NCBI GenBank assembly: GCA_017464305.1
Contig: JAFUDS010000025.1
Span: 1-53,245, forward strand
Length of the DNA stretch: 53,245 nt
Reading direction: 5' to 3'
Origin: Clostridia bacterium
GTDB taxonomy: Bacteria; Bacillota; Clostridia; Christensenellales; Aristaeellaceae
Position 1 is the first letter of the stretch. The number at the start of each line of letters is the position of its first letter. The notes under the pieces were generated by a model. That model was not told the origin of the DNA and ran no database searches. It saw nothing but the letters and a program-made list of their open reading frames with translations. A program made the translations under genes and the position numbers. This document shows positions 1-53,245 of the stretch, in pieces.

Positions 1-8
1 ATGTTTCA

Positions 9-152
9 CTCAGGGGCCCTTGGAAGACGTCGGCACTTAGCGGGTGGCGAGCGCGCACGCGCGAAGGCAGCCGCTTTGTGCCGCTACGTCTGGAACGGAG
101 GCGCGAGCCGTGCCCCGGAGGGGAACTCCCGCGCGCTTACGACTAAACAGTT
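9..152 (+). ncRNA. candidate structured RNA or cis-element, copy A (purD leader)
   Basis: This non-coding leader of purD is closely similar to 24931-25059 (copy B), including flanking words such as TCCCGCGCGC. Visible pairings: P1 9-17 with 112-120 (one mismatch); P2 AGACGT (25-30) with ACGTCT (86-91), continued by CGGCAC (31-36) with GTGCCG (78-83); an apical stem AGCGG (39-43) with CCGCT (71-75); and a short hairpin at 95-111 with a bulged GGA and a GCGA (GNRA) loop. A further hairpin, GACT-AAAC-AGTT, follows at 141-152. The P1 pair G16-C113 is A-T in copy B, and the GNRA loop changes sequence while staying GNRA, as expected for a selected RNA fold. The 3' strand of P1 (GGAG, 117-120) can instead pair with CTCC at 126-129. 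I match it to no known riboswitch class. It could also be a structured intergenic repeat without a regulatory role. Confidence 0.5.
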
Positions 153-172
153 TACGAAAAGGAGCAAAATCC

Positions 173-1441
173 ATGAAAATTATCGTCGTTGGCAGCGGCG
201 GCCGCGAGCACGCCATCATCAAGAAATTAAAGGAAAGCCCGAAGGTTTCAGAAATCTTTGCCCTGCCGGGCAACGGCGGCATCGCTGCGGACGCCACCTG
301 CGTGGATATCTCCGCCATGGACATCCCCGCCATCGTCCGCTTCGCGAAGGAAAACGCCATCGATTACGCCGTGGTGGCGCCGGACGATCCCCTGGTGGCG
401 GGCTGCGTGGACGCACTGGAGGCGGAGGGGATTCCCTGCTTCGGCCCCCGGGCCAATGCCGCCATTATCGAGGGCAGCAAGGTCTTTGCCAAGAACCTGA
501 TGAAGCAATACGGCATCCCCACCGCCCGCTATGAAACCTTCGACGACGCGGAGGCGGCCCTCAAGTATCTGGAAACTGCCCCCATTCCCACCGTCATCAA
601 GGCGGACGGCCTGGCTCTGGGCAAGGGGGTCATCATCGCTGCCACCCGGGAGGAAGCGAAGCAGGCCGTCATCGGCATGATGCGGGAAGGCCAGTTCGGC
701 AAGAGCGGGGAGCGGGTCGTAATCGAGGAATTCCTCACCGGGCCGGAGGTCTCCGTGCTCAGCTTTACCGACGGCCAGACCGTGGTCCCCATGGTCAGCT
801 CCATGGATCATAAGCGGGCCGGGGACGGGGATACAGGTCTGAACACCGGCGGCATGGGCACCATCGCCCCCAATCCCTATTACACGGAGGAGGTGGCTGC
901 CCGGTGCATGGAGGAAATCTTCCTCCCCACCATTCGGGCCATGGCCAAGGAAGGCCGCTCCTTCAAGGGCTGTCTGTATTTCGGCCTCATGATTACCCCC
1001 GATGGCCCGAAGGTCATTGAGTATAATTGCCGCTTTGGTGATCCGGAAACCCAGGTGGTGTTGCCCCTGCTGGAGGGCGACCTGCTGGAAATCATGCAGG
1101 CCGTAACGGAGGAGCGGCTGGCGGAGACGCCTGTCCGATTCTCGGAGGGAGCTGCCGCCTGCGTCATCATGGCTTCGGAAGGCTATCCCGTGGCCTATGG
1201 AAAGGGCTATGAAATCACCATCCCCGAGGAAGCGCTGCCCCATGTGTACGTGGCGGGAGCGAATCGTCAGGGGGACAAGCTGGTCACCAGCGGCGGCCGG
1301 GTGCTGGGCGTCACTGCCGTGGCGGAGGATCTGCCCCAGGCCCTGAAGCAGGCCTATGCCCTGGTGGATACCATTCATTTTGATCATGCCTTCTATCGCC
1401 GGGATATCGGCGCGAGAGCTTTGAAAGCGGTGGAGAAATAA
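173..1441 (+). CDS. purD: phosphoribosylamine--glycine ligase
   Basis: GAR synthetase, the second step of de novo purine synthesis: it joins glycine to 5-phosphoribosylamine using ATP in the cytosol. The 422-residue product has the normal family length. It begins with the PurD N-domain signature MKIIVVGSGGREHAI and has the PGNGG loop near residue 29. An ATP-grasp fold follows, with the metal/nucleotide motif NCRFGDPETQ near residue 285. The start at 173 is chosen because AAAAGGAG lies 8 nt upstream and the known N-terminus begins there; an upstream in-frame extension would read through the structured leader and is not family-like. purL starts 2 nt after the stop, so the two are probably co-transcribed. 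If the leader RNA is a switch, this is the operon it would control. Confidence 0.97.
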   Translation: MKIIVVGSGGREHAIIKKLKESPKVSEIFALPGNGGIAADATCVDISAMDIPAIVRFAKENAIDYAVVAPDDPLVAGCVDALEAEGIPCFGPRANAAIIEGSKVFAKNLMKQYGIPTARYETFDDAEAALKYLETAPIPTVIKADGLALGKGVIIAATREEAKQAVIGMMREGQFGKSGERVVIEEFLTGPEVSVLSFTDGQTVVPMVSSMDHKRAGDGDTGLNTGGMGTIAPNPYYTEEVAARCMEEIFLPTIRAMAKEGRSFKGCLYFGLMITPDGPKVIEYNCRFGDPETQVVLPLLEGDLLEIMQAVTEERLAETPVRFSEGAAACVIMASEGYPVAYGKGYEITIPEEALPHVYVAGANRQGDKLVTSGGRVLGVTAVAEDLPQALKQAYALVDTIHFDHAFYRRDIGARALKAVEK

Positions 1442-1443
1442 AG

Positions 1444-4400
1444 ATGGTTTACAGAATTTTTGTGGAAAAGAAGCCGGGCCTGGACCAGGAGGCCCGGGGC
1501 CTGTATAATGACGCGCGGACCTTCCTGGGCATTCAGCATCTGGAGAAGGTGCGGGAGCTGAACCGCTACGATGCGGAAAACATTGCGCCGGAGGTGTTCG
1601 AAACCGCTCGGCGGGAGGTGTTCTCCGAGCCCCAGTTGGACCTTACCTTCCCGGAGATCGATGGGGAGGGCGCTGCGGCCATCTTCGCCGTGGAATACCT
1701 GCCGGGGCAGTTTGACCAGCGGGCGGATTCCGCCGCCCAGTGCATCCAGATGCTGAGCCAGGGGCAGCGTCCCTTGATCCGCAGCGCCAAGGTCTATCTG
1801 CTGTATGGCGCCCTGACTCCGGAGGAGATCGACGCCATCAAGAAATACGTCATCAACCCCGTGGAGGCCCGGGAGGCCAGCTTGGAGAAGCCGGAAACCC
1901 TGGAAACCGTCTATGATCTGCCCAGCACCGTGGCCACCCTGGAGGGCTTCACGGCCCTGGACCGCCCGGCCCTGGAAAAGTTTGTGACGGACTATGGCCT
2001 GGCCATGGACGCGGACGACATCGCCTTCTGCCAGGAGTATTTCCGGACCGAGCGCCGGGATCCCACCATTACGGAGATCCGCATGCTGGACACCTACTGG
2101 AGCGACCATTGCCGGCATACCACCTTCCTGACGGAGATCGACGGCGTCCGCTTCCAGGATGAGACCCTGGAAAAGGCGTGGCAGAGATATCAGGAAACCC
2201 GGAAGGATCTGGGCCGGGAAGGGAAGCCCATTTGCCTCATGGACCTGGCTACCATCGCCGCCAAGGCCCTGAAGCGCCAGGGCAAGCTGGGAAAGCTGGA
2301 TGAATCAGAGGAAATCAACGCCTGCACGGTGAAGATGGAAATCGAGCGGGACGGGGTCAAGGAGCCCTGGCTGCTCTTGTTTAAGAACGAAACTCATAAC
2401 CACCCGACGGAGATCGAGCCCTTCGGCGGCGCGGCCACCTGCATCGGCGGCGCCATTCGGGACCCCCTGTCCGGACGGGCCTATGTCTACGGGGCCATGC
2501 GGGTCACTGGCGCGGCGGATCCCACCAAGCCCGTGGCAGAGACCATCCCCGGCAAGCTGCCCCAGCGGAAGCTGGTCACCACCGCCGCGGCGGGCTATTC
2601 CTCCTATGGCAATCAGATCGGCCTGGCCACGGGCATCGTGGATGAAATCTATCATCCGGGCTATGCGGCCAAGCGGATGGAAATCGGCGCGGTCATCGCC
2701 GCCGCGCCCCAGGAAAACGTCCGCCGGGAGCGGCCTGCCCCGGGGGATGTGGTCATTCTGCTGGGCGGCGCCACCGGCCGGGACGGCATCGGCGGGGCCA
2801 CGGGATCCTCCAAGGCCCATAATGCCCACAGCGTGGAAACCTGCGGCGCGGAGGTCCAGAAGGGCAATGCCCCGGAGGAGCGGAAGCTGCAGCGGCTGTT
2901 CCGCAATCCTGCGGCCACCCGGCTCATCAAGCGGTGCAACGATTTCGGCGCCGGCGGCGTCTCCGTGGCTATCGGCGAATTGGCGGACGGGCTGGAGATC
3001 GATCTGAACCGGGTGCCGAAGAAATACGAGGGCCTGGACGGCACGGAGCTGGCTATCTCTGAGAGCCAGGAGCGCATGGCCGTCGTGGTGGCTCCGGAGG
3101 ACGCGGAAGCCTTCCTGGCCCTGGCGGAGCGGGAAAACCTGCAGGCCACCCCTGTGGCGGAGGTCAAAGCGGAACCCCGACTGCGGATGAATTGGAATGG
3201 AAAGACCATCGTGGATATCAGCCGGGATTTCCTGAACAGCAATGGCGCCCCGAAGCATATTGAGATTACCCCCGAGGCCTCCCAGTCTGCGGGGGCGGAA
3301 ACCGCAGAGGAAGGTGCTTTCGCGGACCGGATGCGCCGCTTGGCGGGCAGCCTGGATTTCTGCTCCCGGCAGGGGCTGTCCGAGCGGTTTGATTCCACCA
3401 TCGGGGCCGGTACCGTGCTGATGCCCTTCGGCGGGGAATATCAGCTGACGCCCATTCAGGCCATGGTGCAAAAGGTGAGTCTGGAAAAGGGAAATACCGA
3501 TGATTGCACCCTCATGGCCTGGGGCTATGACCCGCAGCTGACCAGCCGCAGCCCATACCATGGGGCCTATCTGGCGGTGGTGGACAGCGTTTCCAAGCTC
3601 ATCGCCGCCGGCGCGTCCTTCGAGGATGTATACCTGACCTTCCAGGAATATTTTGAAAAGCCCGGCGCTGACGGCAAGCGCTGGGGCAAGCCTCTGGCGG
3701 CCCTGCTGGGCGCCTTTGAGGCCCAGATGAACCTGGGCATCGCCGCCATCGGCGGCAAGGACTCCATGTCCGGCTCCTTTGAGGATCTGGACGTGCCCCC
3801 GACCCTGGTTTCCTTCGCCGTCACCACGGGGAAAACCGGCGAGATCATCTCTCCCGAGCTGAAGCAGCCCGGCCATCCCCTGGTGGTGCTGGAGCCGGAA
3901 AGGGACGCCCAGGGCCTGCCGAAGACGGAAAGCCTGCTGGCCCTCTATGCCCAGATTACGGCCCTGATCCGGGCGGGCAAGATCGTCTCCTGCCGGGCCA
4001 TGGAAATCGGCGGTCCCGCTGGCAGCGCTCTGAAGATGGCCTTCGGCAACGGGCTGGGGATATCCTTTGAGGAGGGCTGGACCCTGGCGGAGCTGCTGGA
4101 TTGCCAGTATGGCTCCTTCGTGGCGGAGCTGAGCGAGGAGCTGGATATTGGCCGCCGGCTGGGCCGGGTCCATGGCGGCAGCCATCCCAGCCTGATCTGG
4201 CGGGGAGAGACGGTTTCCCTGGCGGAGGTCTATCGGGAATATCACCAGACCCTGGAGCGGGTGTATCCCACCCTGAACCCGGAATGGGACGAGGAAGCCC
4301 GCCGGCAGGCGGACCCCTGCGGCGCCCAGACCCGGGAAGCGGATCGGGCGGAAGCCTTCTGTCATCAGGCGAAGGAATGGAAGGCCCCGGCGGTGCGGGT

Positions 4401-5202
4401 AGCGAAGCCGAAGGTGCTGATTCCCGCCTTCCCCGGCACCAACTGTGAATACGATAGCGCCCGGGCCGTGGAAGCGGCGGGAGCCGAGGCAGAGATTTTC
4501 GTCGTTCGGAATCGGACCGCAGAGGAAATTGTCCGCAGCGCGGAGCAGTTCGCCAGCAAGGTGGGTGACAGCCAAATCATCTTCATCCCCGGCGGCTTCT
4601 CTGGCGGCGACGAGCCGGACGGCAGCGCCAAGCTGATCACCGCCTTCTTCCGGAACCCGGCGGTGAAGGATAGCGTAACGGAGCTGCTGGAGCGGCGGGA
4701 TGGCCTCATGTGCGGCATCTGTAATGGCTTCCAGGCCCTGATCAAGCTGGGCCTGGTACCCTATGGCAAGATTCTGGAGACGGACGAGCATTGCCCGACC
4801 CTGACCTATAACACCATCGGTCGGCATCAGAGCCGCATCGTGCGGACCCGGGTGGCCAGCAATCTGAGCCCCTGGCTGCGGGAGGCGGAGCTGGGCGGCA
4901 TCTACAGCGTGCCCATCAGCCACGGCGAAGGCAGATTCCTGGCGGAGGAGAGCCTGATTCAGCAGCTGAAGGAAAATGGCCAGATCGCCACCCAGTATGT
5001 GGACCTGGCGGGGAACCCCACCACGGATATTCGCTATAATCCCAATGGTTCCATCGCCGCCATCGAGGGCATTACCAGCCCGGATGGCCGGGTCTTCGGC
5101 AAGATGGGCCACAGCGAGCGGGTCGGGAAGGATCTGTATAAGAACGTACCCGGCAATTACGACATCCGCATGTTCGCCTCTGCGGTGAAGTATTTTAAGT
5201 AA
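1444..5202 (+). CDS. purL: phosphoribosylformylglycinamidine synthase, single-chain
   Basis: FGAM synthase, the fourth step of purine synthesis: FGAR, glutamine and ATP give FGAM. This is the large one-chain form (1,252 residues) rather than the PurS/PurL/PurQ complex. An N-terminal PurS-like region is followed by two AIRS-type synthetase halves: HNHPTEIEPFGGAATC near residue 318, and GGKDSMSGSFEDLDVPPT near 775. The C-terminal class I glutaminase domain starts at FPGTNCEYDSARA near 995. It has the nucleophilic cysteine in CGICNGFQAL near 1090 and the catalytic His/Glu in ISHGEGRF near 1160. It lies 2 nt downstream of purD, with a GGAG site inside the purD end. A chain slightly shorter than the proteobacterial form is usual for Clostridia. 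Confidence 0.97.
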   Translation: MVYRIFVEKKPGLDQEARGLYNDARTFLGIQHLEKVRELNRYDAENIAPEVFETARREVFSEPQLDLTFPEIDGEGAAAIFAVEYLPGQFDQRADSAAQCIQMLSQGQRPLIRSAKVYLLYGALTPEEIDAIKKYVINPVEAREASLEKPETLETVYDLPSTVATLEGFTALDRPALEKFVTDYGLAMDADDIAFCQEYFRTERRDPTITEIRMLDTYWSDHCRHTTFLTEIDGVRFQDETLEKAWQRYQETRKDLGREGKPICLMDLATIAAKALKRQGKLGKLDESEEINACTVKMEIERDGVKEPWLLLFKNETHNHPTEIEPFGGAATCIGGAIRDPLSGRAYVYGAMRVTGAADPTKPVAETIPGKLPQRKLVTTAAAGYSSYGNQIGLATGIVDEIYHPGYAAKRMEIGAVIAAAPQENVRRERPAPGDVVILLGGATGRDGIGGATGSSKAHNAHSVETCGAEVQKGNAPEERKLQRLFRNPAATRLIKRCNDFGAGGVSVAIGELADGLEIDLNRVPKKYEGLDGTELAISESQERMAVVVAPEDAEAFLALAERENLQATPVAEVKAEPRLRMNWNGKTIVDISRDFLNSNGAPKHIEITPEASQSAGAETAEEGAFADRMRRLAGSLDFCSRQGLSERFDSTIGAGTVLMPFGGEYQLTPIQAMVQKVSLEKGNTDDCTLMAWGYDPQLTSRSPYHGAYLAVVDSVSKLIAAGASFEDVYLTFQEYFEKPGADGKRWGKPLAALLGAFEAQMNLGIAAIGGKDSMSGSFEDLDVPPTLVSFAVTTGKTGEIISPELKQPGHPLVVLEPERDAQGLPKTESLLALYAQITALIRAGKIVSCRAMEIGGPAGSALKMAFGNGLGISFEEGWTLAELLDCQYGSFVAELSEELDIGRRLGRVHGGSHPSLIWRGETVSLAEVYREYHQTLERVYPTLNPEWDEEARRQADPCGAQTREADRAEAFCHQAKEWKAPAVRVAKPKVLIPAFPGTNCEYDSARAVEAAGAEAEIFVVRNRTAEEIVRSAEQFASKVGDSQIIFIPGGFSGGDEPDGSAKLITAFFRNPAVKDSVTELLERRDGLMCGICNGFQALIKLGLVPYGKILETDEHCPTLTYNTIGRHQSRIVRTRVASNLSPWLREAELGGIYSVPISHGEGRFLAEESLIQQLKENGQIATQYVDLAGNPTTDIRYNPNGSIAAIEGITSPDGRVFGKMGHSERVGKDLYKNVPGNYDIRMFASAVKYFK

Positions 5203-5339
5203 GAATAAAGGAGTCCCCGCAGAGCGGAATATATATCACAAAGCTTTTCCCGCGGAGCGGGGAAAGCAACTAAAAATGCTCCCCCGCGAAGCGGGGGAGT
5301 ATAAACCTCAAGGACTTCTCATGAAAAACAAGCAAGAAA
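5203..5339 (+). repeat. purL-fhs gap with GC-rich hairpins
   Basis: Three related palindromes stand in a row: TCCCCGCAGAGCGGA, TTTCCCGCGGAGCGGGGAAA and CTCCCCCGCGAAGCGGGGGA. The last two are strong hairpins with GGA or GAA triloops. They belong to the same family as the three units at 17275-17491. They could act as weak terminators or mRNA stabilisers between purL and fhs, but none is followed by a clear T-run, so read-through into fhs is likely. An AAGGAGC ribosome binding site for fhs follows. Confidence 0.7.
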
Positions 5340-5351
5340 AAAGGAGCCCCT

Positions 5352-7028
5352 ATGACATATAAATCCGATATTGAAATCGCTCAGGAATGTCAGATGCAGC
5401 CCATTCAGGAGATCGCCCGCCGGGCTCATATCGACGAAAAATATCTCGAACAGTATGGCCGCTATAAGGCGAAGGTGGATCCCACCCTGCTGAAGGAAAC
5501 GGATCGCCCGGATGGCAAGCTGGTGCTGGTCACAGCCATTACTCCCACCCCGGCGGGGGAGGGCAAAACCACCACCACCATCGGCCTGGCGGATGGATTG
5601 CGCCGCATCGGCAAGGATGTCACCGTGGCCCTGCGGGAGCCCTCCCTGGGGCCGGTGTTCGGCGTCAAGGGCGGCGCTGCCGGCGGCGGATATGCCCAGG
5701 TGGTGCCCATGGAGGATATCAACCTGCATTTCACTGGGGATTTCCATGCCATCGGCGCGGCCAATAACCTGCTGGCGGCCATGCTGGATAACCACATTCA
5801 GCAGGGGAACAGCTTGGGTATCGATCCCCGGCGGATCACCTGGAAGCGCTGCGTGGATATGAACGATCGGCAGCTGCGGTTCATTACGGATGGCTTGGGT
5901 GGGCGCATCAACGGTACCCCTCGGGAGGATGGCTTCGATATCACCGTGGCCAGCGAAATCATGGCCGTGTTCTGCCTCGCCACCTCCATCACGGACCTGA
6001 AGGAGCGTCTGAGCCGGATCATCGTCGGCTATACCTATGACGAAAAGCCTGTCACCGCTCGGGACCTGAAGGCCGTCGGCGCTATGACGGCCCTGCTGAA
6101 GGATGCCCTGAAGCCCAACCTGGTCCAGACCCTGGAGGGAACCCCTGCTTTCGTCCATGGCGGGCCCTTTGCCAACATTGCTCATGGATGCAACAGCGTC
6201 ATGGCCACTCGCCTGGCCCTGAAGATGGGGGATTATACCGTAACCGAGGCCGGCTTCGGCGCGGACCTGGGGGCGGAAAAATTCCTGGATATCAAGTGCC
6301 GCATGGCGGGGTTGACACCGGACGCTGTGGTCGTGGTGGCCACCGTTCGCGCCCTGAAGATGCATGGCGGGCTGGATAAGAAGGAGCTGGCAACGGAGGA
6401 TCTGGCCGCCCTGGAGCGGGGCGTGCCGAATCTGCTGCGCCATGTGAGCAACATCAAGAATGTATATCATCTGCCCTGCGTCGTGGCGGTGAACCGTTTC
6501 CCCACCGACACGGATGCGGAGATCGATTTCATCATCGCCAAGTGCCGGGAGCTGGGGGTCAATACCGTGCTGTCTACCGTGTGGGCGGAGGGCGGCAAGG
6601 GCGGCGAAGCCCTGGCCCGTGAAGTGGTCCGCCTCTGCGAGGAAGAGCAGGGGAACTTCACCTTCTCCTACGAGCTGGACGGCACCATCGAGGAGAAGAT
6701 CGAGGCCGTGGTCCGGAAGATCTATGGCGGCAAGGGCATCAATATTCTGCCCGGGGCAAAGAAGCAGATCGACCAATTGACAAAGCTGGGCTTCGACCAT
6801 GTGCCGGTGTGCATCGCCAAAACCCAGTATAGCTTCAGCGACGATCCCACCCTGCTGGGCGCGCCGGCGGATTTCGTGGTGACGATCAAGAACGTGAAGG
6901 TCTCCGCCGGAGCGGGCTTCATCGTCGTCCTGACCGGCGACATCATGACCATGCCCGGCCTGCCGAAGGTGCCCGCCGCGGAAAAGATCGATGTGGACGA
7001 GAATGGAAAGATTATTGGATTGTTCTAA
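5352..7028 (+). CDS. fhs: formate--tetrahydrofolate ligase
   Basis: Formyl-THF synthetase activates formate with ATP to make 10-formyl-THF, the one-carbon donor for purine rings and for fMet-tRNA. In acetogens it also serves the Wood-Ljungdahl pathway. The product has 558 residues, the normal length. The ATP-binding loop [16 protein letters not shown] is near residue 70. The conserved blocks [19 protein letters not shown] (near 97) and [12 protein letters not shown] (near 122) follow. The start is fixed by AAGGAGC 6 nt upstream. Its position after purD-purL, and the fmt gene at 13.8 kb, place it in a purine/one-carbon supply role. No other Wood-Ljungdahl gene is in this window, so acetogenesis cannot be inferred. 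Confidence 0.97.
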
Positions 7029-7040
7029 AATAGAAAAATT

Positions 7041-8111
7041 CTAGGCTCCGGAGGAATTCCGGAGCTTTCTTCTTACCCGCCGAATATGCCGCTCGAAATC
7101 TCCGCTGTCAATCAACTCCGCCAAAACCGATTGCTCGAAAGCTGGCACGGTGCAGGAATAGAATCCCACCCGCTGATGATACAGTGGCAGCAGCGTCCTT
7201 GGCAGTACCAGGTATCCTACCCGCATGGCGGAGGAAATGGTGCGGGAGAAGGTGTTCAGATAAATGACGTTCTCCTGGGTAGCTTGGGAGAACAAAGTAT
7301 CCATCGGCTTCCGCTGCACCGAAAACTCGCTTTCAAAATCATCCTCGATGATAATCCTGCCCGGCCCTTCACTCCATCGTAGGTATTCCGCCCGCTTGGA
7401 GGCGGAGGCAGTCACATCGCTGGGGTAGGATCGATAGGGGGAAATATGCAGCACGGAGGCCTCCGTGCGCCAGAGGGCTTCGGACTGTACGCCGTCCCGG
7501 GCCAGGGGCAGGGGATCCAGCATGATGCCCCGGGCGGAATATACCTGCTCGATCTTTTCGTAGGAGGGAAACTCAATCGCCCATCCCTTTTCCCATCCCA
7601 GCATCTCCGTCAGCAGCCCATAGAGATATTCCGTCCCCGCACCGATGACGATCTGCTCCGGGTCCGCCTGAATGCCCCGGCTGCGGGCCAGGTATCGGGA
7701 AAGGCTTTGCCGAAAGGAGAGCAGCCCCTGGTTCGGGGATTTCTGCAGCAGGGCTTCCCCCTGGTCCGCCAATACCTTGCGCATGGCCTTGGCCAGCACG
7801 GAGAAGGGAAACCCATCCACGTCCGCGGAGGAACGAAGCTCCGGCAGCTCTGTGTAGGAAGGCTCCGGCTCCTGCCCTCGTTGGAAGTCCTCCGCCGCCC
7901 GATAGGCTACGTAGCACCCGCTTCGTTCCCGAATGGCGAGATACCCCTCGTCTGCCAGCATCTCCAGGGCGTGGGCCACGGTAATGACGCTGACCCCGTT
8001 CTGCTCCGCCAGGGCCCGCTTCCCGGGCAATTTAGAACCATAAGGAAATCCCCCGGAAACAATCTCCCGGCGAAGCTTTTCATAGAGGGCCAGATAAGCA
8101 GGCTGGGACAT
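7041..8111 (-). CDS. MocR/GntR-type regulator with a degenerate, shortened aminotransferase domain
   Basis: Residues 1-70 are a GntR winged helix (YLALYEKLRREIVSGGFPYG, then VSVITVAHALEMLADEGYL). The rest resembles the fold-type I aminotransferase domain of MocR/PdxR/GabR regulators, with IIEDDFESEF and the NTFSRTISSAMRVGYLVLP segment. Two oddities stand out. The residue that is the PLP-binding lysine in the usual TFSK motif is arginine here. The chain stops at HIRRVRRKLRNSSGA, about 80-100 residues before the usual end, and its last codons lie inside the fhs terminator hairpin. The start at 8111 has AAAGGAG 8 nt upstream; the longer start at 8129 would place the ribosome binding site inside the gene. 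It may be a PLP-independent regulator or a decaying gene. The target is unknown; the divergent peptidase gene is one candidate. Confidence 0.85.
   Translation of the reverse strand: MSQPAYLALYEKLRREIVSGGFPYGSKLPGKRALAEQNGVSVITVAHALEMLADEGYLAIRERSGCYVAYRAAEDFQRGQEPEPSYTELPELRSSADVDGFPFSVLAKAMRKVLADQGEALLQKSPNQGLLSFRQSLSRYLARSRGIQADPEQIVIGAGTEYLYGLLTEMLGWEKGWAIEFPSYEKIEQVYSARGIMLDPLPLARDGVQSEALWRTEASVLHISPYRSYPSDVTASASKRAEYLRWSEGPGRIIIEDDFESEFSVQRKPMDTLFSQATQENVIYLNTFSRTISSAMRVGYLVLPRTLLPLYHQRVGFYSCTVPAFEQSVLAELIDSGDFERHIRRVRRKLRNSSGA
7045..7070. terminator. convergent terminator hairpin, fhs / mocR
   Basis: GCTCCGGA (7045-7052) and TCCGGAGC (7058-7065) form a perfect 8-bp stem with a 5-nt loop. 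TTTCTTCTT follows on the + strand and a T-rich stretch on the minus strand. It ends fhs and overlaps the last codons of the minus-strand regulator. Confidence 0.85.
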
Positions 8112-8143
8112 AAAAACTGCTCCTTTCAAGGCTGAAACTGATC

Positions 8144-8171
8144 ATCATAAAATTAGAACAATCAGAATCAA
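8144..8171 (-). promoter_or_regulatory. probable sigma-70 type promoter of the MocR-like gene
   Basis: On the minus strand TTGATT (8166-8171) and TATGAT (8144-8149) are separated by 16 nt, about 33 nt ahead of the start codon at 8111. The spacing is acceptable and the region is AT-rich compared with the genes. No expression evidence is available. Confidence 0.5.
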
Positions 8172-8448
8172 AAATATAACCAGAAAAGAGTATAATACGA
8201 AGAACTGAATATTTCAAACGCAGACTGCTGAAAGAAGCATGCGTTCGCCATTGCGCGAAGGCTTCGATTATGGTACGATACAGGCTGAAGGAGGGATCAT
8301 TCCGGTGAGATAAATAGAAATGTTGTGCAGGATGGGATCAGATATAGAGGAAATGAAGATGACAGCAGAAGAGAATATAGAGTGATTCATTGATTCTGAG
8401 CTATTGTTTTTGTGGGATCGAAAAACGAAAGAGAAAGAGGGATTTGAT
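8172..8448 (+). other. divergent intergenic region ahead of the peptidase
   Basis: This AT-rich stretch holds a good -10 hexamer TATAAT (8191-8196) but no convincing -35 at the matching distance. It could start the peptidase transcript and would then lie back to back with the regulator promoter. CGAAGCCTTCGCGCAATG-like imperfect dyads occur near 8240-8265. No coding region or known RNA is seen. Confidence 0.4.
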
Positions 8449-9693
8449 ATGTCATTACAGGAGCATAGAAATCGGCTTTACGCGACGCTGCCGGAGGGGA
8501 GCATTGTGCTTTCCTATGCCGGTGTGCCGGTGCACACCAACGAGGATGACTACTACAATTTCGAGACCAACAGCCAGTTTTTCTACTTGACCGGGCTGGA
8601 GCGGGAGAACATGGTTTTCCTGGCGGCGAAGATCAAAGGCAAGCCGGAGATCAATGAAACGCTGTTCATTGAGGAGGCGGACCCGAAGCAGGAGCGCTGG
8701 ACAGGGAAGATGCCCACCAAGGAGGAGGCGGCTCAGGCCAGCGGCATCAAGGAGATCAAATATACCAGCGAGCTTTCCGCGGCCATCAGCCGGTACCTCT
8801 CCCGGGAGGATATCGACTACGCTTATTTCGACCTGTATCGCTGCGGCATAGAGGATCCGGAGGATTATAACGCTCGGAAAGCGTGGGAATTCGCCCGGCT
8901 GTATCCGGGGGTGACCCTGCGGGATCTGCACAAGGCCTGTGTGCCCCTGCGGGAGCGGAAGGACGCCGAAGAGATCGACCTGGTGCGGAAGGCGGTCAAC
9001 ATCACCCGGCAGGGGCTGGAGCACGTAATGAAGACCTTGAAGCCGGGGATGAAGGAATATCAGGCCCAGGCGAACTTTGAATACACCTGCAAATCCCTGG
9101 GGGCGGTTCGTTTCGCTTTCAATACGATTTCCGCCGCGGGGAAAAACGGCTGCATGATGCATTACAACACCAATCGGGAAGAAATTCAGCCGGGATCCCT
9201 GCTGCTGATGGACCTGGGAGCGAAATATGGCAACTATTGCAGCGACATTAGCCGCACCTTCCCGGCGGACGGGGTTTACACGCCCCGGCAGAAGGAGGTC
9301 TATCAGCTGGTGCTGAAGGCGAACCTGGCGGTGGCGGAGGCGGCCCGGCCGGGGATTACGCTGAAGGACCTGAACGAGGTGGCCAAGAGCGTGCTGGGAG
9401 AAGGGCTGGTGAAGATGGGCCTGATCCAGGAAGTGAAGGACGTAGGGAAGTACTACATGCATTCCGTCAGCCACTCCATCGGTATTGACTGCCACGACGC
9501 CACGTTCACCGGGGATGTGCTGCAGCCGGGATGGATCATCAGTGACGAGCCGGGGCTGTACATTGATGAGGAGGCTATCGGCATCCGGATTGAGGACGAT
9601 CTGCTGATCACGGAGGATGGATGCGAGGTACTGAGCAAGGACATTATCAAGGATCCGGATGAGATCGAGAGATTCATGCGCAGGGAAGACTGA
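8449..9693 (+). CDS. Xaa-Pro aminopeptidase, M24B family
   Basis: A cytosolic dinuclear-metal peptidase that removes N-terminal residues preceding proline. It has 414 residues. The N-terminal half (about 1-165) is an aminopeptidase P/creatinase N-domain (YYNFETNSQFFYLTGLE). The C-terminal pita-bread domain carries all five metal ligands: the two Asp in LLMDLGAKYGNYCSDISRTF (near 260-275), His in HSVSHSIGIDCHD (near 340), Glu in ISDEPGLYIDEEA (near 365) and Glu in GIRIEDDLL (near 382). The start at 8449 follows AAAGAGG; the upstream in-frame codons are not conserved-looking. It stands alone, divergent from the MocR-like regulator, which may control it. It could be pepP or a papA-like homologue, so no symbol is given. 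Confidence 0.93.
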   Translation: MSLQEHRNRLYATLPEGSIVLSYAGVPVHTNEDDYYNFETNSQFFYLTGLERENMVFLAAKIKGKPEINETLFIEEADPKQERWTGKMPTKEEAAQASGIKEIKYTSELSAAISRYLSREDIDYAYFDLYRCGIEDPEDYNARKAWEFARLYPGVTLRDLHKACVPLRERKDAEEIDLVRKAVNITRQGLEHVMKTLKPGMKEYQAQANFEYTCKSLGAVRFAFNTISAAGKNGCMMHYNTNREEIQPGSLLLMDLGAKYGNYCSDISRTFPADGVYTPRQKEVYQLVLKANLAVAEAARPGITLKDLNEVAKSVLGEGLVKMGLIQEVKDVGKYYMHSVSHSIGIDCHDATFTGDVLQPGWIISDEPGLYIDEEAIGIRIEDDLLITEDGCEVLSKDIIKDPDEIERFMRRED

Positions 9694-9704
9694 GAAATAG
9701 ATTG

Positions 9705-9737
9705 CTGTTCCTGCCGCACAGCGGGCGGCAGGAGCAG
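9705..9737 (+). other. hairpin after the peptidase gene
   Basis: CTGTTCCTGCCG (9705-9716) pairs with CGGCAGGAGCAG (9726-9737), a 12-bp stem with one G-T pair and a 9-nt loop. There is no T-run behind it, so it may be a processing or stability element rather than an intrinsic terminator. Confidence 0.5.
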
Positions 9738-9872
9738 GGAATGGAAAGCAGGCGTAAAACTGCGCCAATTTCTATGGCCAGCGCGGAAGGCGATCAGCAC
9801 TTTCGGGTTGAAATTGTAGCGCATAGAGTCGCTGTAACGAAAATGGATTAGAGAGAAAGGGGGGCGGGCGAA

Positions 9873-10520
9873 GTGGACGCGCGATTGACGGAGATTTCCC
9901 TTACGGAAGCTTTGCGATACGTCGGCGTGCGGGGCCCAGCGGACGAGACGCTGATGGCGGACATGCAGCGATGCGCGGAGAAGCTGCGGGAAACGGCCCG
10001 GCCCCGGGCCTGCTGGCGGTTATTTCCGTTGCGGGAGGATGGGCTGCTGGAGGGCACGGCCCTGCGGCTGGAGGGGGCGGACATCCGGGAATTCCTCTCC
10101 GGCGCGGATCAGGTGATCCTCATGGCTGCGACCCTGGGGGCGGAGGCGGAAACCCTGCTGCAGCGCAGCCAGCGGCAGAACATGGCGGACGCGATCTTGC
10201 TGGACGCCCTGGCCAGCGCGGCCATCGAAAATGTATGCGACAACCTTTGTGACGATCTGGCCCAGGAATTTGCGTCCCGACAGCTGACCTCCCGATTCAG
10301 CCCGGGATACGGCGATTTTCCCCTGGAGCAGCAGGGAATGCTCTGCGCGGTGCTGAACGTGAACCGGGCCCTGGGCATCACCCTGACGCCCGGCGGGCTG
10401 ATGATCCCCCAAAAGTCGGTGACAGCGGTCATTGGCGTCACCGATGGGCCGGGGAAGCGCCTGGAGGGCTGTACAAGCTGCCGACAGGCGGACCGATGTC
10501 AATATTGTAAGCAGCGATAA
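9873..10520 (+). CDS. stand-alone methionine synthase (MetH) activation domain protein
   Basis: The 215-residue product matches the C-terminal reactivation domain of cobalamin-dependent methionine synthase, here as a free protein. In full-length MetH this domain binds S-adenosylmethionine and positions the cofactor for reductive remethylation. The key visible element is RFSPGYGDFPLEQQ near residue 150, followed by the usual LNVNRALGITLTPGGLMIP. It ends in a cysteine cluster (CTSCRQADRCQYCKQR) that could bind metal or serve in electron transfer. The start is GTG, with a long purine-rich site (GAGAAAGGGGGG) just upstream. In many anaerobes such proteins sit beside a short metH; none is in this window. 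The assignment to the family is firm, the partner unknown. Confidence 0.85.
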   Translation: MDARLTEISLTEALRYVGVRGPADETLMADMQRCAEKLRETARPRACWRLFPLREDGLLEGTALRLEGADIREFLSGADQVILMAATLGAEAETLLQRSQRQNMADAILLDALASAAIENVCDNLCDDLAQEFASRQLTSRFSPGYGDFPLEQQGMLCAVLNVNRALGITLTPGGLMIPQKSVTAVIGVTDGPGKRLEGCTSCRQADRCQYCKQR

Positions 10521-10711
10521 CGAAGACGCGGAAAACGCAGTAGACCGCGCTGGCTCCGCTCGTTTTCACTGGAGAGAGTTCAATGGACTTGTTTTCGAGT
10601 GAGAAAAAGTTCAGAGCCCTCGCAAAATGCTGACGTTTTCAAATGAACATCCCTTCGCGGGACGAAACAAATCCAAACAGACAAGAATATATGCACAAAC
10701 AATTAGGGGCT

Positions 10712-10739
10712 GGGCAGTTACGCTGCCCGCTCTTTTTTT
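10712..10739 (+). terminator. rho-independent terminator
   Basis: GGGCAG (10712-10717) and CTGCCC (10723-10728) flank a 5-nt loop, and a run of T follows within GCTCTTTTTTT. It closes the transcript of the MetH-activation gene before priA. The rest of 10521-10711 shows no gene. Confidence 0.85.
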
Positions 10740-10814
10740 CTGTTCTTGCCATTCAAGGGCCTTGGGGTGTATAATAAAGTGTTAAATTGTGCCCGGGGAG
10801 GAGGGATTGGGACC

Positions 10815-13067
10815 TTGTATTGCCAGGTGATCGTAGACATCGCCCACGAGAACGTGGCCCGGCCCTTTACCTACCGAATTCCCGCGGGCCTGGCGCTGCA
10901 GAAGGGCCAGCGGGTAGCCGTTCCCTTCGGATGCCGGGAAAAGGAGGGCGTCGTCCTTTCCTTCACCGAGGATACGGATTACGACCCCGAAAAGATCAAG
11001 GAGGTCCTGCGCCCCCTGGAGGATTACCCCGCCATCCTGCCGGCCCTGATCGAGCTGGCCCAGGAGATGGCCACCCAGGCTCACTGTCCCCTGGCGGAAA
11101 CCCTGCGGCTGATGATGCCGGCGGAGATGCGGGGCGGCCGGGTCAAGGTCCGGACGGTGGAGGTGGCGGAGCTGGCGGTCTCGCCGGAGGAGGCGGAGAC
11201 CATGATTGCCAGCGACCGCCGCAGCCGCAAGCGCCGGGAAATTCTGGAGCTGCTGGTGGCCCAAAGCCCCCGGCTGGTCTCAGAAATTGCAGAGCAGGTG
11301 CCGGATCCTCGAGCCATGCTGAAGGATCTGGCCCAGCGAGGGATGATCCGCCTGCAGCAGCGGGAGAGCCTGCGGACCCCGGGGGTGGGGATCCAGATCG
11401 ATAATGCCCAATGGCACTCCCTGACCCCGGCCCAGCAGGAGGTGCTGGAGGAGATATTACCCACCCTTTCCGCCGGCGGCGGGCGGTTCCTGCTGCATGG
11501 GGTCACCGGCAGTGGCAAAACGGAGGTCTTCCTGACGGCGGTTCGCCGGGCCCTGGAGCAGGGCAAGAGCGCCATCATCCTGGTGCCGGAAATCGCGCTG
11601 ACCCCTCAGATGGTCAGCTGGTTCCGGGGCCGCTTCGGGCCGGTAGCGGCGGTGCTGCACAGCCGGCTCAGCGCCGGGGAGCGATTCGACGAATGGCGGC
11701 GCATCCGGCGGGGGGAGGCCCGAGTCGTCATCGGGGCCCGCAGCGCGGTTTTCGCCCCGACGGAGAACATGGGGCTCATCGTCGTGGACGAGGAGCACGA
11801 AAGTACCTATTTCAGCGACCATCATCCCCGATACGACGCCCGGCAGGTGGCGGAGAGCCGATGCGCCCGGGAGGGGGCCAGCCTGATCCTGGCCAGCGCC
11901 ACCCCCAGCATTCTTTCCTTCGCTAAGGCCCGGCGGGGGGATTACATGCTGCTGGAGATGCCTCGGCGGGTGGCGGATCGGCCCCTACCGGAGGTGGCGG
12001 TGGTGGACATGCGGCAGGAGCTGGAAAACGGCAATCGCTCCGTGCTGAGCCGGGAGCTGGTGCGCCAGCTGGCGGACTGCCTGGGGCGGGGAGAGCAGGC
12101 CATGCTGCTGATCAACCGGCGGGGATACCATTCCTTCGTCAGCTGCCGCAGCTGTGGATACGTGGTCAAATGCCCTCAGTGCGACGTCAGCATGACCTAC
12201 CATGTGGAGGAAAACTCCCGCCAGGAGCAGCGACCGAAGCTCCGCTGCCATTATTGCGGCAACGCCACGGACCTGCCACAGAAGTGCCCCTCCTGCGGCA
12301 GCCCCTATATCCGATATTTCGGCGCGGGGACCCAGAAGGTGGAGGCGGAGGTGCAGCGGCTGTTCCCCGGCACGGCTACCGCCCGCATGGACATTGACAC
12401 TACCGGGGGTAAGGACGGCCACGCCCGCATCCTGGAGGAATTCCGCAGCGGCCGGGCCCGGGTGCTGGTAGGCACCCAGATGATCGCCAAGGGGCTGGAT
12501 TTTCCCCAGGTGACGCTGGTGGGCGTGGTGGCGGCGGATTTGACGCTGAACCTGCCGGATTATCGCAGCCGGGAGCGGACCTTTCAGCTGCTGACCCAGG
12601 TGGCGGGCCGCGCGGGCCGAGGGACCCGGCCGGGCCGAGTCGTGATTCAAACCTATCGGCCGGAGGATCAGGTGATTGCCCTGGCCGCCCGGCAGGATTA
12701 CCGCGCCTTTTTCGAGGAGGAATTCCAGCGGCGGAAGATCTCCCTCTATCCCCCCTTCACGGTGATGGCCCGGGTGCTGATCGAGAGCGTCGCGGAGGCG
12801 GAGGCGGAAGGGGCGGCGAAGGCCATGGAGGAGGAGATTCTGGCCGCCCTGCAGGCCCATCCGGAGTGGAAAAAGCGGACGCTGATGATGAGCCTGGAGC
12901 CGCCGGGCATCAAATATCTGCGGGGGCTGAGCCGGCGGCAGATCCTCTTCAAGCTATTGACGGGGGAGGAGACGGAGCGCTTCTGCGGATTCCTGACGGA
13001 AATGGCGGATCGGCCCCGGGAACGGGTGCAAGCCTGCTTCGAATATAATCCCACGAACATGATATAG
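10815..13067 (+). CDS. priA: primosomal protein N', replication restart helicase
   Basis: PriA recognises stalled forks and D-loops and reloads the replicative helicase. The product has 750 residues. It opens with the PriA 3'-DNA-binding domain (DIAHENVARPFTYRIP). Walker A GVTGSGKTEVF is near residue 235 and the DEEH box VVDEEHESTY near 322. Paired zinc-binding cysteines lie around CRSCGYVVKCPQCDVSMTYH, CHYCGN and CPSCGS (near 445-500). Helicase motifs V-VI read GTQMIAKGLDFPQV and QVAGRAGRG. The start is taken as TTG at 10815 because GGGGAGGAGGG ends about 9 nt upstream and the family N-terminus begins there. Further in-frame codons reach back to TTG 10746 but have no such site. It heads the conserved priA-def-fmt-rsmB-rlmN block. 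Confidence 0.95.
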   Translation: MYCQVIVDIAHENVARPFTYRIPAGLALQKGQRVAVPFGCREKEGVVLSFTEDTDYDPEKIKEVLRPLEDYPAILPALIELAQEMATQAHCPLAETLRLMMPAEMRGGRVKVRTVEVAELAVSPEEAETMIASDRRSRKRREILELLVAQSPRLVSEIAEQVPDPRAMLKDLAQRGMIRLQQRESLRTPGVGIQIDNAQWHSLTPAQQEVLEEILPTLSAGGGRFLLHGVTGSGKTEVFLTAVRRALEQGKSAIILVPEIALTPQMVSWFRGRFGPVAAVLHSRLSAGERFDEWRRIRRGEARVVIGARSAVFAPTENMGLIVVDEEHESTYFSDHHPRYDARQVAESRCAREGASLILASATPSILSFAKARRGDYMLLEMPRRVADRPLPEVAVVDMRQELENGNRSVLSRELVRQLADCLGRGEQAMLLINRRGYHSFVSCRSCGYVVKCPQCDVSMTYHVEENSRQEQRPKLRCHYCGNATDLPQKCPSCGSPYIRYFGAGTQKVEAEVQRLFPGTATARMDIDTTGGKDGHARILEEFRSGRARVLVGTQMIAKGLDFPQVTLVGVVAADLTLNLPDYRSRERTFQLLTQVAGRAGRGTRPGRVVIQTYRPEDQVIALAARQDYRAFFEEEFQRRKISLYPPFTVMARVLIESVAEAEAEGAAKAMEEEILAALQAHPEWKKRTLMMSLEPPGIKYLRGLSRRQILFKLLTGEETERFCGFLTEMADRPRERVQACFEYNPTNMI

Positions 13068-13183
13068 AAACCAGAAGGAGACCTATTTTGCCCCCGGCCG
13101 CGGCAGCAGGAGAGGCTGCAAAAATAGTCATCCGCGGCAGAAGGGCAGAAGACGAAAAAGGATTTCATAAGGAGAGAAGAACA

Positions 13184-13687
13184 GTGGCTACGAGAAAGAT
13201 CGTCAAAATCGGGGATGAAACCCTGCGGAAGGTTTGCCGGCCCCAGGAGAAATTCGACCTGCGGCTGCATGTATTGCTGAAGGACATGGCGGACACCATG
13301 TACAAGGCGGAGGGCGTGGGCCTGGCGGCGCCTCAGGTGGGCATCCTGCGGCGCATCGCCGTGGTGGATGTGACGGAGGACCACAGCGGGCTGAAGGAGC
13401 TGATCAATCCGGAAATTCTGGAAAGCAGCGGCACCCAGACCGGGCGGGAGGGTTGCCTCTCCGTGCCGGAAAGGCAGGGCGTCGTGACCCGGCCCATGAA
13501 GGTCAAGGTTCGCTTCCAGGATCGGCACGGCAACTGGATGCGGCTGGAGACGGAAGGGTTCGAGGCCCGGGCCATCTGCCATGAGCTGGACCATCTGGAT
13601 GGCGTGCTGTATGTGGATAAGATGGATCGGGAATTGACGGAAGAGGAGATCGAGGGAGAGATCCCCGAGGATAAGCAACAGAATTGA
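13184..13687 (+). CDS. def: peptide deformylase
   Basis: Removes the formyl group from the N-terminal methionine of nascent proteins; an Fe2+/Zn2+ hydrolase. The 167-residue product has all three class motifs: GVGLAAPQVG near residue 45, EGCLSVP near 88 (metal-binding Cys) and the CHELDHLDG metal/catalytic motif near 131. The start is GTG at 13184, preceded 9 nt upstream by AAGGAG. A longer reading frame back to 13088 would add about 32 alanine/arginine-rich residues not found in the family. It works in sequence with fmt, the formylating enzyme, encoded next. Confidence 0.96.
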   Translation: MATRKIVKIGDETLRKVCRPQEKFDLRLHVLLKDMADTMYKAEGVGLAAPQVGILRRIAVVDVTEDHSGLKELINPEILESSGTQTGREGCLSVPERQGVVTRPMKVKVRFQDRHGNWMRLETEGFEARAICHELDHLDGVLYVDKMDRELTEEEIEGEIPEDKQQN

Positions 13688-13769
13688 GGAAGCCCCCATC
13701 TGAGGTGCGAGTGCCACTCTGCGCAATGATGGAGGTTGCGGAAGAAAGAAACTGAAAGGACGGCCTTTC

Positions 13770-14690
13770 ATGAGAATTGTATTTATGGGAACCCCGGAAT
13801 TCGCCGTGGCCAGCCTGGAGGCGCTGATCTCCGGGGAGGATGAGGTGGTCGGGGTCTTCACCCAGCCGGACCGGCCCAAGGGGCGGGGCAACAAGATGAC
13901 CCCTTCCCCTGTCAAGGCTTGTGCGGTGGCTCACGGCATCCCCATTTTCCAGCCGGAGCGCATCCGGCGGGATGGGGTGGAGGATTTGAAGGCTCTGGCT
14001 CCGGATCTGTGCGTCACGGCGGCCTTCGGGCAAATCTTGAGCCAGGAGGTGCTGGACATCCCTGCCTATGGGAACATCAACGTCCATGCCTCCCTGTTGC
14101 CCCGGCATCGGGGCTCCGCTCCCATCGCGTATGCCATTTTGCAGGGGGATGAGAAGGCGGGCGTCACCACCATGATGATGGACAAGGGCATCGACACGGG
14201 GGATATGCTGCTGAAGGCGGAAACGGAGATCGGGGAGACGGAGACCTGCGGCGAGTTGACGGAGCGGCTGGGCCGTCTGGGGGCGGAGCTGCTCCAGGAG
14301 ACCATCCGGCAGCTGAAGGCCGGAACCTTGCAGCGGATTCCGCAAAACGAGGCGGAAATGACCTATGACCCCATGATGAACAAGGAAATGGGACAGGTGG
14401 ATTTTGATCGGCCCGCTAGGCTGGTGAAGGGGCAGATCAATGGACTGAACCCCTGGCCCTGTGCCAGCGTGATGGTGGGGGGAGAAAGGATCAAGTTGAT
14501 GCGGGCGGCCCTGGCGGAAGGCGCGGGACGGCCGGGAGAGGTTTTGGTGTCGGATCCCAAGGGCGGATTGGTGATCGCGTGCGGGGAAGGGGCAGTGAAG
14601 GTTCTGGAGCTGCAGGCCCCCGGCGGGAAGAAGATGAGAGCGGAAGACTATCTTAGGGGTCATGAAATAAAGGCAGGAACAGTTTTATGA
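13770..14690 (+). CDS. fmt: methionyl-tRNA formyltransferase
   Basis: Transfers formyl from 10-formyl-THF to initiator Met-tRNA; the donor is the product of fhs at 5.3 kb. The product has 306 residues, the usual length. It begins MRIVFMGTPEFAVASLEAL. The mobile tRNA-binding loop includes PKGRGNKMTPSPVK near residue 35. The catalytic Asn and His lie in NVHASLLPRHRGSAP near 106-108, and the catalytic Asp is in DKGIDTGDM near 140. The C-terminal OB-like tRNA-binding domain ends GHEIKAGTVL. AAAGGA lies 8 nt upstream of the start. Its stop overlaps the rsmB start by 4 bp (ATGA). Confidence 0.97.
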   Translation: MRIVFMGTPEFAVASLEALISGEDEVVGVFTQPDRPKGRGNKMTPSPVKACAVAHGIPIFQPERIRRDGVEDLKALAPDLCVTAAFGQILSQEVLDIPAYGNINVHASLLPRHRGSAPIAYAILQGDEKAGVTTMMMDKGIDTGDMLLKAETEIGETETCGELTERLGRLGAELLQETIRQLKAGTLQRIPQNEAEMTYDPMMNKEMGQVDFDRPARLVKGQINGLNPWPCASVMVGGERIKLMRAALAEGAGRPGEVLVSDPKGGLVIACGEGAVKVLELQAPGGKKMRAEDYLRGHEIKAGTVL

Positions 14691-16207
14691 GCGAAGAAAA
14701 GAAGAACTTTGGGAAGAAGAATTTTAATAAACCTACTGGCAACCGCAAGGGCCCCTATGGCAAACCGGCCATGACGAACCGCAAAGGCCCTTACGGCAAG
14801 CCAGCCACTGGTCGCCCTGCGACCGGCAGACCCGCTACTGCCCGGCCGGCGAAGCCAGCGGAGATGGAGGGCTTGGCGGCCCGGCGGTTGGCCCTGAAGG
14901 TTTTGCGGGAAGTGACGGAGCAGGGGGCCTATGCCTCTCTGAGCCTGGACAAGGCCCTGCAGGGCAGCGGCATCAGCGGCGTGGACCGGCGACTGGTTTC
15001 CAGATTGGTCTATGACACCCTGGACCATCTGGGCTATCTGGACCATATGCTGAGCCAGGTCATGGCCCGGGAGGACACGGACATCAAGCTGCGGAACATC
15101 CTGCGGCTGGGGGCCTGCCAGATCCTGCTGATGGACCGGATTCCGGAGAGCGCCGCCACCAACACCTGCGTCCAGCTGTGCGTGGAAAACGGCATGGAGG
15201 GGCTGAAGGGCGTCTGCAACGGCATCCTGCGGAACCTCGTTCGGAAAAAGGACGAGCTGACCCTGCCGGACCCGGAGACGGAGCCGGAGAAATATTTCGC
15301 CATCAATTACAGCTTGCCGGAATGGCTGGGTACCCGGCTGCGGCAGGACTGGGGGGAGGAAGCAGCGAAGGAGATCGCCTCCTGGCGGAACACGGACAGC
15401 GCCATCTCCATCCGCCGGAACCTGCTGAAGACCGACGAGGCGGGCTTCCAGCAGATTCTGGAAAAGAAGATCTGGGGCAAGGAGAAATCCGACCTGCCCG
15501 GGGCCTGGCGCATCTCCGGGGCCATGGATATCGCCCGGGACGCGGACTTCCTGGCGGGAAATTTCTCCATTCAGAGCGAGAGCAGCATGATGGTCTGCCT
15601 GGCGGTGGGCGCCCGGCGGGGCATGCAGGTGCTGGATTGCTGCGCCGCCCCGGGGGGCAAGACCTGCTATCTTTCCGAAATCATGGGGGACACGGGCCGG
15701 GTTCAGGCCTGGGACATTCATGACCATCGGGTACAGCTGATCGCCGCCCAGCAGAAGCGCCTGGGCCTGGAGAACATCCGGCCCATCCAGCGGGACGCCA
15801 CGAAGCATCGGGAGGATCTGGACGCCCGGATGGACGCGGTGCTGCTGGACGCCCCCTGCAGCGGCCTGGGGGTGCTGGCGGAAAAGCCGGATATCAAGCT
15901 GCGGGTCAGTGAGGAGAGCGTCGAGGAGCTTATTGCCCTGCAAAGGCAGCTGCTGGAAACGGTCAGCCAATACGTGAAGCCCGGCGGCGTGCTGGTGTAT
16001 TCCACCTGCAGCCTGCTGAAGGCGGAAAACGAGAACCAGGTTCGGGCCTTCCTGGAGGCCCATCCGGAATTCACGGCGGAGCCTCTGCCGGAGACCATTC
16101 CGGAGAAATACCGTCAGCACCAGGCCCTGGGCCTGCAGCTGCTGCCCCACCGGGACGGGGTGGAAGGATTCTATCTCTGTCGGATGCGGCGGAAAGAAAG
16201 CATATGA
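14687..16207 (+). CDS. rsmB: 16S rRNA m5C967 methyltransferase with a basic repeat N-terminal extension
   Basis: Methylates C967 of 16S rRNA using S-adenosylmethionine. After a NusB-like RNA-binding region (about residues 65-200) comes the methyltransferase domain: SAM loop LDCCAAPGGKTCYLSE near 317, catalytic-pair cysteines in DAPCSGLG near 387 and VYSTCSLL near 440. Family members are usually 430-460 residues; this one has 506. The extra length is a basic, low-complexity N-terminus (residues 1-60) with NRKGPYGKPA twice and TGRPA units, likely disordered and RNA-binding. It overlaps fmt by 4 bp and rlmN by 4 bp, suggesting translational coupling. Confidence 0.95.
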   Translation: MSEEKKNFGKKNFNKPTGNRKGPYGKPAMTNRKGPYGKPATGRPATGRPATARPAKPAEMEGLAARRLALKVLREVTEQGAYASLSLDKALQGSGISGVDRRLVSRLVYDTLDHLGYLDHMLSQVMAREDTDIKLRNILRLGACQILLMDRIPESAATNTCVQLCVENGMEGLKGVCNGILRNLVRKKDELTLPDPETEPEKYFAINYSLPEWLGTRLRQDWGEEAAKEIASWRNTDSAISIRRNLLKTDEAGFQQILEKKIWGKEKSDLPGAWRISGAMDIARDADFLAGNFSIQSESSMMVCLAVGARRGMQVLDCCAAPGGKTCYLSEIMGDTGRVQAWDIHDHRVQLIAAQQKRLGLENIRPIQRDATKHREDLDARMDAVLLDAPCSGLGVLAEKPDIKLRVSEESVEELIALQRQLLETVSQYVKPGGVLVYSTCSLLKAENENQVRAFLEAHPEFTAEPLPETIPEKYRQHQALGLQLLPHRDGVEGFYLCRMRRKESI

Positions 16208-17274
16208 AAACAGAGTTGACGGGAATGAACCCGGCGGAGCTGACGGAATGGGTAAAAGCCCAGGGGCTGCCGGCCTTCAGGGGGAAGCAGATTTTCCAAT
16301 GGATCCATCGGGGGGCGGATTGGCCGGAGATGACGAACCTTTCCGCCGCCCTGCGGGCCCAGATGAGCGATATCGCCATCGCCCAGCCCGTGCGGATTCA
16401 ATTGGAGCGGGTCAGCCAGCTGGATGGCACGGTGAAGTTCCTTTTCTCCCTGCCGGACGGCAACTGCGTCGAGGGGGTGCTGATGCACTACCATTATGGC
16501 TACAGCCTGTGCATCTCCACCCAGGTGGGCTGCCGCATGGGGTGCAAATTCTGCGCCTCCACTCTGGAGGGCTGCGTCCGGAACCTGACGGCGGGGGAGA
16601 TGCTGGGGGAGATTCTGGCGGCCAATCGATACCTGCGGGAGAAGGCCCTCGCGGGGGAAGGGGAAGTGGCCGCGCCCCGGGTCAGCCACGTGGTGCTGAT
16701 GGGCAGCGGCGAGCCCCTGGATAATTACGACCAGGTGATGAAATTCCTGCGGCTGCTGCGGGAGCCGGAGGGGATCCAGATCAGCCTGCGGAACGTGAGC
16801 CTCAGCACCTGCGGCCTGGTGCCGGAGATGCGGCGGCTGGCGGAGGAGGATCTGCCGGTGACCCTGTGCGTTTCCCTCCATGCGCCCAATGATGAGATTC
16901 GCCGGCGCACAATGCCCATCGCCAACAGGTACAGCATGGCGGAGATTCTGGAGGCCTGCCGGTATTACATCGCGAAAACCGGCCGGCGGGTCATCTTCGA
17001 ATACGCCCTGTCGGACGGGGTCAACAGCGGGGAGGACCAGGCCCGGGAGCTGGCGGGGAAGCTGCGGGGCATGCAGTGCCATGTGAACCTGATTCCCCTC
17101 AATGTGGTCAAGGAGCGGGACATGAAGGGCGTTTCGGAGAAGACGGTAACCCGCTTCCTCCGCACCCTGGAGGCGGAGCATATCTCTGCCACCCGGCGCC
17201 GGGAGATGGGGGATGACATCGAAGGAGCCTGCGGCCAGCTGCGAAGAACCACCCTGGCGAAAAACGGTATTTGA
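16204..17274 (+). CDS. rlmN: dual-specificity RNA methyltransferase (23S A2503 / tRNA A37)
   Basis: A radical SAM enzyme making 2-methyladenosine in 23S rRNA and some tRNAs. The 356-residue product has the normal length. The 4Fe-4S cluster motif CxxxCxxC reads CRMGCKFC near residue 112. GSGEPLDNYD near 163 is the GGE-like SAM-binding motif. The C-terminal cysteine that carries the methyl or resolves the adduct lies in IEGACGQLR near 345. It starts inside the end of rsmB (ATGA overlap). The three hairpin units at 17275-17491 follow directly. Confidence 0.96.
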   Translation: MKTELTGMNPAELTEWVKAQGLPAFRGKQIFQWIHRGADWPEMTNLSAALRAQMSDIAIAQPVRIQLERVSQLDGTVKFLFSLPDGNCVEGVLMHYHYGYSLCISTQVGCRMGCKFCASTLEGCVRNLTAGEMLGEILAANRYLREKALAGEGEVAAPRVSHVVLMGSGEPLDNYDQVMKFLRLLREPEGIQISLRNVSLSTCGLVPEMRRLAEEDLPVTLCVSLHAPNDEIRRRTMPIANRYSMAEILEACRYYIAKTGRRVIFEYALSDGVNSGEDQARELAGKLRGMQCHVNLIPLNVVKERDMKGVSEKTVTRFLRTLEAEHISATRRREMGDDIEGACGQLRRTTLAKNGI

Positions 17275-17491
17275 GAAGCTTTCCCCGCGGAGCGGGGGAG
17301 CCAAAAGGGGCACCGCTGCGATAAAGATGCTTGAGGAAACGTAAAAGAATGCTCCCCCGCGGAGCGGGGGAGCGCAAAGGAATTAGCGCTGCAATAAAGA
17401 TGTTTGAGGAAGCGTAAAAGAATGCTCCCCCGCGGAGCGGGGGAGCTAAAAGAAAAAAACGCTTTGAAAAAGATGTTTGAGGAAAAACAGT
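17275..17491 (+). repeat. three tandem units of about 71 nt, each with a GC-rich hairpin
   Basis: Each unit contains TCCCCCGCGGAGCGGGGGAG (7-bp stem, GGA loop; the first copy is slightly altered) and ends with GATGYTTGAGGAA. In the last unit this ending is the ribosome binding site of the PP2C gene. In the first two units the same phrase runs into GTAAAAGAATGC, so the repeat copies a leader containing a Shine-Dalgarno-like sequence and an ATG. Hairpins are not followed by T-runs. The units separate rlmN from the phosphatase/kinase genes. Confidence 0.85.
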
Positions 17492-18340
17492 ATGCGGAAG
17501 TTTAAGATCAGCACCAAGGCAGCCCGGCGGATGCTGGGGCTGGAGGACCGGGATGGCCCGAAGGAGCCCCCGGCGGCCCCCGAGGCGGCGGAAAAACCGA
17601 AGGAAGCGCCGGCCTCTGTTCGCGTGACCACCCGGACGGACGTGGGCCTGGTTCGCCAGAGCAATCAGGACGCGGTGATTCTGGGCCAGGGGCTGATCGG
17701 CGTGGCGGACGGCATGGGTGGCCATAAGGGGGGCGAAACGGCTTCCGCCGGCGCCCGGGAGGGCCTGCTGCGCATCCTGGAGGGCAAGGAGCCGGCCAAG
17801 GCCACCCTGGAGGACGCCGTCAAGGAAGTGAACCTGGCCCTGTGGAACCAGCAGAAGGAGGATGAATCCCTCTCCGGTATGGGCACCACCCTCAGCGTCA
17901 TCTGGCCGGCGAAGGACCGGATGATCATCGCCCATGTGGGCGATAGCCGGGTATACCTCTGGCGGGAAGGGAAGCTGCGCCAGGTAACCCGGGACCACTC
18001 CATGGTGGCGGACATGGTGCGCAAGGGCTTGCTGACGGAGGAGCAGGCCGCGGTGCACCCCATGCGGAATTACATTACCCGCGCCGTGGGCACGGAGCCC
18101 ACCATCCAGGTGGACACCCTGGAGCTGGAGCGCCAGCAGGGGGATCGGTGGCTGGTGTGCTCCGATGGGCTCCATGGCCTGGTGGAAAAGGCGAAGCTGG
18201 AAAGCCTCATGGCGGAGGAGGACATGGAGGAGGCGGCGGACCAGATGGTCCGCGAAGCCCTGGAGAAGGGGGGCCGGGATAACATCTCCCTGGCCCTGGC
18301 CTGGGATGAGGCCCCCGCCGAAGGGGAGGTGGCCGAATGA
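17492..18340 (+). CDS. PP2C-family Ser/Thr protein phosphatase
   Basis: A metal-dependent protein phosphatase (Stp/PrpC type) expected to reverse phosphorylation by the PASTA kinase encoded next. The product has 282 residues. About 45 N-terminal residues are Pro/Ala/Glu-rich and precede the PP2C core, which starts at TRTDVGLVRQSNQDAV; the asparagine-aspartate pair binds metal. GVADGMGGHKGGE (near 75), GMGTTLSV, AHVGDSRVYL and the C-terminal GGRDNISLALA (near 264) are all present, so the enzyme should be active. The start at 17492 is chosen because GAGGAA lies 7-8 nt upstream. Its stop overlaps the kinase start by 4 bp. Confidence 0.95.
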   Translation: MRKFKISTKAARRMLGLEDRDGPKEPPAAPEAAEKPKEAPASVRVTTRTDVGLVRQSNQDAVILGQGLIGVADGMGGHKGGETASAGAREGLLRILEGKEPAKATLEDAVKEVNLALWNQQKEDESLSGMGTTLSVIWPAKDRMIIAHVGDSRVYLWREGKLRQVTRDHSMVADMVRKGLLTEEQAAVHPMRNYITRAVGTEPTIQVDTLELERQQGDRWLVCSDGLHGLVEKAKLESLMAEEDMEEAADQMVREALEKGGRDNISLALAWDEAPAEGEVAE

Positions 18341-20229
18341 GCGATAAGATCCTGGCGGAGCGCTATCGGCTGACGGAGAAGATCGGCATGGGCGGTATGG
18401 CCATCGTCTATAAGGCGGTGGACCTGCGCACGGGGCATAACGTGGCGGTAAAGGTGCTGCGGCCGGAATTCAACGAGGACGCGGAGTTCGTTTCCCGTTT
18501 CCAGCGGGAGGCGGAGGCCGCCAGCAAGATGACCCACCATAACATCGTCAACCTGCTGGACGTGGGCATGGATGGCGAAAACCGCTATCTGGTCATGGAA
18601 TATGTCCAGGGCAAGACATTGAAGGAAGTGATTCAGGAGCGGGGGAAGCTCAGCGCGCCCCTGGCCAGCCAGATCGCCATTCGCATCCTCAGCGCCCTGG
18701 AGCATGCTCATCGGAATGGCATTGTGCATCGGGACATCAAGCCCCAGAACATCCTGGTCCACGCGGACGGCCACATCAAGGTGGCGGACTTCGGCATCGC
18801 CCGCATCGCGGATTCCACCACCCTGACCCGGGGGGACATGGTCATGGGCTCCGTGCACTATTTTTCGCCGGAGCAGGCCCGGGGCGAGGGGGCCAGCGCC
18901 ACCAGCGATATCTATTCCACCGGCGTGGTTCTCTATGAAATGCTGACCGGGCGGGTGCCCTTCGATGGGGAAAGCCCCGTGGCCGTGGCCATGCAGCACC
19001 TGCATGCCCAGCCCGCGCCGATTCAGAGCCTGGCGCCGGACGTGCCCCCGGCCATCGTGGCGGTGTGCATGAAGGCCATGGAGAAGAACCCGGCCTATCG
19101 CTACCAGAGCGCCCGGGAGATGGCCTCGGACCTGCGGATGGCCCTGGAGGAGCGGGGAGAGCGTCCTGCCCCTGTGGAGACGGAGCAGGAGATTCGCCAG
19201 CCCAAGCCCCATCTGCGGGAGGAGCGGCTGGCCCAGGAAACTGGACGCATCCAGCGGGCTCAGCGGGATCGAAAATGGAAAATCATGTGGGCTGTGGCCA
19301 GCGTGGTGGCCGCCATCGCCGTGGGCTTTGGCCTGTTCTATGGCATTCGCGCCCTGGTGGCCCATTATACGACGACGGCTGTGGTGCCTCCCGTGGTGGG
19401 CAGCGACCAGGCTTCCGCCGTGGAGCGGATGGAAAGCGCGGGGCTGGAGGTCCAGGTAAAGGAGGTTTCCAGCGACGATTATGAGGCCGGGCTGGTGATC
19501 ATGCAGGTGCCGGAGGCTGGGGAAACCGTGCAGAAGGGCCGGGATGTGGTCCAGCTGCTGGTTTCCACCGGGGCCCGGAAGCAGGAGATGCCCGCCGTCA
19601 TCGGCTCCTCCTATACGGACGCCAATACCCTGCTGAAGAGCATGGGCGTCTCCGCCGTCCTGGTGGAGCGGGCCATCTCCAGCGAATATGCCTCGGATAT
19701 CGTCATGGCCAGCAGCCCCGCGGCCGGGGAGATGGTGGATAAGGACACGGAGGTCACCCTTACCGTCAGCGGCGGTGAGGCCATCGTGCCGGACTTGTAC
19801 CAGATGACCCTGGCGGAGGCGGAGAACTATGTAACGGACAGCCAGCTGACCTTTGCCAGCCAGCTGAACTATGTGGACACGGACAGCGAGAGCCTCCATG
19901 GCCTGGTGGCTGCCCAGAGCCCGGAATCTGACGCTCATGTGGTGCTGCAAACGCCCATCTCCCTCAGCCTGTATCGGAATGCCGGCCTGGTGCGGAAACA
20001 GGAGATCGAGGTCAACGTGCCGGAAAGCGAAAGCGACGTCAATGTCCGCGTGACCATGCAGGCGGTGGGCTCCAGCGTGGAATGGAACTACGTCAGCTAT
20101 GTCTGCGCCAGCGATATGGGGCGCACGCAGCTGGTGACCCTGGAGGTGCCGGACGATCGCAGCTATGTGTGCATCGCGTATCTGGACGGCGTCATGAGCC
20201 AGCGAGTAGAAATAGGAGCGAGGGAATGA
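18337..20229 (+). CDS. prkC: PASTA-domain Ser/Thr protein kinase, membrane-bound
   Basis: A Hanks-type kinase with outward-facing PASTA domains that sense peptidoglycan fragments or lipid II and tune growth, division and spore germination in Firmicutes. The product has 630 residues. Kinase domain residues 1-270 include IGMGGMAIVYKA, catalytic Lys in NVAVKVL, HRDIKPQN, DFGIAR and SVHYFSPEQ. A basic segment precedes one transmembrane helix at about 314-335. Three PASTA repeats follow at about 345-415, 416-483 and 484-550. A C-terminal beta-rich domain of about 80 residues ends the chain. It overlaps the PP2C gene and rsgA by 4 bp each. Confidence 0.95.
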   Translation: MSDKILAERYRLTEKIGMGGMAIVYKAVDLRTGHNVAVKVLRPEFNEDAEFVSRFQREAEAASKMTHHNIVNLLDVGMDGENRYLVMEYVQGKTLKEVIQERGKLSAPLASQIAIRILSALEHAHRNGIVHRDIKPQNILVHADGHIKVADFGIARIADSTTLTRGDMVMGSVHYFSPEQARGEGASATSDIYSTGVVLYEMLTGRVPFDGESPVAVAMQHLHAQPAPIQSLAPDVPPAIVAVCMKAMEKNPAYRYQSAREMASDLRMALEERGERPAPVETEQEIRQPKPHLREERLAQETGRIQRAQRDRKWKIMWAVASVVAAIAVGFGLFYGIRALVAHYTTTAVVPPVVGSDQASAVERMESAGLEVQVKEVSSDDYEAGLVIMQVPEAGETVQKGRDVVQLLVSTGARKQEMPAVIGSSYTDANTLLKSMGVSAVLVERAISSEYASDIVMASSPAAGEMVDKDTEVTLTVSGGEAIVPDLYQMTLAEAENYVTDSQLTFASQLNYVDTDSESLHGLVAAQSPESDAHVVLQTPISLSLYRNAGLVRKQEIEVNVPESESDVNVRVTMQAVGSSVEWNYVSYVCASDMGRTQLVTLEVPDDRSYVCIAYLDGVMSQRVEIGARE

Positions 20230-21116
20230 CGGCGCTGAAAACGGGAACCATCCTGCGGGGCATCGGCAGCTTTTATACCGCCCGGGAGGATGAAACGGGC
20301 CAGGATTGGACCCTGCGGGCGAAGAAGAAATTCCGCCGGGAGCGGATCTCCCCCCTGCCGGGGGATCGAATCCAGTTCACCCCGGGGGAGGGGGAGGAGC
20401 ACGGGTGGATCGAGGAGATTCTGCCCCGGAAAACCCTGTGCCTGCGGCCACCGGTAGCCAATGTGGAAACCCTGGTCATCGTGGTAGCCCCCGTGCCGGA
20501 GGCGGATCTGCTCTTGGCGGATCGGCAGATGGCCCGGGCCGTGAGGCAGGGGATGAAGATCCTGATGGCAGTCAACAAATGCGACCTGGACCCGGAGCTG
20601 GCGGGGCGCCTGCGGCAGGAATACGCCGGGGCCGGGGTGCCGGTTTTCCAGGTCTCCGCCCAGGAAGGCATCGGCTTGGAGGATTTGCGCGGGGCCATGG
20701 CGGGCTCTCTCTGCTGCCTGACGGGGCAGAGCGGCGCCGGCAAGAGCACCCTGCTGAACGCCCTCATGGGCTTGAACCTGGAAACGGGGGAGATTTCCCG
20801 GAAGATCGCCCGGGGGAAGAACACGACCCGGCATGTGGAGCTCATCGAGCGGGAAGGCCTGCGGGTCATGGACACGGCGGGGTTCTCCCTCTTGGAGCCG
20901 GAGAAGGATCTGCCCCCGGAGGAATTGAAGGAGAGGTATCCGGAATTCGCCCCCTATGAGGGGAAATGCCGTTTCCGGGAATGCCTGCACGATCGGGAGC
21001 CCGGCTGCGCCGTGGCCCAGGCGGCGGGGGAAGGGGAAATTAACCCCGCCAGATGGGAAAGGTATCGCCAGCTGCTGGTGGAAACGCGGGAGGTTTGGAG
21101 GAATCGGTATGATTAG
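20226..21116 (+). CDS. rsgA: ribosome small-subunit-dependent GTPase A
   Basis: A circularly permuted GTPase that checks late 30S assembly. The product has 296 residues. An OB-fold N-domain is followed by G4 NKCDLD (near residue 118), then G1 GQSGAGKSTLLNAL (near 172) and G3 DTAGFS; this permuted order is diagnostic. The C-terminal zinc motif is read in GKCRFRECLHDREPGC. The start at 20226 is fixed by the ATGA overlap with prkC; upstream in-frame codons lie inside prkC in another frame. It belongs to the usual prkC-rsgA-rpe order. Confidence 0.96.
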   Translation: MTALKTGTILRGIGSFYTAREDETGQDWTLRAKKKFRRERISPLPGDRIQFTPGEGEEHGWIEEILPRKTLCLRPPVANVETLVIVVAPVPEADLLLADRQMARAVRQGMKILMAVNKCDLDPELAGRLRQEYAGAGVPVFQVSAQEGIGLEDLRGAMAGSLCCLTGQSGAGKSTLLNALMGLNLETGEISRKIARGKNTTRHVELIEREGLRVMDTAGFSLLEPEKDLPPEELKERYPEFAPYEGKCRFRECLHDREPGCAVAQAAGEGEINPARWERYRQLLVETREVWRNRYD

Positions 21117-21272
21117 GAAAAAGCTGATCGAAGCCCTCCCCGAAGGGGAGGATGAGAACCCTTTCGGAAAGCATGACGACGGCAGGGGAGAAAACCGCTG
21201 ATCGAAGCCCTCCCCGAAGGGGAGGGCGAGAAACCTCTTGGAAAAGCATGATGATGGCAGGGAGGAATCAGT
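21117..21272 (+). repeat. two tandem hairpin units of about 75-85 nt
   Basis: Each unit carries GCTGATCGAAGCCCTCCCC then GAAGGGGAGG, forming a strong stem, and continues with similar words (AGAACCCTTTCGGAAAGCATGACGACGG in pieces versus AGAAACCTCTTGGAAAAGCATGATGATGG in pieces). The second unit ends in GGGAGG, the ribosome binding site of rpe. The hairpin core is the same as in the rnpB-linked units at 28668-28942. Confidence 0.8.
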
Positions 21273-21911
21273 ATGATAAAAATCGCACCCAGCATTTTGG
21301 CGGCGGACGTGCTGAATCTGGAGCGGGACGCCCGCCGGATGATGGAAGCCGGGGCGGACTGGCTGCATGTGGACGTGATGGATGCCCATTTCGTCCATAA
21401 CCTGGCCTATTCCCCGGAGGTGGTGCGGCGGCTGAAGCAGATCGCCACCGTACCCCTGGATGTGCACCTGATGATGGACCAGCCCGGAAGATATCTGGAC
21501 GCCTTCCTGGACGCGGGAGCGGATGTGCTCACCATCCATACGGAGATCGGCGGGGACATCTCCGCCATGCTGGACCGCATCCGCCGGAGGGGCGCCAAGG
21601 CAGGCCTGGCTCTGAAGCCCGGAACGGGCATCAGCGCCGCCCTGCCCTTCATGGATCAGGCGGACCTGATCCTCACCATGACCGTGGAGCCCGGCTTCGG
21701 CGGCCAGAAGCTGAACGAAACCGTGCTGGATAAAATAGCGGACCTCCGGAATCGAGGCTACGAAGGCGAAATCGAAGCAGACGGAGGCATAAAAGAAACC
21801 AACCTCCCCCGCCTGATAGAAAAAGGCCTCAGTGTAGCGGTCATGGGCACAGCGCTCTATAGGGCCGAAGATCCCCAAGAAATGCTTCAAAGGTTGCATC
21901 AGATGGGATAA
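21273..21911 (+). CDS. rpe: ribulose-phosphate 3-epimerase
   Basis: Interconverts ribulose 5-phosphate and xylulose 5-phosphate in the pentose phosphate pathway. The 212-residue TIM barrel starts IAPSILAADVLNLERD. The metal/catalytic DVMDAHFVHN near residue 34 differs from the usual DVMDGHFVPN at two positions, but both aspartate and histidine ligands remain. HLMMDQPGRY, MTVEPGFGGQ (near 137) and EADGGI near 169 (catalytic Asp) complete the active site. The ribosome binding site GGGAGG is supplied by the repeat unit just upstream. Confidence 0.95.
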   Translation: MIKIAPSILAADVLNLERDARRMMEAGADWLHVDVMDAHFVHNLAYSPEVVRRLKQIATVPLDVHLMMDQPGRYLDAFLDAGADVLTIHTEIGGDISAMLDRIRRRGAKAGLALKPGTGISAALPFMDQADLILTMTVEPGFGGQKLNETVLDKIADLRNRGYEGEIEADGGIKETNLPRLIEKGLSVAVMGTALYRAEDPQEMLQRLHQMG

Positions 21912-21914
21912 AAG

Positions 21915-22110
21915 AGCCGCGGGGCGAAGCCCCATACTAAAATAATCCCCGTCCCCCACCGCATGGGGCGAACAGCCGATGACCGCCAGTGGCGGAAATT
22001 TCATCGGCTGTGAGGTCAACCGAAACAAGCGAGCTCCCCAGTGGGGAGTCGCGCCGATTGAGGTTGCGGAAAAGGGGTGTAGGGGAGAGGGGTCCCGCCC
22101 GCTGGGAAAA
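21915..22110 (+). repeat. structured mnmE leader; copy 1 of a dispersed intergenic repeat
   Basis: It starts with GCGGGGCGAAGCCCC and TCCCCGTCCCC and ends with AAGGGGTGTAGGGGAGAGGGG, the two ends of the dispersed family also seen at 23638, 26825, 27690 and 27770. Between them is extra structured sequence. CAGCCGATGA (21973-21982) pairs with TCATCGGCTG (22001-22010) around an inner CCGCC/GGCGG hairpin. A second hairpin, GCTCCCC-AGT-GGGGAG, is extended by GCGA/TCGC and closed by CAACC/GGTTG. No gene is seen. Confidence 0.65.
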
Positions 22111-22122
22111 GGATGAACAAAC

Positions 22123-23523
22123 ATGAATGAAACCCAAACAGAAACAATTATAGCCATTGCCACGCCCCCTGGCGAAGGTGGCATCGGCATCCTTCGCCTC
22201 AGCGGCCCGCGCTCCGAAGCCATCCTCACCAAGGTATTCCGCCGGGCGGGCAACCCCACCACCCCGTGGGAAAGCCACCGCCTGACCTATGGCTTCCTGC
22301 AGGAAGGCGACCTCATTCTGGACGAGGGCATGGCTGTGCTGATGCGAGCTCCCCGCAGCTACACCCGGGAGGACGTGGCGGAAATCCAGCTCCATGGCGG
22401 CAGCTATGTCTTGCAGAAAGGCATGGAGCTGTGCCTGAACCAGGGGGCCCGCATGGCGGCCCCCGGCGAATTCACCCGTCGGGCCTTCCTGAACGGCCGC
22501 ATCGATCTTAGCAGGGCGGAGGCGGTCATGAGCCTCATCGCCGCCCGGGGAGAGCAGGAGCATCGGGCGGCCATCCGGGAGATGGAGGGCGGCGTCACCG
22601 CCTTCGTCCGGGGAGCGGCGGATAAACTGTACGAGATTCAGGCTGGGTTGGCCGCCTGCGTGGATTATCCGGAGGAAATCTCTGAAGAGGAAGGCGCGGC
22701 GGAGATGATCCCCCGGCTGGAAAGTCTCATCGCCCTCCTGGAGGAAAGCATCCAGGAGCGGGGCTCCCGCCTGCTGCATCAGGGGCTGCGGGTGGCGCTG
22801 ATTGGCCGGCCCAATGTGGGCAAGAGCAGCCTGCTGAATGCCCTCCTGGGGGAGGAAAAGGCCATCGTGACGCCGATCCCCGGCACGACCCGGGATCTGG
22901 TCCAGGGGGAGATGACCCTGGGAGGCGTCCGAGTCCAGATTACGGACACCGCCGGCGTCCGGGAAACCCAGGATGAAGTGGAAAAAATCGGCGTCGAGCG
23001 CTCTCGCCGGGCCATGGCGGAGGCAGATGTCACCCTGTTGGCCCTGGATGGCTCCCAGCCCTTGCAAAAGGAGGATCAGGACCTAATAGCCTCCCTCCCG
23101 GAGCAAGCCGCCATCCTGATCAACAAGCAGGATCTGCCGCAGCAAATTGCCCTGCCGGGGCAAGCTGATATCCTGCCCAACAAGCAGGATCTCCCGCAGC
23201 AAATCACCCTGCCGGAGACGGGCCATCGCTTGATCCCCTGCAGCGCGAAAAACCCGGAAACCCTTCGGCCCGTGAAGGACTACTTGAGGGAATTCACCGC
23301 CCTCTCGGACCAAATGGCTGTCACCCAACCCCGCCATCTGGACGCCCTAAAAAGAGCGGTAGCGTTCCTCAAGTTGGCGCTGGAAACGGTCCAAACCCTT
23401 CCCCCCGACCTAGCCGCCACCGACCTCCAGGCAGCGCAGCAAGCGCTGGGGGAAATAACAGGGGATCAGGTGGATGAAAAGCTACTGGACAAAGTCTTCT
23501 CTTCCTTCTGCGTTGGGAAATAG
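22123..23523 (+). CDS. mnmE: tRNA uridine-5-carboxymethylaminomethyl modification GTPase
   Basis: With MnmG it modifies the wobble uridine (U34) of certain tRNAs, using methylene-THF. The product has 466 residues. The N-terminal formyl-THF-binding-like domain begins IIAIATPPGEGGIGILRLSG. The G domain has GRPNVGKSSLLNAL (near 226), GTTRD, DTAGVRET and the G4 motif NKQD. The C-terminal CxGK motif is FCVGK at the very end, its cysteine being catalytic in the family. Odd feature: the G4 region is tandemly duplicated (19 residues, nt 23101-23157 and 23158-23214), giving two NKQDLPQQI copies. mnmG is not next door, contrary to the common mnmE-mnmG-rsmG order; rsmG is found 3.4 kb away. Confidence 0.95.
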   Translation: MNETQTETIIAIATPPGEGGIGILRLSGPRSEAILTKVFRRAGNPTTPWESHRLTYGFLQEGDLILDEGMAVLMRAPRSYTREDVAEIQLHGGSYVLQKGMELCLNQGARMAAPGEFTRRAFLNGRIDLSRAEAVMSLIAARGEQEHRAAIREMEGGVTAFVRGAADKLYEIQAGLAACVDYPEEISEEEGAAEMIPRLESLIALLEESIQERGSRLLHQGLRVALIGRPNVGKSSLLNALLGEEKAIVTPIPGTTRDLVQGEMTLGGVRVQITDTAGVRETQDEVEKIGVERSRRAMAEADVTLLALDGSQPLQKEDQDLIASLPEQAAILINKQDLPQQIALPGQADILPNKQDLPQQITLPETGHRLIPCSAKNPETLRPVKDYLREFTALSDQMAVTQPRHLDALKRAVAFLKLALETVQTLPPDLAATDLQAAQQALGEITGDQVDEKLLDKVFSSFCVGK

Positions 23524-23637
23524 GGTGTAATAATGGAACTAAGATGAGTACACCAACATTGCTGAAGGCTTAAACGGGGCCGTGAGGCGTAGCACCACCT
23601 CTAATTTTACTAAGAAGACGAACTTCGCCGAGAGCTC

Positions 23638-23732
23638 GAAGGGGCTATGGGGGCGAAGCCCCCATAACTAGAATTTTCCCCTTTTCCCTGGTAGGGAAAA
23701 AGGGGGCAGGGGGTAAAAGGGTACATCTCAAG
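23638..23732 (+). repeat. dispersed intergenic repeat, copy 2
   Basis: TGGGGGCGAAGCCCCCA is a perfect hairpin, followed by TTTTCCCCTTTTCCCT and its partner AGGGAAAAAGGGGGCAGGGGG. It has the same order of elements as the other copies, on the same strand, and lies ahead of the alcohol dehydrogenase. The remainder of 23524-23771 shows no gene. Confidence 0.75.
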
Positions 23733-23771
23733 CAACATAAAAGACCATCCGGAAAAGAAAAGGAAAAAACC

Positions 23772-24896
23772 ATGCCAATACAAAAAGTCATTCGCGGCCG
23801 CGATAGCGTCCGCAAAATCCCCTCCCTGATGGAAAAACTCTCCATCTCCCGTCCCCTCATCGTGGGCTCCGCCCACCTGATGCCCAAACTCTCCCGCCAA
23901 GAGAATCTCTCCGAAGCCCCCGTCTTCTCCGGCTATCACCCAAACCCGGACCTAAAGGACGCGGAGGCGGCCGTCCGCCTGTACACCGCCCAAAACTGCG
24001 ATGGCCTCATCTCCATCGGCGGAGGCTCCGCCATGGACACCGCCAAGGCCATCAAAGCCTGGCTCTGTGCCGGGGACATCCAGGGCGTAAAATCCAACGC
24101 CTGGACCGCCAAGCCCATCCCCCATATCGCCATCCCTGCCACGGCGGGCAGCGGCGCGGAGGCCACGGCCAATGGCGTCCTGTACGAAAACGATCAAAAG
24201 CTGAGCATCGGCCACCCCAGCCTGCTGCCGGAGGGAGTCATCCTGGACGCGGCCCTGCTGGAAACCCTGCCCATGTATCACAAGAAGTCCTGCGCCCTGG
24301 ACGCCCTCAGCCAGGGCATCGAGAGCTATTGGTCCGCCGCGGCCACGGAGGATAGCCGGGTCAATGCCTTCCTGGCCATCCTGGGGGTGCTGGATAACCT
24401 GAAGGCCTATCTGGCGGGCGATCCCCACGCGGCGGAGGAGATGATGGACGCGGCTTATCAAAGCGGCAAGGCCATCTTCCAAACCCGCACCACTGCAGCC
24501 CATGCCATGAGCTACCAGATCACGAAGCAGATAGGGTTGGCCCATGGCCAGGCCTGCCTGCTGACCCTGCCGGCGCTGTGGGATTTGATGTGTGCCCAGG
24601 AGGAGCATCAGCCCCTGATGCAGGAGCTGGCCGCCCGCATGCGCCTGGGGGATCCCATGATGGGCTCCCGGCTGCTAAGGGGCATCCTGATCGATCTGGA
24701 GATGGAAGCCCCGGAGGCCCCCGGGGAGGAAATGCTGCAGCAGCTGACGGATTCCGTCAATCTGGAGCGGCTTAGCAATCACCCCATGGCCCTCTCCCGG
24801 CCGCAGATCCTCTGGGTGTATCGCCAGGCCTTCCGCCCCGTGCAGGAGCCGGAGCGCCAGGCTTGTCTGGATATCTGGCAATATTACGGCGCGTAA
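23772..24896 (+). CDS. iron-containing alcohol dehydrogenase, phosphonoacetaldehyde-reductase-like
   Basis: A group III NAD(P)-dependent dehydrogenase of 374 residues. The dinucleotide-binding loop ISIGGGSAMDTAKAIK is near residue 79, and PATAGSGAEATANGVLYEN near 121 is strongly family-like. The metal ligands appear as Asp in ALDALSQGIES (near 180) and histidines in AAHAMSYQI and GLAHGQACLL (near 240-262). The overall flavour (AEATANGVLYENDQKLSI, TTAAHAMSYQITKQIGLAHG) recalls reductases of phosphonoacetaldehyde, which make 2-hydroxyethylphosphonate. No phosphonate biosynthesis gene is nearby, so the substrate is open. It is unrelated in function to mnmE or radC beside it. Confidence 0.85.
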   Translation: MPIQKVIRGRDSVRKIPSLMEKLSISRPLIVGSAHLMPKLSRQENLSEAPVFSGYHPNPDLKDAEAAVRLYTAQNCDGLISIGGGSAMDTAKAIKAWLCAGDIQGVKSNAWTAKPIPHIAIPATAGSGAEATANGVLYENDQKLSIGHPSLLPEGVILDAALLETLPMYHKKSCALDALSQGIESYWSAAATEDSRVNAFLAILGVLDNLKAYLAGDPHAAEEMMDAAYQSGKAIFQTRTTAAHAMSYQITKQIGLAHGQACLLTLPALWDLMCAQEEHQPLMQELAARMRLGDPMMGSRLLRGILIDLEMEAPEAPGEEMLQQLTDSVNLERLSNHPMALSRPQILWVYRQAFRPVQEPERQACLDIWQYYGA

Positions 24897-24930
24897 ATGG
24901 TATTTGTTTACTCGGGCGAAGGGATGTTAC

Positions 24931-25059
24931 ACTCCGGGACCCTTGGAAGACGTCGGCACTTAGCGGGTGGCGAAGACAGCCGCTTTGTGCCGTTACGTCT
25001 GGAACGGAGCGAGAGCGTGTCCCGGAGTGAAACTCCCGCGCGCCTATGACTGAACAGTC
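24931..25059 (+). ncRNA. candidate structured RNA or cis-element, copy B (radC leader)
   Basis: Second copy of the element at 9-152. P1 is perfect here: ACTCCGGGAC (24931-24940) with GTCCCGGAGT (25019-25028). Inside are AGACGT/ACGTCT, CGGCAC/GTGCCG and AGCGG/CCGCT stems. A short hairpin follows with a bulged GGA and a GAGA (GNRA) loop. The hairpin GACT-GAAC-AGTC is at 25048-25059. The apical loop lacks the GC-rich insert present in copy A, so the outer helices are conserved while the tip varies. GGAGT (25024-25028) can alternatively pair with ACTCC (25032-25036). radC starts 40 nt downstream. Confidence 0.5.
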
Positions 25060-25076
25060 TGAGAAAATGTGAAAAA

Positions 25077-25091
25077 CTCCGTATAAGGAGG
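25077..25091 (+). promoter_or_regulatory. radC ribosome binding site within a small hairpin
   Basis: CTCC (25077-25080) can pair with GGAG (25087-25090) of the AAGGAGG Shine-Dalgarno sequence over a 6-nt loop, 8 nt before the ATG. Together with copy B upstream this could modulate access to the start codon. Pairing seen directly; regulation inferred. Confidence 0.4.
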
Positions 25092-25098
25092 AAGCAGC

Positions 25099-26010
25099 AT
25101 GGCAAAGAAGGAAAAGAAACAGCAGGCCAGAACGGAAGACCTCTGGTACATGCGCCCGGAGGAGGTCGATGAGGACTGGGTCGCCGCGGGCTGGTATGTG
25201 GATCCGGCGGGGCTAAAGGGTCGGGATCTGGACACCAAAACTGGCACCTTCGTCCGGGAAACCGCCCAGGCCTATGGCTCTCAGGAAGAACCCCTCTCCC
25301 TGGAGCCCCAGAAAAACCCCAACGCCGGCCATCGGGAAAGGCTGCGGGAGCGCTTCCGGGAAAACCAGAATTTCGATGGCTTCCAGGATCATGAGATTCT
25401 GGAGCTGCTGCTGACTTATGGTAGCCCCCGGAGGGATACGAAGCTGATGGCGAAGGAGCTGCTGGGCACCTACGGCAATCTGAAGGGCGTTTTCGAGGCC
25501 CGGCCGGAATCCCTGATGAGGGTGGAAAACATCGGGGAGATTCAGGCCACCCTGATCTCCATGATGATGCCCCTGACCCGGGCGCTGGTCCAGTGCGAAA
25601 TGGTGAACCCGGAGCAGATCGCCAATCGGCGGGATCTGGAGCGGTATTGCCTCAGCCTGCTGATGGGCAAGCGAGCGGAGGAATTCTGGGTCATTTGCGT
25701 CAATGCCCAATGCCGTATTCTCGGCCAGCGGCGTATCGCCCAGGGCTCCCTCAGCGAGGTCAGCGCCTATCCCCGCATGGTGATGGAAACCGTGCTGGAT
25801 TATAATGCCCATAGCGTTTTCTTCTGCCATAATCACCCCGGCGGAACCTGCGCCCCCTCGGCGGAGGATATCGCCACCACAGTGCAGCTGCAGCGGATTT
25901 TGGGCGGCGTGGAAGTGATGACCCTGGACCATATGATCATCGCTGGCGGCAATGCCTATAGCATGGCTCAGCATGGGGATATCGAGTTCGGTGCCCGGGG
26001 AAGAAGATAG
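25099..26010 (+). CDS. radC: RadC family JAB-domain protein
   Basis: The product has 303 residues. A family-typical helix-hairpin-helix region (about 75-160) reads GHRERLRERFREN, LELLLTYGSPRRDTK and VENIGEIQATLI. It is followed by the JAB/MPN metalloprotease-like domain with the zinc motif FFCHNHPGGTCAPSAED near 245. Despite the name, a repair role is not established for this family; members are also found on mobile elements. The first 70 residues (Lys/Glu-rich, with WVAAGWYVDPAGLKGRD) are an extension I do not recognise. AAGGAGG lies 8 nt before the start. Its leader holds copy B of the structured element. Confidence 0.93.
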   Translation: MAKKEKKQQARTEDLWYMRPEEVDEDWVAAGWYVDPAGLKGRDLDTKTGTFVRETAQAYGSQEEPLSLEPQKNPNAGHRERLRERFRENQNFDGFQDHEILELLLTYGSPRRDTKLMAKELLGTYGNLKGVFEARPESLMRVENIGEIQATLISMMMPLTRALVQCEMVNPEQIANRRDLERYCLSLLMGKRAEEFWVICVNAQCRILGQRRIAQGSLSEVSAYPRMVMETVLDYNAHSVFFCHNHPGGTCAPSAEDIATTVQLQRILGGVEVMTLDHMIIAGGNAYSMAQHGDIEFGARGRR

Positions 26011-26121
26011 GGAAGGCGCAGACGCTGAATTAGATTCTCCCCGGAGGGGGAGAACGAGAAATACCCCTTGCATATCAGCGTTTCTTTCCATACAAACAGG
26101 GCAGGGGGAAAAGGAGCAGGA

Positions 26122-26772
26122 ATGGCAAGAAAGCAAAGGAAGCATCGGCTGTGGCGGGCCCTGGGGGCGCTGCTGATCCTGGCCGTAGTGTGCTTCGGCG
26201 GGCTGGTCGGGTTTGTGCTGGTGCAGGAAAATCGGGTGGAAAGCGAGGCGACGGCCTTGGCGAAGGATTATGACGCCATCATCGTGCTGGGGGCCCAGGT
26301 GCTGCTCTCCGGCGAGCCCAATACCCAGCTGCAGTGGCGGCTGGACGCGGCGAAGCAGGCCTGGGATGAGCGACAGGTGCCAATCGTGGTCTGCGGGGCC
26401 CAGGGGGCGGATGAGCCCATTTCCGAGGCGGAGGCCATGCGGAATTATTTGACCCGGGCGGGCGTGCCGGAGGAGATGATCTATCTGGATCCCAATTCTT
26501 TCAACACCAATGAGAACCTGCGAAATGCTGGGGAGATTCTGAAAACCCTGCCCGAAGTAAGGAAGGTGGTCATCGTCACCAGCGATTACCATGTGCCTCG
26601 GGCCATGGCCTTGGCCAGGGATTTCGGCTTCGAAGCCACGGGGTTAGGTTCCCCCTGTAAGCCGGAGTACTGGCTGAAGAATCATGCAAGGGAAGCCCTG
26701 GCCTGGGTGAAGTATTGGATGACCAAATATCTGGGCTTCCAGGGAGAATGGCCCGGGAAGTTCCCGTCGTAA
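26122..26772 (+). CDS. YdcF/SanA-like (DUF218) membrane-anchored protein
   Basis: The product has 216 residues: a basic N-terminus, one transmembrane helix (about residues 10-35, LGALLILAVVCFGGLVGFVL), then an outside DUF218 domain. Motifs: IIVLGAQVLLSGEPN near 55, CGAQGADEPISEAEAM near 93, NTNENLRNAG near 130 and VTSDYHVPRAMALAR near 152. DUF218 proteins such as SanA and ElyC are linked to envelope integrity, but their reaction is not settled. The start at 26122 has AAAAGGAG 5 nt upstream; the longer frame from 26068 would place a coding stretch before the basic start of the helix and is less likely. Confidence 0.88.
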   Translation: MARKQRKHRLWRALGALLILAVVCFGGLVGFVLVQENRVESEATALAKDYDAIIVLGAQVLLSGEPNTQLQWRLDAAKQAWDERQVPIVVCGAQGADEPISEAEAMRNYLTRAGVPEEMIYLDPNSFNTNENLRNAGEILKTLPEVRKVVIVTSDYHVPRAMALARDFGFEATGLGSPCKPEYWLKNHAREALAWVKYWMTKYLGFQGEWPGKFPS

Positions 26773-26824
26773 AAAAGGATGGCATCTGAGGCTTTATTAG
26801 CGTAAAGCAGCCCAAGAAGCGTTC

Positions 26825-26918
26825 TACTTCAGGGGCCAGTGGGGGCGGAGCCCCCACTACACTATATTTCCCTTCCCCCTCCGCAGAGGGGGAAAGGGGC
26901 AGGGGTAAGGGGGGTTCC
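26825..26918 (+). repeat. dispersed intergenic repeat, copy 3
   Basis: GTGGGGGCGGAGCCCCCAC is a hairpin, then TTTCCCTTCCCCCTC and GAGGGGGAAAGGGGCAGGGG, paired as a second hairpin. Same element order and strand as the copies near 21.9, 23.6 and 27.7-27.9 kb. It reaches to within 10 nt of rsmG and its G-rich tail may supply the ribosome binding site. Confidence 0.75.
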
Positions 26919-26926
26919 CGTTCGCA

Positions 26927-27646
26927 TTGAACAGCAATTATATTCTTGAAAGGCTAAAAATCAACGAAATCCCGTGTGAGCCAGAGGTTTCAGAAAAACT
27001 GGAAATATACTTTCAATTGTTGATGGAATGGAATGCTAAGATGGATCTGGTGGCAGAGGCGCCGGAAGAGGAGTTGCTGGATAGGCACTTTATCGACAGC
27101 CTGACGGTGCTGAAAACCGATTTGTTATCCGGAGTGTCTTCGCTGATTGATGTCGGCACCGGTGCCGGCTTCCCAGGAATGGTCATAGCTCTGGCCTGTC
27201 CAGACATCCAGGTGACGCTGTTAGACAGCCAGCAGAAAAGGCTAAATTTTCTTCAAGCAGTCGGGGAGAAAACGGAAGCGAAGAATATTGCTCTGATCCA
27301 TGCGAGAGCAGAAGAGGGAGCAAGAAAACCAGAACTGCGAGAAAAGTTCGATATCGCTGCAGCGCGAGCAGTAGCGCCGTTGAACGTCCTCTGCGAATAT
27401 CTGCTGCCCTATGTCAAGATCGGCGGCAAGACGCTCTGCTGGAAGGGCCCAAGCCTGAAAGAAGAACTGGATGCTGGCCGAAAAGCCGCCTTCCTACTTG
27501 GAGGCAAACTCCAAGATCCAATAGAGACCACCATCGCAGGCAGAGACTGGCAACATTTGATACTGCCGCTCAATAAAATTTCTAAAACTCCCAAAACCTA
27601 TCCCCGTAAACCTGGTACGCCCAAAACAAAACCATTAGGGGAGTAA
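26927..27646 (+). CDS. rsmG: 16S rRNA m7G527 methyltransferase
   Basis: Methylates G527 in the 530 loop of 16S rRNA using SAM; loss gives low-level streptomycin resistance in several bacteria. The product has 239 residues, the family norm. LLMEWNAKMDLVA near residue 32 is the family N-terminal signature. The SAM loop is LIDVGTGAGFPGMVIAL near 70, and ITARAV-like AAARAVAPLNVL lies near 145. The start is a TTG codon, with AAGGGGGG about 12 nt upstream, so the exact start is uncertain. Base composition is clearly less GC-rich than neighbouring genes, with more AAA, GAA and TTT codons. The C-terminal 20 residues (PKTYPRKPGTPKTKPLGE) are basic and atypical. Confidence 0.93.
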   Translation: MNSNYILERLKINEIPCEPEVSEKLEIYFQLLMEWNAKMDLVAEAPEEELLDRHFIDSLTVLKTDLLSGVSSLIDVGTGAGFPGMVIALACPDIQVTLLDSQQKRLNFLQAVGEKTEAKNIALIHARAEEGARKPELREKFDIAAARAVAPLNVLCEYLLPYVKIGGKTLCWKGPSLKEELDAGRKAAFLLGGKLQDPIETTIAGRDWQHLILPLNKISKTPKTYPRKPGTPKTKPLGE

Positions 27647-27652
27647 GAGAAA

Positions 27653-27805
27653 ACATTCCCGAATCGATTGAAGACGAAGCAGGATTGGCAAACAGAAAGG
27701 GGCCGTAGGGGGAGAAGCCCCACAGCAAACATCCCCGAATCGATTGAAGCCGAAGGAGGATTGGCAAACAGAAAGGGGCCGTGGGGGCGAAGCCCCCACA
27801 ACTAA
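27653..27805 (+). repeat. two tandem units of about 76 nt after rsmG
   Basis: Units at about 27653-27728 and 27729-27805 share CCCGAATCGATTGAAG, AGGATTGGCAAACAGAAA and GGGGCCGT, each ending in a GGGG-AAG-CCCC type hairpin (imperfect in the first, perfect in the second). The second hairpin begins a full copy of the dispersed repeat. Confidence 0.85.
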
Positions 27806-27890
27806 CTTTCCCCGTCCCCGCGTAGACGGATCTCGAAAAACATCAAGCACCGTCGCGGGGAAGGGGTGCAGGGGAAGAGGAAAAAGATCA
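27770..27890 (+). repeat. dispersed intergenic repeat, copy 5 (most complete)
   Basis: GTGGGGGCGAAGCCCCCAC, then CTTTCCCCGTCCCCGCG, a variable loop with GTAGACGGATC, then CGCGGGGAAGGGG and TGCAGGGGAAGAGG. The two halves form a long stem. The end lies about 20 nt ahead of the exonuclease III start. Confidence 0.75.
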
Positions 27891-27908
27891 GAAGGAGATA
27901 AATCCAAA

Positions 27909-28667
27909 ATGCAAAAATTTATTTCTTGGAATGTAAACGGCCTTCGCGCGTGCATGGGCAAAGGCTTCCTGGACTATTTCCAATCCGCCAACGCAGACTT
28001 CTTCTGTCTGCAGGAAACCAAAATGCAGCCTGGGCAGGCGGAAATTCCTGCCGAAGGCTACCACCTCTTTATGAACTCCGCGGAAAAAAAGGGCTACAGC
28101 GGCACGGCCATCTTCGCCTGCCAGGAGCCCCTCTCCGTTCAATACGGCATCGGCCTCCCGGAGCATGACCACGAAGGCCGGGTCATTACCCTGGAATACC
28201 CCACCTTCTACCTGACCACCGTCTATACGCCAAACAGCCAACGGGGCCTGACGCGCCTGGATTATCGCATGACCTGGGAGGACGCCTTCCGGGATTATCT
28301 GGGCGGGCTGAATGCGAAAAAGCCCACCATCGTCTGCGGAGATATGAATGTGGCCCATCAGGAAATCGACCTGAAGAATCCCAAGAGCAATACGCAGAAC
28401 GCGGGCTTCACCCCCCAGGAGCGGGAGAAGATGACCCAGCTGCTGGATTCCGGCTTTGTGGATTCCTTCCGTCATCTGTATCCTGATCGAAAGGATATCT
28501 ATTCCTGGTGGAGCTATATGTTCCATGCCCGGGAGAACAACGCGGGATGGCGTATCGACTATTTCCTTGTTTCAGACAAAGTGAAGGATCAGATAAAAGA
28601 AGCCACCATCGAGACCGAAATCCTCGGCTCCGACCACTGCCCAGTGACATTAGAAATAGATATATGA
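27909..28667 (+). CDS. exodeoxyribonuclease III / AP endonuclease
   Basis: A Mg2+-dependent nuclease of the endonuclease/exonuclease/phosphatase fold that cuts at abasic sites in base-excision repair (ExoA/Xth type). The product has 252 residues. FISWNVNGLRA at the start carries the metal-binding Asn; CLQETKM near 37 carries the metal Glu. Further motifs are YTPNSQRGLTRLDYR near 112, CGDMNVAHQEIDLKNP near 148, RIDYFLVSD near 218 and the catalytic GSDHCPVTLEI at the end. AAGGAG lies 12 nt before the ATG. It converges on rnpB, the two being separated by five terminator-like repeats that begin right at its stop codon. Confidence 0.95.
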   Translation: MQKFISWNVNGLRACMGKGFLDYFQSANADFFCLQETKMQPGQAEIPAEGYHLFMNSAEKKGYSGTAIFACQEPLSVQYGIGLPEHDHEGRVITLEYPTFYLTTVYTPNSQRGLTRLDYRMTWEDAFRDYLGGLNAKKPTIVCGDMNVAHQEIDLKNPKSNTQNAGFTPQEREKMTQLLDSGFVDSFRHLYPDRKDIYSWWSYMFHARENNAGWRIDYFLVSDKVKDQIKEATIETEILGSDHCPVTLEIDI

Positions 28668-28942
28668 AAAAGCTCCTCCCCGAAGGGAAGAAGAAAAGAA
28701 TCTTGAGCGTGACCGAATAACCAAAGAAAAGCTCCTCCCCGAAGGGGAGGAAAAAAGTCCTTGAGTGTGACCGAATAACCAAAGAAACGCTCCTCTCCGA
28801 AGGGGAGGATAAAAGTCCTTGAGCGTGGCCAAATAACCAAAGAAAAGCTCCTCCCCGAAGGGAAGGAGAAAAAAGTCCTTGAGTGTGACCAGATAACCAA
28901 AGAAAAGCTCCTCCCCGAAGGGGAGGAGAAAAAAGAGTCCTT
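28668..28942 (-). repeat. five tandem units of about 58 nt: terminator hairpin plus rnpB 3'-tail
   Basis: Read on the minus strand, i.e. downstream of rnpB, each unit is GGTCACGCTCAAGGACTTTT, then CTCCTCCCC-TTCG-GGGGAGGAG, then CTTTTCTTTGGTTAT. The hairpin has an exceptionally stable UUCG loop and is followed by a T-rich run, so each unit is a functional-looking rho-independent terminator. The GGTTAT...GGTCACGCTC part copies the last bases of RNase P RNA (GGCTTAT-GGTCACGCTC). Units differ by a few substitutions only, so the array looks fairly young. It is not a CRISPR array: there are no unique spacers. Confidence 0.88.
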
Positions 28943-29284
28943 GAGCGTGACCATAAGCCGGGTTCTGTATTGGGCGATCATCTATCCAGGCCATCTGTTA
29001 CCAGATGGCTCCAGCGATCGCGGGAAATGCGGCGAGCAACCGACGATCCCCGCATCTTGCACCGGGTGGGGTTTACAGCAGGGGTATGTTACCATATCCC
29101 TGGGTGAGCTCTTACCTCGCCTTTCCATCCTTACTGAGGAATCGAAACCCCTCAGCGGTTTCTTTCTGTTGCACTCTCCCTGGAGTCGCCTCCGCCGGCC
29201 GTTAGCCGGCACCCTCGCTCTGCGGTGCCCGGACTTTCCTCATACCCCTTGCGGGGCACGCGATCGCCTGTTCACCTCGCGGAC
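28943..29284 (-). ncRNA. rnpB: RNase P RNA
   Basis: The catalytic RNA that matures tRNA 5' ends. On the minus strand the conserved GAGGAAAGTCCGGGC lies near the 5' end, followed by AGAGTGCAACAGAAAG, GGTAAGAGCTCACC, AAACCCCACCCGG and the 3' hallmark ACAGAACCCGGCTTAT. P2 pairs GGCGATC near the 5' end with GATCGCC just before the 3' hallmark. P1 pairs GAGGTGA with TCAC-G-CTC (one bulged base), which sets the ends. The length of about 340 nt fits the A-type fold. Its promoter overlaps the start of the divergent TraX-like gene. Confidence 0.95.
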
Positions 29285-29290
29285 CTGTCT

Positions 29291-29320
29291 ATTCTACTTC
29301 TATGGAAAGGAATTTGTCAA
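29291..29320 (-). promoter_or_regulatory. rnpB promoter
   Basis: Minus strand TTGACA (29315-29320) is a consensus -35 and TAGAAT (29291-29296) a good -10, 18 nt apart. Transcription would begin about 7 nt later at 29284, at the 5' end deduced from P1 pairing. Confidence 0.8.
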
Positions 29321-30165
29321 TGGAAACTTCTCTGCAATCCACCCTCTCCTCGGCTGAAACTCAGCCCAGCGCCCCTGCCGAAAGCCGCGAAAATCGGGGT
29401 CCTGTCCCGGCGGGCAACACCGCCACCGGCACCCTGAAGCTGATCGCCCTGGCGTTTATGATCATCGACCATCTGGGGGCCGTGGTCTTCCCTCGAATCC
29501 CGGAAATGCGGATTCTGGGGCGCATCGCCTTCCCGATCTACTGCTGGTGCCTCATCGTCGGGTTCCATTATACCCGCAGCGTGCCGAAATATCTGGGGCG
29601 TATCCTCTTGACCGGCATCATCTCCCAGCCTTTGTATGCCTATGTCATGGATCACATGGGGGCCAGCGAGAATCTGTGGCAGAATCTGTTCCTGTCCAAG
29701 CCCAATATCTTCCTGACCCTCTTCCTGGGGCTGGCGGCGGTCTGGGCTATTCGGGAAAAGAAATTCTTCAGCCAGATTTGGGGGCCGCTGCTGGCCATCG
29801 CCTTGGCCACGATCTGCAGCGTGGATTATGGATGGCGCGGGGTGCTGTTCATCATGCTGCTGTATGCCGCCCGGGGCAGCCGGGCTTCCATCGCCGCGGT
29901 GATGATTGCGTTCTTCCTCTATTGGGGCACGGGCTATAGCCTGACGGCCTCTTTGTTTGGTATCCCATTGGATTACGGCAAGCTGCCGGGATGGATTTAT
30001 CAGCCCCTCAGCGCTTTCCTCCGGATGGAAACCTATGGACTCATGTCCCTGCCCTTTATCTTGATCCCCTTCCGGAAGAACATTAAGCTGCCCGCCTGGC
30101 TGACCTATGGCATCTATCCCGCCCATCTGCTGATCGTCCTGGCGGTAAAGTTGATCGTGAAGTAA
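29320..30165 (+). CDS. TraX family integral membrane protein
   Basis: The product has 281 residues and about eight hydrophobic helices. It is recognised by LKLIALAFMIIDHLGAVVFP (near 35), RILGRIAFPIYCWCLIVGFHYTRS-type text (near 65) and GISYSLT-like GYSLTASLFGIPLDYG (near 205). TraX of plasmid F acetylates pilin; most chromosomal relatives are putative membrane acyltransferases of unknown substrate. The first 30 residues are polar and Pro/Ala-rich. The start is placed at 29320, where GAAAGGA lies 8 nt upstream; an ATG at 29302 has no ribosome binding site. The start codon overlaps the -35 hexamer of the opposing rnpB promoter, so no room remains for its own promoter close by. Confidence 0.85.
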   Translation: METSLQSTLSSAETQPSAPAESRENRGPVPAGNTATGTLKLIALAFMIIDHLGAVVFPRIPEMRILGRIAFPIYCWCLIVGFHYTRSVPKYLGRILLTGIISQPLYAYVMDHMGASENLWQNLFLSKPNIFLTLFLGLAAVWAIREKKFFSQIWGPLLAIALATICSVDYGWRGVLFIMLLYAARGSRASIAAVMIAFFLYWGTGYSLTASLFGIPLDYGKLPGWIYQPLSAFLRMETYGLMSLPFILIPFRKNIKLPAWLTYGIYPAHLLIVLAVKLIVK

Positions 30166-30223
30166 AGTGAAGACACCTCTTGAAGCATAGTTATCATTTC
30201 GAAATTGAGGCGTAGGTGGCAGG

Positions 30224-30670
30224 ATGGATGGAATGGAATTAGCTCTGGCGGAGGCCAGGCTCGCCCTGGCGGAGGGGGAAGTGCCCGTGGGGGCGGTGCT
30301 TATGCGGGGGGAGGAAGTCATCTGGGCGGACCATAACCGCCGAGAGCAGTCTCATGATCCCACCGCTCATGCGGAGATGCTCTGCCTGCGCAAAGGCGCG
30401 GAAAAGCTCGGAGATTGGCGGTTGGAGGATTGCCAGCTGTATGTGACCCTGGAGCCCTGCCCCATGTGCGCGGGGGCCATGGTCATGAGCCGATTGGGGA
30501 AATGTGTTTATGGCGCAGCGGATCCGGAGAAGGGCTGCTGTGGCAGCGTGTATGATCTGCTGGCTGATCCTGCCCTGAAATCCGACGCCCGATGGCAGGC
30601 CGGGGAGCGGGAACAGGAGTGCAAGGATCTGCTGAATTTGTTCTTTCGATCGAAAAGAGATACAATATAG
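30224..30670 (+). CDS. tadA: tRNA-specific adenosine deaminase
   Basis: Deaminates A34 to inosine in tRNA-Arg(ACG), which is essential in most bacteria. The 148-residue cytidine-deaminase-fold protein has VPVGAVLM near residue 22. The zinc-ligand/proton-shuttle motif HAEMLCLRKGA (His, Glu) is near 48, and the second zinc site LEPCPMCAGAM (two Cys) near 80. The start is taken as ATG at 30224; GGTGGCAGG upstream is a weak site, and an internal ATG (30233) is also possible. Confidence 0.95.
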   Translation: MDGMELALAEARLALAEGEVPVGAVLMRGEEVIWADHNRREQSHDPTAHAEMLCLRKGAEKLGDWRLEDCQLYVTLEPCPMCAGAMVMSRLGKCVYGAADPEKGCCGSVYDLLADPALKSDARWQAGEREQECKDLLNLFFRSKRDTI

Positions 30671-30751
30671 CCAGGCCTCGGAGGCGGACTCCTGCAGGCA
30701 AAAGACCAAATACTTCTCCAGAAGCTCATTTGAAGCTGGAAAGGAGCGGCC

Positions 30752-31603
30752 ATGAGAAAGATCATCAGCTGGCTGATGGCAGCCATGCTCTCCCTTTTCC
30801 CCCTCGTCGGGGGGCAGATCGCCCAGGCAGATGAGCTGAGCCTGCTGGCCTTCCATGTGGGTAAAGCAGATAGCCTGCTGCTGCGCAGCGGGGATTCTAC
30901 TTATCTGATCGATACCGCCCGGGCAAAGCATTGGGATTTTCTGGAAGAGAATCTGAAATCCCTGGGAGTTACAAAGCTGGATGGCGTATTGATTACGCAT
31001 ATGGATTCGGATCACGTGGGCGGACTGAAGAAGCTGCTGAAGTCCGATATCGAAATCGAGCATATCTATGTTCCCGCCTTTTTCTTCCCGGAAAGCGGCG
31101 AATCGAAGGAAAATCCCGCCATCAAGGCCGCCACGAAGCAAAAACGAGAGGTGGAGTATCTGCAAGGAGGAGATGAAATCTCTCTGTCGGGAGGCAGCAT
31201 CCAGGTGCTGGGCCCCATCGCCCCGGCGACGGACAAGGAGGATAACAATTCCCTGGTGCTCTTTGTGCAGGCGGCAGGGGGGAGCATGCTGCTGGCGGGG
31301 GATATGGAATTCCCTGAGGAGCAAACCCTGTTGCAGGCTGGCGTCGTTCCCCAGGCGGATATCCTGAAGGTAGCCAACCACGGGGATGACGACGCCACCA
31401 GCGAAGCCTTCCTGAGCCAGGTGCAGCCCAAGATAGCCATTATTTCTACCAGCACGGAGGAAAAGACCAGCACCCCGGCCCCCAGAACGCTAAAGGCCCT
31501 GCAAAAGTGGCAGGCGGAAATCTATCAAACTCAGGAAACAGAAATCGGCATCCTGGTCAGCATAATAGATGGAGAAATATCCGTGGAAATGCTCTTCGAA
31601 TAA
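30752..31603 (+). CDS. secreted ComEC-type metallo-beta-lactamase-fold hydrolase
   Basis: The product has 283 residues with a signal peptide: basic MRK, hydrophobic core to about residue 20, and the likely cut after AQA. The mature protein is a metallo-beta-lactamase fold like the C-terminal domain of the competence protein ComEC: LAFHVGKADSLLL, YLIDTA, THMDSDHVGG near 88 (metal ligands), LLAGDME near 183 and VANHGDDDATSEAFL near 208. Relatives are proposed extracellular nucleases or phosphodiesterases; the substrate is unknown. AAAGGAG lies 8 nt upstream. Its last codons resemble the gene-tail fragments at 33697 and 36031 in the island downstream, and its terminator lies on the island boundary. 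Confidence 0.85.
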   Translation: MRKIISWLMAAMLSLFPLVGGQIAQADELSLLAFHVGKADSLLLRSGDSTYLIDTARAKHWDFLEENLKSLGVTKLDGVLITHMDSDHVGGLKKLLKSDIEIEHIYVPAFFFPESGESKENPAIKAATKQKREVEYLQGGDEISLSGGSIQVLGPIAPATDKEDNNSLVLFVQAAGGSMLLAGDMEFPEEQTLLQAGVVPQADILKVANHGDDDATSEAFLSQVQPKIAIISTSTEEKTSTPAPRTLKALQKWQAEIYQTQETEIGILVSIIDGEISVEMLFE

Positions 31604-31631
31604 AAACGCGGCAAAGGTAGAGCAAAGCAAG

Positions 31632-31666
31632 CGGCTGACGCATTTCTTATGCATCAGCCGTTTTTT
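31632..31666. terminator. terminator at the left island boundary
   Basis: CGGCTGACGCAT (31632-31643) pairs with ATGCATCAGCCG (31649-31660), followed by six T on the + strand. It ends the metallo-hydrolase gene and coincides with the last codons of the tcdA remnant. The same palindrome recurs at 33810-33834 and 37521-37559. Confidence 0.85.
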
Positions 31667-31811
31667 CAGTTTCGGAGATGGTTCTGGGAATGCCCAGGGT
31701 CAGGTCCTTCACGACCGCCCCGGCGATGATGAACCCCGCCACGGAGGGCACGAAGGCCAGGCTGCCGGGGATATCCCGGCGGTTGATGCATTTGCGCTGG
31801 GTTTCGGGAGG
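31647..31811 (-). pseudogene. tcdA 3'-end remnant (about 54 codons)
   Basis: On the minus strand the last part of TcdA can be read: RRDIPGSLAFVPSVAG, then VVKDLTLGIPRTISETEKTA and the stop. It matches the end of the intact gene at 37539 with few changes, including the flanking terminator and about 20 nt beyond it. The similarity stops abruptly near 31818. No start exists, so this is a non-functional duplicate. It marks the left edge of the 31.6-37.5 kb island. Confidence 0.88.
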
Positions 31812-31830
31812 CTGGATTTTGTGAAACCCC

Positions 31831-31869
31831 TTATAACCCCTTGCAGAGCGATGAAATAGGGGTTATAAT
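31831..31869 (+). promoter_or_regulatory. promoter overlapped by a perfect inverted repeat
   Basis: TTGCAG (31841-31846) and a consensus TATAAT (31864-31869) are 17 nt apart, just ahead of the ATPase/nuclease gene. A 10-bp perfect inverted repeat, TTATAACCCC (31831-31840) and GGGGTTATAA (31859-31868), brackets the -35 and covers the -10. That is the layout of a repressor operator, although the same sequence could also form an RNA hairpin in read-through transcripts. Confidence 0.6.
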
Positions 31870-31896
31870 AGAGATGAAAGAAAGGAGCTGATCGGA

Positions 31897-33696
31897 GTGA
31901 GTGATTACAGGGAACAAATCGCAAGATTGGAAGCTGAGATCAGTGTTTTGCCTATAGGCTATATCTCCAATAAGAATATCCATGGAAAAATAAAAAAATA
32001 CCACCAGTGGACAGAAAATGGGAAGAAGATAAGTCGATACCTGGATGACGAAACCGCGGCTGAATTGGCCGTGCTGATTGTACAGCGCCGCGAACTGCAA
32101 AAGGAATTGAAAAAGTTAAAAGCGATGATGCCAAAGGAGAATAAATCTGTGGCCATGAAAGCGCCATATGCATTTAAGACCAATGTCGCCATAGGCGATG
32201 GCCTAAAAAGCTATATCCAATTTGTCTCAGGTATGAAGCACAGGGAATGCTATATCAAACTGACTGACTATCTATACAGAGACGCGTCAGGAAAGGTGTT
32301 TATCCTGTACGGCCTTCGCAGGACTGGAAAGACAACGATGATCCGGCAAGCAATTATGGAAATGTCGCCGGAAAATTTCCAGCAGACGGCATTCATCCAG
32401 ATTAGCGCAAAGAACACGTTGGCAGACATAAACAGTGATATGAAATGGCTGCTGGAGAATCACTATAGGTATGTCTTTCTGGATGAAGTGACGCTTGCGG
32501 AGGACTTTATTGAAGGCGCTGCGCTTTTCTCCGATATCTACGCTGCTTCTGGAATGAAAGTCGTCCTGTCGGGGACGGATTCATTGGGGTTCCTGTTTTC
32601 CGAGAGTGAGGAATTATATGACCGCTGCATCCTTCTGCATACGACCTGGATCCCCTACCGGGAATTTGATCAAGTGCTGGGCATCTCCGGGATTGATGAA
32701 TATATTCGCTATGGCGGCACAATGAGCCTGGGCGGGATCCACTACAACGAACAATCCACATTCGTGTCTAAGAAGAGCACAGATGATTATATAGACAGCG
32801 CCATTGCAAGAAATATCCAGCATTCCCTGAAATATTATCAGTATGGTGACCATTTCAGACACCTGGGTGAACTGTATGATAAACAGGAATTGACCAGCGC
32901 CATCAACCGTGTTGTAGAGGATATCAATCATCGATTTACGATCAGCGTTCTGACGGATGATTTTGTGTCTCACGATCTTGGCCTGTCAGCGAAGAATCTA
33001 CGCAAGGATAGGGCGAATCCTACCGATGTGCTGGACCATATCGACAAGGAAGCTTTTACGGCTGGGCTCAGAAAAAAGCTTGAGATTCTGAACAGGCAGG
33101 AACAAAGCGTTCCAATCACGGAAGCTCATAGGATCGAAATAAAAGAATATCTTGATTTGCTGGATCTCACTGTCGATATTCCAACGGAATATATACCCGT
33201 CAGGAATGAACGGGGATACAGGACAGTGATCGCACAGCCCGGTATGCGCTATGCGCAGGCAGAGGCTTTCATCCGTCAGTTGCTCAACGACGCAGAGTTC
33301 CAAAATATCTCTGCGATGGACAGGGCGGCAATTCAGGATCGGATTATGAACGAGATCCGGGGACGCATGATGGAAGAGATCGTTCTCCTGGAGACGAAGA
33401 TGGCATACCCCAGGAAGCAGGTGTGCAGGCTACAATTCCAGGTCGGTGAGTTTGATATGGTTGTTGTTGATCCGGATCAGGTGACGTGCGAGATTTATGA
33501 GCTAAAGCACAGCAAAGAAATCGTCCCACAACAATACAGATTTCTGGCCGACAAAGATCGCTGCGAAGCAACGGAGTTCAGGTTCGGAACAATCACGAAG
33601 AAAGCGGTTATATACAGGGGGGAAGATTCAGAAGACGGAGGGATATCCTACCTCAATGTCGAAGAATACCTGAAGCGGTTGCCGCGCTTTTATTAA
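31897..33696 (+). CDS. AAA ATPase with C-terminal PD-(D/E)XK-like nuclease domain
   Basis: The product has 599 residues. Residues 1-75 form a charged, partly coiled segment with YHQWTENGKKISRYL, a short module I have seen in other Firmicutes proteins but cannot assign. The ATPase domain has Walker A LYGLRRTGKTTMI near 145, Walker B YRYVFLDEV near 195 and sensor-like VVLSGTDSLG near 225. The C-terminal region has FQVGEFDMVVVD (near 515) and CEIYELKHS (near 530), matching the D and ExK of PD-(D/E)XK nucleases. Such DUF4143-like ATPases are abundant in gut Clostridia and have no settled function. The start is GTG with AAAGGAG upstream. The final 71 codons are duplicated at 35803. Codon use is AT-richer than in the flanking genes, suggesting transfer. 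Confidence 0.82.
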   Translation: MSDYREQIARLEAEISVLPIGYISNKNIHGKIKKYHQWTENGKKISRYLDDETAAELAVLIVQRRELQKELKKLKAMMPKENKSVAMKAPYAFKTNVAIGDGLKSYIQFVSGMKHRECYIKLTDYLYRDASGKVFILYGLRRTGKTTMIRQAIMEMSPENFQQTAFIQISAKNTLADINSDMKWLLENHYRYVFLDEVTLAEDFIEGAALFSDIYAASGMKVVLSGTDSLGFLFSESEELYDRCILLHTTWIPYREFDQVLGISGIDEYIRYGGTMSLGGIHYNEQSTFVSKKSTDDYIDSAIARNIQHSLKYYQYGDHFRHLGELYDKQELTSAINRVVEDINHRFTISVLTDDFVSHDLGLSAKNLRKDRANPTDVLDHIDKEAFTAGLRKKLEILNRQEQSVPITEAHRIEIKEYLDLLDLTVDIPTEYIPVRNERGYRTVIAQPGMRYAQAEAFIRQLLNDAEFQNISAMDRAAIQDRIMNEIRGRMMEEIVLLETKMAYPRKQVCRLQFQVGEFDMVVVDPDQVTCEIYELKHSKEIVPQQYRFLADKDRCEATEFRFGTITKKAVIYRGEDSEDGGISYLNVEEYLKRLPRFY

Positions 33697-33780
33697 ATCC
33701 AGGAAACAGATCTCGGCGTCCTGATCAGCGTGAAGGATGAAAGCATCTTCGTGGAGATGCTTTCGGGAGGAGAGATTTAG
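33697..33780 (+). pseudogene. metallo-hydrolase gene-tail fragment, copy 1
   Basis: Read with the preceding TAT it gives IQETDLGVLISVKDE, then SIFVEMLSGGEI and a stop. This resembles the last 27 residues of the metallo-hydrolase at 30752 (QETEIGILVSIIDGE...VEML), at roughly 60 percent identity by eye. The TAA that ends the ATPase gene sits where that protein has a CAA codon. It is a gene tail without a body. Confidence 0.75.
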
Positions 33781-33809
33781 CAGCAAAGTTCAGAAATCCA
33801 ATATCAAAC

Positions 33810-33834
33810 GGCTGATGCATTTGTTGCATCAGCC
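33810..33834. terminator. terminator inside the island
   Basis: GGCTGATGCA (33810-33819) pairs with TGCATCAGCC (33825-33834), close to the palindromes at 31632 and 37521. It separates the convergent tail fragment and the small minus-strand ORF. On the minus strand GTTTGATATT follows; on the + strand TCTTGCTTT. Confidence 0.65.
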
Positions 33835-33885
33835 TCTTGCTTTGGTGTGCTTGGCGGGGCACCTTTAGCAAAGATTTCTTAGCGA

Positions 33886-34107
33886 TTATCCTTCCGCATT
33901 GTATTTCACATTTGGTTGCTCTAATAATCTGGCATATGTGGCTTGTTTCTCCACAGGAATTCTTAAAGATTTCATCGCCTCTGCAATTGAAAAACCTTTG
34001 GTTTCCACTAAACTCTGAATATCTCTCAGCCAGATCCTGTTCTCAGTTTCTTCCCGTATATTATCCATCGCAATATCGATATCCGTTATGGTCAATCTTC
34101 CGCCCAT
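33886..34107 (-). CDS. small helical protein, left (inverted) copy
   Basis: The 73-residue predicted protein has no recognised domain. It begins MGGRLTITDIDIAMDN and contains IWLRDIQSLVETKGFSIAEA then LRIPVEKQATYARLLEQ. It is about 85 percent identical to the 77-residue product at 37239-37472, from which it differs by a 4-residue gap and a few substitutions. It lies 33 nt downstream of the ATPase/nuclease gene on the same strand. The pattern of SIAEAM..LRIPVE recalls the short helical tails of Rpn-type nucleases, so it may be a detached C-terminal module or a partner. Purine-rich AGGAAGAG precedes the ATG. Confidence 0.7.
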   Translation of the reverse strand: MGGRLTITDIDIAMDNIREETENRIWLRDIQSLVETKGFSIAEAMKSLRIPVEKQATYARLLEQPNVKYNAEG

Positions 34108-34140
34108 AATCTTCTCTTCCTATTCAAAAAACTATATGTG

Positions 34141-35721
34141 TCATCCTTGAATCTTCCATTCTGTCATCTGCCGGGTTCCAGAATCAAAACTCACCCCGAT
34201 TTTGAACAGCTTTCTTGGATCCGCAGCATATGCATCCGCGTAATGCTTCTCGTCAATTTGTTTCAGCGCCCTATCTGCGCTTTCATCCCTCTTGAACTCA
34301 AACAGGTATATATATTCCCCGGTTTCCACAATGCAGTCGATACGTCCCAGATTCGTGTGCTGTTCGCAGTGTACATACTGATCTAATAATGTGAAGGTGA
34401 TATAAAACACTGATTGAAAGTCGCGTTCAAAGGGTGTCTCCGTAACCGGATATGGAATTCCTGCGAAGAGAGCGGTGAAAACATCCCTGATTCGATCCAG
34501 CTCTGCACGCTCCAGATATGTTGTCAAGGAGAGAATGTCCTTCCCGGAACCAGCTCCCGCGTTCCCTGTATAGGCGGGCATCAGGCTCTCCAGAAAGCCA
34601 TACTTTACCTCATCATTTGGAAATCCAAGGGTGTAAGCCTGCTTCCTCGCCTGATAGTCAACCAATGTCAGATAGCCACTCTGATATAGCAGGGGAATTA
34701 AATCCGGATTGTCATCCCGATAATCCTTCAGCATCTGTTTTGTTGCAAACAATGTTTTATCTGTAAACTGTCTTGGATCAAAATTGTTCGCCTTCAGACG
34801 ATTCACCAGAAAAGTCGGCGTTCCCGTCTCAAACCAGTACTTATCGAACTCCCTGTCCGCAAAAGCATTCAGCAGGCTGTATGGGTTGTAGACCCCTTTT
34901 CCCTTTTGATGGAAATGATATCCATCATATTCCTTCCTGAGCCTGTTCAGGCATTCCTCTAGGCTGAGCCCCTGCTCCTCCGCAAGCAGATCAATTTCCG
35001 GTCCAAAGTTGTTCTTCATCTCCTGCTCAGTAATTCCGCAGATTTCCGCATAATCCATGCTCATGGAGATATCTCTGAGCTGATTCAGATCGCTGAAGAT
35101 GCTCACTTTGCTGAATTTTGTCACACCGGTGATAAAGATGAACTGGATATATGCATCCTCGCTTTTCAGGGCGGAAAAGAATCCCTTGAATACCGCTTTG
35201 TTATGCTTTACCAGCTCCGCATCCTCCATCGTCTCCAGCAGAGCCTTGTCATATTCATCAACCAGGACAACACATCGCTTCCCCGTCTGTTCGCATGCGG
35301 CCTTTAACAATTGGCCGAATCTTGCCCCCAGGGGCGCTTCTCTGCTGGTGCTTCCATACAGCGTCTCCCATCCCTGTAGATGGACTTCCAGGATCGCCTC
35401 AAGCACGCCCTTTTCGGCAAAATTCGCCCTATTGAAATCAAAGTAAAACACAGGATAGGGCTGCCAGGCATTCGGATTGTCATCTTCCAGCGCTTGAATG
35501 ATCAACCCTTTGAAAAGCTCCTTCTTTCCCTCCCAGTATGCCTTCAGCGTCGAAAGAAGCAAGCTTTTCCCGAAACGGCGGGGGCGGCTGAGAAAGTAAG
35601 GCACATTCGTGTGTACCAGGCGGTAAACGAATTCTGTCTTATCCACATACAGGTTTTGATTCTCAATGATTTTATCAAAGCTCTGTATCCCTACCGGAAG
35701 CTTTCTTTCTATCCGTTCCAT
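34141..35721 (-). CDS. AAA-ATPase-like / PD-(D/E)XK nuclease family protein
   Basis: The product has 526 residues, of a widespread family in gut Firmicutes and Bacteroidetes (AAA-ATPase_like plus PDDEXK_9 type). The N-terminus LPVGIQSFDKIIENQNLYVDKT is diagnostic. Walker A is FLSRPRRFGKSLLLSTL near 45 and Walker B RCVVLVDEYDKALLE near 155. The C-terminal nuclease region has LGRIDCIVETGEYIYLFEFK near 470, giving the conserved D and ExK. Members are often multicopy and neighbour mobile DNA; their function is unproven. AGGAGA lies about 10 nt before the start. It is oriented against the other island genes and is followed on its strand by the small helical ORF. Confidence 0.88.
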   Translation of the reverse strand: MERIERKLPVGIQSFDKIIENQNLYVDKTEFVYRLVHTNVPYFLSRPRRFGKSLLLSTLKAYWEGKKELFKGLIIQALEDDNPNAWQPYPVFYFDFNRANFAEKGVLEAILEVHLQGWETLYGSTSREAPLGARFGQLLKAACEQTGKRCVVLVDEYDKALLETMEDAELVKHNKAVFKGFFSALKSEDAYIQFIFITGVTKFSKVSIFSDLNQLRDISMSMDYAEICGITEQEMKNNFGPEIDLLAEEQGLSLEECLNRLRKEYDGYHFHQKGKGVYNPYSLLNAFADREFDKYWFETGTPTFLVNRLKANNFDPRQFTDKTLFATKQMLKDYRDDNPDLIPLLYQSGYLTLVDYQARKQAYTLGFPNDEVKYGFLESLMPAYTGNAGAGSGKDILSLTTYLERAELDRIRDVFTALFAGIPYPVTETPFERDFQSVFYITFTLLDQYVHCEQHTNLGRIDCIVETGEYIYLFEFKRDESADRALKQIDEKHYADAYAADPRKLFKIGVSFDSGTRQMTEWKIQG

Positions 35722-35802
35722 CTTTCGGACTCTCCTCTCCCAAATCTGCGCCGCAAGTATATTACCACATTCAATAAAGAAAGGTAAAGGATAAAATCAT
35801 AT

Positions 35803-36060
35803 GTTGACCCGGATCAGGTGACGTGCGAGATTTATGAGCTAAAGCACAGTAAAGAAATCGTCCCACAACAATACAGATTTCTGGCCGACAAAGATCACTG
35901 CGAAGCAACGGAGTTCAGGTTTGGACCAATCACGAAGAAAGCGGTTATATACAGAGGGAAAGATTCAGAAGGTGGAGGGATATCCTACCTCAATGTCGAA
36001 AAACTCCTGAAGCGGTTGCCGCGCTTTTATCAAATTAGGAAAAAGATATCGGCGTCCTAG
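35803..36060 (+). pseudogene. duplicated 3' end of the 31897 ATPase/nuclease gene
   Basis: 35803-36124 repeats 33466-33787 at more than 90 percent identity by eye: the last 71 codons of the ATPase/nuclease gene (CEIYELKHS onward) followed by the metallo-hydrolase tail. The TAA that ends the full gene is CAA here, so the frame runs on to a TAG at 36058-36060. No start or ATPase domain is present. It is a remnant of a second copy or of a recombination event. Confidence 0.85.
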
Positions 36061-36124
36061 TCAGCGTGAAGGATGAAAGCATCTCCACGGAGATGCTTTC
36101 GGGAGGAGAGATTCAGCAGCAAAA
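36031..36124 (+). pseudogene. metallo-hydrolase gene-tail fragment, copy 2
   Basis: Second copy of the tail at 33697 (shared GTCAGCGTGAAGGATGAAAG and GAGATGCTTTCGGGAGGAGA). It carries small changes that break the original frame. Part of the 322-nt duplication. Confidence 0.7.
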
Positions 36125-36145
36125 GGTTGAAGTGAAAAACACCAC

Positions 36146-36174
36146 TTGAAGCATTTGTGTAATTCCGATATAAT
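36146..36174 (+). promoter_or_regulatory. promoter of the Rpn-like gene
   Basis: TTGAAG (36146-36151) and consensus TATAAT (36169-36174) with a 17-nt spacer, 46 nt ahead of the start codon at 36220. Confidence 0.65.
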
Positions 36175-36219
36175 AATCGTGTCAACGAGAGCATGCCTGA
36201 GAGAATGGGAGGGATGCGA

Positions 36220-37212
36220 ATGGCTGTAAACTACGACGATGCTTTTCGAACTTTGCTGAACGATTGCCCGCAACTGATTCTCCCGCTGATTAACGAAGCA
36301 TTCAACGCGAATTATGATGGCACAGAGAAGATTATCTTCGAACCGAACGAACACTTCGTCAATCGGAAATCAGGAGAAGAGAACAAAATCGTCACCGATA
36401 CGAGCTTTGCAGTGGTATCTAATGTTTTGACGCGGGGACAAAAGGGATATATTCGTAAATTTCATTGGGAGTGCGAGTCGAAGCATTATGATCCTACTAT
36501 CCTGATTCGATTCTATGAGTATGGATCGCAGATAGCCTTGGATTACAATCAACGAATAGAAGGAGACGAGTTGATTGTCGAGTTCCCTAACGCAGCATTG
36601 TTACTGCTAAGGACAACGGAAAACACGCCGGATCAGATGCGTATTCGGGTGGTGCTTCCGAATGGGGAAAGCGCGAGCTATCCCGTTCCGACGGTCAAGG
36701 TTCAAAAATATACCCTTGAAGAGATTTATCGAAAGCAACTACTGTTCCTGCTTCCGTTTTATCTGATGAGATACGACAATCGATTGGAGAAGATGGAAGA
36801 GGATGAAAAAGCGGTACGCGAGCTTACGACAGAGTTTGAACAGATTCGCCAACATCTGGATGAACTGACCAAAACAGGAAATCTTACGCTGGCCAGCAAA
36901 CATATCATTATGGATATGATCAATCATGTAGCGCAGCTACGTTGTGCGAAGCTTAATCACATTCGGGAAGGAGTGAAACAAATTATGGTAGGAACTTTAC
37001 TATATTCAGAAGCATATGAGGTCTTGAAACAAGGCAGAGAAGAAGAAAACGAGAATCAAATCATCACAGGAATTCAGCGGGCGATGGATAAGCAGCATCT
37101 ATCGTTAGATGGCGCTATGGACTACATGGATATTCCGCGTAACGAATGGTACAAGTATGCACAGCATTTTTGCGAGCCTGCGGAGGCAGCAAAGTATCAA
37201 AGTAAGGATTGA
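36220..37212 (+). CDS. Rpn-like PD-(D/E)XK nuclease family protein
   Basis: The product has 330 residues. The N-terminus (YDDAFRTLLNDCPQLILPLI, then VTDTSFAV) and the central FHWECESKHYDPTILIRFYE followed by YGSQIAL fit the D-(D/E)XK core of Rpn/YhgA-like recombination-promoting nucleases, a DNA-cutting family often called transposases by annotation. The core lysine position is weak by eye, so activity is uncertain. A long helical C-half follows (RLEKMEEDEKAVRELTTEFE..., then LDGAMDYMDIPRNEWYKYAQ). The start at 36220 is preferred over 36193, 36205 and 36214 because GGGAGGG (36207-36213) is correctly spaced for it. The small helical ORF follows after 26 nt. Confidence 0.75.
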   Translation: MAVNYDDAFRTLLNDCPQLILPLINEAFNANYDGTEKIIFEPNEHFVNRKSGEENKIVTDTSFAVVSNVLTRGQKGYIRKFHWECESKHYDPTILIRFYEYGSQIALDYNQRIEGDELIVEFPNAALLLLRTTENTPDQMRIRVVLPNGESASYPVPTVKVQKYTLEEIYRKQLLFLLPFYLMRYDNRLEKMEEDEKAVRELTTEFEQIRQHLDELTKTGNLTLASKHIIMDMINHVAQLRCAKLNHIREGVKQIMVGTLLYSEAYEVLKQGREEENENQIITGIQRAMDKQHLSLDGAMDYMDIPRNEWYKYAQHFCEPAEAAKYQSKD

Positions 37213-37238
37213 AATCATTATTGAATAGGTAGAGAATT

Positions 37239-37472
37239 ATGGGCGGAAGATTGATCAAAACGGATATCGATATTGCAATGGAAAATACGAGCAAAGCTGT
37301 GAGGGAAGAGACTGAGGATAGAATCTGGCTGAGGTCTATTCAGAGTTTAGTGGAAACAAAAGGTTTTTCAATTGCAGAGGCGATGGAATCTTTAAGAATT
37401 CCTGTGGAGAAACAAGCCACATATGCCAGATTATTAGAGCAACCAAATGTGAAATACAACGCGGAAGGATAA
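37239..37472 (+). CDS. small helical protein, right copy
   Basis: The 77-residue product begins MGGRLIKTDIDIAMENTSKA and ends LLEQPNVKYNAEG, near-identical to the inverted copy at 33886-34107. It follows the Rpn-like gene by 26 nt, whereas the other copy follows the AAA-ATPase-like gene. DNA similarity extends beyond the ORF on both sides (TTGAATAGG ahead, AATCTTTGCT behind). No domain is recognised. Conservation of the reading frame in both copies argues that it is translated. It may act with the preceding nuclease. Confidence 0.72.
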   Translation: MGGRLIKTDIDIAMENTSKAVREETEDRIWLRSIQSLVETKGFSIAEAMESLRIPVEKQATYARLLEQPNVKYNAEG

Positions 37473-37520
37473 TTGTTCAAAAATCTTTGCTATAAACGCA
37501 GCAAGGGCAGGGCAAAGCAA

Positions 37521-37559
37521 AGCGGCTGGTGCATTTCGTTATGCATCAGCCGCTTTTTC
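37521..37559. terminator. terminator at the right island boundary / tcdA end
   Basis: AGCGGCTGGTGCAT (37521-37534) pairs with ATGCATCAGCCGCT (37541-37554), then TTTT on the + strand. The right arm contains the last codons of tcdA. It is the counterpart of 31632-31666. Confidence 0.85.
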
Positions 37560-38336
37560 GGTTTCGGAGGTGGTTCTGGGAATGCCCAGGGTCAGGTCCT
37601 TCACAACCTCCCCGGCGATGATGAGTCCCGCCACGGAGGGCACAAAGGCCAGGCTGCCGGGGATATCCCGGCGATCGGTGCATTTGCGCTGGGTGCCGGG
37701 GGGACAGATGCAATGCAGTCGGCAGGAGATAGCCGGGTCATCCAGGGGGCGGGTGGGCTCCTCCTCGGAATAAACTACCTTCAGCTTCTTTACGCCCCGC
37801 TTCTTGCATTCCCGCCGCATGACCCGGGCCAGGGGGTCCACCCGGGTCTTGTAGATATCCGCCACGCGGAACTGGGTCGGGTCCAGCTTATTTCCCGCGC
37901 CCATGGCGCTGATGATCCGGGTGCCGGTTTCCTGGGCCCGCAGAATCAGCGCCAGCTTGGCCGTCACGGTGTCCACCGCGTCCACCACGTAGTCATATTC
38001 CTCGAAGGGGAATTCCCCGATGTTGTCCCGCAGGACGAAGGTGTTGTATATCCGCACCTCGGCCTTGGGGTTGATGTCGTGAATCCGGTCCGCCATCACT
38101 TCGGTCTTCTGCTTGCCGACGGTCTTGATGGTGGCCAGAATCTGTCGGTTCACATTGGTCAGGCACACCCGGTCGTCGTCGATCAGGTCCAGCGCCCCCA
38201 CCCCCGTCCGGGCCAGGGCTTCGCATACGTATCCGCCCACCCCGCCGATGCCGAAAACGGCCACCCGGGCCTGGGAGAGCCTGTCCATTCCGTCCGCCCC
38301 CAGCAGCAGCCGGGAACGGGAAAATTGATTTTGCAT
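37539..38336 (-). CDS. tcdA: tRNA threonylcarbamoyladenosine dehydratase
   Basis: An E1/ThiF-like ATP-dependent enzyme that cyclises t6A37 of tRNA to ct6A. The product has 265 residues, the family length. FSRSRLLLGADGMDRLSQAR is followed by the nucleotide-binding loop VFGIGGVGGYVCEALARTG near 28, DLIDDDRVCLTNVNRQ near 50 and DYVVDAVDTV near 115. The cysteine-containing LHCICPPGTQRKC lies near 208, and GSLAFVPSVAGLIIAGEVV near the end. The start at 38336 has AAAGGA about 8 nt upstream; a much longer in-frame extension (to 39116) runs antisense through the thioesterase gene and is rejected. Its 3' end is duplicated at 31647. Confidence 0.94.
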   Translation of the reverse strand: MQNQFSRSRLLLGADGMDRLSQARVAVFGIGGVGGYVCEALARTGVGALDLIDDDRVCLTNVNRQILATIKTVGKQKTEVMADRIHDINPKAEVRIYNTFVLRDNIGEFPFEEYDYVVDAVDTVTAKLALILRAQETGTRIISAMGAGNKLDPTQFRVADIYKTRVDPLARVMRRECKKRGVKKLKVVYSEEEPTRPLDDPAISCRLHCICPPGTQRKCTDRRDIPGSLAFVPSVAGLIIAGEVVKDLTLGIPRTTSETEKAADA

Positions 38337-38435
38337 GAATGCTGTCCTTTCTGATTTTTCCTGTTTCCTTCCCGGGGCGTTTTGTGGTATGATAGCCCCG
38401 ATATCCATTTCAAGCTTCGGGAGGAAAAGGCAAAG

Positions 38436-39173
38436 ATGAAGTTTCTGGAAAGTACCATCCCGCTGCGAGTCAGCGAGTGCGACGTCAACAGCCGTTGGCG
38501 TCTGGGGGCCATGCTGCTGGAGATGCAGGAGGCGGCCGGGGATCATAGCTCCGGCATCGGCTGTGGCCGGGAAACCCTGGTGAAACAGGGGCTGTGCTGG
38601 GTCGTCGTCCGGATGGAAATCCAGATTTTCCGTTATCCGACCTTCAACGAGCGGGTCACCATCCGCACCTATCACCGCCCGACCCGCCATCGTTTTTTCC
38701 CGCGCTTTTTCGAAATTCGGGATGAGGCGGGAGAACTGGTAGCCCAGGCCTCCAGCCTGTGGCTGCTGATGGATCTGGAAACCCGCCAGAGCGTGGCGGC
38801 GGATCGGCTGCCCGTGCCCCTGCCGGATAACAGCGATATGCCGGAGCCACTGCCCCTGCCCAAGGGGGTGGACCAGCTGGAGGCCCCGGAGGTCATCCTG
38901 CCGTACACCGCCCAGTATACCGACCTGGACGCCAATGGCCATGTGAACAACACGAAGTATATCGACTGGCTGTGCAACGCCCTGGGGGTGGAAACCCTTT
39001 CGGCTCACCCGATTCAGCGGCTGACCATCCATTTCGACAGCGAGATCCGCCCGGATCAGCCGGTTCAGCTGCGGCTGAAACGGGATGGGCTGCGGTACCA
39101 GATGACCGGCCTGCACGAGGGGAAGGCAGCCTTCGACATTGGCGGCCAGCTGATGGACATTCTACCAAATTGA
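38436..39173 (+). CDS. acyl-ACP thioesterase family protein
   Basis: The product has 245 residues with two hot-dog domains, of the FatA/FatB-like family found in Clostridia, which releases free fatty acids from acyl-carrier protein. The N-domain has LRVSECDVNSRWRLGAML then LEMQEAAGDHS; the catalytic region near 185-200 reads YTDLDANGHVNNTKYIDW, with the conserved Asn and His. GGGAGG precedes the ATG at 38436 by about 10 nt. It is divergent from tcdA, with which it shares a 99-nt intergenic region containing TGGTATGATA-like -10 text, and convergent with the amylase gene. Confidence 0.9.
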   Translation: MKFLESTIPLRVSECDVNSRWRLGAMLLEMQEAAGDHSSGIGCGRETLVKQGLCWVVVRMEIQIFRYPTFNERVTIRTYHRPTRHRFFPRFFEIRDEAGELVAQASSLWLLMDLETRQSVAADRLPVPLPDNSDMPEPLPLPKGVDQLEAPEVILPYTAQYTDLDANGHVNNTKYIDWLCNALGVETLSAHPIQRLTIHFDSEIRPDQPVQLRLKRDGLRYQMTGLHEGKAAFDIGGQLMDILPN

Positions 39174-39212
39174 TGGAGAACTGGCAACAGAAAAAAGAGC
39201 AAAGCTGTGTGG

Positions 39213-39256
39213 GAAGCAGGAAAGGCGGGGGATTATTCCCCCGCCTTTCCTGCTTC
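39213..39256. terminator. long convergent hairpin between thioesterase and amylase
   Basis: GAAGCAGGAAAGGCGGGGGA (39213-39232) is perfectly complementary to 39236-39255, with a loop of three bases. It includes the last codons and stop of the amylase gene. No T-run follows on the + strand; on the minus strand a run of T appears after about 15 nt. Confidence 0.6.
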
Positions 39257-41326
39257 ATTCGCGTAGATCACGGCGCAATAGGGCGGCAGATCGAAGGAGA
39301 TGTACCCCTCCTTCACCGCCTCGCAGGCTTCCGGAGAGAGGGTGTGTCCCTTCTCGTCGGTCATGATTCGGCGGGTAAAGATTTCTCCCTCCGGGCTGCC
39401 AATATCCCGGGCGAAGAGGCGGAAATTCGTCCACCCGCTGGTGTTGTTCACCGCCACGATGGCCCGCTGCTCCCGGTCGAACCGGGCGTAAGCGATCCGC
39501 CCATAATCCGCCAGCATGGGCTTTAAGCACCCATCCACCAGCACCCCCAGCTCCTTCCGCAGATGGATCAAATTCCGGTGCAGGCTGATGAGGGTCTGGT
39601 CCTCCTTGCCCCAGGGATAGGTCCGGCGGTTGTCCGGGTCCGTCCAGCCCACCTGCCCCGCCTCGTCGGCATAATAGATCGTCGGCGCCCCGGGCCAGCT
39701 CATCTGCACGGCCACCGCCTCCCGGAAAACCCCTTTGTTGATGCCCTTGCCTGCCGCCTCGCTCCCCATGGTCGTAAACCGGCCCACCATCCGATTGGTC
39801 CGGGTCAGGAATCGGGAATGATCATGGTTGCTCAGCTCGTTCATGGCGCTCATCAGGGAGGGATAGGTCAGCCGGCTCATCTTGTCCCGCATGATGTCGA
39901 AAAACGCCGTGCCGTTCTGGTAAAGATCATCCCGCATGGCGTCGGAATGCTTCTCCATGCCCGTCAGGAACCAGGTCAGCGGCTCCATGAAGGCGTCGTA
40001 ATTCATAATCGTGTCCCATTGATCCCCCTCCAGCCAGGAGGAGGGATCCCCATAGTGCTCTGCGATGATCAGTAGATCGGGGTTCACCGCCTTTACCCGC
40101 TGGCGGAAGGTCCGCCAGAATTGGTGATTAAACTCCGCGCTGTGGCCCAGGTCCGCCGCCACGTCCAGCCGCCATCCGTCGATGGAATAGGGCGGGGAAG
40201 CCCATTTTTCCGCCACGCGATAAATCTGTTCGCACAGGGCGGGGGAGGCCTCATAGTTCAGCTTCGGCAGGGTCGAATATCCCCACCAGCCCTCGTAGGC
40301 CGGGCTGCGGCCGTTGCCGGAATCGTTGAAGTGGAAATAGGAGCGATAGGGGCTGCTGACGCTCTGGAAGGCCCCGGGCTGGAACCCCGCCTTGCCCAGA
40401 TAGATCCCCTCGTAATCCATCCATTTGTTGAAGGACCCGCAGTGGTTAAAAACCCCGTCCAAAATAATCCGCATGCCCCGGGCGTGCAGCTGGCGGCAGA
40501 GCTGGGCGAAAAGATCGTCGCTCTTTTCCAGGTTCTCCATGGATGTCACCCGCCGGATGTACCGCGGGGCGTATCCATTGTGCTTCTCCCAGCACTGCAT
40601 CGGGTGGTCCACATCGTCCGCGATGACGCCGAAATGGGGATCCACGTGCTCGTAATCCTGGGTGTCGTATTTATGGCTGCTGGGGGAGACGAAGATGGGG
40701 TTCAGATAAAGGGCCTGTACCCCCAGATCCTGCAGATAGTCCAGCTTGTCGATAATCCCCTGCAGGTCCCCGCCGTAGAAGCAGCGGATGTCCGTGTCCG
40801 TGGGCAGGGCGTCCCAGTCCTCCACGTGCTTCGAGTGGCCCACGGTGTAATAGTATTCATTGTCCGTGACGTCGTTGCTTTCGTCCCCGTTGCGGAAACG
40901 GTCCGTGAAAATCTGGTATTGCACCGCCCCCTTGGCCCAGGCAGGTACATGGAACCCGGGCAGGAAGCGGAAGGCGTAGGCGGAATTATATTCCGGCAGA
41001 TGCCCATCCTCCGTGTATCGGCAACCATTCTTGTCGTAGGCGATCTTCAGGTTTCCTTCCCCCTCGATGAGAAAACGGTACATCACCTCCGTGTCGTCGC
41101 AGACGATGCCGGTTTCATAATAATCGAAGAAATCATCCGAGCAGGCCTTGGTCATCAGCGCCCCCACCTCCAGGGATTCCAGTAGCAGCACCACCCGCCG
41201 GGCGCTGCCCTTGGCCACCCGCAGCCGAATGGTAACGCTGTCCCCCGGGTCCGGCTCGGAGGGGAAACGGAAGGTCGGGGTTTCGTCGCTGAAAACCGCG
41301 GAAAGCAGATGGGCTGGAACAGACAT
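39233..41326 (-). CDS. GH13 alpha-amylase family protein (neopullulanase/maltogenic type)
   Basis: Hydrolyses alpha-glucans or cyclodextrins. The product has 697 residues. An N-terminal beta-sandwich (about 1-140, CBM34-like) precedes the (beta/alpha)8 barrel that starts WAKGAVQYQIFTDRFRNGD. Conserved regions: I ILDGVFNHCG near 325; II WRLDVAADLGHS near 420 with the nucleophile Asp; III LLIIAEHYGDPSSW near 455 with the acid Glu; IV ELSNHDHSRF near 520 with the third Asp. No signal peptide is seen, so it probably acts in the cytosol on imported oligosaccharides. The start at 41326 has AAAGGAG about 11 nt upstream; the longer frame to 41509 is AT-rich non-coding sequence. Confidence 0.92.
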   Translation of the reverse strand: MSVPAHLLSAVFSDETPTFRFPSEPDPGDSVTIRLRVAKGSARRVVLLLESLEVGALMTKACSDDFFDYYETGIVCDDTEVMYRFLIEGEGNLKIAYDKNGCRYTEDGHLPEYNSAYAFRFLPGFHVPAWAKGAVQYQIFTDRFRNGDESNDVTDNEYYYTVGHSKHVEDWDALPTDTDIRCFYGGDLQGIIDKLDYLQDLGVQALYLNPIFVSPSSHKYDTQDYEHVDPHFGVIADDVDHPMQCWEKHNGYAPRYIRRVTSMENLEKSDDLFAQLCRQLHARGMRIILDGVFNHCGSFNKWMDYEGIYLGKAGFQPGAFQSVSSPYRSYFHFNDSGNGRSPAYEGWWGYSTLPKLNYEASPALCEQIYRVAEKWASPPYSIDGWRLDVAADLGHSAEFNHQFWRTFRQRVKAVNPDLLIIAEHYGDPSSWLEGDQWDTIMNYDAFMEPLTWFLTGMEKHSDAMRDDLYQNGTAFFDIMRDKMSRLTYPSLMSAMNELSNHDHSRFLTRTNRMVGRFTTMGSEAAGKGINKGVFREAVAVQMSWPGAPTIYYADEAGQVGWTDPDNRRTYPWGKEDQTLISLHRNLIHLRKELGVLVDGCLKPMLADYGRIAYARFDREQRAIVAVNNTSGWTNFRLFARDIGSPEGEIFTRRIMTDEKGHTLSPEACEAVKEGYISFDLPPYCAVIYANEAGKAGE

Positions 41327-41381
41327 GGCCGGTAAAACTCCTTTCTGAATAGGAAAAAACCAGAGAAAAACCACGCGCCAA

Positions 41382-41410
41382 AGTATACCTGATTTTCCTG
41401 GCCTGCGCAA
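41382..41410 (-). promoter_or_regulatory. probable promoter of the amylase gene
   Basis: Minus strand TTGCGC (41405-41410) and TATACT (41382-41387) with a 17-nt spacer, about 56 nt before the start codon. Confidence 0.5.
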
Positions 41411-41571
41411 GCGGCCCAAAATTTTGAGACATTTATACATATTTTTCGAACAAAATTCCATATACTTTGTGTGATTTTTCCATACAGAATGTGGGCCCGA
41501 AAGGTCCAATCCACCATATGTTGTAATATTATCGTAATAATATACCGAGTTATAATATTTTTTGTTACGTC
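41411..41571. other. AT-rich divergent region between amylase and adhesin
   Basis: Very AT-rich compared with the neighbouring genes, including a palindrome-like TAATATTATCGTAATAATAT and a further -10-like TATAAT (41551-41556). No gene is visible. It probably holds control elements for the two divergent genes. Confidence 0.5.
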
Positions 41572-41600
41572 TTTACAAATCAATGGTTTCGGAGTAAAAT
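41572..41600 (+). promoter_or_regulatory. probable promoter of the giant adhesin
   Basis: TTTACA (41572-41577) and TAAAAT (41595-41600), each one base off consensus, are 17 nt apart and leave a leader of about 70 nt before the start at 41678. Confidence 0.6.
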
Positions 41601-41677
41601 AACACTCGCACTTCTATGGTTCCCATATCGGTTTTATTGGTTAGCTCTTATTTTGTCCTTGCGAGGAGGCAACCCTA

Positions 41678-44600
41678 ATGAGTATTTCCTGGAAGAAGAG
41701 ACTGTTGGCAGCAATCCTGGCCCTGGTCATGGTGATGGGCGATGTGCCCACCGGCCTGCTTTGGCCGAACAGTGGCCGAGTCACGGCTGAGATCGTGGAA
41801 GACGCGCCTGCCGCCCCGGTGGTCCTGGAAGGCACCATCCTTTCTGACGACGCGCCCGCGGGAGAGGCAAACGCCCCGGCTCAGCCCGAAGCGGATAGCC
41901 CGGCCGCCCCTGCGGCGGAGGAGCCCGCGGTCCCGGCTTCGGAGTCTACTGATAATGAAGATCAGTCCGCTCCGGCCGAAGCCCCTGCCCAGGAATCGGT
42001 GAACGCCACCGAATCTACCCTCGAGGGCGAAAACGTGCCCACATGGGGGGGTGTTTCTTCTGATGTAACAACAGGGGATCCGTCTGCCCAGGAGGCGAAT
42101 CAGTCCCAGGAAGCTGATTCCGCCATAGATGCAGCCCCTTCCCAGGAAGAGACCCACTCCGATAGTTATGACGAAATTTCGAACGAAAATCAGCCCGAAA
42201 TCGCTGATTCTGAAAATTCTGTTACGCCGGTTTCGGAGGATGCTTCCTCCGCTCAGTCCGGGGAAAATACCCCCGCGGACGCGGATGTAACGGAAAAGAC
42301 ATCTGATGAATCCGCCGCCTCCGACGAGCAGACCCCTGACTCCACCCAGGAGGGAGAGGAAGCCTCCCAGGATACCCAGGGTCAGCCCAGCGAGGAAGCT
42401 CAGCTCCAGGAAGATTCCGCTGACGAAGTAGAGGAAATGCTGGTCGGCGAAACCAAGAAGATCGATCTGACCACCCAAGGCGCCACCGTGCGCCTCTCCG
42501 TGAAGAAAACGGAAACCCTGGCCCTGTTGACCAAGGGCGCGGAAGCTTGGGTGAATATCGCTCGGGACGACGAGAAGGGCGAGGACTACCTGCCGGAGAA
42601 TGGAAAGCTGCAGGTCTTCTTCCCCGTAAAGTCTGGCGAGTATAACCTGACCTTCACCCTCATGCCCGGCGCCACGGAAGGCAAGCTCGAAATCACCATC
42701 CTGACCCAGCAGGAAGCCGAAGCCAAGCTGGGGATCACCAGTGATGCCCAAAAGAGTGAAACCACCCCGGCCACTGAAGCCGAAACCAACGCCTCCGAGG
42801 AGAACCAGGAAACCACCGATCAAAACGATACTATATATAATGAAGAAACTCCTACCAAAGAGGACGAAAACGAGAATAATAACGAAGATGAACTGACCGA
42901 AGAAAACGGCGACGAAGAAGCAACCGAACCCACCGAAGAAAAGGTTGACGAAGAGACAACCGAACCCACTGAAGAAAACAACGACGAAGAAACAACCGAA
43001 CCTACTGAAGAAAATAGCGACGAAGAAACAACTGAACCCACCGAAGAAAACGGCGACGAAGAAACAACTGAGCCCACTGAAGAAAATAGCGACGAAGAAA
43101 CAACCGAACCTACCGAAGAAAACACCGGCGAAGAGACAACCGAACCCACTGAAGAAAACAACGACGAAGATACAAGCGAACCCACCGCAGAAAATAGCGA
43201 CGAAGAAATAACTGAACCTACTGAAGATAATAGCGACGAAGAAGCTGAACCCAACGAAGAAGACCAGGCAGAAGATCAGGAGATCGTCACCGACGAGAAG
43301 GATGAAACCATCCTGGATAAGCTGGAGCTCTCCAGCGAAGATCTGACCATAAAGCCCCTGACCGATGAGGAAACGGAGCGCTATGCCCAACTGCTGAGCG
43401 GCGCCCCCAGCAAACAGCAAATCAAGAAGGCCCCCCAGGCTAATCAGACCAAGGCCCTGGAGCCCAGCGAAGGAGAGGAGTCTGCCCAGACGCTGGAGCC
43501 CATTACCGGTTTCGTGGCCTTCGATATCAGCCGCAACGCCAGCGAAGATGAACCCTTAAAGGAAGCGGAAACCTACATCGCTCATATCGATCTGGATACC
43601 CCCTACGCCCTGCCCCAGGCAGAAGGCGCGGAAATTGCCTCCGTAACCTATGAACTCTATCACTTTGATGCGGATACCAACACCCTCACCAAGGTAGAAG
43701 CGAGCTTCCGTGATGATTATGCCACCGGTCTGCTCTATGGCTTCGATTTCGAAACTACCGGCTTCTCCCCCTATGTGGTGAAGTATACGGTGGATTTTAG
43801 TTACATCGGCGAAGACGGCGAGACATATGAATTCTCTATGCCCGGCGGCGGAGTACTTCTGCTGAGCGAATTGTTTGATGCCTTGCACATTGATGAGAAT
43901 GTGGCGGATGTTGTTGATGTAACATTTACTGACTATTCACTTCTTGAGATCAGTCGCATAAGTAAAAATACACAAGTTGAAGAATCCCGTGTGCCCGCTG
44001 CTCGGATAAGCATCGAGGCAGCAGCTGCTTTGCCTGACGGCGAAGTGCTGTATAGTGATGAGTGGAATATTACCTATAAATCTGCAAATGCCGGTGATTG
44101 GACAATCACAAGCTTGAAAAAGTTTTCGACAGAAGAGAAACTTACTGTTACGTTCGCTAAAGGCCGAACGATAGTTATCGACGTAACAGACGAACAATAC
44201 CATGGAATTGATATTAATGATGGGAAAGTATCTCTGCAGGCAGTAACAAGTGCAATACATGCCTCTACGGCAAGCAATGTTACTGAAACACCTCAAGAAA
44301 CAAATGCCGCTTTTGATGTGTCTATCGTATCTTTGCTTTCTGACAATGGATTACAAGCAATTCAGGATTACATCGAAGCCAATGGCAGCATTCCCGCAAT
44401 TGAGTATGATTTTTCCGACTATTTGGCAGCCAGCCCGTTGAAAGAACAGGTTTCAGGAGCGATCATTGACCTGAAGGATAATGGTAATGTTATCGGAACG
44501 GTTACTATTGACGCTAATGGCAAGGCGACAATTCAGTATACTGATAAAGATTGGCTAATGCGTAAGAGCCAATTGTCTGTTAAGTTTACCATGACAGTGC

Positions 44601-47600
44601 AGACCGATGAAACTGCAGTAAACGCTGGAGAGACAGTTAATTATCAATTTCCTGGAACTTCTGATACATTAACTGTACATTACAAAGACAGTCTGACAAT
44701 TGAGAATAAAAAACTGCAGGCTGTTGAGAATGCGGATGGAAGTTATACGCTAAATTATACCGCGAAATTGACCAATACGAAGGATATGGATTCACTGACC
44801 TTCAAAGATACATTTGGCGGTGATGGAAAGAAATTCCAGACGCTTGTTGGTGGATCCGTTAAAGTTAATGGAAACACAGTAAATGTCAAGACAACAGATA
44901 ATGGCTTCTCCTTCGATTTTCCCAAAGATGGTAACAAAGTAAAAGCCGGCGAATATACTGTTACCTATTCAACAACCATTACAAAGGCGCAGTACGATTC
45001 TCTCGAAGAGGGAGAAGCATCCCGCGAAAACAACAGCGCGAAGTGGATTGTAGATGGAACCAATGAGAAGGATGGCGGTTCCACAACATATGAAATCAAG
45101 AAACCTGTTACTCCTGTTTCAGTAGATAAACAATCCAAGGGGGCGGACGGGCAGTATAGTGATAATGTAACCGTCAATGATGATGGTACTATTACGTATA
45201 AAATCACATATGGCGATAATAATACCAACCTGTCTAAATTGACCATTACGGACTCTATGACTGATGTTCAGGTGCTCCAGGGCGATATTAAGATTACAAC
45301 TCCAAGCGGCGGAACCATCAATATGCCTTCTGATAGCATTCGTGCTGATGATGGACGCTACAGTGCTGGTATGACGCAACTGTATGAGTATACTTTCGGT
45401 GAAAACGCCGGAAATGGACCTGCTGTTGTGGAATATACGGTCAAACTAATTGATGATGCTACTGCAAAGGCTAATAATATTTACGGCAAGGTTACTGTGC
45501 AGAATACTGCGCAGGAAAATCGTAGTTATAAAAATGATACAACTACAACAGAAAAGGAATATCCTCCCGAACCAAACATTACTGTTGGAAAGACGGCTTC
45601 CACTGCTGATGTTGATGAAAATGGCAATTGGCTACCTGAGGCAACGGTAACTTACACTATTACCATTGATACGGATGCTGAAGGGCATGATCTCTCCAAT
45701 GTCCGCGTATCTGACCTTATGACGGATGCCCAGGTAATTGATGATTTCAGTAATGTGATGATTTCTGTTGGCGGTGCAGCGTCAATTCCTTTGAGTACTT
45801 ATTTGACTAATAATGTTCAAGGGGCAGAAACATATAAGCAGGACGCAACATATAGTAAAAATGATACAACAGTATTTAATTTTGTGCTGCCCAATGGAGC
45901 AACAGGGCCCATTGAGATTACTTATAGCACAAAAGTAATTAAAGGCACTGATGCCACTGCCAGTAAAATCTATGATCTCACTTGGGTTGGCAATAAGGTT
46001 CAGGCTGGTAACAAGGGAACTCAAGACGGCGGTAATGTTGGATTCCCTGAGGAAGTTAAATATCCGTTAACAAAGACAGTCTCTGGCGATGGGCTGGAAG
46101 ATGATAACCATATTAAAACTGATAACTTTGATCAGCCTATCACGTACACGATAATTGTCGGTGAAGGCGAGGCGGACATGTCCAACGTCGTGGTTACTGA
46201 CCAGATGACGGATATGCAGAAAGTGGTCGGAAAGGTAAAAGTAACGACCACAAATGAGCTTTCTAATGATGTGAAGGAAAAGATAGAAGCGGTAGGCGGC
46301 ACGATTATAGGCGCTAACTCCTTCTATATGCCGACCTCAACAAGTGGCTATTCAAATGATGGCTTTGCTTGGGCTGCTTATCACGATGATGGTAACTATA
46401 GTAAGGATAATTGGGTACGTGTATTCCAATATAGATTCCCTGAAGGCATTGGTGCCGGTCCAATCACAATTACTTACGATACCAAAGTAATCAGTGAAGA
46501 AGAAGCTCGTAATGCGGGTATTCAAGATACACAGAATGTCTACAACCAAGTTAACGCTGAGAATAATCAGCGGACCACGGTCGTGTATCCTGAATATCCT
46601 GGCGACGTGAAGAGTGAACCTACTCTTGAAAAACGGTTCGTCAGATTTGGCGAGGATGGACATACCGTATATTGGGCAATCGATGTTCAAAAGACAGAAG
46701 ATTCTGCTTACCCTTTGACAAATGTAGTTGTTCAAGAGGGCGTAAATAAAACAATGGAAACATACTTTTTCAATACGTTAGGGTATTGGGAGCAGTATGC
46801 AATCAAAGCAGAAGATATTGATATGATCGGTGCAGTGGTAACCACTGAGTCGGGATTGGTACTGCAGCCGGGTGTGGACTATGATATTCATAAGAATGCT
46901 CAAGAAAAGGATACACAGGGAAATGTTATTTATAATCCGTTCTGGGAATTCCATGAATTAAATGAAAAAATTACCATTGAAGTGTCCTATTATAGTCCTA
47001 ACTTGCTCACGGGTGGATTCGACAAAGATAATTTATATCAGGTGAACAACTGGGCAATTATTGGGGATAAAGAAGAAACTGTCGGTGCAACGAAAACCAC
47101 TACTTCCATTGATTTTGTTAAGAGCAGTCGTTATGACGAAAACAATCAGGTAATACAGTGGTCTATCATGCTGAATCCTGATAAGAAAACGATTGAGCCT
47201 GACACAACTTTCGTAAAGTTTGAGGATATTTTACCTGACGGTCATGAATTATTAAACTTTGATTATACCTATTATGACGCCAATAGGCAAAAAACATCCA
47301 GTGAGGCTTTGACTGGAAATTATAATGTCAAAACGGATGCTCCCTCTATTCATGTTGCATACTCCGGGGGCAATGGGACTTCTGCTGGAGCGCTGGATAT
47401 TGACCTTGAAAGATACGGTACATATAAAGTCTCTTTTGATGCTTCTAATCCAAATCATTTTTCCGTCTCTGATATCGAGCCACATAAGGATCCCTACAAT
47501 ATTGATGCTACAGATCCTAAATACCTTATAGATTACGGCCTGAGCGGAAGAACATATAAAATTACCTACTACACTAAGTTGACTGACGAAGAATGGAAGA

Positions 47601-50600
47601 ATGTTACCAGCAGTCTGACGGGTGCCAAGGATTATACCAACCATGGTTCAGCCACCTATGACGGTAACATTACAGTTGATGGTACTTCTACTGTTACTGT
47701 CACTTCAGAAAATTTCCTAAAGAAATTTGATGATGCCATCGAGAATGGCCAAGGTGTCATTGTGGATGGTAACGGAGATCTTTCTAAGCAGATTCCTTAC
47801 CGTGTGGAAGTGAACCCCACTGCCGCTCAATTGAATTATGGCAACGCACTCACTTTGAGTGATCGTGTTGATACCAATATGGAGTTTGATCCATCCAGCC
47901 TTGAAATCTGGGCCTATAGTGAAGACCAGGTTCCCGTTGATGTATCAAAAACCTTGGCAGAGCTTCCTTCTCCCGCAACAAAAGTAACTCCTGGCTCTGG
48001 GGATTATGCAGATGTAACGGTTACCTATAACGACGATAGCCGTATTTTCACCATCGGTGGTCTTCCAGACAATACAGCATATCGGGTTACTTACAAGACG
48101 ACTATTCGTGCCTTGGGTGAGGATACTTTTACGAATACGGCTACGCTGACAGGCGGTGGTTCGCATAGTAGTACCGTTACCGACAAGCATAAAAATGAAT
48201 GGGCCGATGCTAGCAGCACAGCTATTGATATGTCGCTGTACCTTCGGAAGATCGATGAGAACAATATAACTAAAACGCTGAATGATGTTACTTTTGAATT
48301 GTATGAGCTTTCGCTTGTCGGGCCACTTCCGGATACGGATGAGGAATGGTTGGAGCTTTACGATCAAATTGACTACATCCAACACCACGATGATGCTACT
48401 GCAGCAGCATATCTCGCGGATATTAGGGCCAGATTTAAGATTGTTCAGGGAAGTGACGATCAAGTCGGCGATGCTGTTACTACTGGTAAACAGACAGTAG
48501 GTCGAAATAAGCTGGACGATGGTATCGTAATGTTCCCGAGTGGATCACAGCATATCAATGAAAAGAAACTATATTACTGGGTTGAAACAGAAAATAACAA
48601 TGAAAACTATAAAGCTGAAAATGATCCCCATTACTTTGTCCTTTATCCGGAATACGAATTGGTTATCACAGGTGGTGACTATGTAAAAACACCAATTAGC
48701 GGTGATACAAAGAAGAAAATTGCTTGGGCTTTGGACGATGCAGTTCAATATGCAAATGGAATAACGGTTGCTTCTATGCCCGGTGATGTCACCTGGTCTG
48801 TTACCAATGTCGAAGAAGGGTATACTTCCATCTCTACACGCAAAGTTTGGGCGGGTGACAGTGACAACATTTTTGAAACCCGGCCTAAAGACGGTATTCA
48901 GCTGCAGCTTTATCGCAAGATTGGAGGCGGTCAATGGGAGGCCGTGGGTGAGAAGGTGGCCGTAAATGGTTCCACTTACACTAATACAAATGGCCAAACC
49001 GTGGAAACGTGGCCGAACGCGAACTGGGCAAAGCTGCCGACTGATGATGGCAAAGGGAATAAGTATTATTATAAAGTAGTTGAAGATAATGTTCCCAACT
49101 ACAATACTACTTACTCTTATGGTGAAGATGGTGTTGAAGGTGGGCAGATAACTGTAACAAATACGATGATTCCCACCACCACCAATATTACCGTATCCAA
49201 AGTGTGGGATGCGCCGGAAGATGCTGTTTTGCCTGATCAGATTGTTATAACTTTGTACCAGTACACAAAGGATAAGGATGGCAATGTGACCGGCCCCGAA
49301 GAGTATGGTCTGGAAGGTGTTCTGCAGAAAAATGCCGATGGCACTTATTCTGAATATACCTTTAGGAGCTTGCCTGCAAGGGATAAAAACGGAAATTCCT
49401 ATACTTATACCGTTGTGGAAGATCCGATTGCAAACATCAATGGAAAACCGGTTGTTACTACCTACTCTGATAATGGAGAAGGCACCATTGATGATATTGT
49501 CATTACAAACTATGTAGATGCCAAATCCAGTTTGAAACTGAAAAAGACTATTGACGAATCTACTGTTTCCGATGATGAAAAGAAACTGACGGAAGCTCAA
49601 AAAGCGAACATAACGTTTGTAGTGGAAGGCCCTGATGGATATTATCAAAGCTTCATTTATTCTCAATTTGATGAGAATGGTGAATTGCTGATTGAAGATC
49701 TGCCTGTCGGCACTTATACCGTCACAGAATCCCGCGCAGATTTCCCCGGGCTCTCACGGAAGACAACAATGATCGCCAAGGGCGGTGAACGTGTCTCCGC
49801 GGACAGCGTTGATGCGGAAGTAACCGTATCTGGCGGCGAAGTTGAAGTGGTGAACCGTTATTCTGATCATATTGACATTACTGTTAATAAGATGTGGGAT
49901 GGCGTTTCTAACGTAACAGGCACGCTGTTTGTGGCAGTGTACTATCGTCTTGCGGGGTCAAACGATCAGCTTCATAAAGTGGGGACATCCAAACTCTATG
50001 GCGTGGATACTACATCCTTTGCTGGCGAAGTTGAATTGAATGCTGGCAATGGATGGTCCAATACTTGGAGCGGCTTGCCCGTAGTCAATGATGAAGGCCA
50101 GAAGATTGAATATTATGTTTGGGAATATCTGAATCCCAATCAGGAAGTATGGCATTTTACTTACAAGCTTTATAATAGCGATAGTGATTTCCCGTACATT
50201 GCTACCTATGATGTGGATGGCAGTACTGTTCAGGGTGTACTTGCTTCAACGGACAGCTCCCATTCCGGCGAATTTGTTGTCATGAACGCAACGGGAGATC
50301 TGACAATCACTAACCGCGATAAGTTTATTCGTGTACAGAAGGTGTGGCAGGGCGTTCCTGCTGCCGATGGACAGACGCCTTCTCAGTGGGCAAAGAATAA
50401 CGAATACCGTGTGGTAGTGCAGTTGGATCGCTATGTAAATGGCGTATTGGATTCTACATTTGACTCCCATCCTGCTCACAAGGAATTTACCATGGATGGA
50501 AACAAGGGCGCGGAAGGCAATGATAACCAAACGCAGACCAACTTCCAGGAAACTACAGCTGATGACGCTACCGATACATGGGAATTCTCTTGGTATGGTT

Positions 50601-53245
50601 TGCCGGCCAGCGACAGTCATGGAAACGAGTATACCTATAAAGCCCGTGAGGTTAAAGTCTATAAGCGCTACAGCGATATTAACCTGCTGGAAGAAGGAAT
50701 GTTCAGCGCCTCTGTTTCTCAAGATGGCCGTACAATCACCAATACGTATAATCTGACGAAGGAAATCTCCGTTAGCAAGGTATGGGATGATACTGCGGCT
50801 GCCGGGGCGGATGTGACGCATCCTGATGTTACGCTGAATCTTTATCAAAATGCGGATACAAACGAAGGCGCAACGAATACTCCGATGTACAGCGCAGTGA
50901 TCGAATATGGTACTGATGAAACTACTGTTACAATCAAGCAGGCCAGTACTGATTTGGCATCTGTTTCTTTTGCCGAAAGCGATCTGGGAACGTCCAAGGA
51001 GATCAAGAATGGCAACGCCCTCATCGCCGTTGCTACGCTGAACGAGGACGATACGGTTACCGTTGCTTGGAAGAATTTACCCGATAAGGATACGGAAGGC
51101 AAAGCTTACATCTATACTGTAGATGAAAATGCCGTTAGTGGCTATGTTACCACCGTTTCCGGTGGCCCTTTCAATGGATATACTGTTACCAATACCCGCA
51201 CTACAAATCCGGGTGAATTGGTTGTGTCCAAAATCTGGGTTGATCAAGATGGTCAGACCATTACTGATGCTTCTGCTATGCCCGGCGTTACGCTGAAGCT
51301 GATGAAAGAGAGTAAGAGTAGCGGAAGCGATACTGGAAAAACCACTGTTTATGTTGTATCAAGCTATCAACAAACCACTAATCCTCCAACAAGTATCAAT
51401 AGTTTTGATGTTGCAAAAAATACTAATATTGATATTAGTGTTGTAAAAAAAATCGTTGTTTCTGAAACCCAATATGATTGGGGCGTTCAAAAAGACGAAA
51501 GAGAAGTAAATGCTCAAGTTTATTATTGGGATGCAAATCCACATTATTCTTCTTGGGTATGGATAAAGGAAATAAAAGGTAAAGATAAAGTTGATGTTAA
51601 TAGCTATGATGCCATAATGATACATATCAATGTAAATAATAGCAGCGATGATGATATTGCCCAAAAAGCAATTATAGCAATAGAAGGAGATGACGGCGGA
51701 GCCAAAGAAATAACCTCTATTTCATTGAATGCTAGCAATGGATGGGTTAACAGCTATACATGGCCTGAAGGGGAGCTTGACACCGATAATTATACCTATT
51801 ATCTGGAAGAGGTTGCCCAGGAGGGTGTAACGCCTATTCGGTGGACGGTAAATGGTTCTGTCGTTACGGGCACTACAAGCGGCTCTATCACGGATGGCGT
51901 GGTAGCGGTCACCAACCAGAAGACCGTGGAAAAGGGCCGTTTGACCGTTAAGAAGGAATGGAATGGACTGACCTATGCTGATTTAACCGAAGCGCAAAAA
52001 GCAGCTTTGGCCAATGTAACCTTTACGGTGAAAAACAGCAGCGATGCACCCGTTTCCACCTTCCATCTCTCTGCTGCCGACATGGGAGAAAGCTTGGAAA
52101 AGACCATTATCCTGCCTGTTGGTTCTTATACCATTGAGGAAACAGGCGCAAGTGATAATGTTCCCGCAGGCTTTGCTTATAAGCAAACGAACGTAACTGT
52201 AACAGGTACAACACAACAGTTAAATATGACAAGCGCTTCCTCCGTTGGCGTACCCAATGGTGGCTCTATTACCGTTACCTTTGAAAACGTGTATGAGGAT
52301 TCCACTGTTGATCTATCCCTGCAAAAGCAGGTGCAGAATGATAGCAACGCCCAGAATGCGGCAACGCAGCTCTTCTCCTTCACTGCTGAAATTGAAGGTG
52401 AAAATCTGGATTCGAGCAAATATACCCTGAACTGGAATCCTGGCCCCGGCCAACCAGTGGATACGAAAACTGATAGTGATGGCAAGAAAATCACTTATGC
52501 CACGCAACTGGTTAAGGATCAAATACTCACCATTACTGGCCTTCCTAAGGGCGTGACTTATACCGTAACGGAAACCAGCTTGCCTGCAAGCTATGCTTAT
52601 ATGAGTGCATCGGCGACTGACGGTGAAGTGGACAACAATGCCCATACTGCAGCAGGTACCGCGAGTGCGGCTACAGAGATCGTGTTCATCAATGAGTATG
52701 TGACGGGCAGCCTGAACATCCAGAAGACCGTTTCCCTCAGCGATGGTGCAAATGCTGAAGCAAAGGACTTCTATTTCACTGTGCTCAAAGATGGGGTATA
52801 CTATTACCTCAACGAGCAACAGGAACTGGCAACGGTTGCGACAATTTCGGCTGAAGATTTTGCAGATGCCGAAAATAAGAGCATTTACTATGTAAAAGTT
52901 TCCTCCGGTAGTACTGATGGGGTGACTTTGAATGGGTTGCCGCTCGGTGAATATACTGTCACCGAAGTTACAGCCCCTGATGGAGTGTCAGACTATAGTG
53001 TCGACATCGCGGGATATACGTTTGATAGTGAAAACAGCTTCACCAGTGAAACGGTAAATATCACGACAAAAAATCAAACCGTAGAAATCGAGGCAGAAAA
53101 TAAATACAGCGAGAATCCTGGCAGCCTGAAGATTAAGAAGAACGTGACAGTGAACGGCGAGGCGACAACGAGCACGCTGGCCGATGGCACATATACGTTT
53201 ACGATTAAGCAGGAAGGCACCGCGATTTCTGGCGGCAAGGTAGGC
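41678..53245 (+). CDS. giant Cna_B/SpaA-repeat surface adhesin, 3' end beyond the window
   Basis: An open frame of 3,856 codons with no stop before the window ends. GAGGAGG lies about 8 nt before the ATG. Residues 1-38 are a signal peptide (WKKRLLAAILALVMVMGDV). About 40-250 is acidic, Ala/Pro/Ser/Gln-rich and likely disordered. About 255-346 is a small beta domain (VGETKKIDLTTQG). 411-528 is a 12-residue Thr/Glu repeat. About 530-1000 is unassigned. About 1000-2180 holds DUF11-like, isopeptide-type units (TVGKTASTADVDENGNW, LSNVRVSDLMTDAQV). From about 2183 come at least ten Cna_B/SpaA-like units, each starting like ITVSKVWD and ending like YTYTVVED, the Lys and Glu expected for intramolecular isopeptide bonds. 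A sortase signal would lie beyond the window. GC content drops sharply after about 43,900. Role in adhesion is inferred from architecture. Confidence 0.9.
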   Translation, partial: MSISWKKRLLAAILALVMVMGDVPTGLLWPNSGRVTAEIVEDAPAAPVVLEGTILSDDAPAGEANAPAQPEADSPAAPAAEEPAVPASESTDNEDQSAPAEAPAQESVNATESTLEGENVPTWGGVSSDVTTGDPSAQEANQSQEADSAIDAAPSQEETHSDSYDEISNENQPEIADSENSVTPVSEDASSAQSGENTPADADVTEKTSDESAASDEQTPDSTQEGEEASQDTQGQPSEEAQLQEDSADEVEEMLVGETKKIDLTTQGATVRLSVKKTETLALLTKGAEAWVNIARDDEKGEDYLPENGKLQVFFPVKSGEYNLTFTLMPGATEGKLEITILTQQEAEAKLGITSDAQKSETTPATEAETNASEENQETTDQNDTIYNEETPTKEDENENNNEDELTEENGDEEATEPTEEKVDEETTEPTEENNDEETTEPTEENSDEETTEPTEENGDEETTEPTEENSDEETTEPTEENTGEETTEPTEENNDEDTSEPTAENSDEEITEPTEDNSDEEAEPNEEDQAEDQEIVTDEKDETILDKLELSSEDLTIKPLTDEETERYAQLLSGAPSKQQIKKAPQANQTKALEPSEGEESAQTLEPITGFVAFDISRNASEDEPLKEAETYIAHIDLDTPYALPQAEGAEIASVTYELYHFDADTNTLTKVEASFRDDYATGLLYGFDFETTGFSPYVVKYTVDFSYIGEDGETYEFSMPGGGVLLLSELFDALHIDENVADVVDVTFTDYSLLEISRISKNTQVEESRVPAARISIEAAAALPDGEVLYSDEWNITYKSANAGDWTITSLKKFSTEEKLTVTFAKGRTIVIDVTDEQYHGIDINDGKVSLQAVTSAIHASTASNVTETPQETNAAFDVSIVSLLSDNGLQAIQDYIEANGSIPAIEYDFSDYLAASPLKEQVSGAIIDLKDNGNVIGTVTIDANGKATIQYTDKDWLMRKSQLSVKFTMTVQTDETAVNAGETVNYQFPGTSDTLTVHYKDSLTIENKKLQAVENADGSYTLNYTAKLTNTKDMDSLTFKDTFGGDGKKFQTLVGGSVKVNGNTVNVKTTDNGFSFDFPKDGNKVKAGEYTVTYSTTITKAQYDSLEEGEASRENNSAKWIVDGTNEKDGGSTTYEIKKPVTPVSVDKQSKGADGQYSDNVTVNDDGTITYKITYGDNNTNLSKLTITDSMTDVQVLQGDIKITTPSGGTINMPSDSIRADDGRYSAGMTQLYEYTFGENAGNGPAVVEYTVKLIDDATAKANNIYGKVTVQNTAQENRSYKNDTTTTEKEYPPEPNITVGKTASTADVDENGNWLPEATVTYTITIDTDAEGHDLSNVRVSDLMTDAQVIDDFSNVMISVGGAASIPLSTYLTNNVQGAETYKQDATYSKNDTTVFNFVLPNGATGPIEITYSTKVIKGTDATASKIYDLTWVGNKVQAGNKGTQDGGNVGFPEEVKYPLTKTVSGDGLEDDNHIKTDNFDQPITYTIIVGEGEADMSNVVVTDQMTDMQKVVGKVKVTTTNELSNDVKEKIEAVGGTIIGANSFYMPTSTSGYSNDGFAWAAYHDDGNYSKDNWVRVFQYRFPEGIGAGPITITYDTKVISEEEARNAGIQDTQNVYNQVNAENNQRTTVVYPEYPGDVKSEPTLEKRFVRFGEDGHTVYWAIDVQKTEDSAYPLTNVVVQEGVNKTMETYFFNTLGYWEQYAIKAEDIDMIGAVVTTESGLVLQPGVDYDIHKNAQEKDTQGNVIYNPFWEFHELNEKITIEVSYYSPNLLTGGFDKDNLYQVNNWAIIGDKEETVGATKTTTSIDFVKSSRYDENNQVIQWSIMLNPDKKTIEPDTTFVKFEDILPDGHELLNFDYTYYDANRQKTSSEALTGNYNVKTDAPSIHVAYSGGNGTSAGALDIDLERYGTYKVSFDASNPNHFSVSDIEPHKDPYNIDATDPKYLIDYGLSGRTYKITYYTKLTDEEWKNVTSSLTGAKDYTNHGSATYDGNITVDGTSTVTVTSENFLKKFDDAIENGQGVIVDGNGDLSKQIPYRVEVNPTAAQLNYGNALTLSDRVDTNMEFDPSSLEIWAYSEDQVPVDVSKTLAELPSPATKVTPGSGDYADVTVTYNDDSRIFTIGGLPDNTAYRVTYKTTIRALGEDTFTNTATLTGGGSHSSTVTDKHKNEWADASSTAIDMSLYLRKIDENNITKTLNDVTFELYELSLVGPLPDTDEEWLELYDQIDYIQHHDDATAAAYLADIRARFKIVQGSDDQVGDAVTTGKQTVGRNKLDDGIVMFPSGSQHINEKKLYYWVETENNNENYKAENDPHYFVLYPEYELVITGGDYVKTPISGDTKKKIAWALDDAVQYANGITVASMPGDVTWSVTNVEEGYTSISTRKVWAGDSDNIFETRPKDGIQLQLYRKIGGGQWEAVGEKVAVNGSTYTNTNGQTVETWPNANWAKLPTDDGKGNKYYYKVVEDNVPNYNTTYSYGEDGVEGGQITVTNTMIPTTTNITVSKVWDAPEDAVLPDQIVITLYQYTKDKDGNVTGPEEYGLEGVLQKNADGTYSEYTFRSLPARDKNGNSYTYTVVEDPIANINGKPVVTTYSDNGEGTIDDIVITNYVDAKSSLKLKKTIDESTVSDDEKKLTEAQKANITFVVEGPDGYYQSFIYSQFDENGELLIEDLPVGTYTVTESRADFPGLSRKTTMIAKGGERVSADSVDAEVTVSGGEVEVVNRYSDHIDITVNKMWDGVSNVTGTLFVAVYYRLAGSNDQLHKVGTSKLYGVDTTSFAGEVELNAGNGWSNTWSGLPVVNDEGQKIEYYVWEYLNPNQEVWHFTYKLYNSDSDFPYIATYDVDGSTVQGVLASTDSSHSGEFVVMNATGDLTITNRDKFIRVQKVWQGVPAADGQTPSQWAKNNEYRVVVQLDRYVNGVLDSTFDSHPAHKEFTMDGNKGAEGNDNQTQTNFQETTADDATDTWEFSWYGLPASDSHGNEYTYKAREVKVYKRYSDINLLEEGMFSASVSQDGRTITNTYNLTKEISVSKVWDDTAAAGADVTHPDVTLNLYQNADTNEGATNTPMYSAVIEYGTDETTVTIKQASTDLASVSFAESDLGTSKEIKNGNALIAVATLNEDDTVTVAWKNLPDKDTEGKAYIYTVDENAVSGYVTTVSGGPFNGYTVTNTRTTNPGELVVSKIWVDQDGQTITDASAMPGVTLKLMKESKSSGSDTGKTTVYVVSSYQQTTNPPTSINSFDVAKNTNIDISVVKKIVVSETQYDWGVQKDEREVNAQVYYWDANPHYSSWVWIKEIKGKDKVDVNSYDAIMIHINVNNSSDDDIAQKAIIAIEGDDGGAKEITSISLNASNGWVNSYTWPEGELDTDNYTYYLEEVAQEGVTPIRWTVNGSVVTGTTSGSITDGVVAVTNQKTVEKGRLTVKKEWNGLTYADLTEAQKAALANVTFTVKNSSDAPVSTFHLSAADMGESLEKTIILPVGSYTIEETGASDNVPAGFAYKQTNVTVTGTTQQLNMTSASSVGVPNGGSITVTFENVYEDSTVDLSLQKQVQNDSNAQNAATQLFSFTAEIEGENLDSSKYTLNWNPGPGQPVDTKTDSDGKKITYATQLVKDQILTITGLPKGVTYTVTETSLPASYAYMSASATDGEVDNNAHTAAGTASAATEIVFINEYVTGSLNIQKTVSLSDGANAEAKDFYFTVLKDGVYYYLNEQQELATVATISAEDFADAENKSIYYVKVSSGSTDGVTLNGLPLGEYTVTEVTAPDGVSDYSVDIAGYTFDSENSFTSETVNITTKNQTVEIEAENKYSENPGSLKIKKNVTVNGEATTSTLADGTYTFTIKQEGTAISGGKVG
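42908..43261 (+). repeat. 12-residue (36-bp) tandem repeat within the adhesin
   Basis: Nine to ten copies of a unit like SDEETTEPTEEN, with variation mainly at the first residue (N, S, G, V, T). The last copies decay to SDEEAEPNEED. It encodes a very acidic spacer, likely extended in the cell wall. DNA repeats of this kind change copy number by slippage. Confidence 0.9.

Follow-up and report, generated by a model that had tools for sequence, protein, structure and literature searches.

The two folded regions that stand ahead of purD and radC in the window, by which we mean the whole stretch of 53,245 nucleotides analyzed here (contig JAFUDS010000025.1 of a Clostridia bacterium), are two of about thirty copies of a dispersed, MITE-like hairpin repeat and are not switches of those two genes. 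The best explanation, which we regard as reasonably probable, is a dispersed repeat of this type whose selected form is a folded single strand, most likely RNA. The fold is clearly preserved by evolution, its stems covarying strongly and showing no decay, and as far as these searches go the family is new, and of a known general kind, that of the dispersed hairpin repeats.

The regions first singled out in the preliminary description, 9–152 (copy A) and 24931–25059 (copy B), align at 80% mean column identity and share, as had been proposed there, one multi-stem fold, in which the long stem P1 opens into a three-way junction that carries the bulged P2/P3 arm, variable at its apex, and the very small hairpin P4. 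The finer features read in that description are also present: the P1 pair G16-C113 of copy A is A24939-T25020 in copy B; P4 is GGC-GCGA-GCC in the former and GC-GAGA-GC in the latter, so that the stem changes length while the preceding GGA and the GNRA loop are kept; the words TTGGA and CTGGAACGGA are common to both; and a GC-rich apical insert is found in copy A alone of the two, being one among many copy-specific apical inserts in the family. Copy A extends over positions 1–152 of the forward strand, between the start of the window and purD, and scored 102.2 bits in cmsearch (2–127); its 3' outer arm is followed to about position 150 with the help of the syntenic copy L086 of a close relative, and the contig begins inside its 5' arm. 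The P1 arms lie at 3–17 and 112–126, the junction strands at 18–24 (CCTTGGA) and 92–99 (GGAACGGA), and P4, with its GNRA loop, at 100–109, as placed by the sequence together with the fold, the model alignment, or the loop tallies. Fold and covariation delimit the P2/P3 hairpin (25–91), with a CT bulge at 84–85 and the variable insert at 44–70, and the 3' outer arm (127–150) has its 5' partner beyond the contig end, the paired arm being visible in L086. The strand CCTTGGA was part of the search pattern and is for that reason invariant in the copies found with it; it varies in a second family (f58). Copy B, also on the forward strand, is complete (24921–25059; 115.7 bits at 24925–25034) and lies between a gene for an iron-type alcohol dehydrogenase, assigned by Pfam, and radC. 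Its fold comprises the P1 arms (24926–24940 and 25019–25033), the P2/P3 hairpin (24948–25000) with a TT bulge at 24993–24994, P4 (25009–25016), and a 3' outer arm and tail (25034–25059), in which TCCC pairs with 24921–24924. Copy B folds as RNA with a z-score of -5.2, none of 200 shuffles being as good. Copy A alone is unexceptional (z = -1.4; 23 of 200 shuffles as good), probably because the start of the contig cuts its 5' arm and its GC content is very high.

The preliminary description counted two copies, a number that falls far short of the contents of the same genome (G000, a draft of 2.53 Mb, 68.6% complete). BLAST recovered 42 pieces, among which are halves of a single copy, and R1, a covariance model derived from 24 copies of several genomes, recovered 34 places at E ≤ 0.01, a count in which a copy cut by a contig break may appear twice, given that several contigs start or stop inside a copy. 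As is typical of MITEs, the element is short (approximately 110–240 nt), noncoding, multicopy, and intergenic, and many copies of this genome carry imperfect terminal inverted repeats, TGCGAAGGGA / TCCCGCGCGCA or near variants; many likewise extend from TGCGAAGGGATG to CTCCCGCGCGCA, or close variants of these, which again form an imperfect inverted repeat at the termini. Copies differ in their modules, by the apical insert, a domain of about 100 nt in place of P4, a second 3' hairpin, or the loss of the P2/P3 arm. The domain of about 100 nt has a branched fold of its own and was noted in L021, L022, L037, and L039–L042 of the window's genome, in L032 and L097 of other species of the genus, and in L237 of G332. 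It replaces P4 in some copies, but in L032 it occupies the apex of P3, and L097 has only part of it; in L237, whose site is orthologous to that of L016, it seems to occur with no element around it. It is apparently an independent nested repeat, and its example in L041 matched no Rfam family at threshold. The second hairpin module (GTTTTTCACGCCCGGAAAACAGTCCAGTGGACTGTTTTC... in the window's genome) is found at the 3' side of L008, L036, and L046 of that genome, L054 of G332, and L261 of G326, and is common to species of the genus.

Conservation of the fold was assessed in the alignment A2, in which 91.9% of the cells are paired, against 76.9% after shuffling, and 128 cells show changes on both sides of a pair, against 38.9 after shuffling and only 5 cells with a one-sided change. 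All slid registers score far below the unslid one, a comparison that favors the latter, because the rows were selected by a pattern and themselves served to draw the structure. Between orthologous copies of family f58 (six pairs, all between two species of one genus), the core is identical at 432/457 positions (94.5%), against 367/584 (62.8%) for the adjoining 45 nt, which consist of outer arms and spacer, and 5977/6575 for the distant flank, which is largely coding. The six pairs of the window's genus gave 509/538 (94.6%), 399/460, and 4812/5061 (95.1%), respectively, so that here the core is kept no better than the coding flank (94.6 vs 95.1%). All 12 pairs were hand-chosen among syntenic pairs, and one f58 pair, L210/L156, runs against the trend with a core just 75% identical. 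The preliminary description had named dozens of copies lacking a preference for gene leaders, together with decayed stems, as the mark of a MITE-like repeat: the dozens of copies without such a preference are what we found, but the stems are not decayed.

The selected form of the element is probably one folded strand, and probably RNA, ahead of a DNA hairpin but not by much. The GNRA rule, by which a loop reads G, any base, purine, A, is a rule of RNA. Of the 142 readable P4 loops, 135 conform to it (63/65 in the window's genus and 72/77 elsewhere), while GNYA occurs in a single one; the third base is a purine in 135 of 136 G..A loops and the second place takes all four bases. These loops were read as GC-NNNN-GC in 142 of 184 copies, the other 42 being unreadable by that rule; the 184 (176 with full arms) were kept out of 213 model rows after leaving out short rows, overlapping antisense rows, and those of L147. 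The tally comes from related, and hence not independent, copies found by a model biased toward loops of this kind; in a set of 69 copies obtained by BLAST or pattern, the register with the longest stem gives a GNRA loop in 45, and in 14 more this loop appears in the register one pair shorter. The arms of the window's genus, for their part, contain 88 isolated G.U pairs against 17 A.C, or 46 against 15 when a repeated context is counted once per genome, whereas outside the genus the excess is not significant (58 vs 48, p = 0.38); an earlier count of this kind left out 1/97 and 26/116 rows that were antisense, cut off, or poorly paired. A scarcity of G.U had been considered as proof of a DNA hairpin, an argument weakened by the 6.9% of G.U in the genus arms; the RNase P RNA of the window itself, the single molecule taken as a yardstick, has 8 G.U and 3 A.C among 100 pairs. 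This RNase P RNA is of class A and lies at 28938–29279 on the reverse strand.

The explanation that survives best beside the preferred one is that of a DNA hairpin, single-stranded or cruciform, recognized by a transposase or recombinase, with covariation that reflects DNA hairpin function and template switching between arms and with no role for RNA; we give it a real but clearly smaller chance. It would agree with the mixed orientation of the copies relative to genes, the absence of a promoter excess and of a T-run described below, the dominance of two-sided over one-sided changes in A2, and the lack of a significant G.U excess outside the genus, and the two DNA strands of copy B also fold well (z = -6.3 and -5.8). 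Against it stand the nearly invariable purine at the third position of the P4 loop, the predominance of G.U over A.C in the window's genus, and the fact that the obvious mover of a DNA hairpin, an HUH (Y1) transposase, had no match in G332, G325, and G326, which hold 25, 12, and 13 copies in assemblies 83, 91, and 54% complete. Y1 genes are present in element-free genomes such as G010 and G013. Among 41 genomes of the genus, many of whose assemblies are incomplete, copy number was correlated neither with Y1 transposases (PF01797; rho = -0.17, p = 0.30) nor with reverse transcriptases (PF00078; rho = 0.14, p = 0.39), the two families tested, and both were set aside as the mover. A transposase between divergent copies was also considered for L077, where the gap is 834 nt, and the 184-codon frame found there resembles, by eye, a phosphoesterase.

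The outer arms bear on the same question. The pairing of the 5' arm of a copy with its own 3' arm, compared with its pairing with that of another copy, was 54.8 vs 8.0 in G357, 49.2 vs 8.5 in G506, 50.2 vs 6.7 in G441, and 37.9 vs 11.0 in G416, so that outer stems are copy-specific in these four, out of six f58 genomes with a sufficient number of copies; a Butyrivibrio MAG with four copies gave 64.0 vs 15.5. Arms are largely shared among copies in G682 (50.5 vs 33.7) and in the CANRVK MAG (44.6 vs 28.8), the contrast is small in the window's genome (28.4 vs 21.6), and it is almost nil in G325 (27.4 vs 28.0) and G326 (21.4 vs 18.9). The orthologues L211 and L219 are identical at 74 of 78 core positions, and their outer arms are unrelated in sequence, each being well paired, an observation that speaks for the DNA hairpin. 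Template switching is known to homogenize arms (PMC8604942), and it too would favor that explanation. Copy-specific arms may come from conversion between dispersed copies or from fresh insertion in the same spacer.

Comparison of close relatives shows a family in flux, whether through insertion, internal deletion, or a combination of them. For 15 copies of the window's genome, chosen non-randomly as those without a seen syntenic partner, the flanks were sought in G332, a relative about 95% identical; both were found for 10 of the sites, and at all 10 the relative is without the full element. Element and outer arms are both missing at five of these sites (L003, L019, L022, L028, and L029), the outer hairpin remains without the core at L008, L012, and L018, one arm is left at L004, and at L016 the element is replaced by an apparent module of about 100 nt. 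Two further sites (L071 and L082) are without the element of the window's genome, the pair L063/L034 reveals a deleted copy in the window's genome itself, and five other sites common to both genomes could be aligned. No target-site duplication was visible at the 10 compared sites, in which the direction of change is not polarized.

Multicopy genes for trans-acting small RNAs, or antitoxin-like RNAs, each with a promoter of its own, are an unlikely alternative. The conservation of the core between orthologues and the strand bias of the GNRA loop would suit them, as would the arrangement of close copies: among the fetched loci, and leaving out L147, a repeat of L137, nine of the pairs spaced by under 200 nt are divergent and one is tandem, with no convergent example. 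The second member of such a pair is often, by eye, a diverged subtype. However, the gap between divergent copies can be as small as 42–90 nt, and arms fill most of the shorter spacers; the number of copies ranges from 0 to 33 within one genus; and the promoter and terminator searches that follow also count against them. A promoter of its own was rejected for the element because promoter-like sites are not in excess upstream of its 5' end: sites that point into it were found from the 5' side in 13/89 and from the 3' side in 8/89 copies of the genus set, and in 33/87 and 34/87, respectively, of the other set, and the commonest sites point away from the 5' side (18/89 in the genus and 45/87 in the other set). 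An intrinsic terminator was likewise rejected, at least four T within the 12 nt after the stem being present in just 8/89 copies of the genus set and 6/88 of the other.

The position of the copies relative to genes was analyzed in 47 copies with flanking sequence, some of them orthologues of each other, using gene calls from our own codon-bias ORF caller and allowing a neighbor to enter the element by up to 45 nt; none of the 47 overlaps a called gene by more than that. Between co-directional genes, 22 copies run against the direction of the genes and 10 with it (p = 0.05), from which it follows that most such copies would not be read on the GNRA strand in the mRNA of their neighbors. Five other copies lie between divergent and three between convergent genes, seven stand at the end of a contig or locus with no neighbor on that side, and the downstream gene is on the strand of the element in 18 of 45 copies, so that no consistent sense-strand position before a class of genes emerged. 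A Chi- or KOPS-like orientation was also discarded, the copies on contig C5 of G357, the contig examined for this purpose, facing both ways. As for purD, located in 36 of the 41 genomes of the genus, 31 upstream regions were searched without filters, the arrangement in the window's genome and in G332 was known already, and G018, G020, and G324 have no usable upstream sequence. An element precedes purD in 4 of 33 genomes, namely the two just mentioned, G014, where it is antisense, and G326, where it is sense with extra modules, and most of the other upstream regions retain, by eye, the conserved end of the upstream gene and a spacer without anything similar. The proposal of the preliminary description that the folds are cis-regulatory leaders (riboswitches or attenuators) of purD and radC is therefore very improbable, because, although both window copies lie on the strand of the downstream gene, 20–40 nt before its start codon as had been stated (purD at 173–1441, with the Pfam domains GARS_N/A/C, and radC at 25099–26010, with the RadC domain, both on the forward strand and outside the element), and both are retained in G332, the element occupies 34 places of the genome in either orientation, has a same-strand downstream gene in a minority of copies, is absent before purD in 29 of 33 genomes of the genus and reversed in G014, and matches no Rfam family at threshold.

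Returning to the repeat with a folded single strand, the family would be one of short, MITE-like intergenic repeats, each a long hairpin tipped by a three-way junction (P1, P2/P3, and P4). The folded strand may be needed for the spread of the element itself, or for its retention by a trans-acting factor. In the host, the element could act like ERIC, BOX, or Correia repeats, its hairpin altering the processing or stability of a transcript that crosses it. Its arms may be kept complementary in part by template switching from one arm to the other and by conversion among copies, and not by point compensation alone. A more daring version of this explanation, which we offer as a speculation and consider rather improbable, is that of an undescribed selfish structured RNA of Clostridia, a mobile hairpin spread by its folded RNA, with a Y-shaped, GNRA-docked core that would conceivably be a small ribozyme or a protein-bound tag, and with arms rewritten in each copy yet complementary.

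To follow the family beyond the window, an exact pattern of its 5' half was run over a genome collection and matched 42 stretches, of which 18 belong to RGIG4436, a very close relative, 13 to a MAG labeled Eubacteriaceae, and three to a Butyrivibrio MAG, the remainder being in other Clostridia and Lachnospiraceae MAGs and in one contig labeled Succinivibrionaceae. The latter (L058, JAFURY010000052.1) bears a copy typical of RGIG4436 and is probably a mis-binned Clostridia contig. With the model R1, the element was found in 25 of 41 sampled genomes of the window's genus (0–33 copies each) and in 66 of 150 genomes of family f58, representing 65 of 149 genera; the labels of the pattern-matched contigs suggest that f58 is Lachnospiraceae. 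At wider ranks it was found in at least 5 of 297 genomes of the order, all five of the window's genus, at least 10 of 391 of the class, nine of them of f58, and at least 5 of 398 of the phylum, including one that belongs to another class. The tallies of these large samples are lower bounds owing to stricter filters, with the window's genome counted where it was sampled, and the copy counts for order, class, and phylum are also lower bounds, with 12, 9, and 9 candidates scored per genome, respectively, as compared with 24 in f58. Viral contigs had no match to the pattern, and a distant blastn search of plasmid and phage collections had none to the element.

When the window, each of its two copies, and 20 related loci were scanned against Rfam, nothing was placed on the element at the threshold of any family, and relaxed thresholds gave only chance-level scores on both copies; an example of such a score is 28.8 bits, for a miRNA family with a cut-off of 70, on L140. 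The preliminary description is supported in its view of a structure under selection, and no Rfam threshold is reached. In other genomes, a raiA RNA (L093, 383–587, reverse strand) and a glmS ribozyme (L251, 1751–1907, forward strand) lie near copies of the element. No description of this repeat family appeared in the searches made of open-access literature.

BOX and RUP, intergenic hairpin repeats of bacteria, illustrate the general kind to which the family can be assigned. With ERIC and Correia/NEMIS (PMC10969869), the element shares its short, noncoding, multicopy, and intergenic nature, the hairpin, presence or absence between relatives, and imperfect terminal inverted repeats. It differs from repeats of the MITE/ERIC type in having a Y-shaped core with a GNRA mini-hairpin and stems that covary instead of decaying, in the outer stem that changes from copy to copy in four of six f58 genomes, in the lack of a target-site duplication or of a parent transposase as far as Y1 and reverse transcriptase were tested, and in its occurrence in 65 of 149 f58 genera. 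REP/BIME sequences, with their RAYT transposases (PMC3733652), are also imperfect palindromes between genes that occur in close inverted pairs, which the close divergent pairs seen here resemble, and REPs measure 20–40 bp, against approximately 110–240 nt for our element. The latter is not a palindrome of 20–40 bp with an invariant GTAG or CGTC tag, nor does it come with a RAYT/Y1 gene, Y1 being absent from the three copy-bearing genomes mentioned above; the foot of P2, GTAG in copy A when taken on the opposite strand and GTAA in copy B, was rejected as a RAYT tag on account of this difference. The stem-loop sequence families of PMC2267715 are of the same general kind, dispersed stem-loop repeats identified separately in each genome, those of Clostridium species among them; they are given by species, no Y-shaped family is noted in the passages considered, and the distinction is one of description. 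Structured RNA candidates from human microbiomes (PMC8040213) include some called palindromic and not predicted to be terminators, a likeness again by description, and the element may or may not be identical with one of them.

The window also contains other short hairpin repeats, of the CCCCGAAGGGG and CCCCGCGGAGCGGGG types, at 28678–28932, 17274–17459, 5239–5307, 27648–27804, 23639–23670, and 26831–26862, some of them in tandem units of 58–76 nt and one array immediately next to the gene for RNase P RNA. A local duplication is suggested by two pairs of direct repeats, 33465–33698 with 35802–36035 (94% identical) and 31647–31811 with 37539–37703 (92%). From 41678 to the contig end at 53245, a frame remains open for 3856 codons, with about ten tandem units of 36 nt near 42817–43315, and may encode a repetitive surface protein of giant size.

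Numbering from 0 to more than 30 copies per genome, present in nearly half of the sampled f58 genera (65/149), and unmatched in Rfam, the element represents a large feature of gut Clostridia that has gone without annotation. Assemblies break at it, with several contigs ending inside a copy, and it can pass for a riboswitch if just one or two copies are seen. Its fold and the behavior of its arms are unusual, in that the customary picture of MITEs does not predict them, and the family is well suited to the study of why a complex fold should be retained by a mobile repeat and of how copy-specific palindromes stay complementary.
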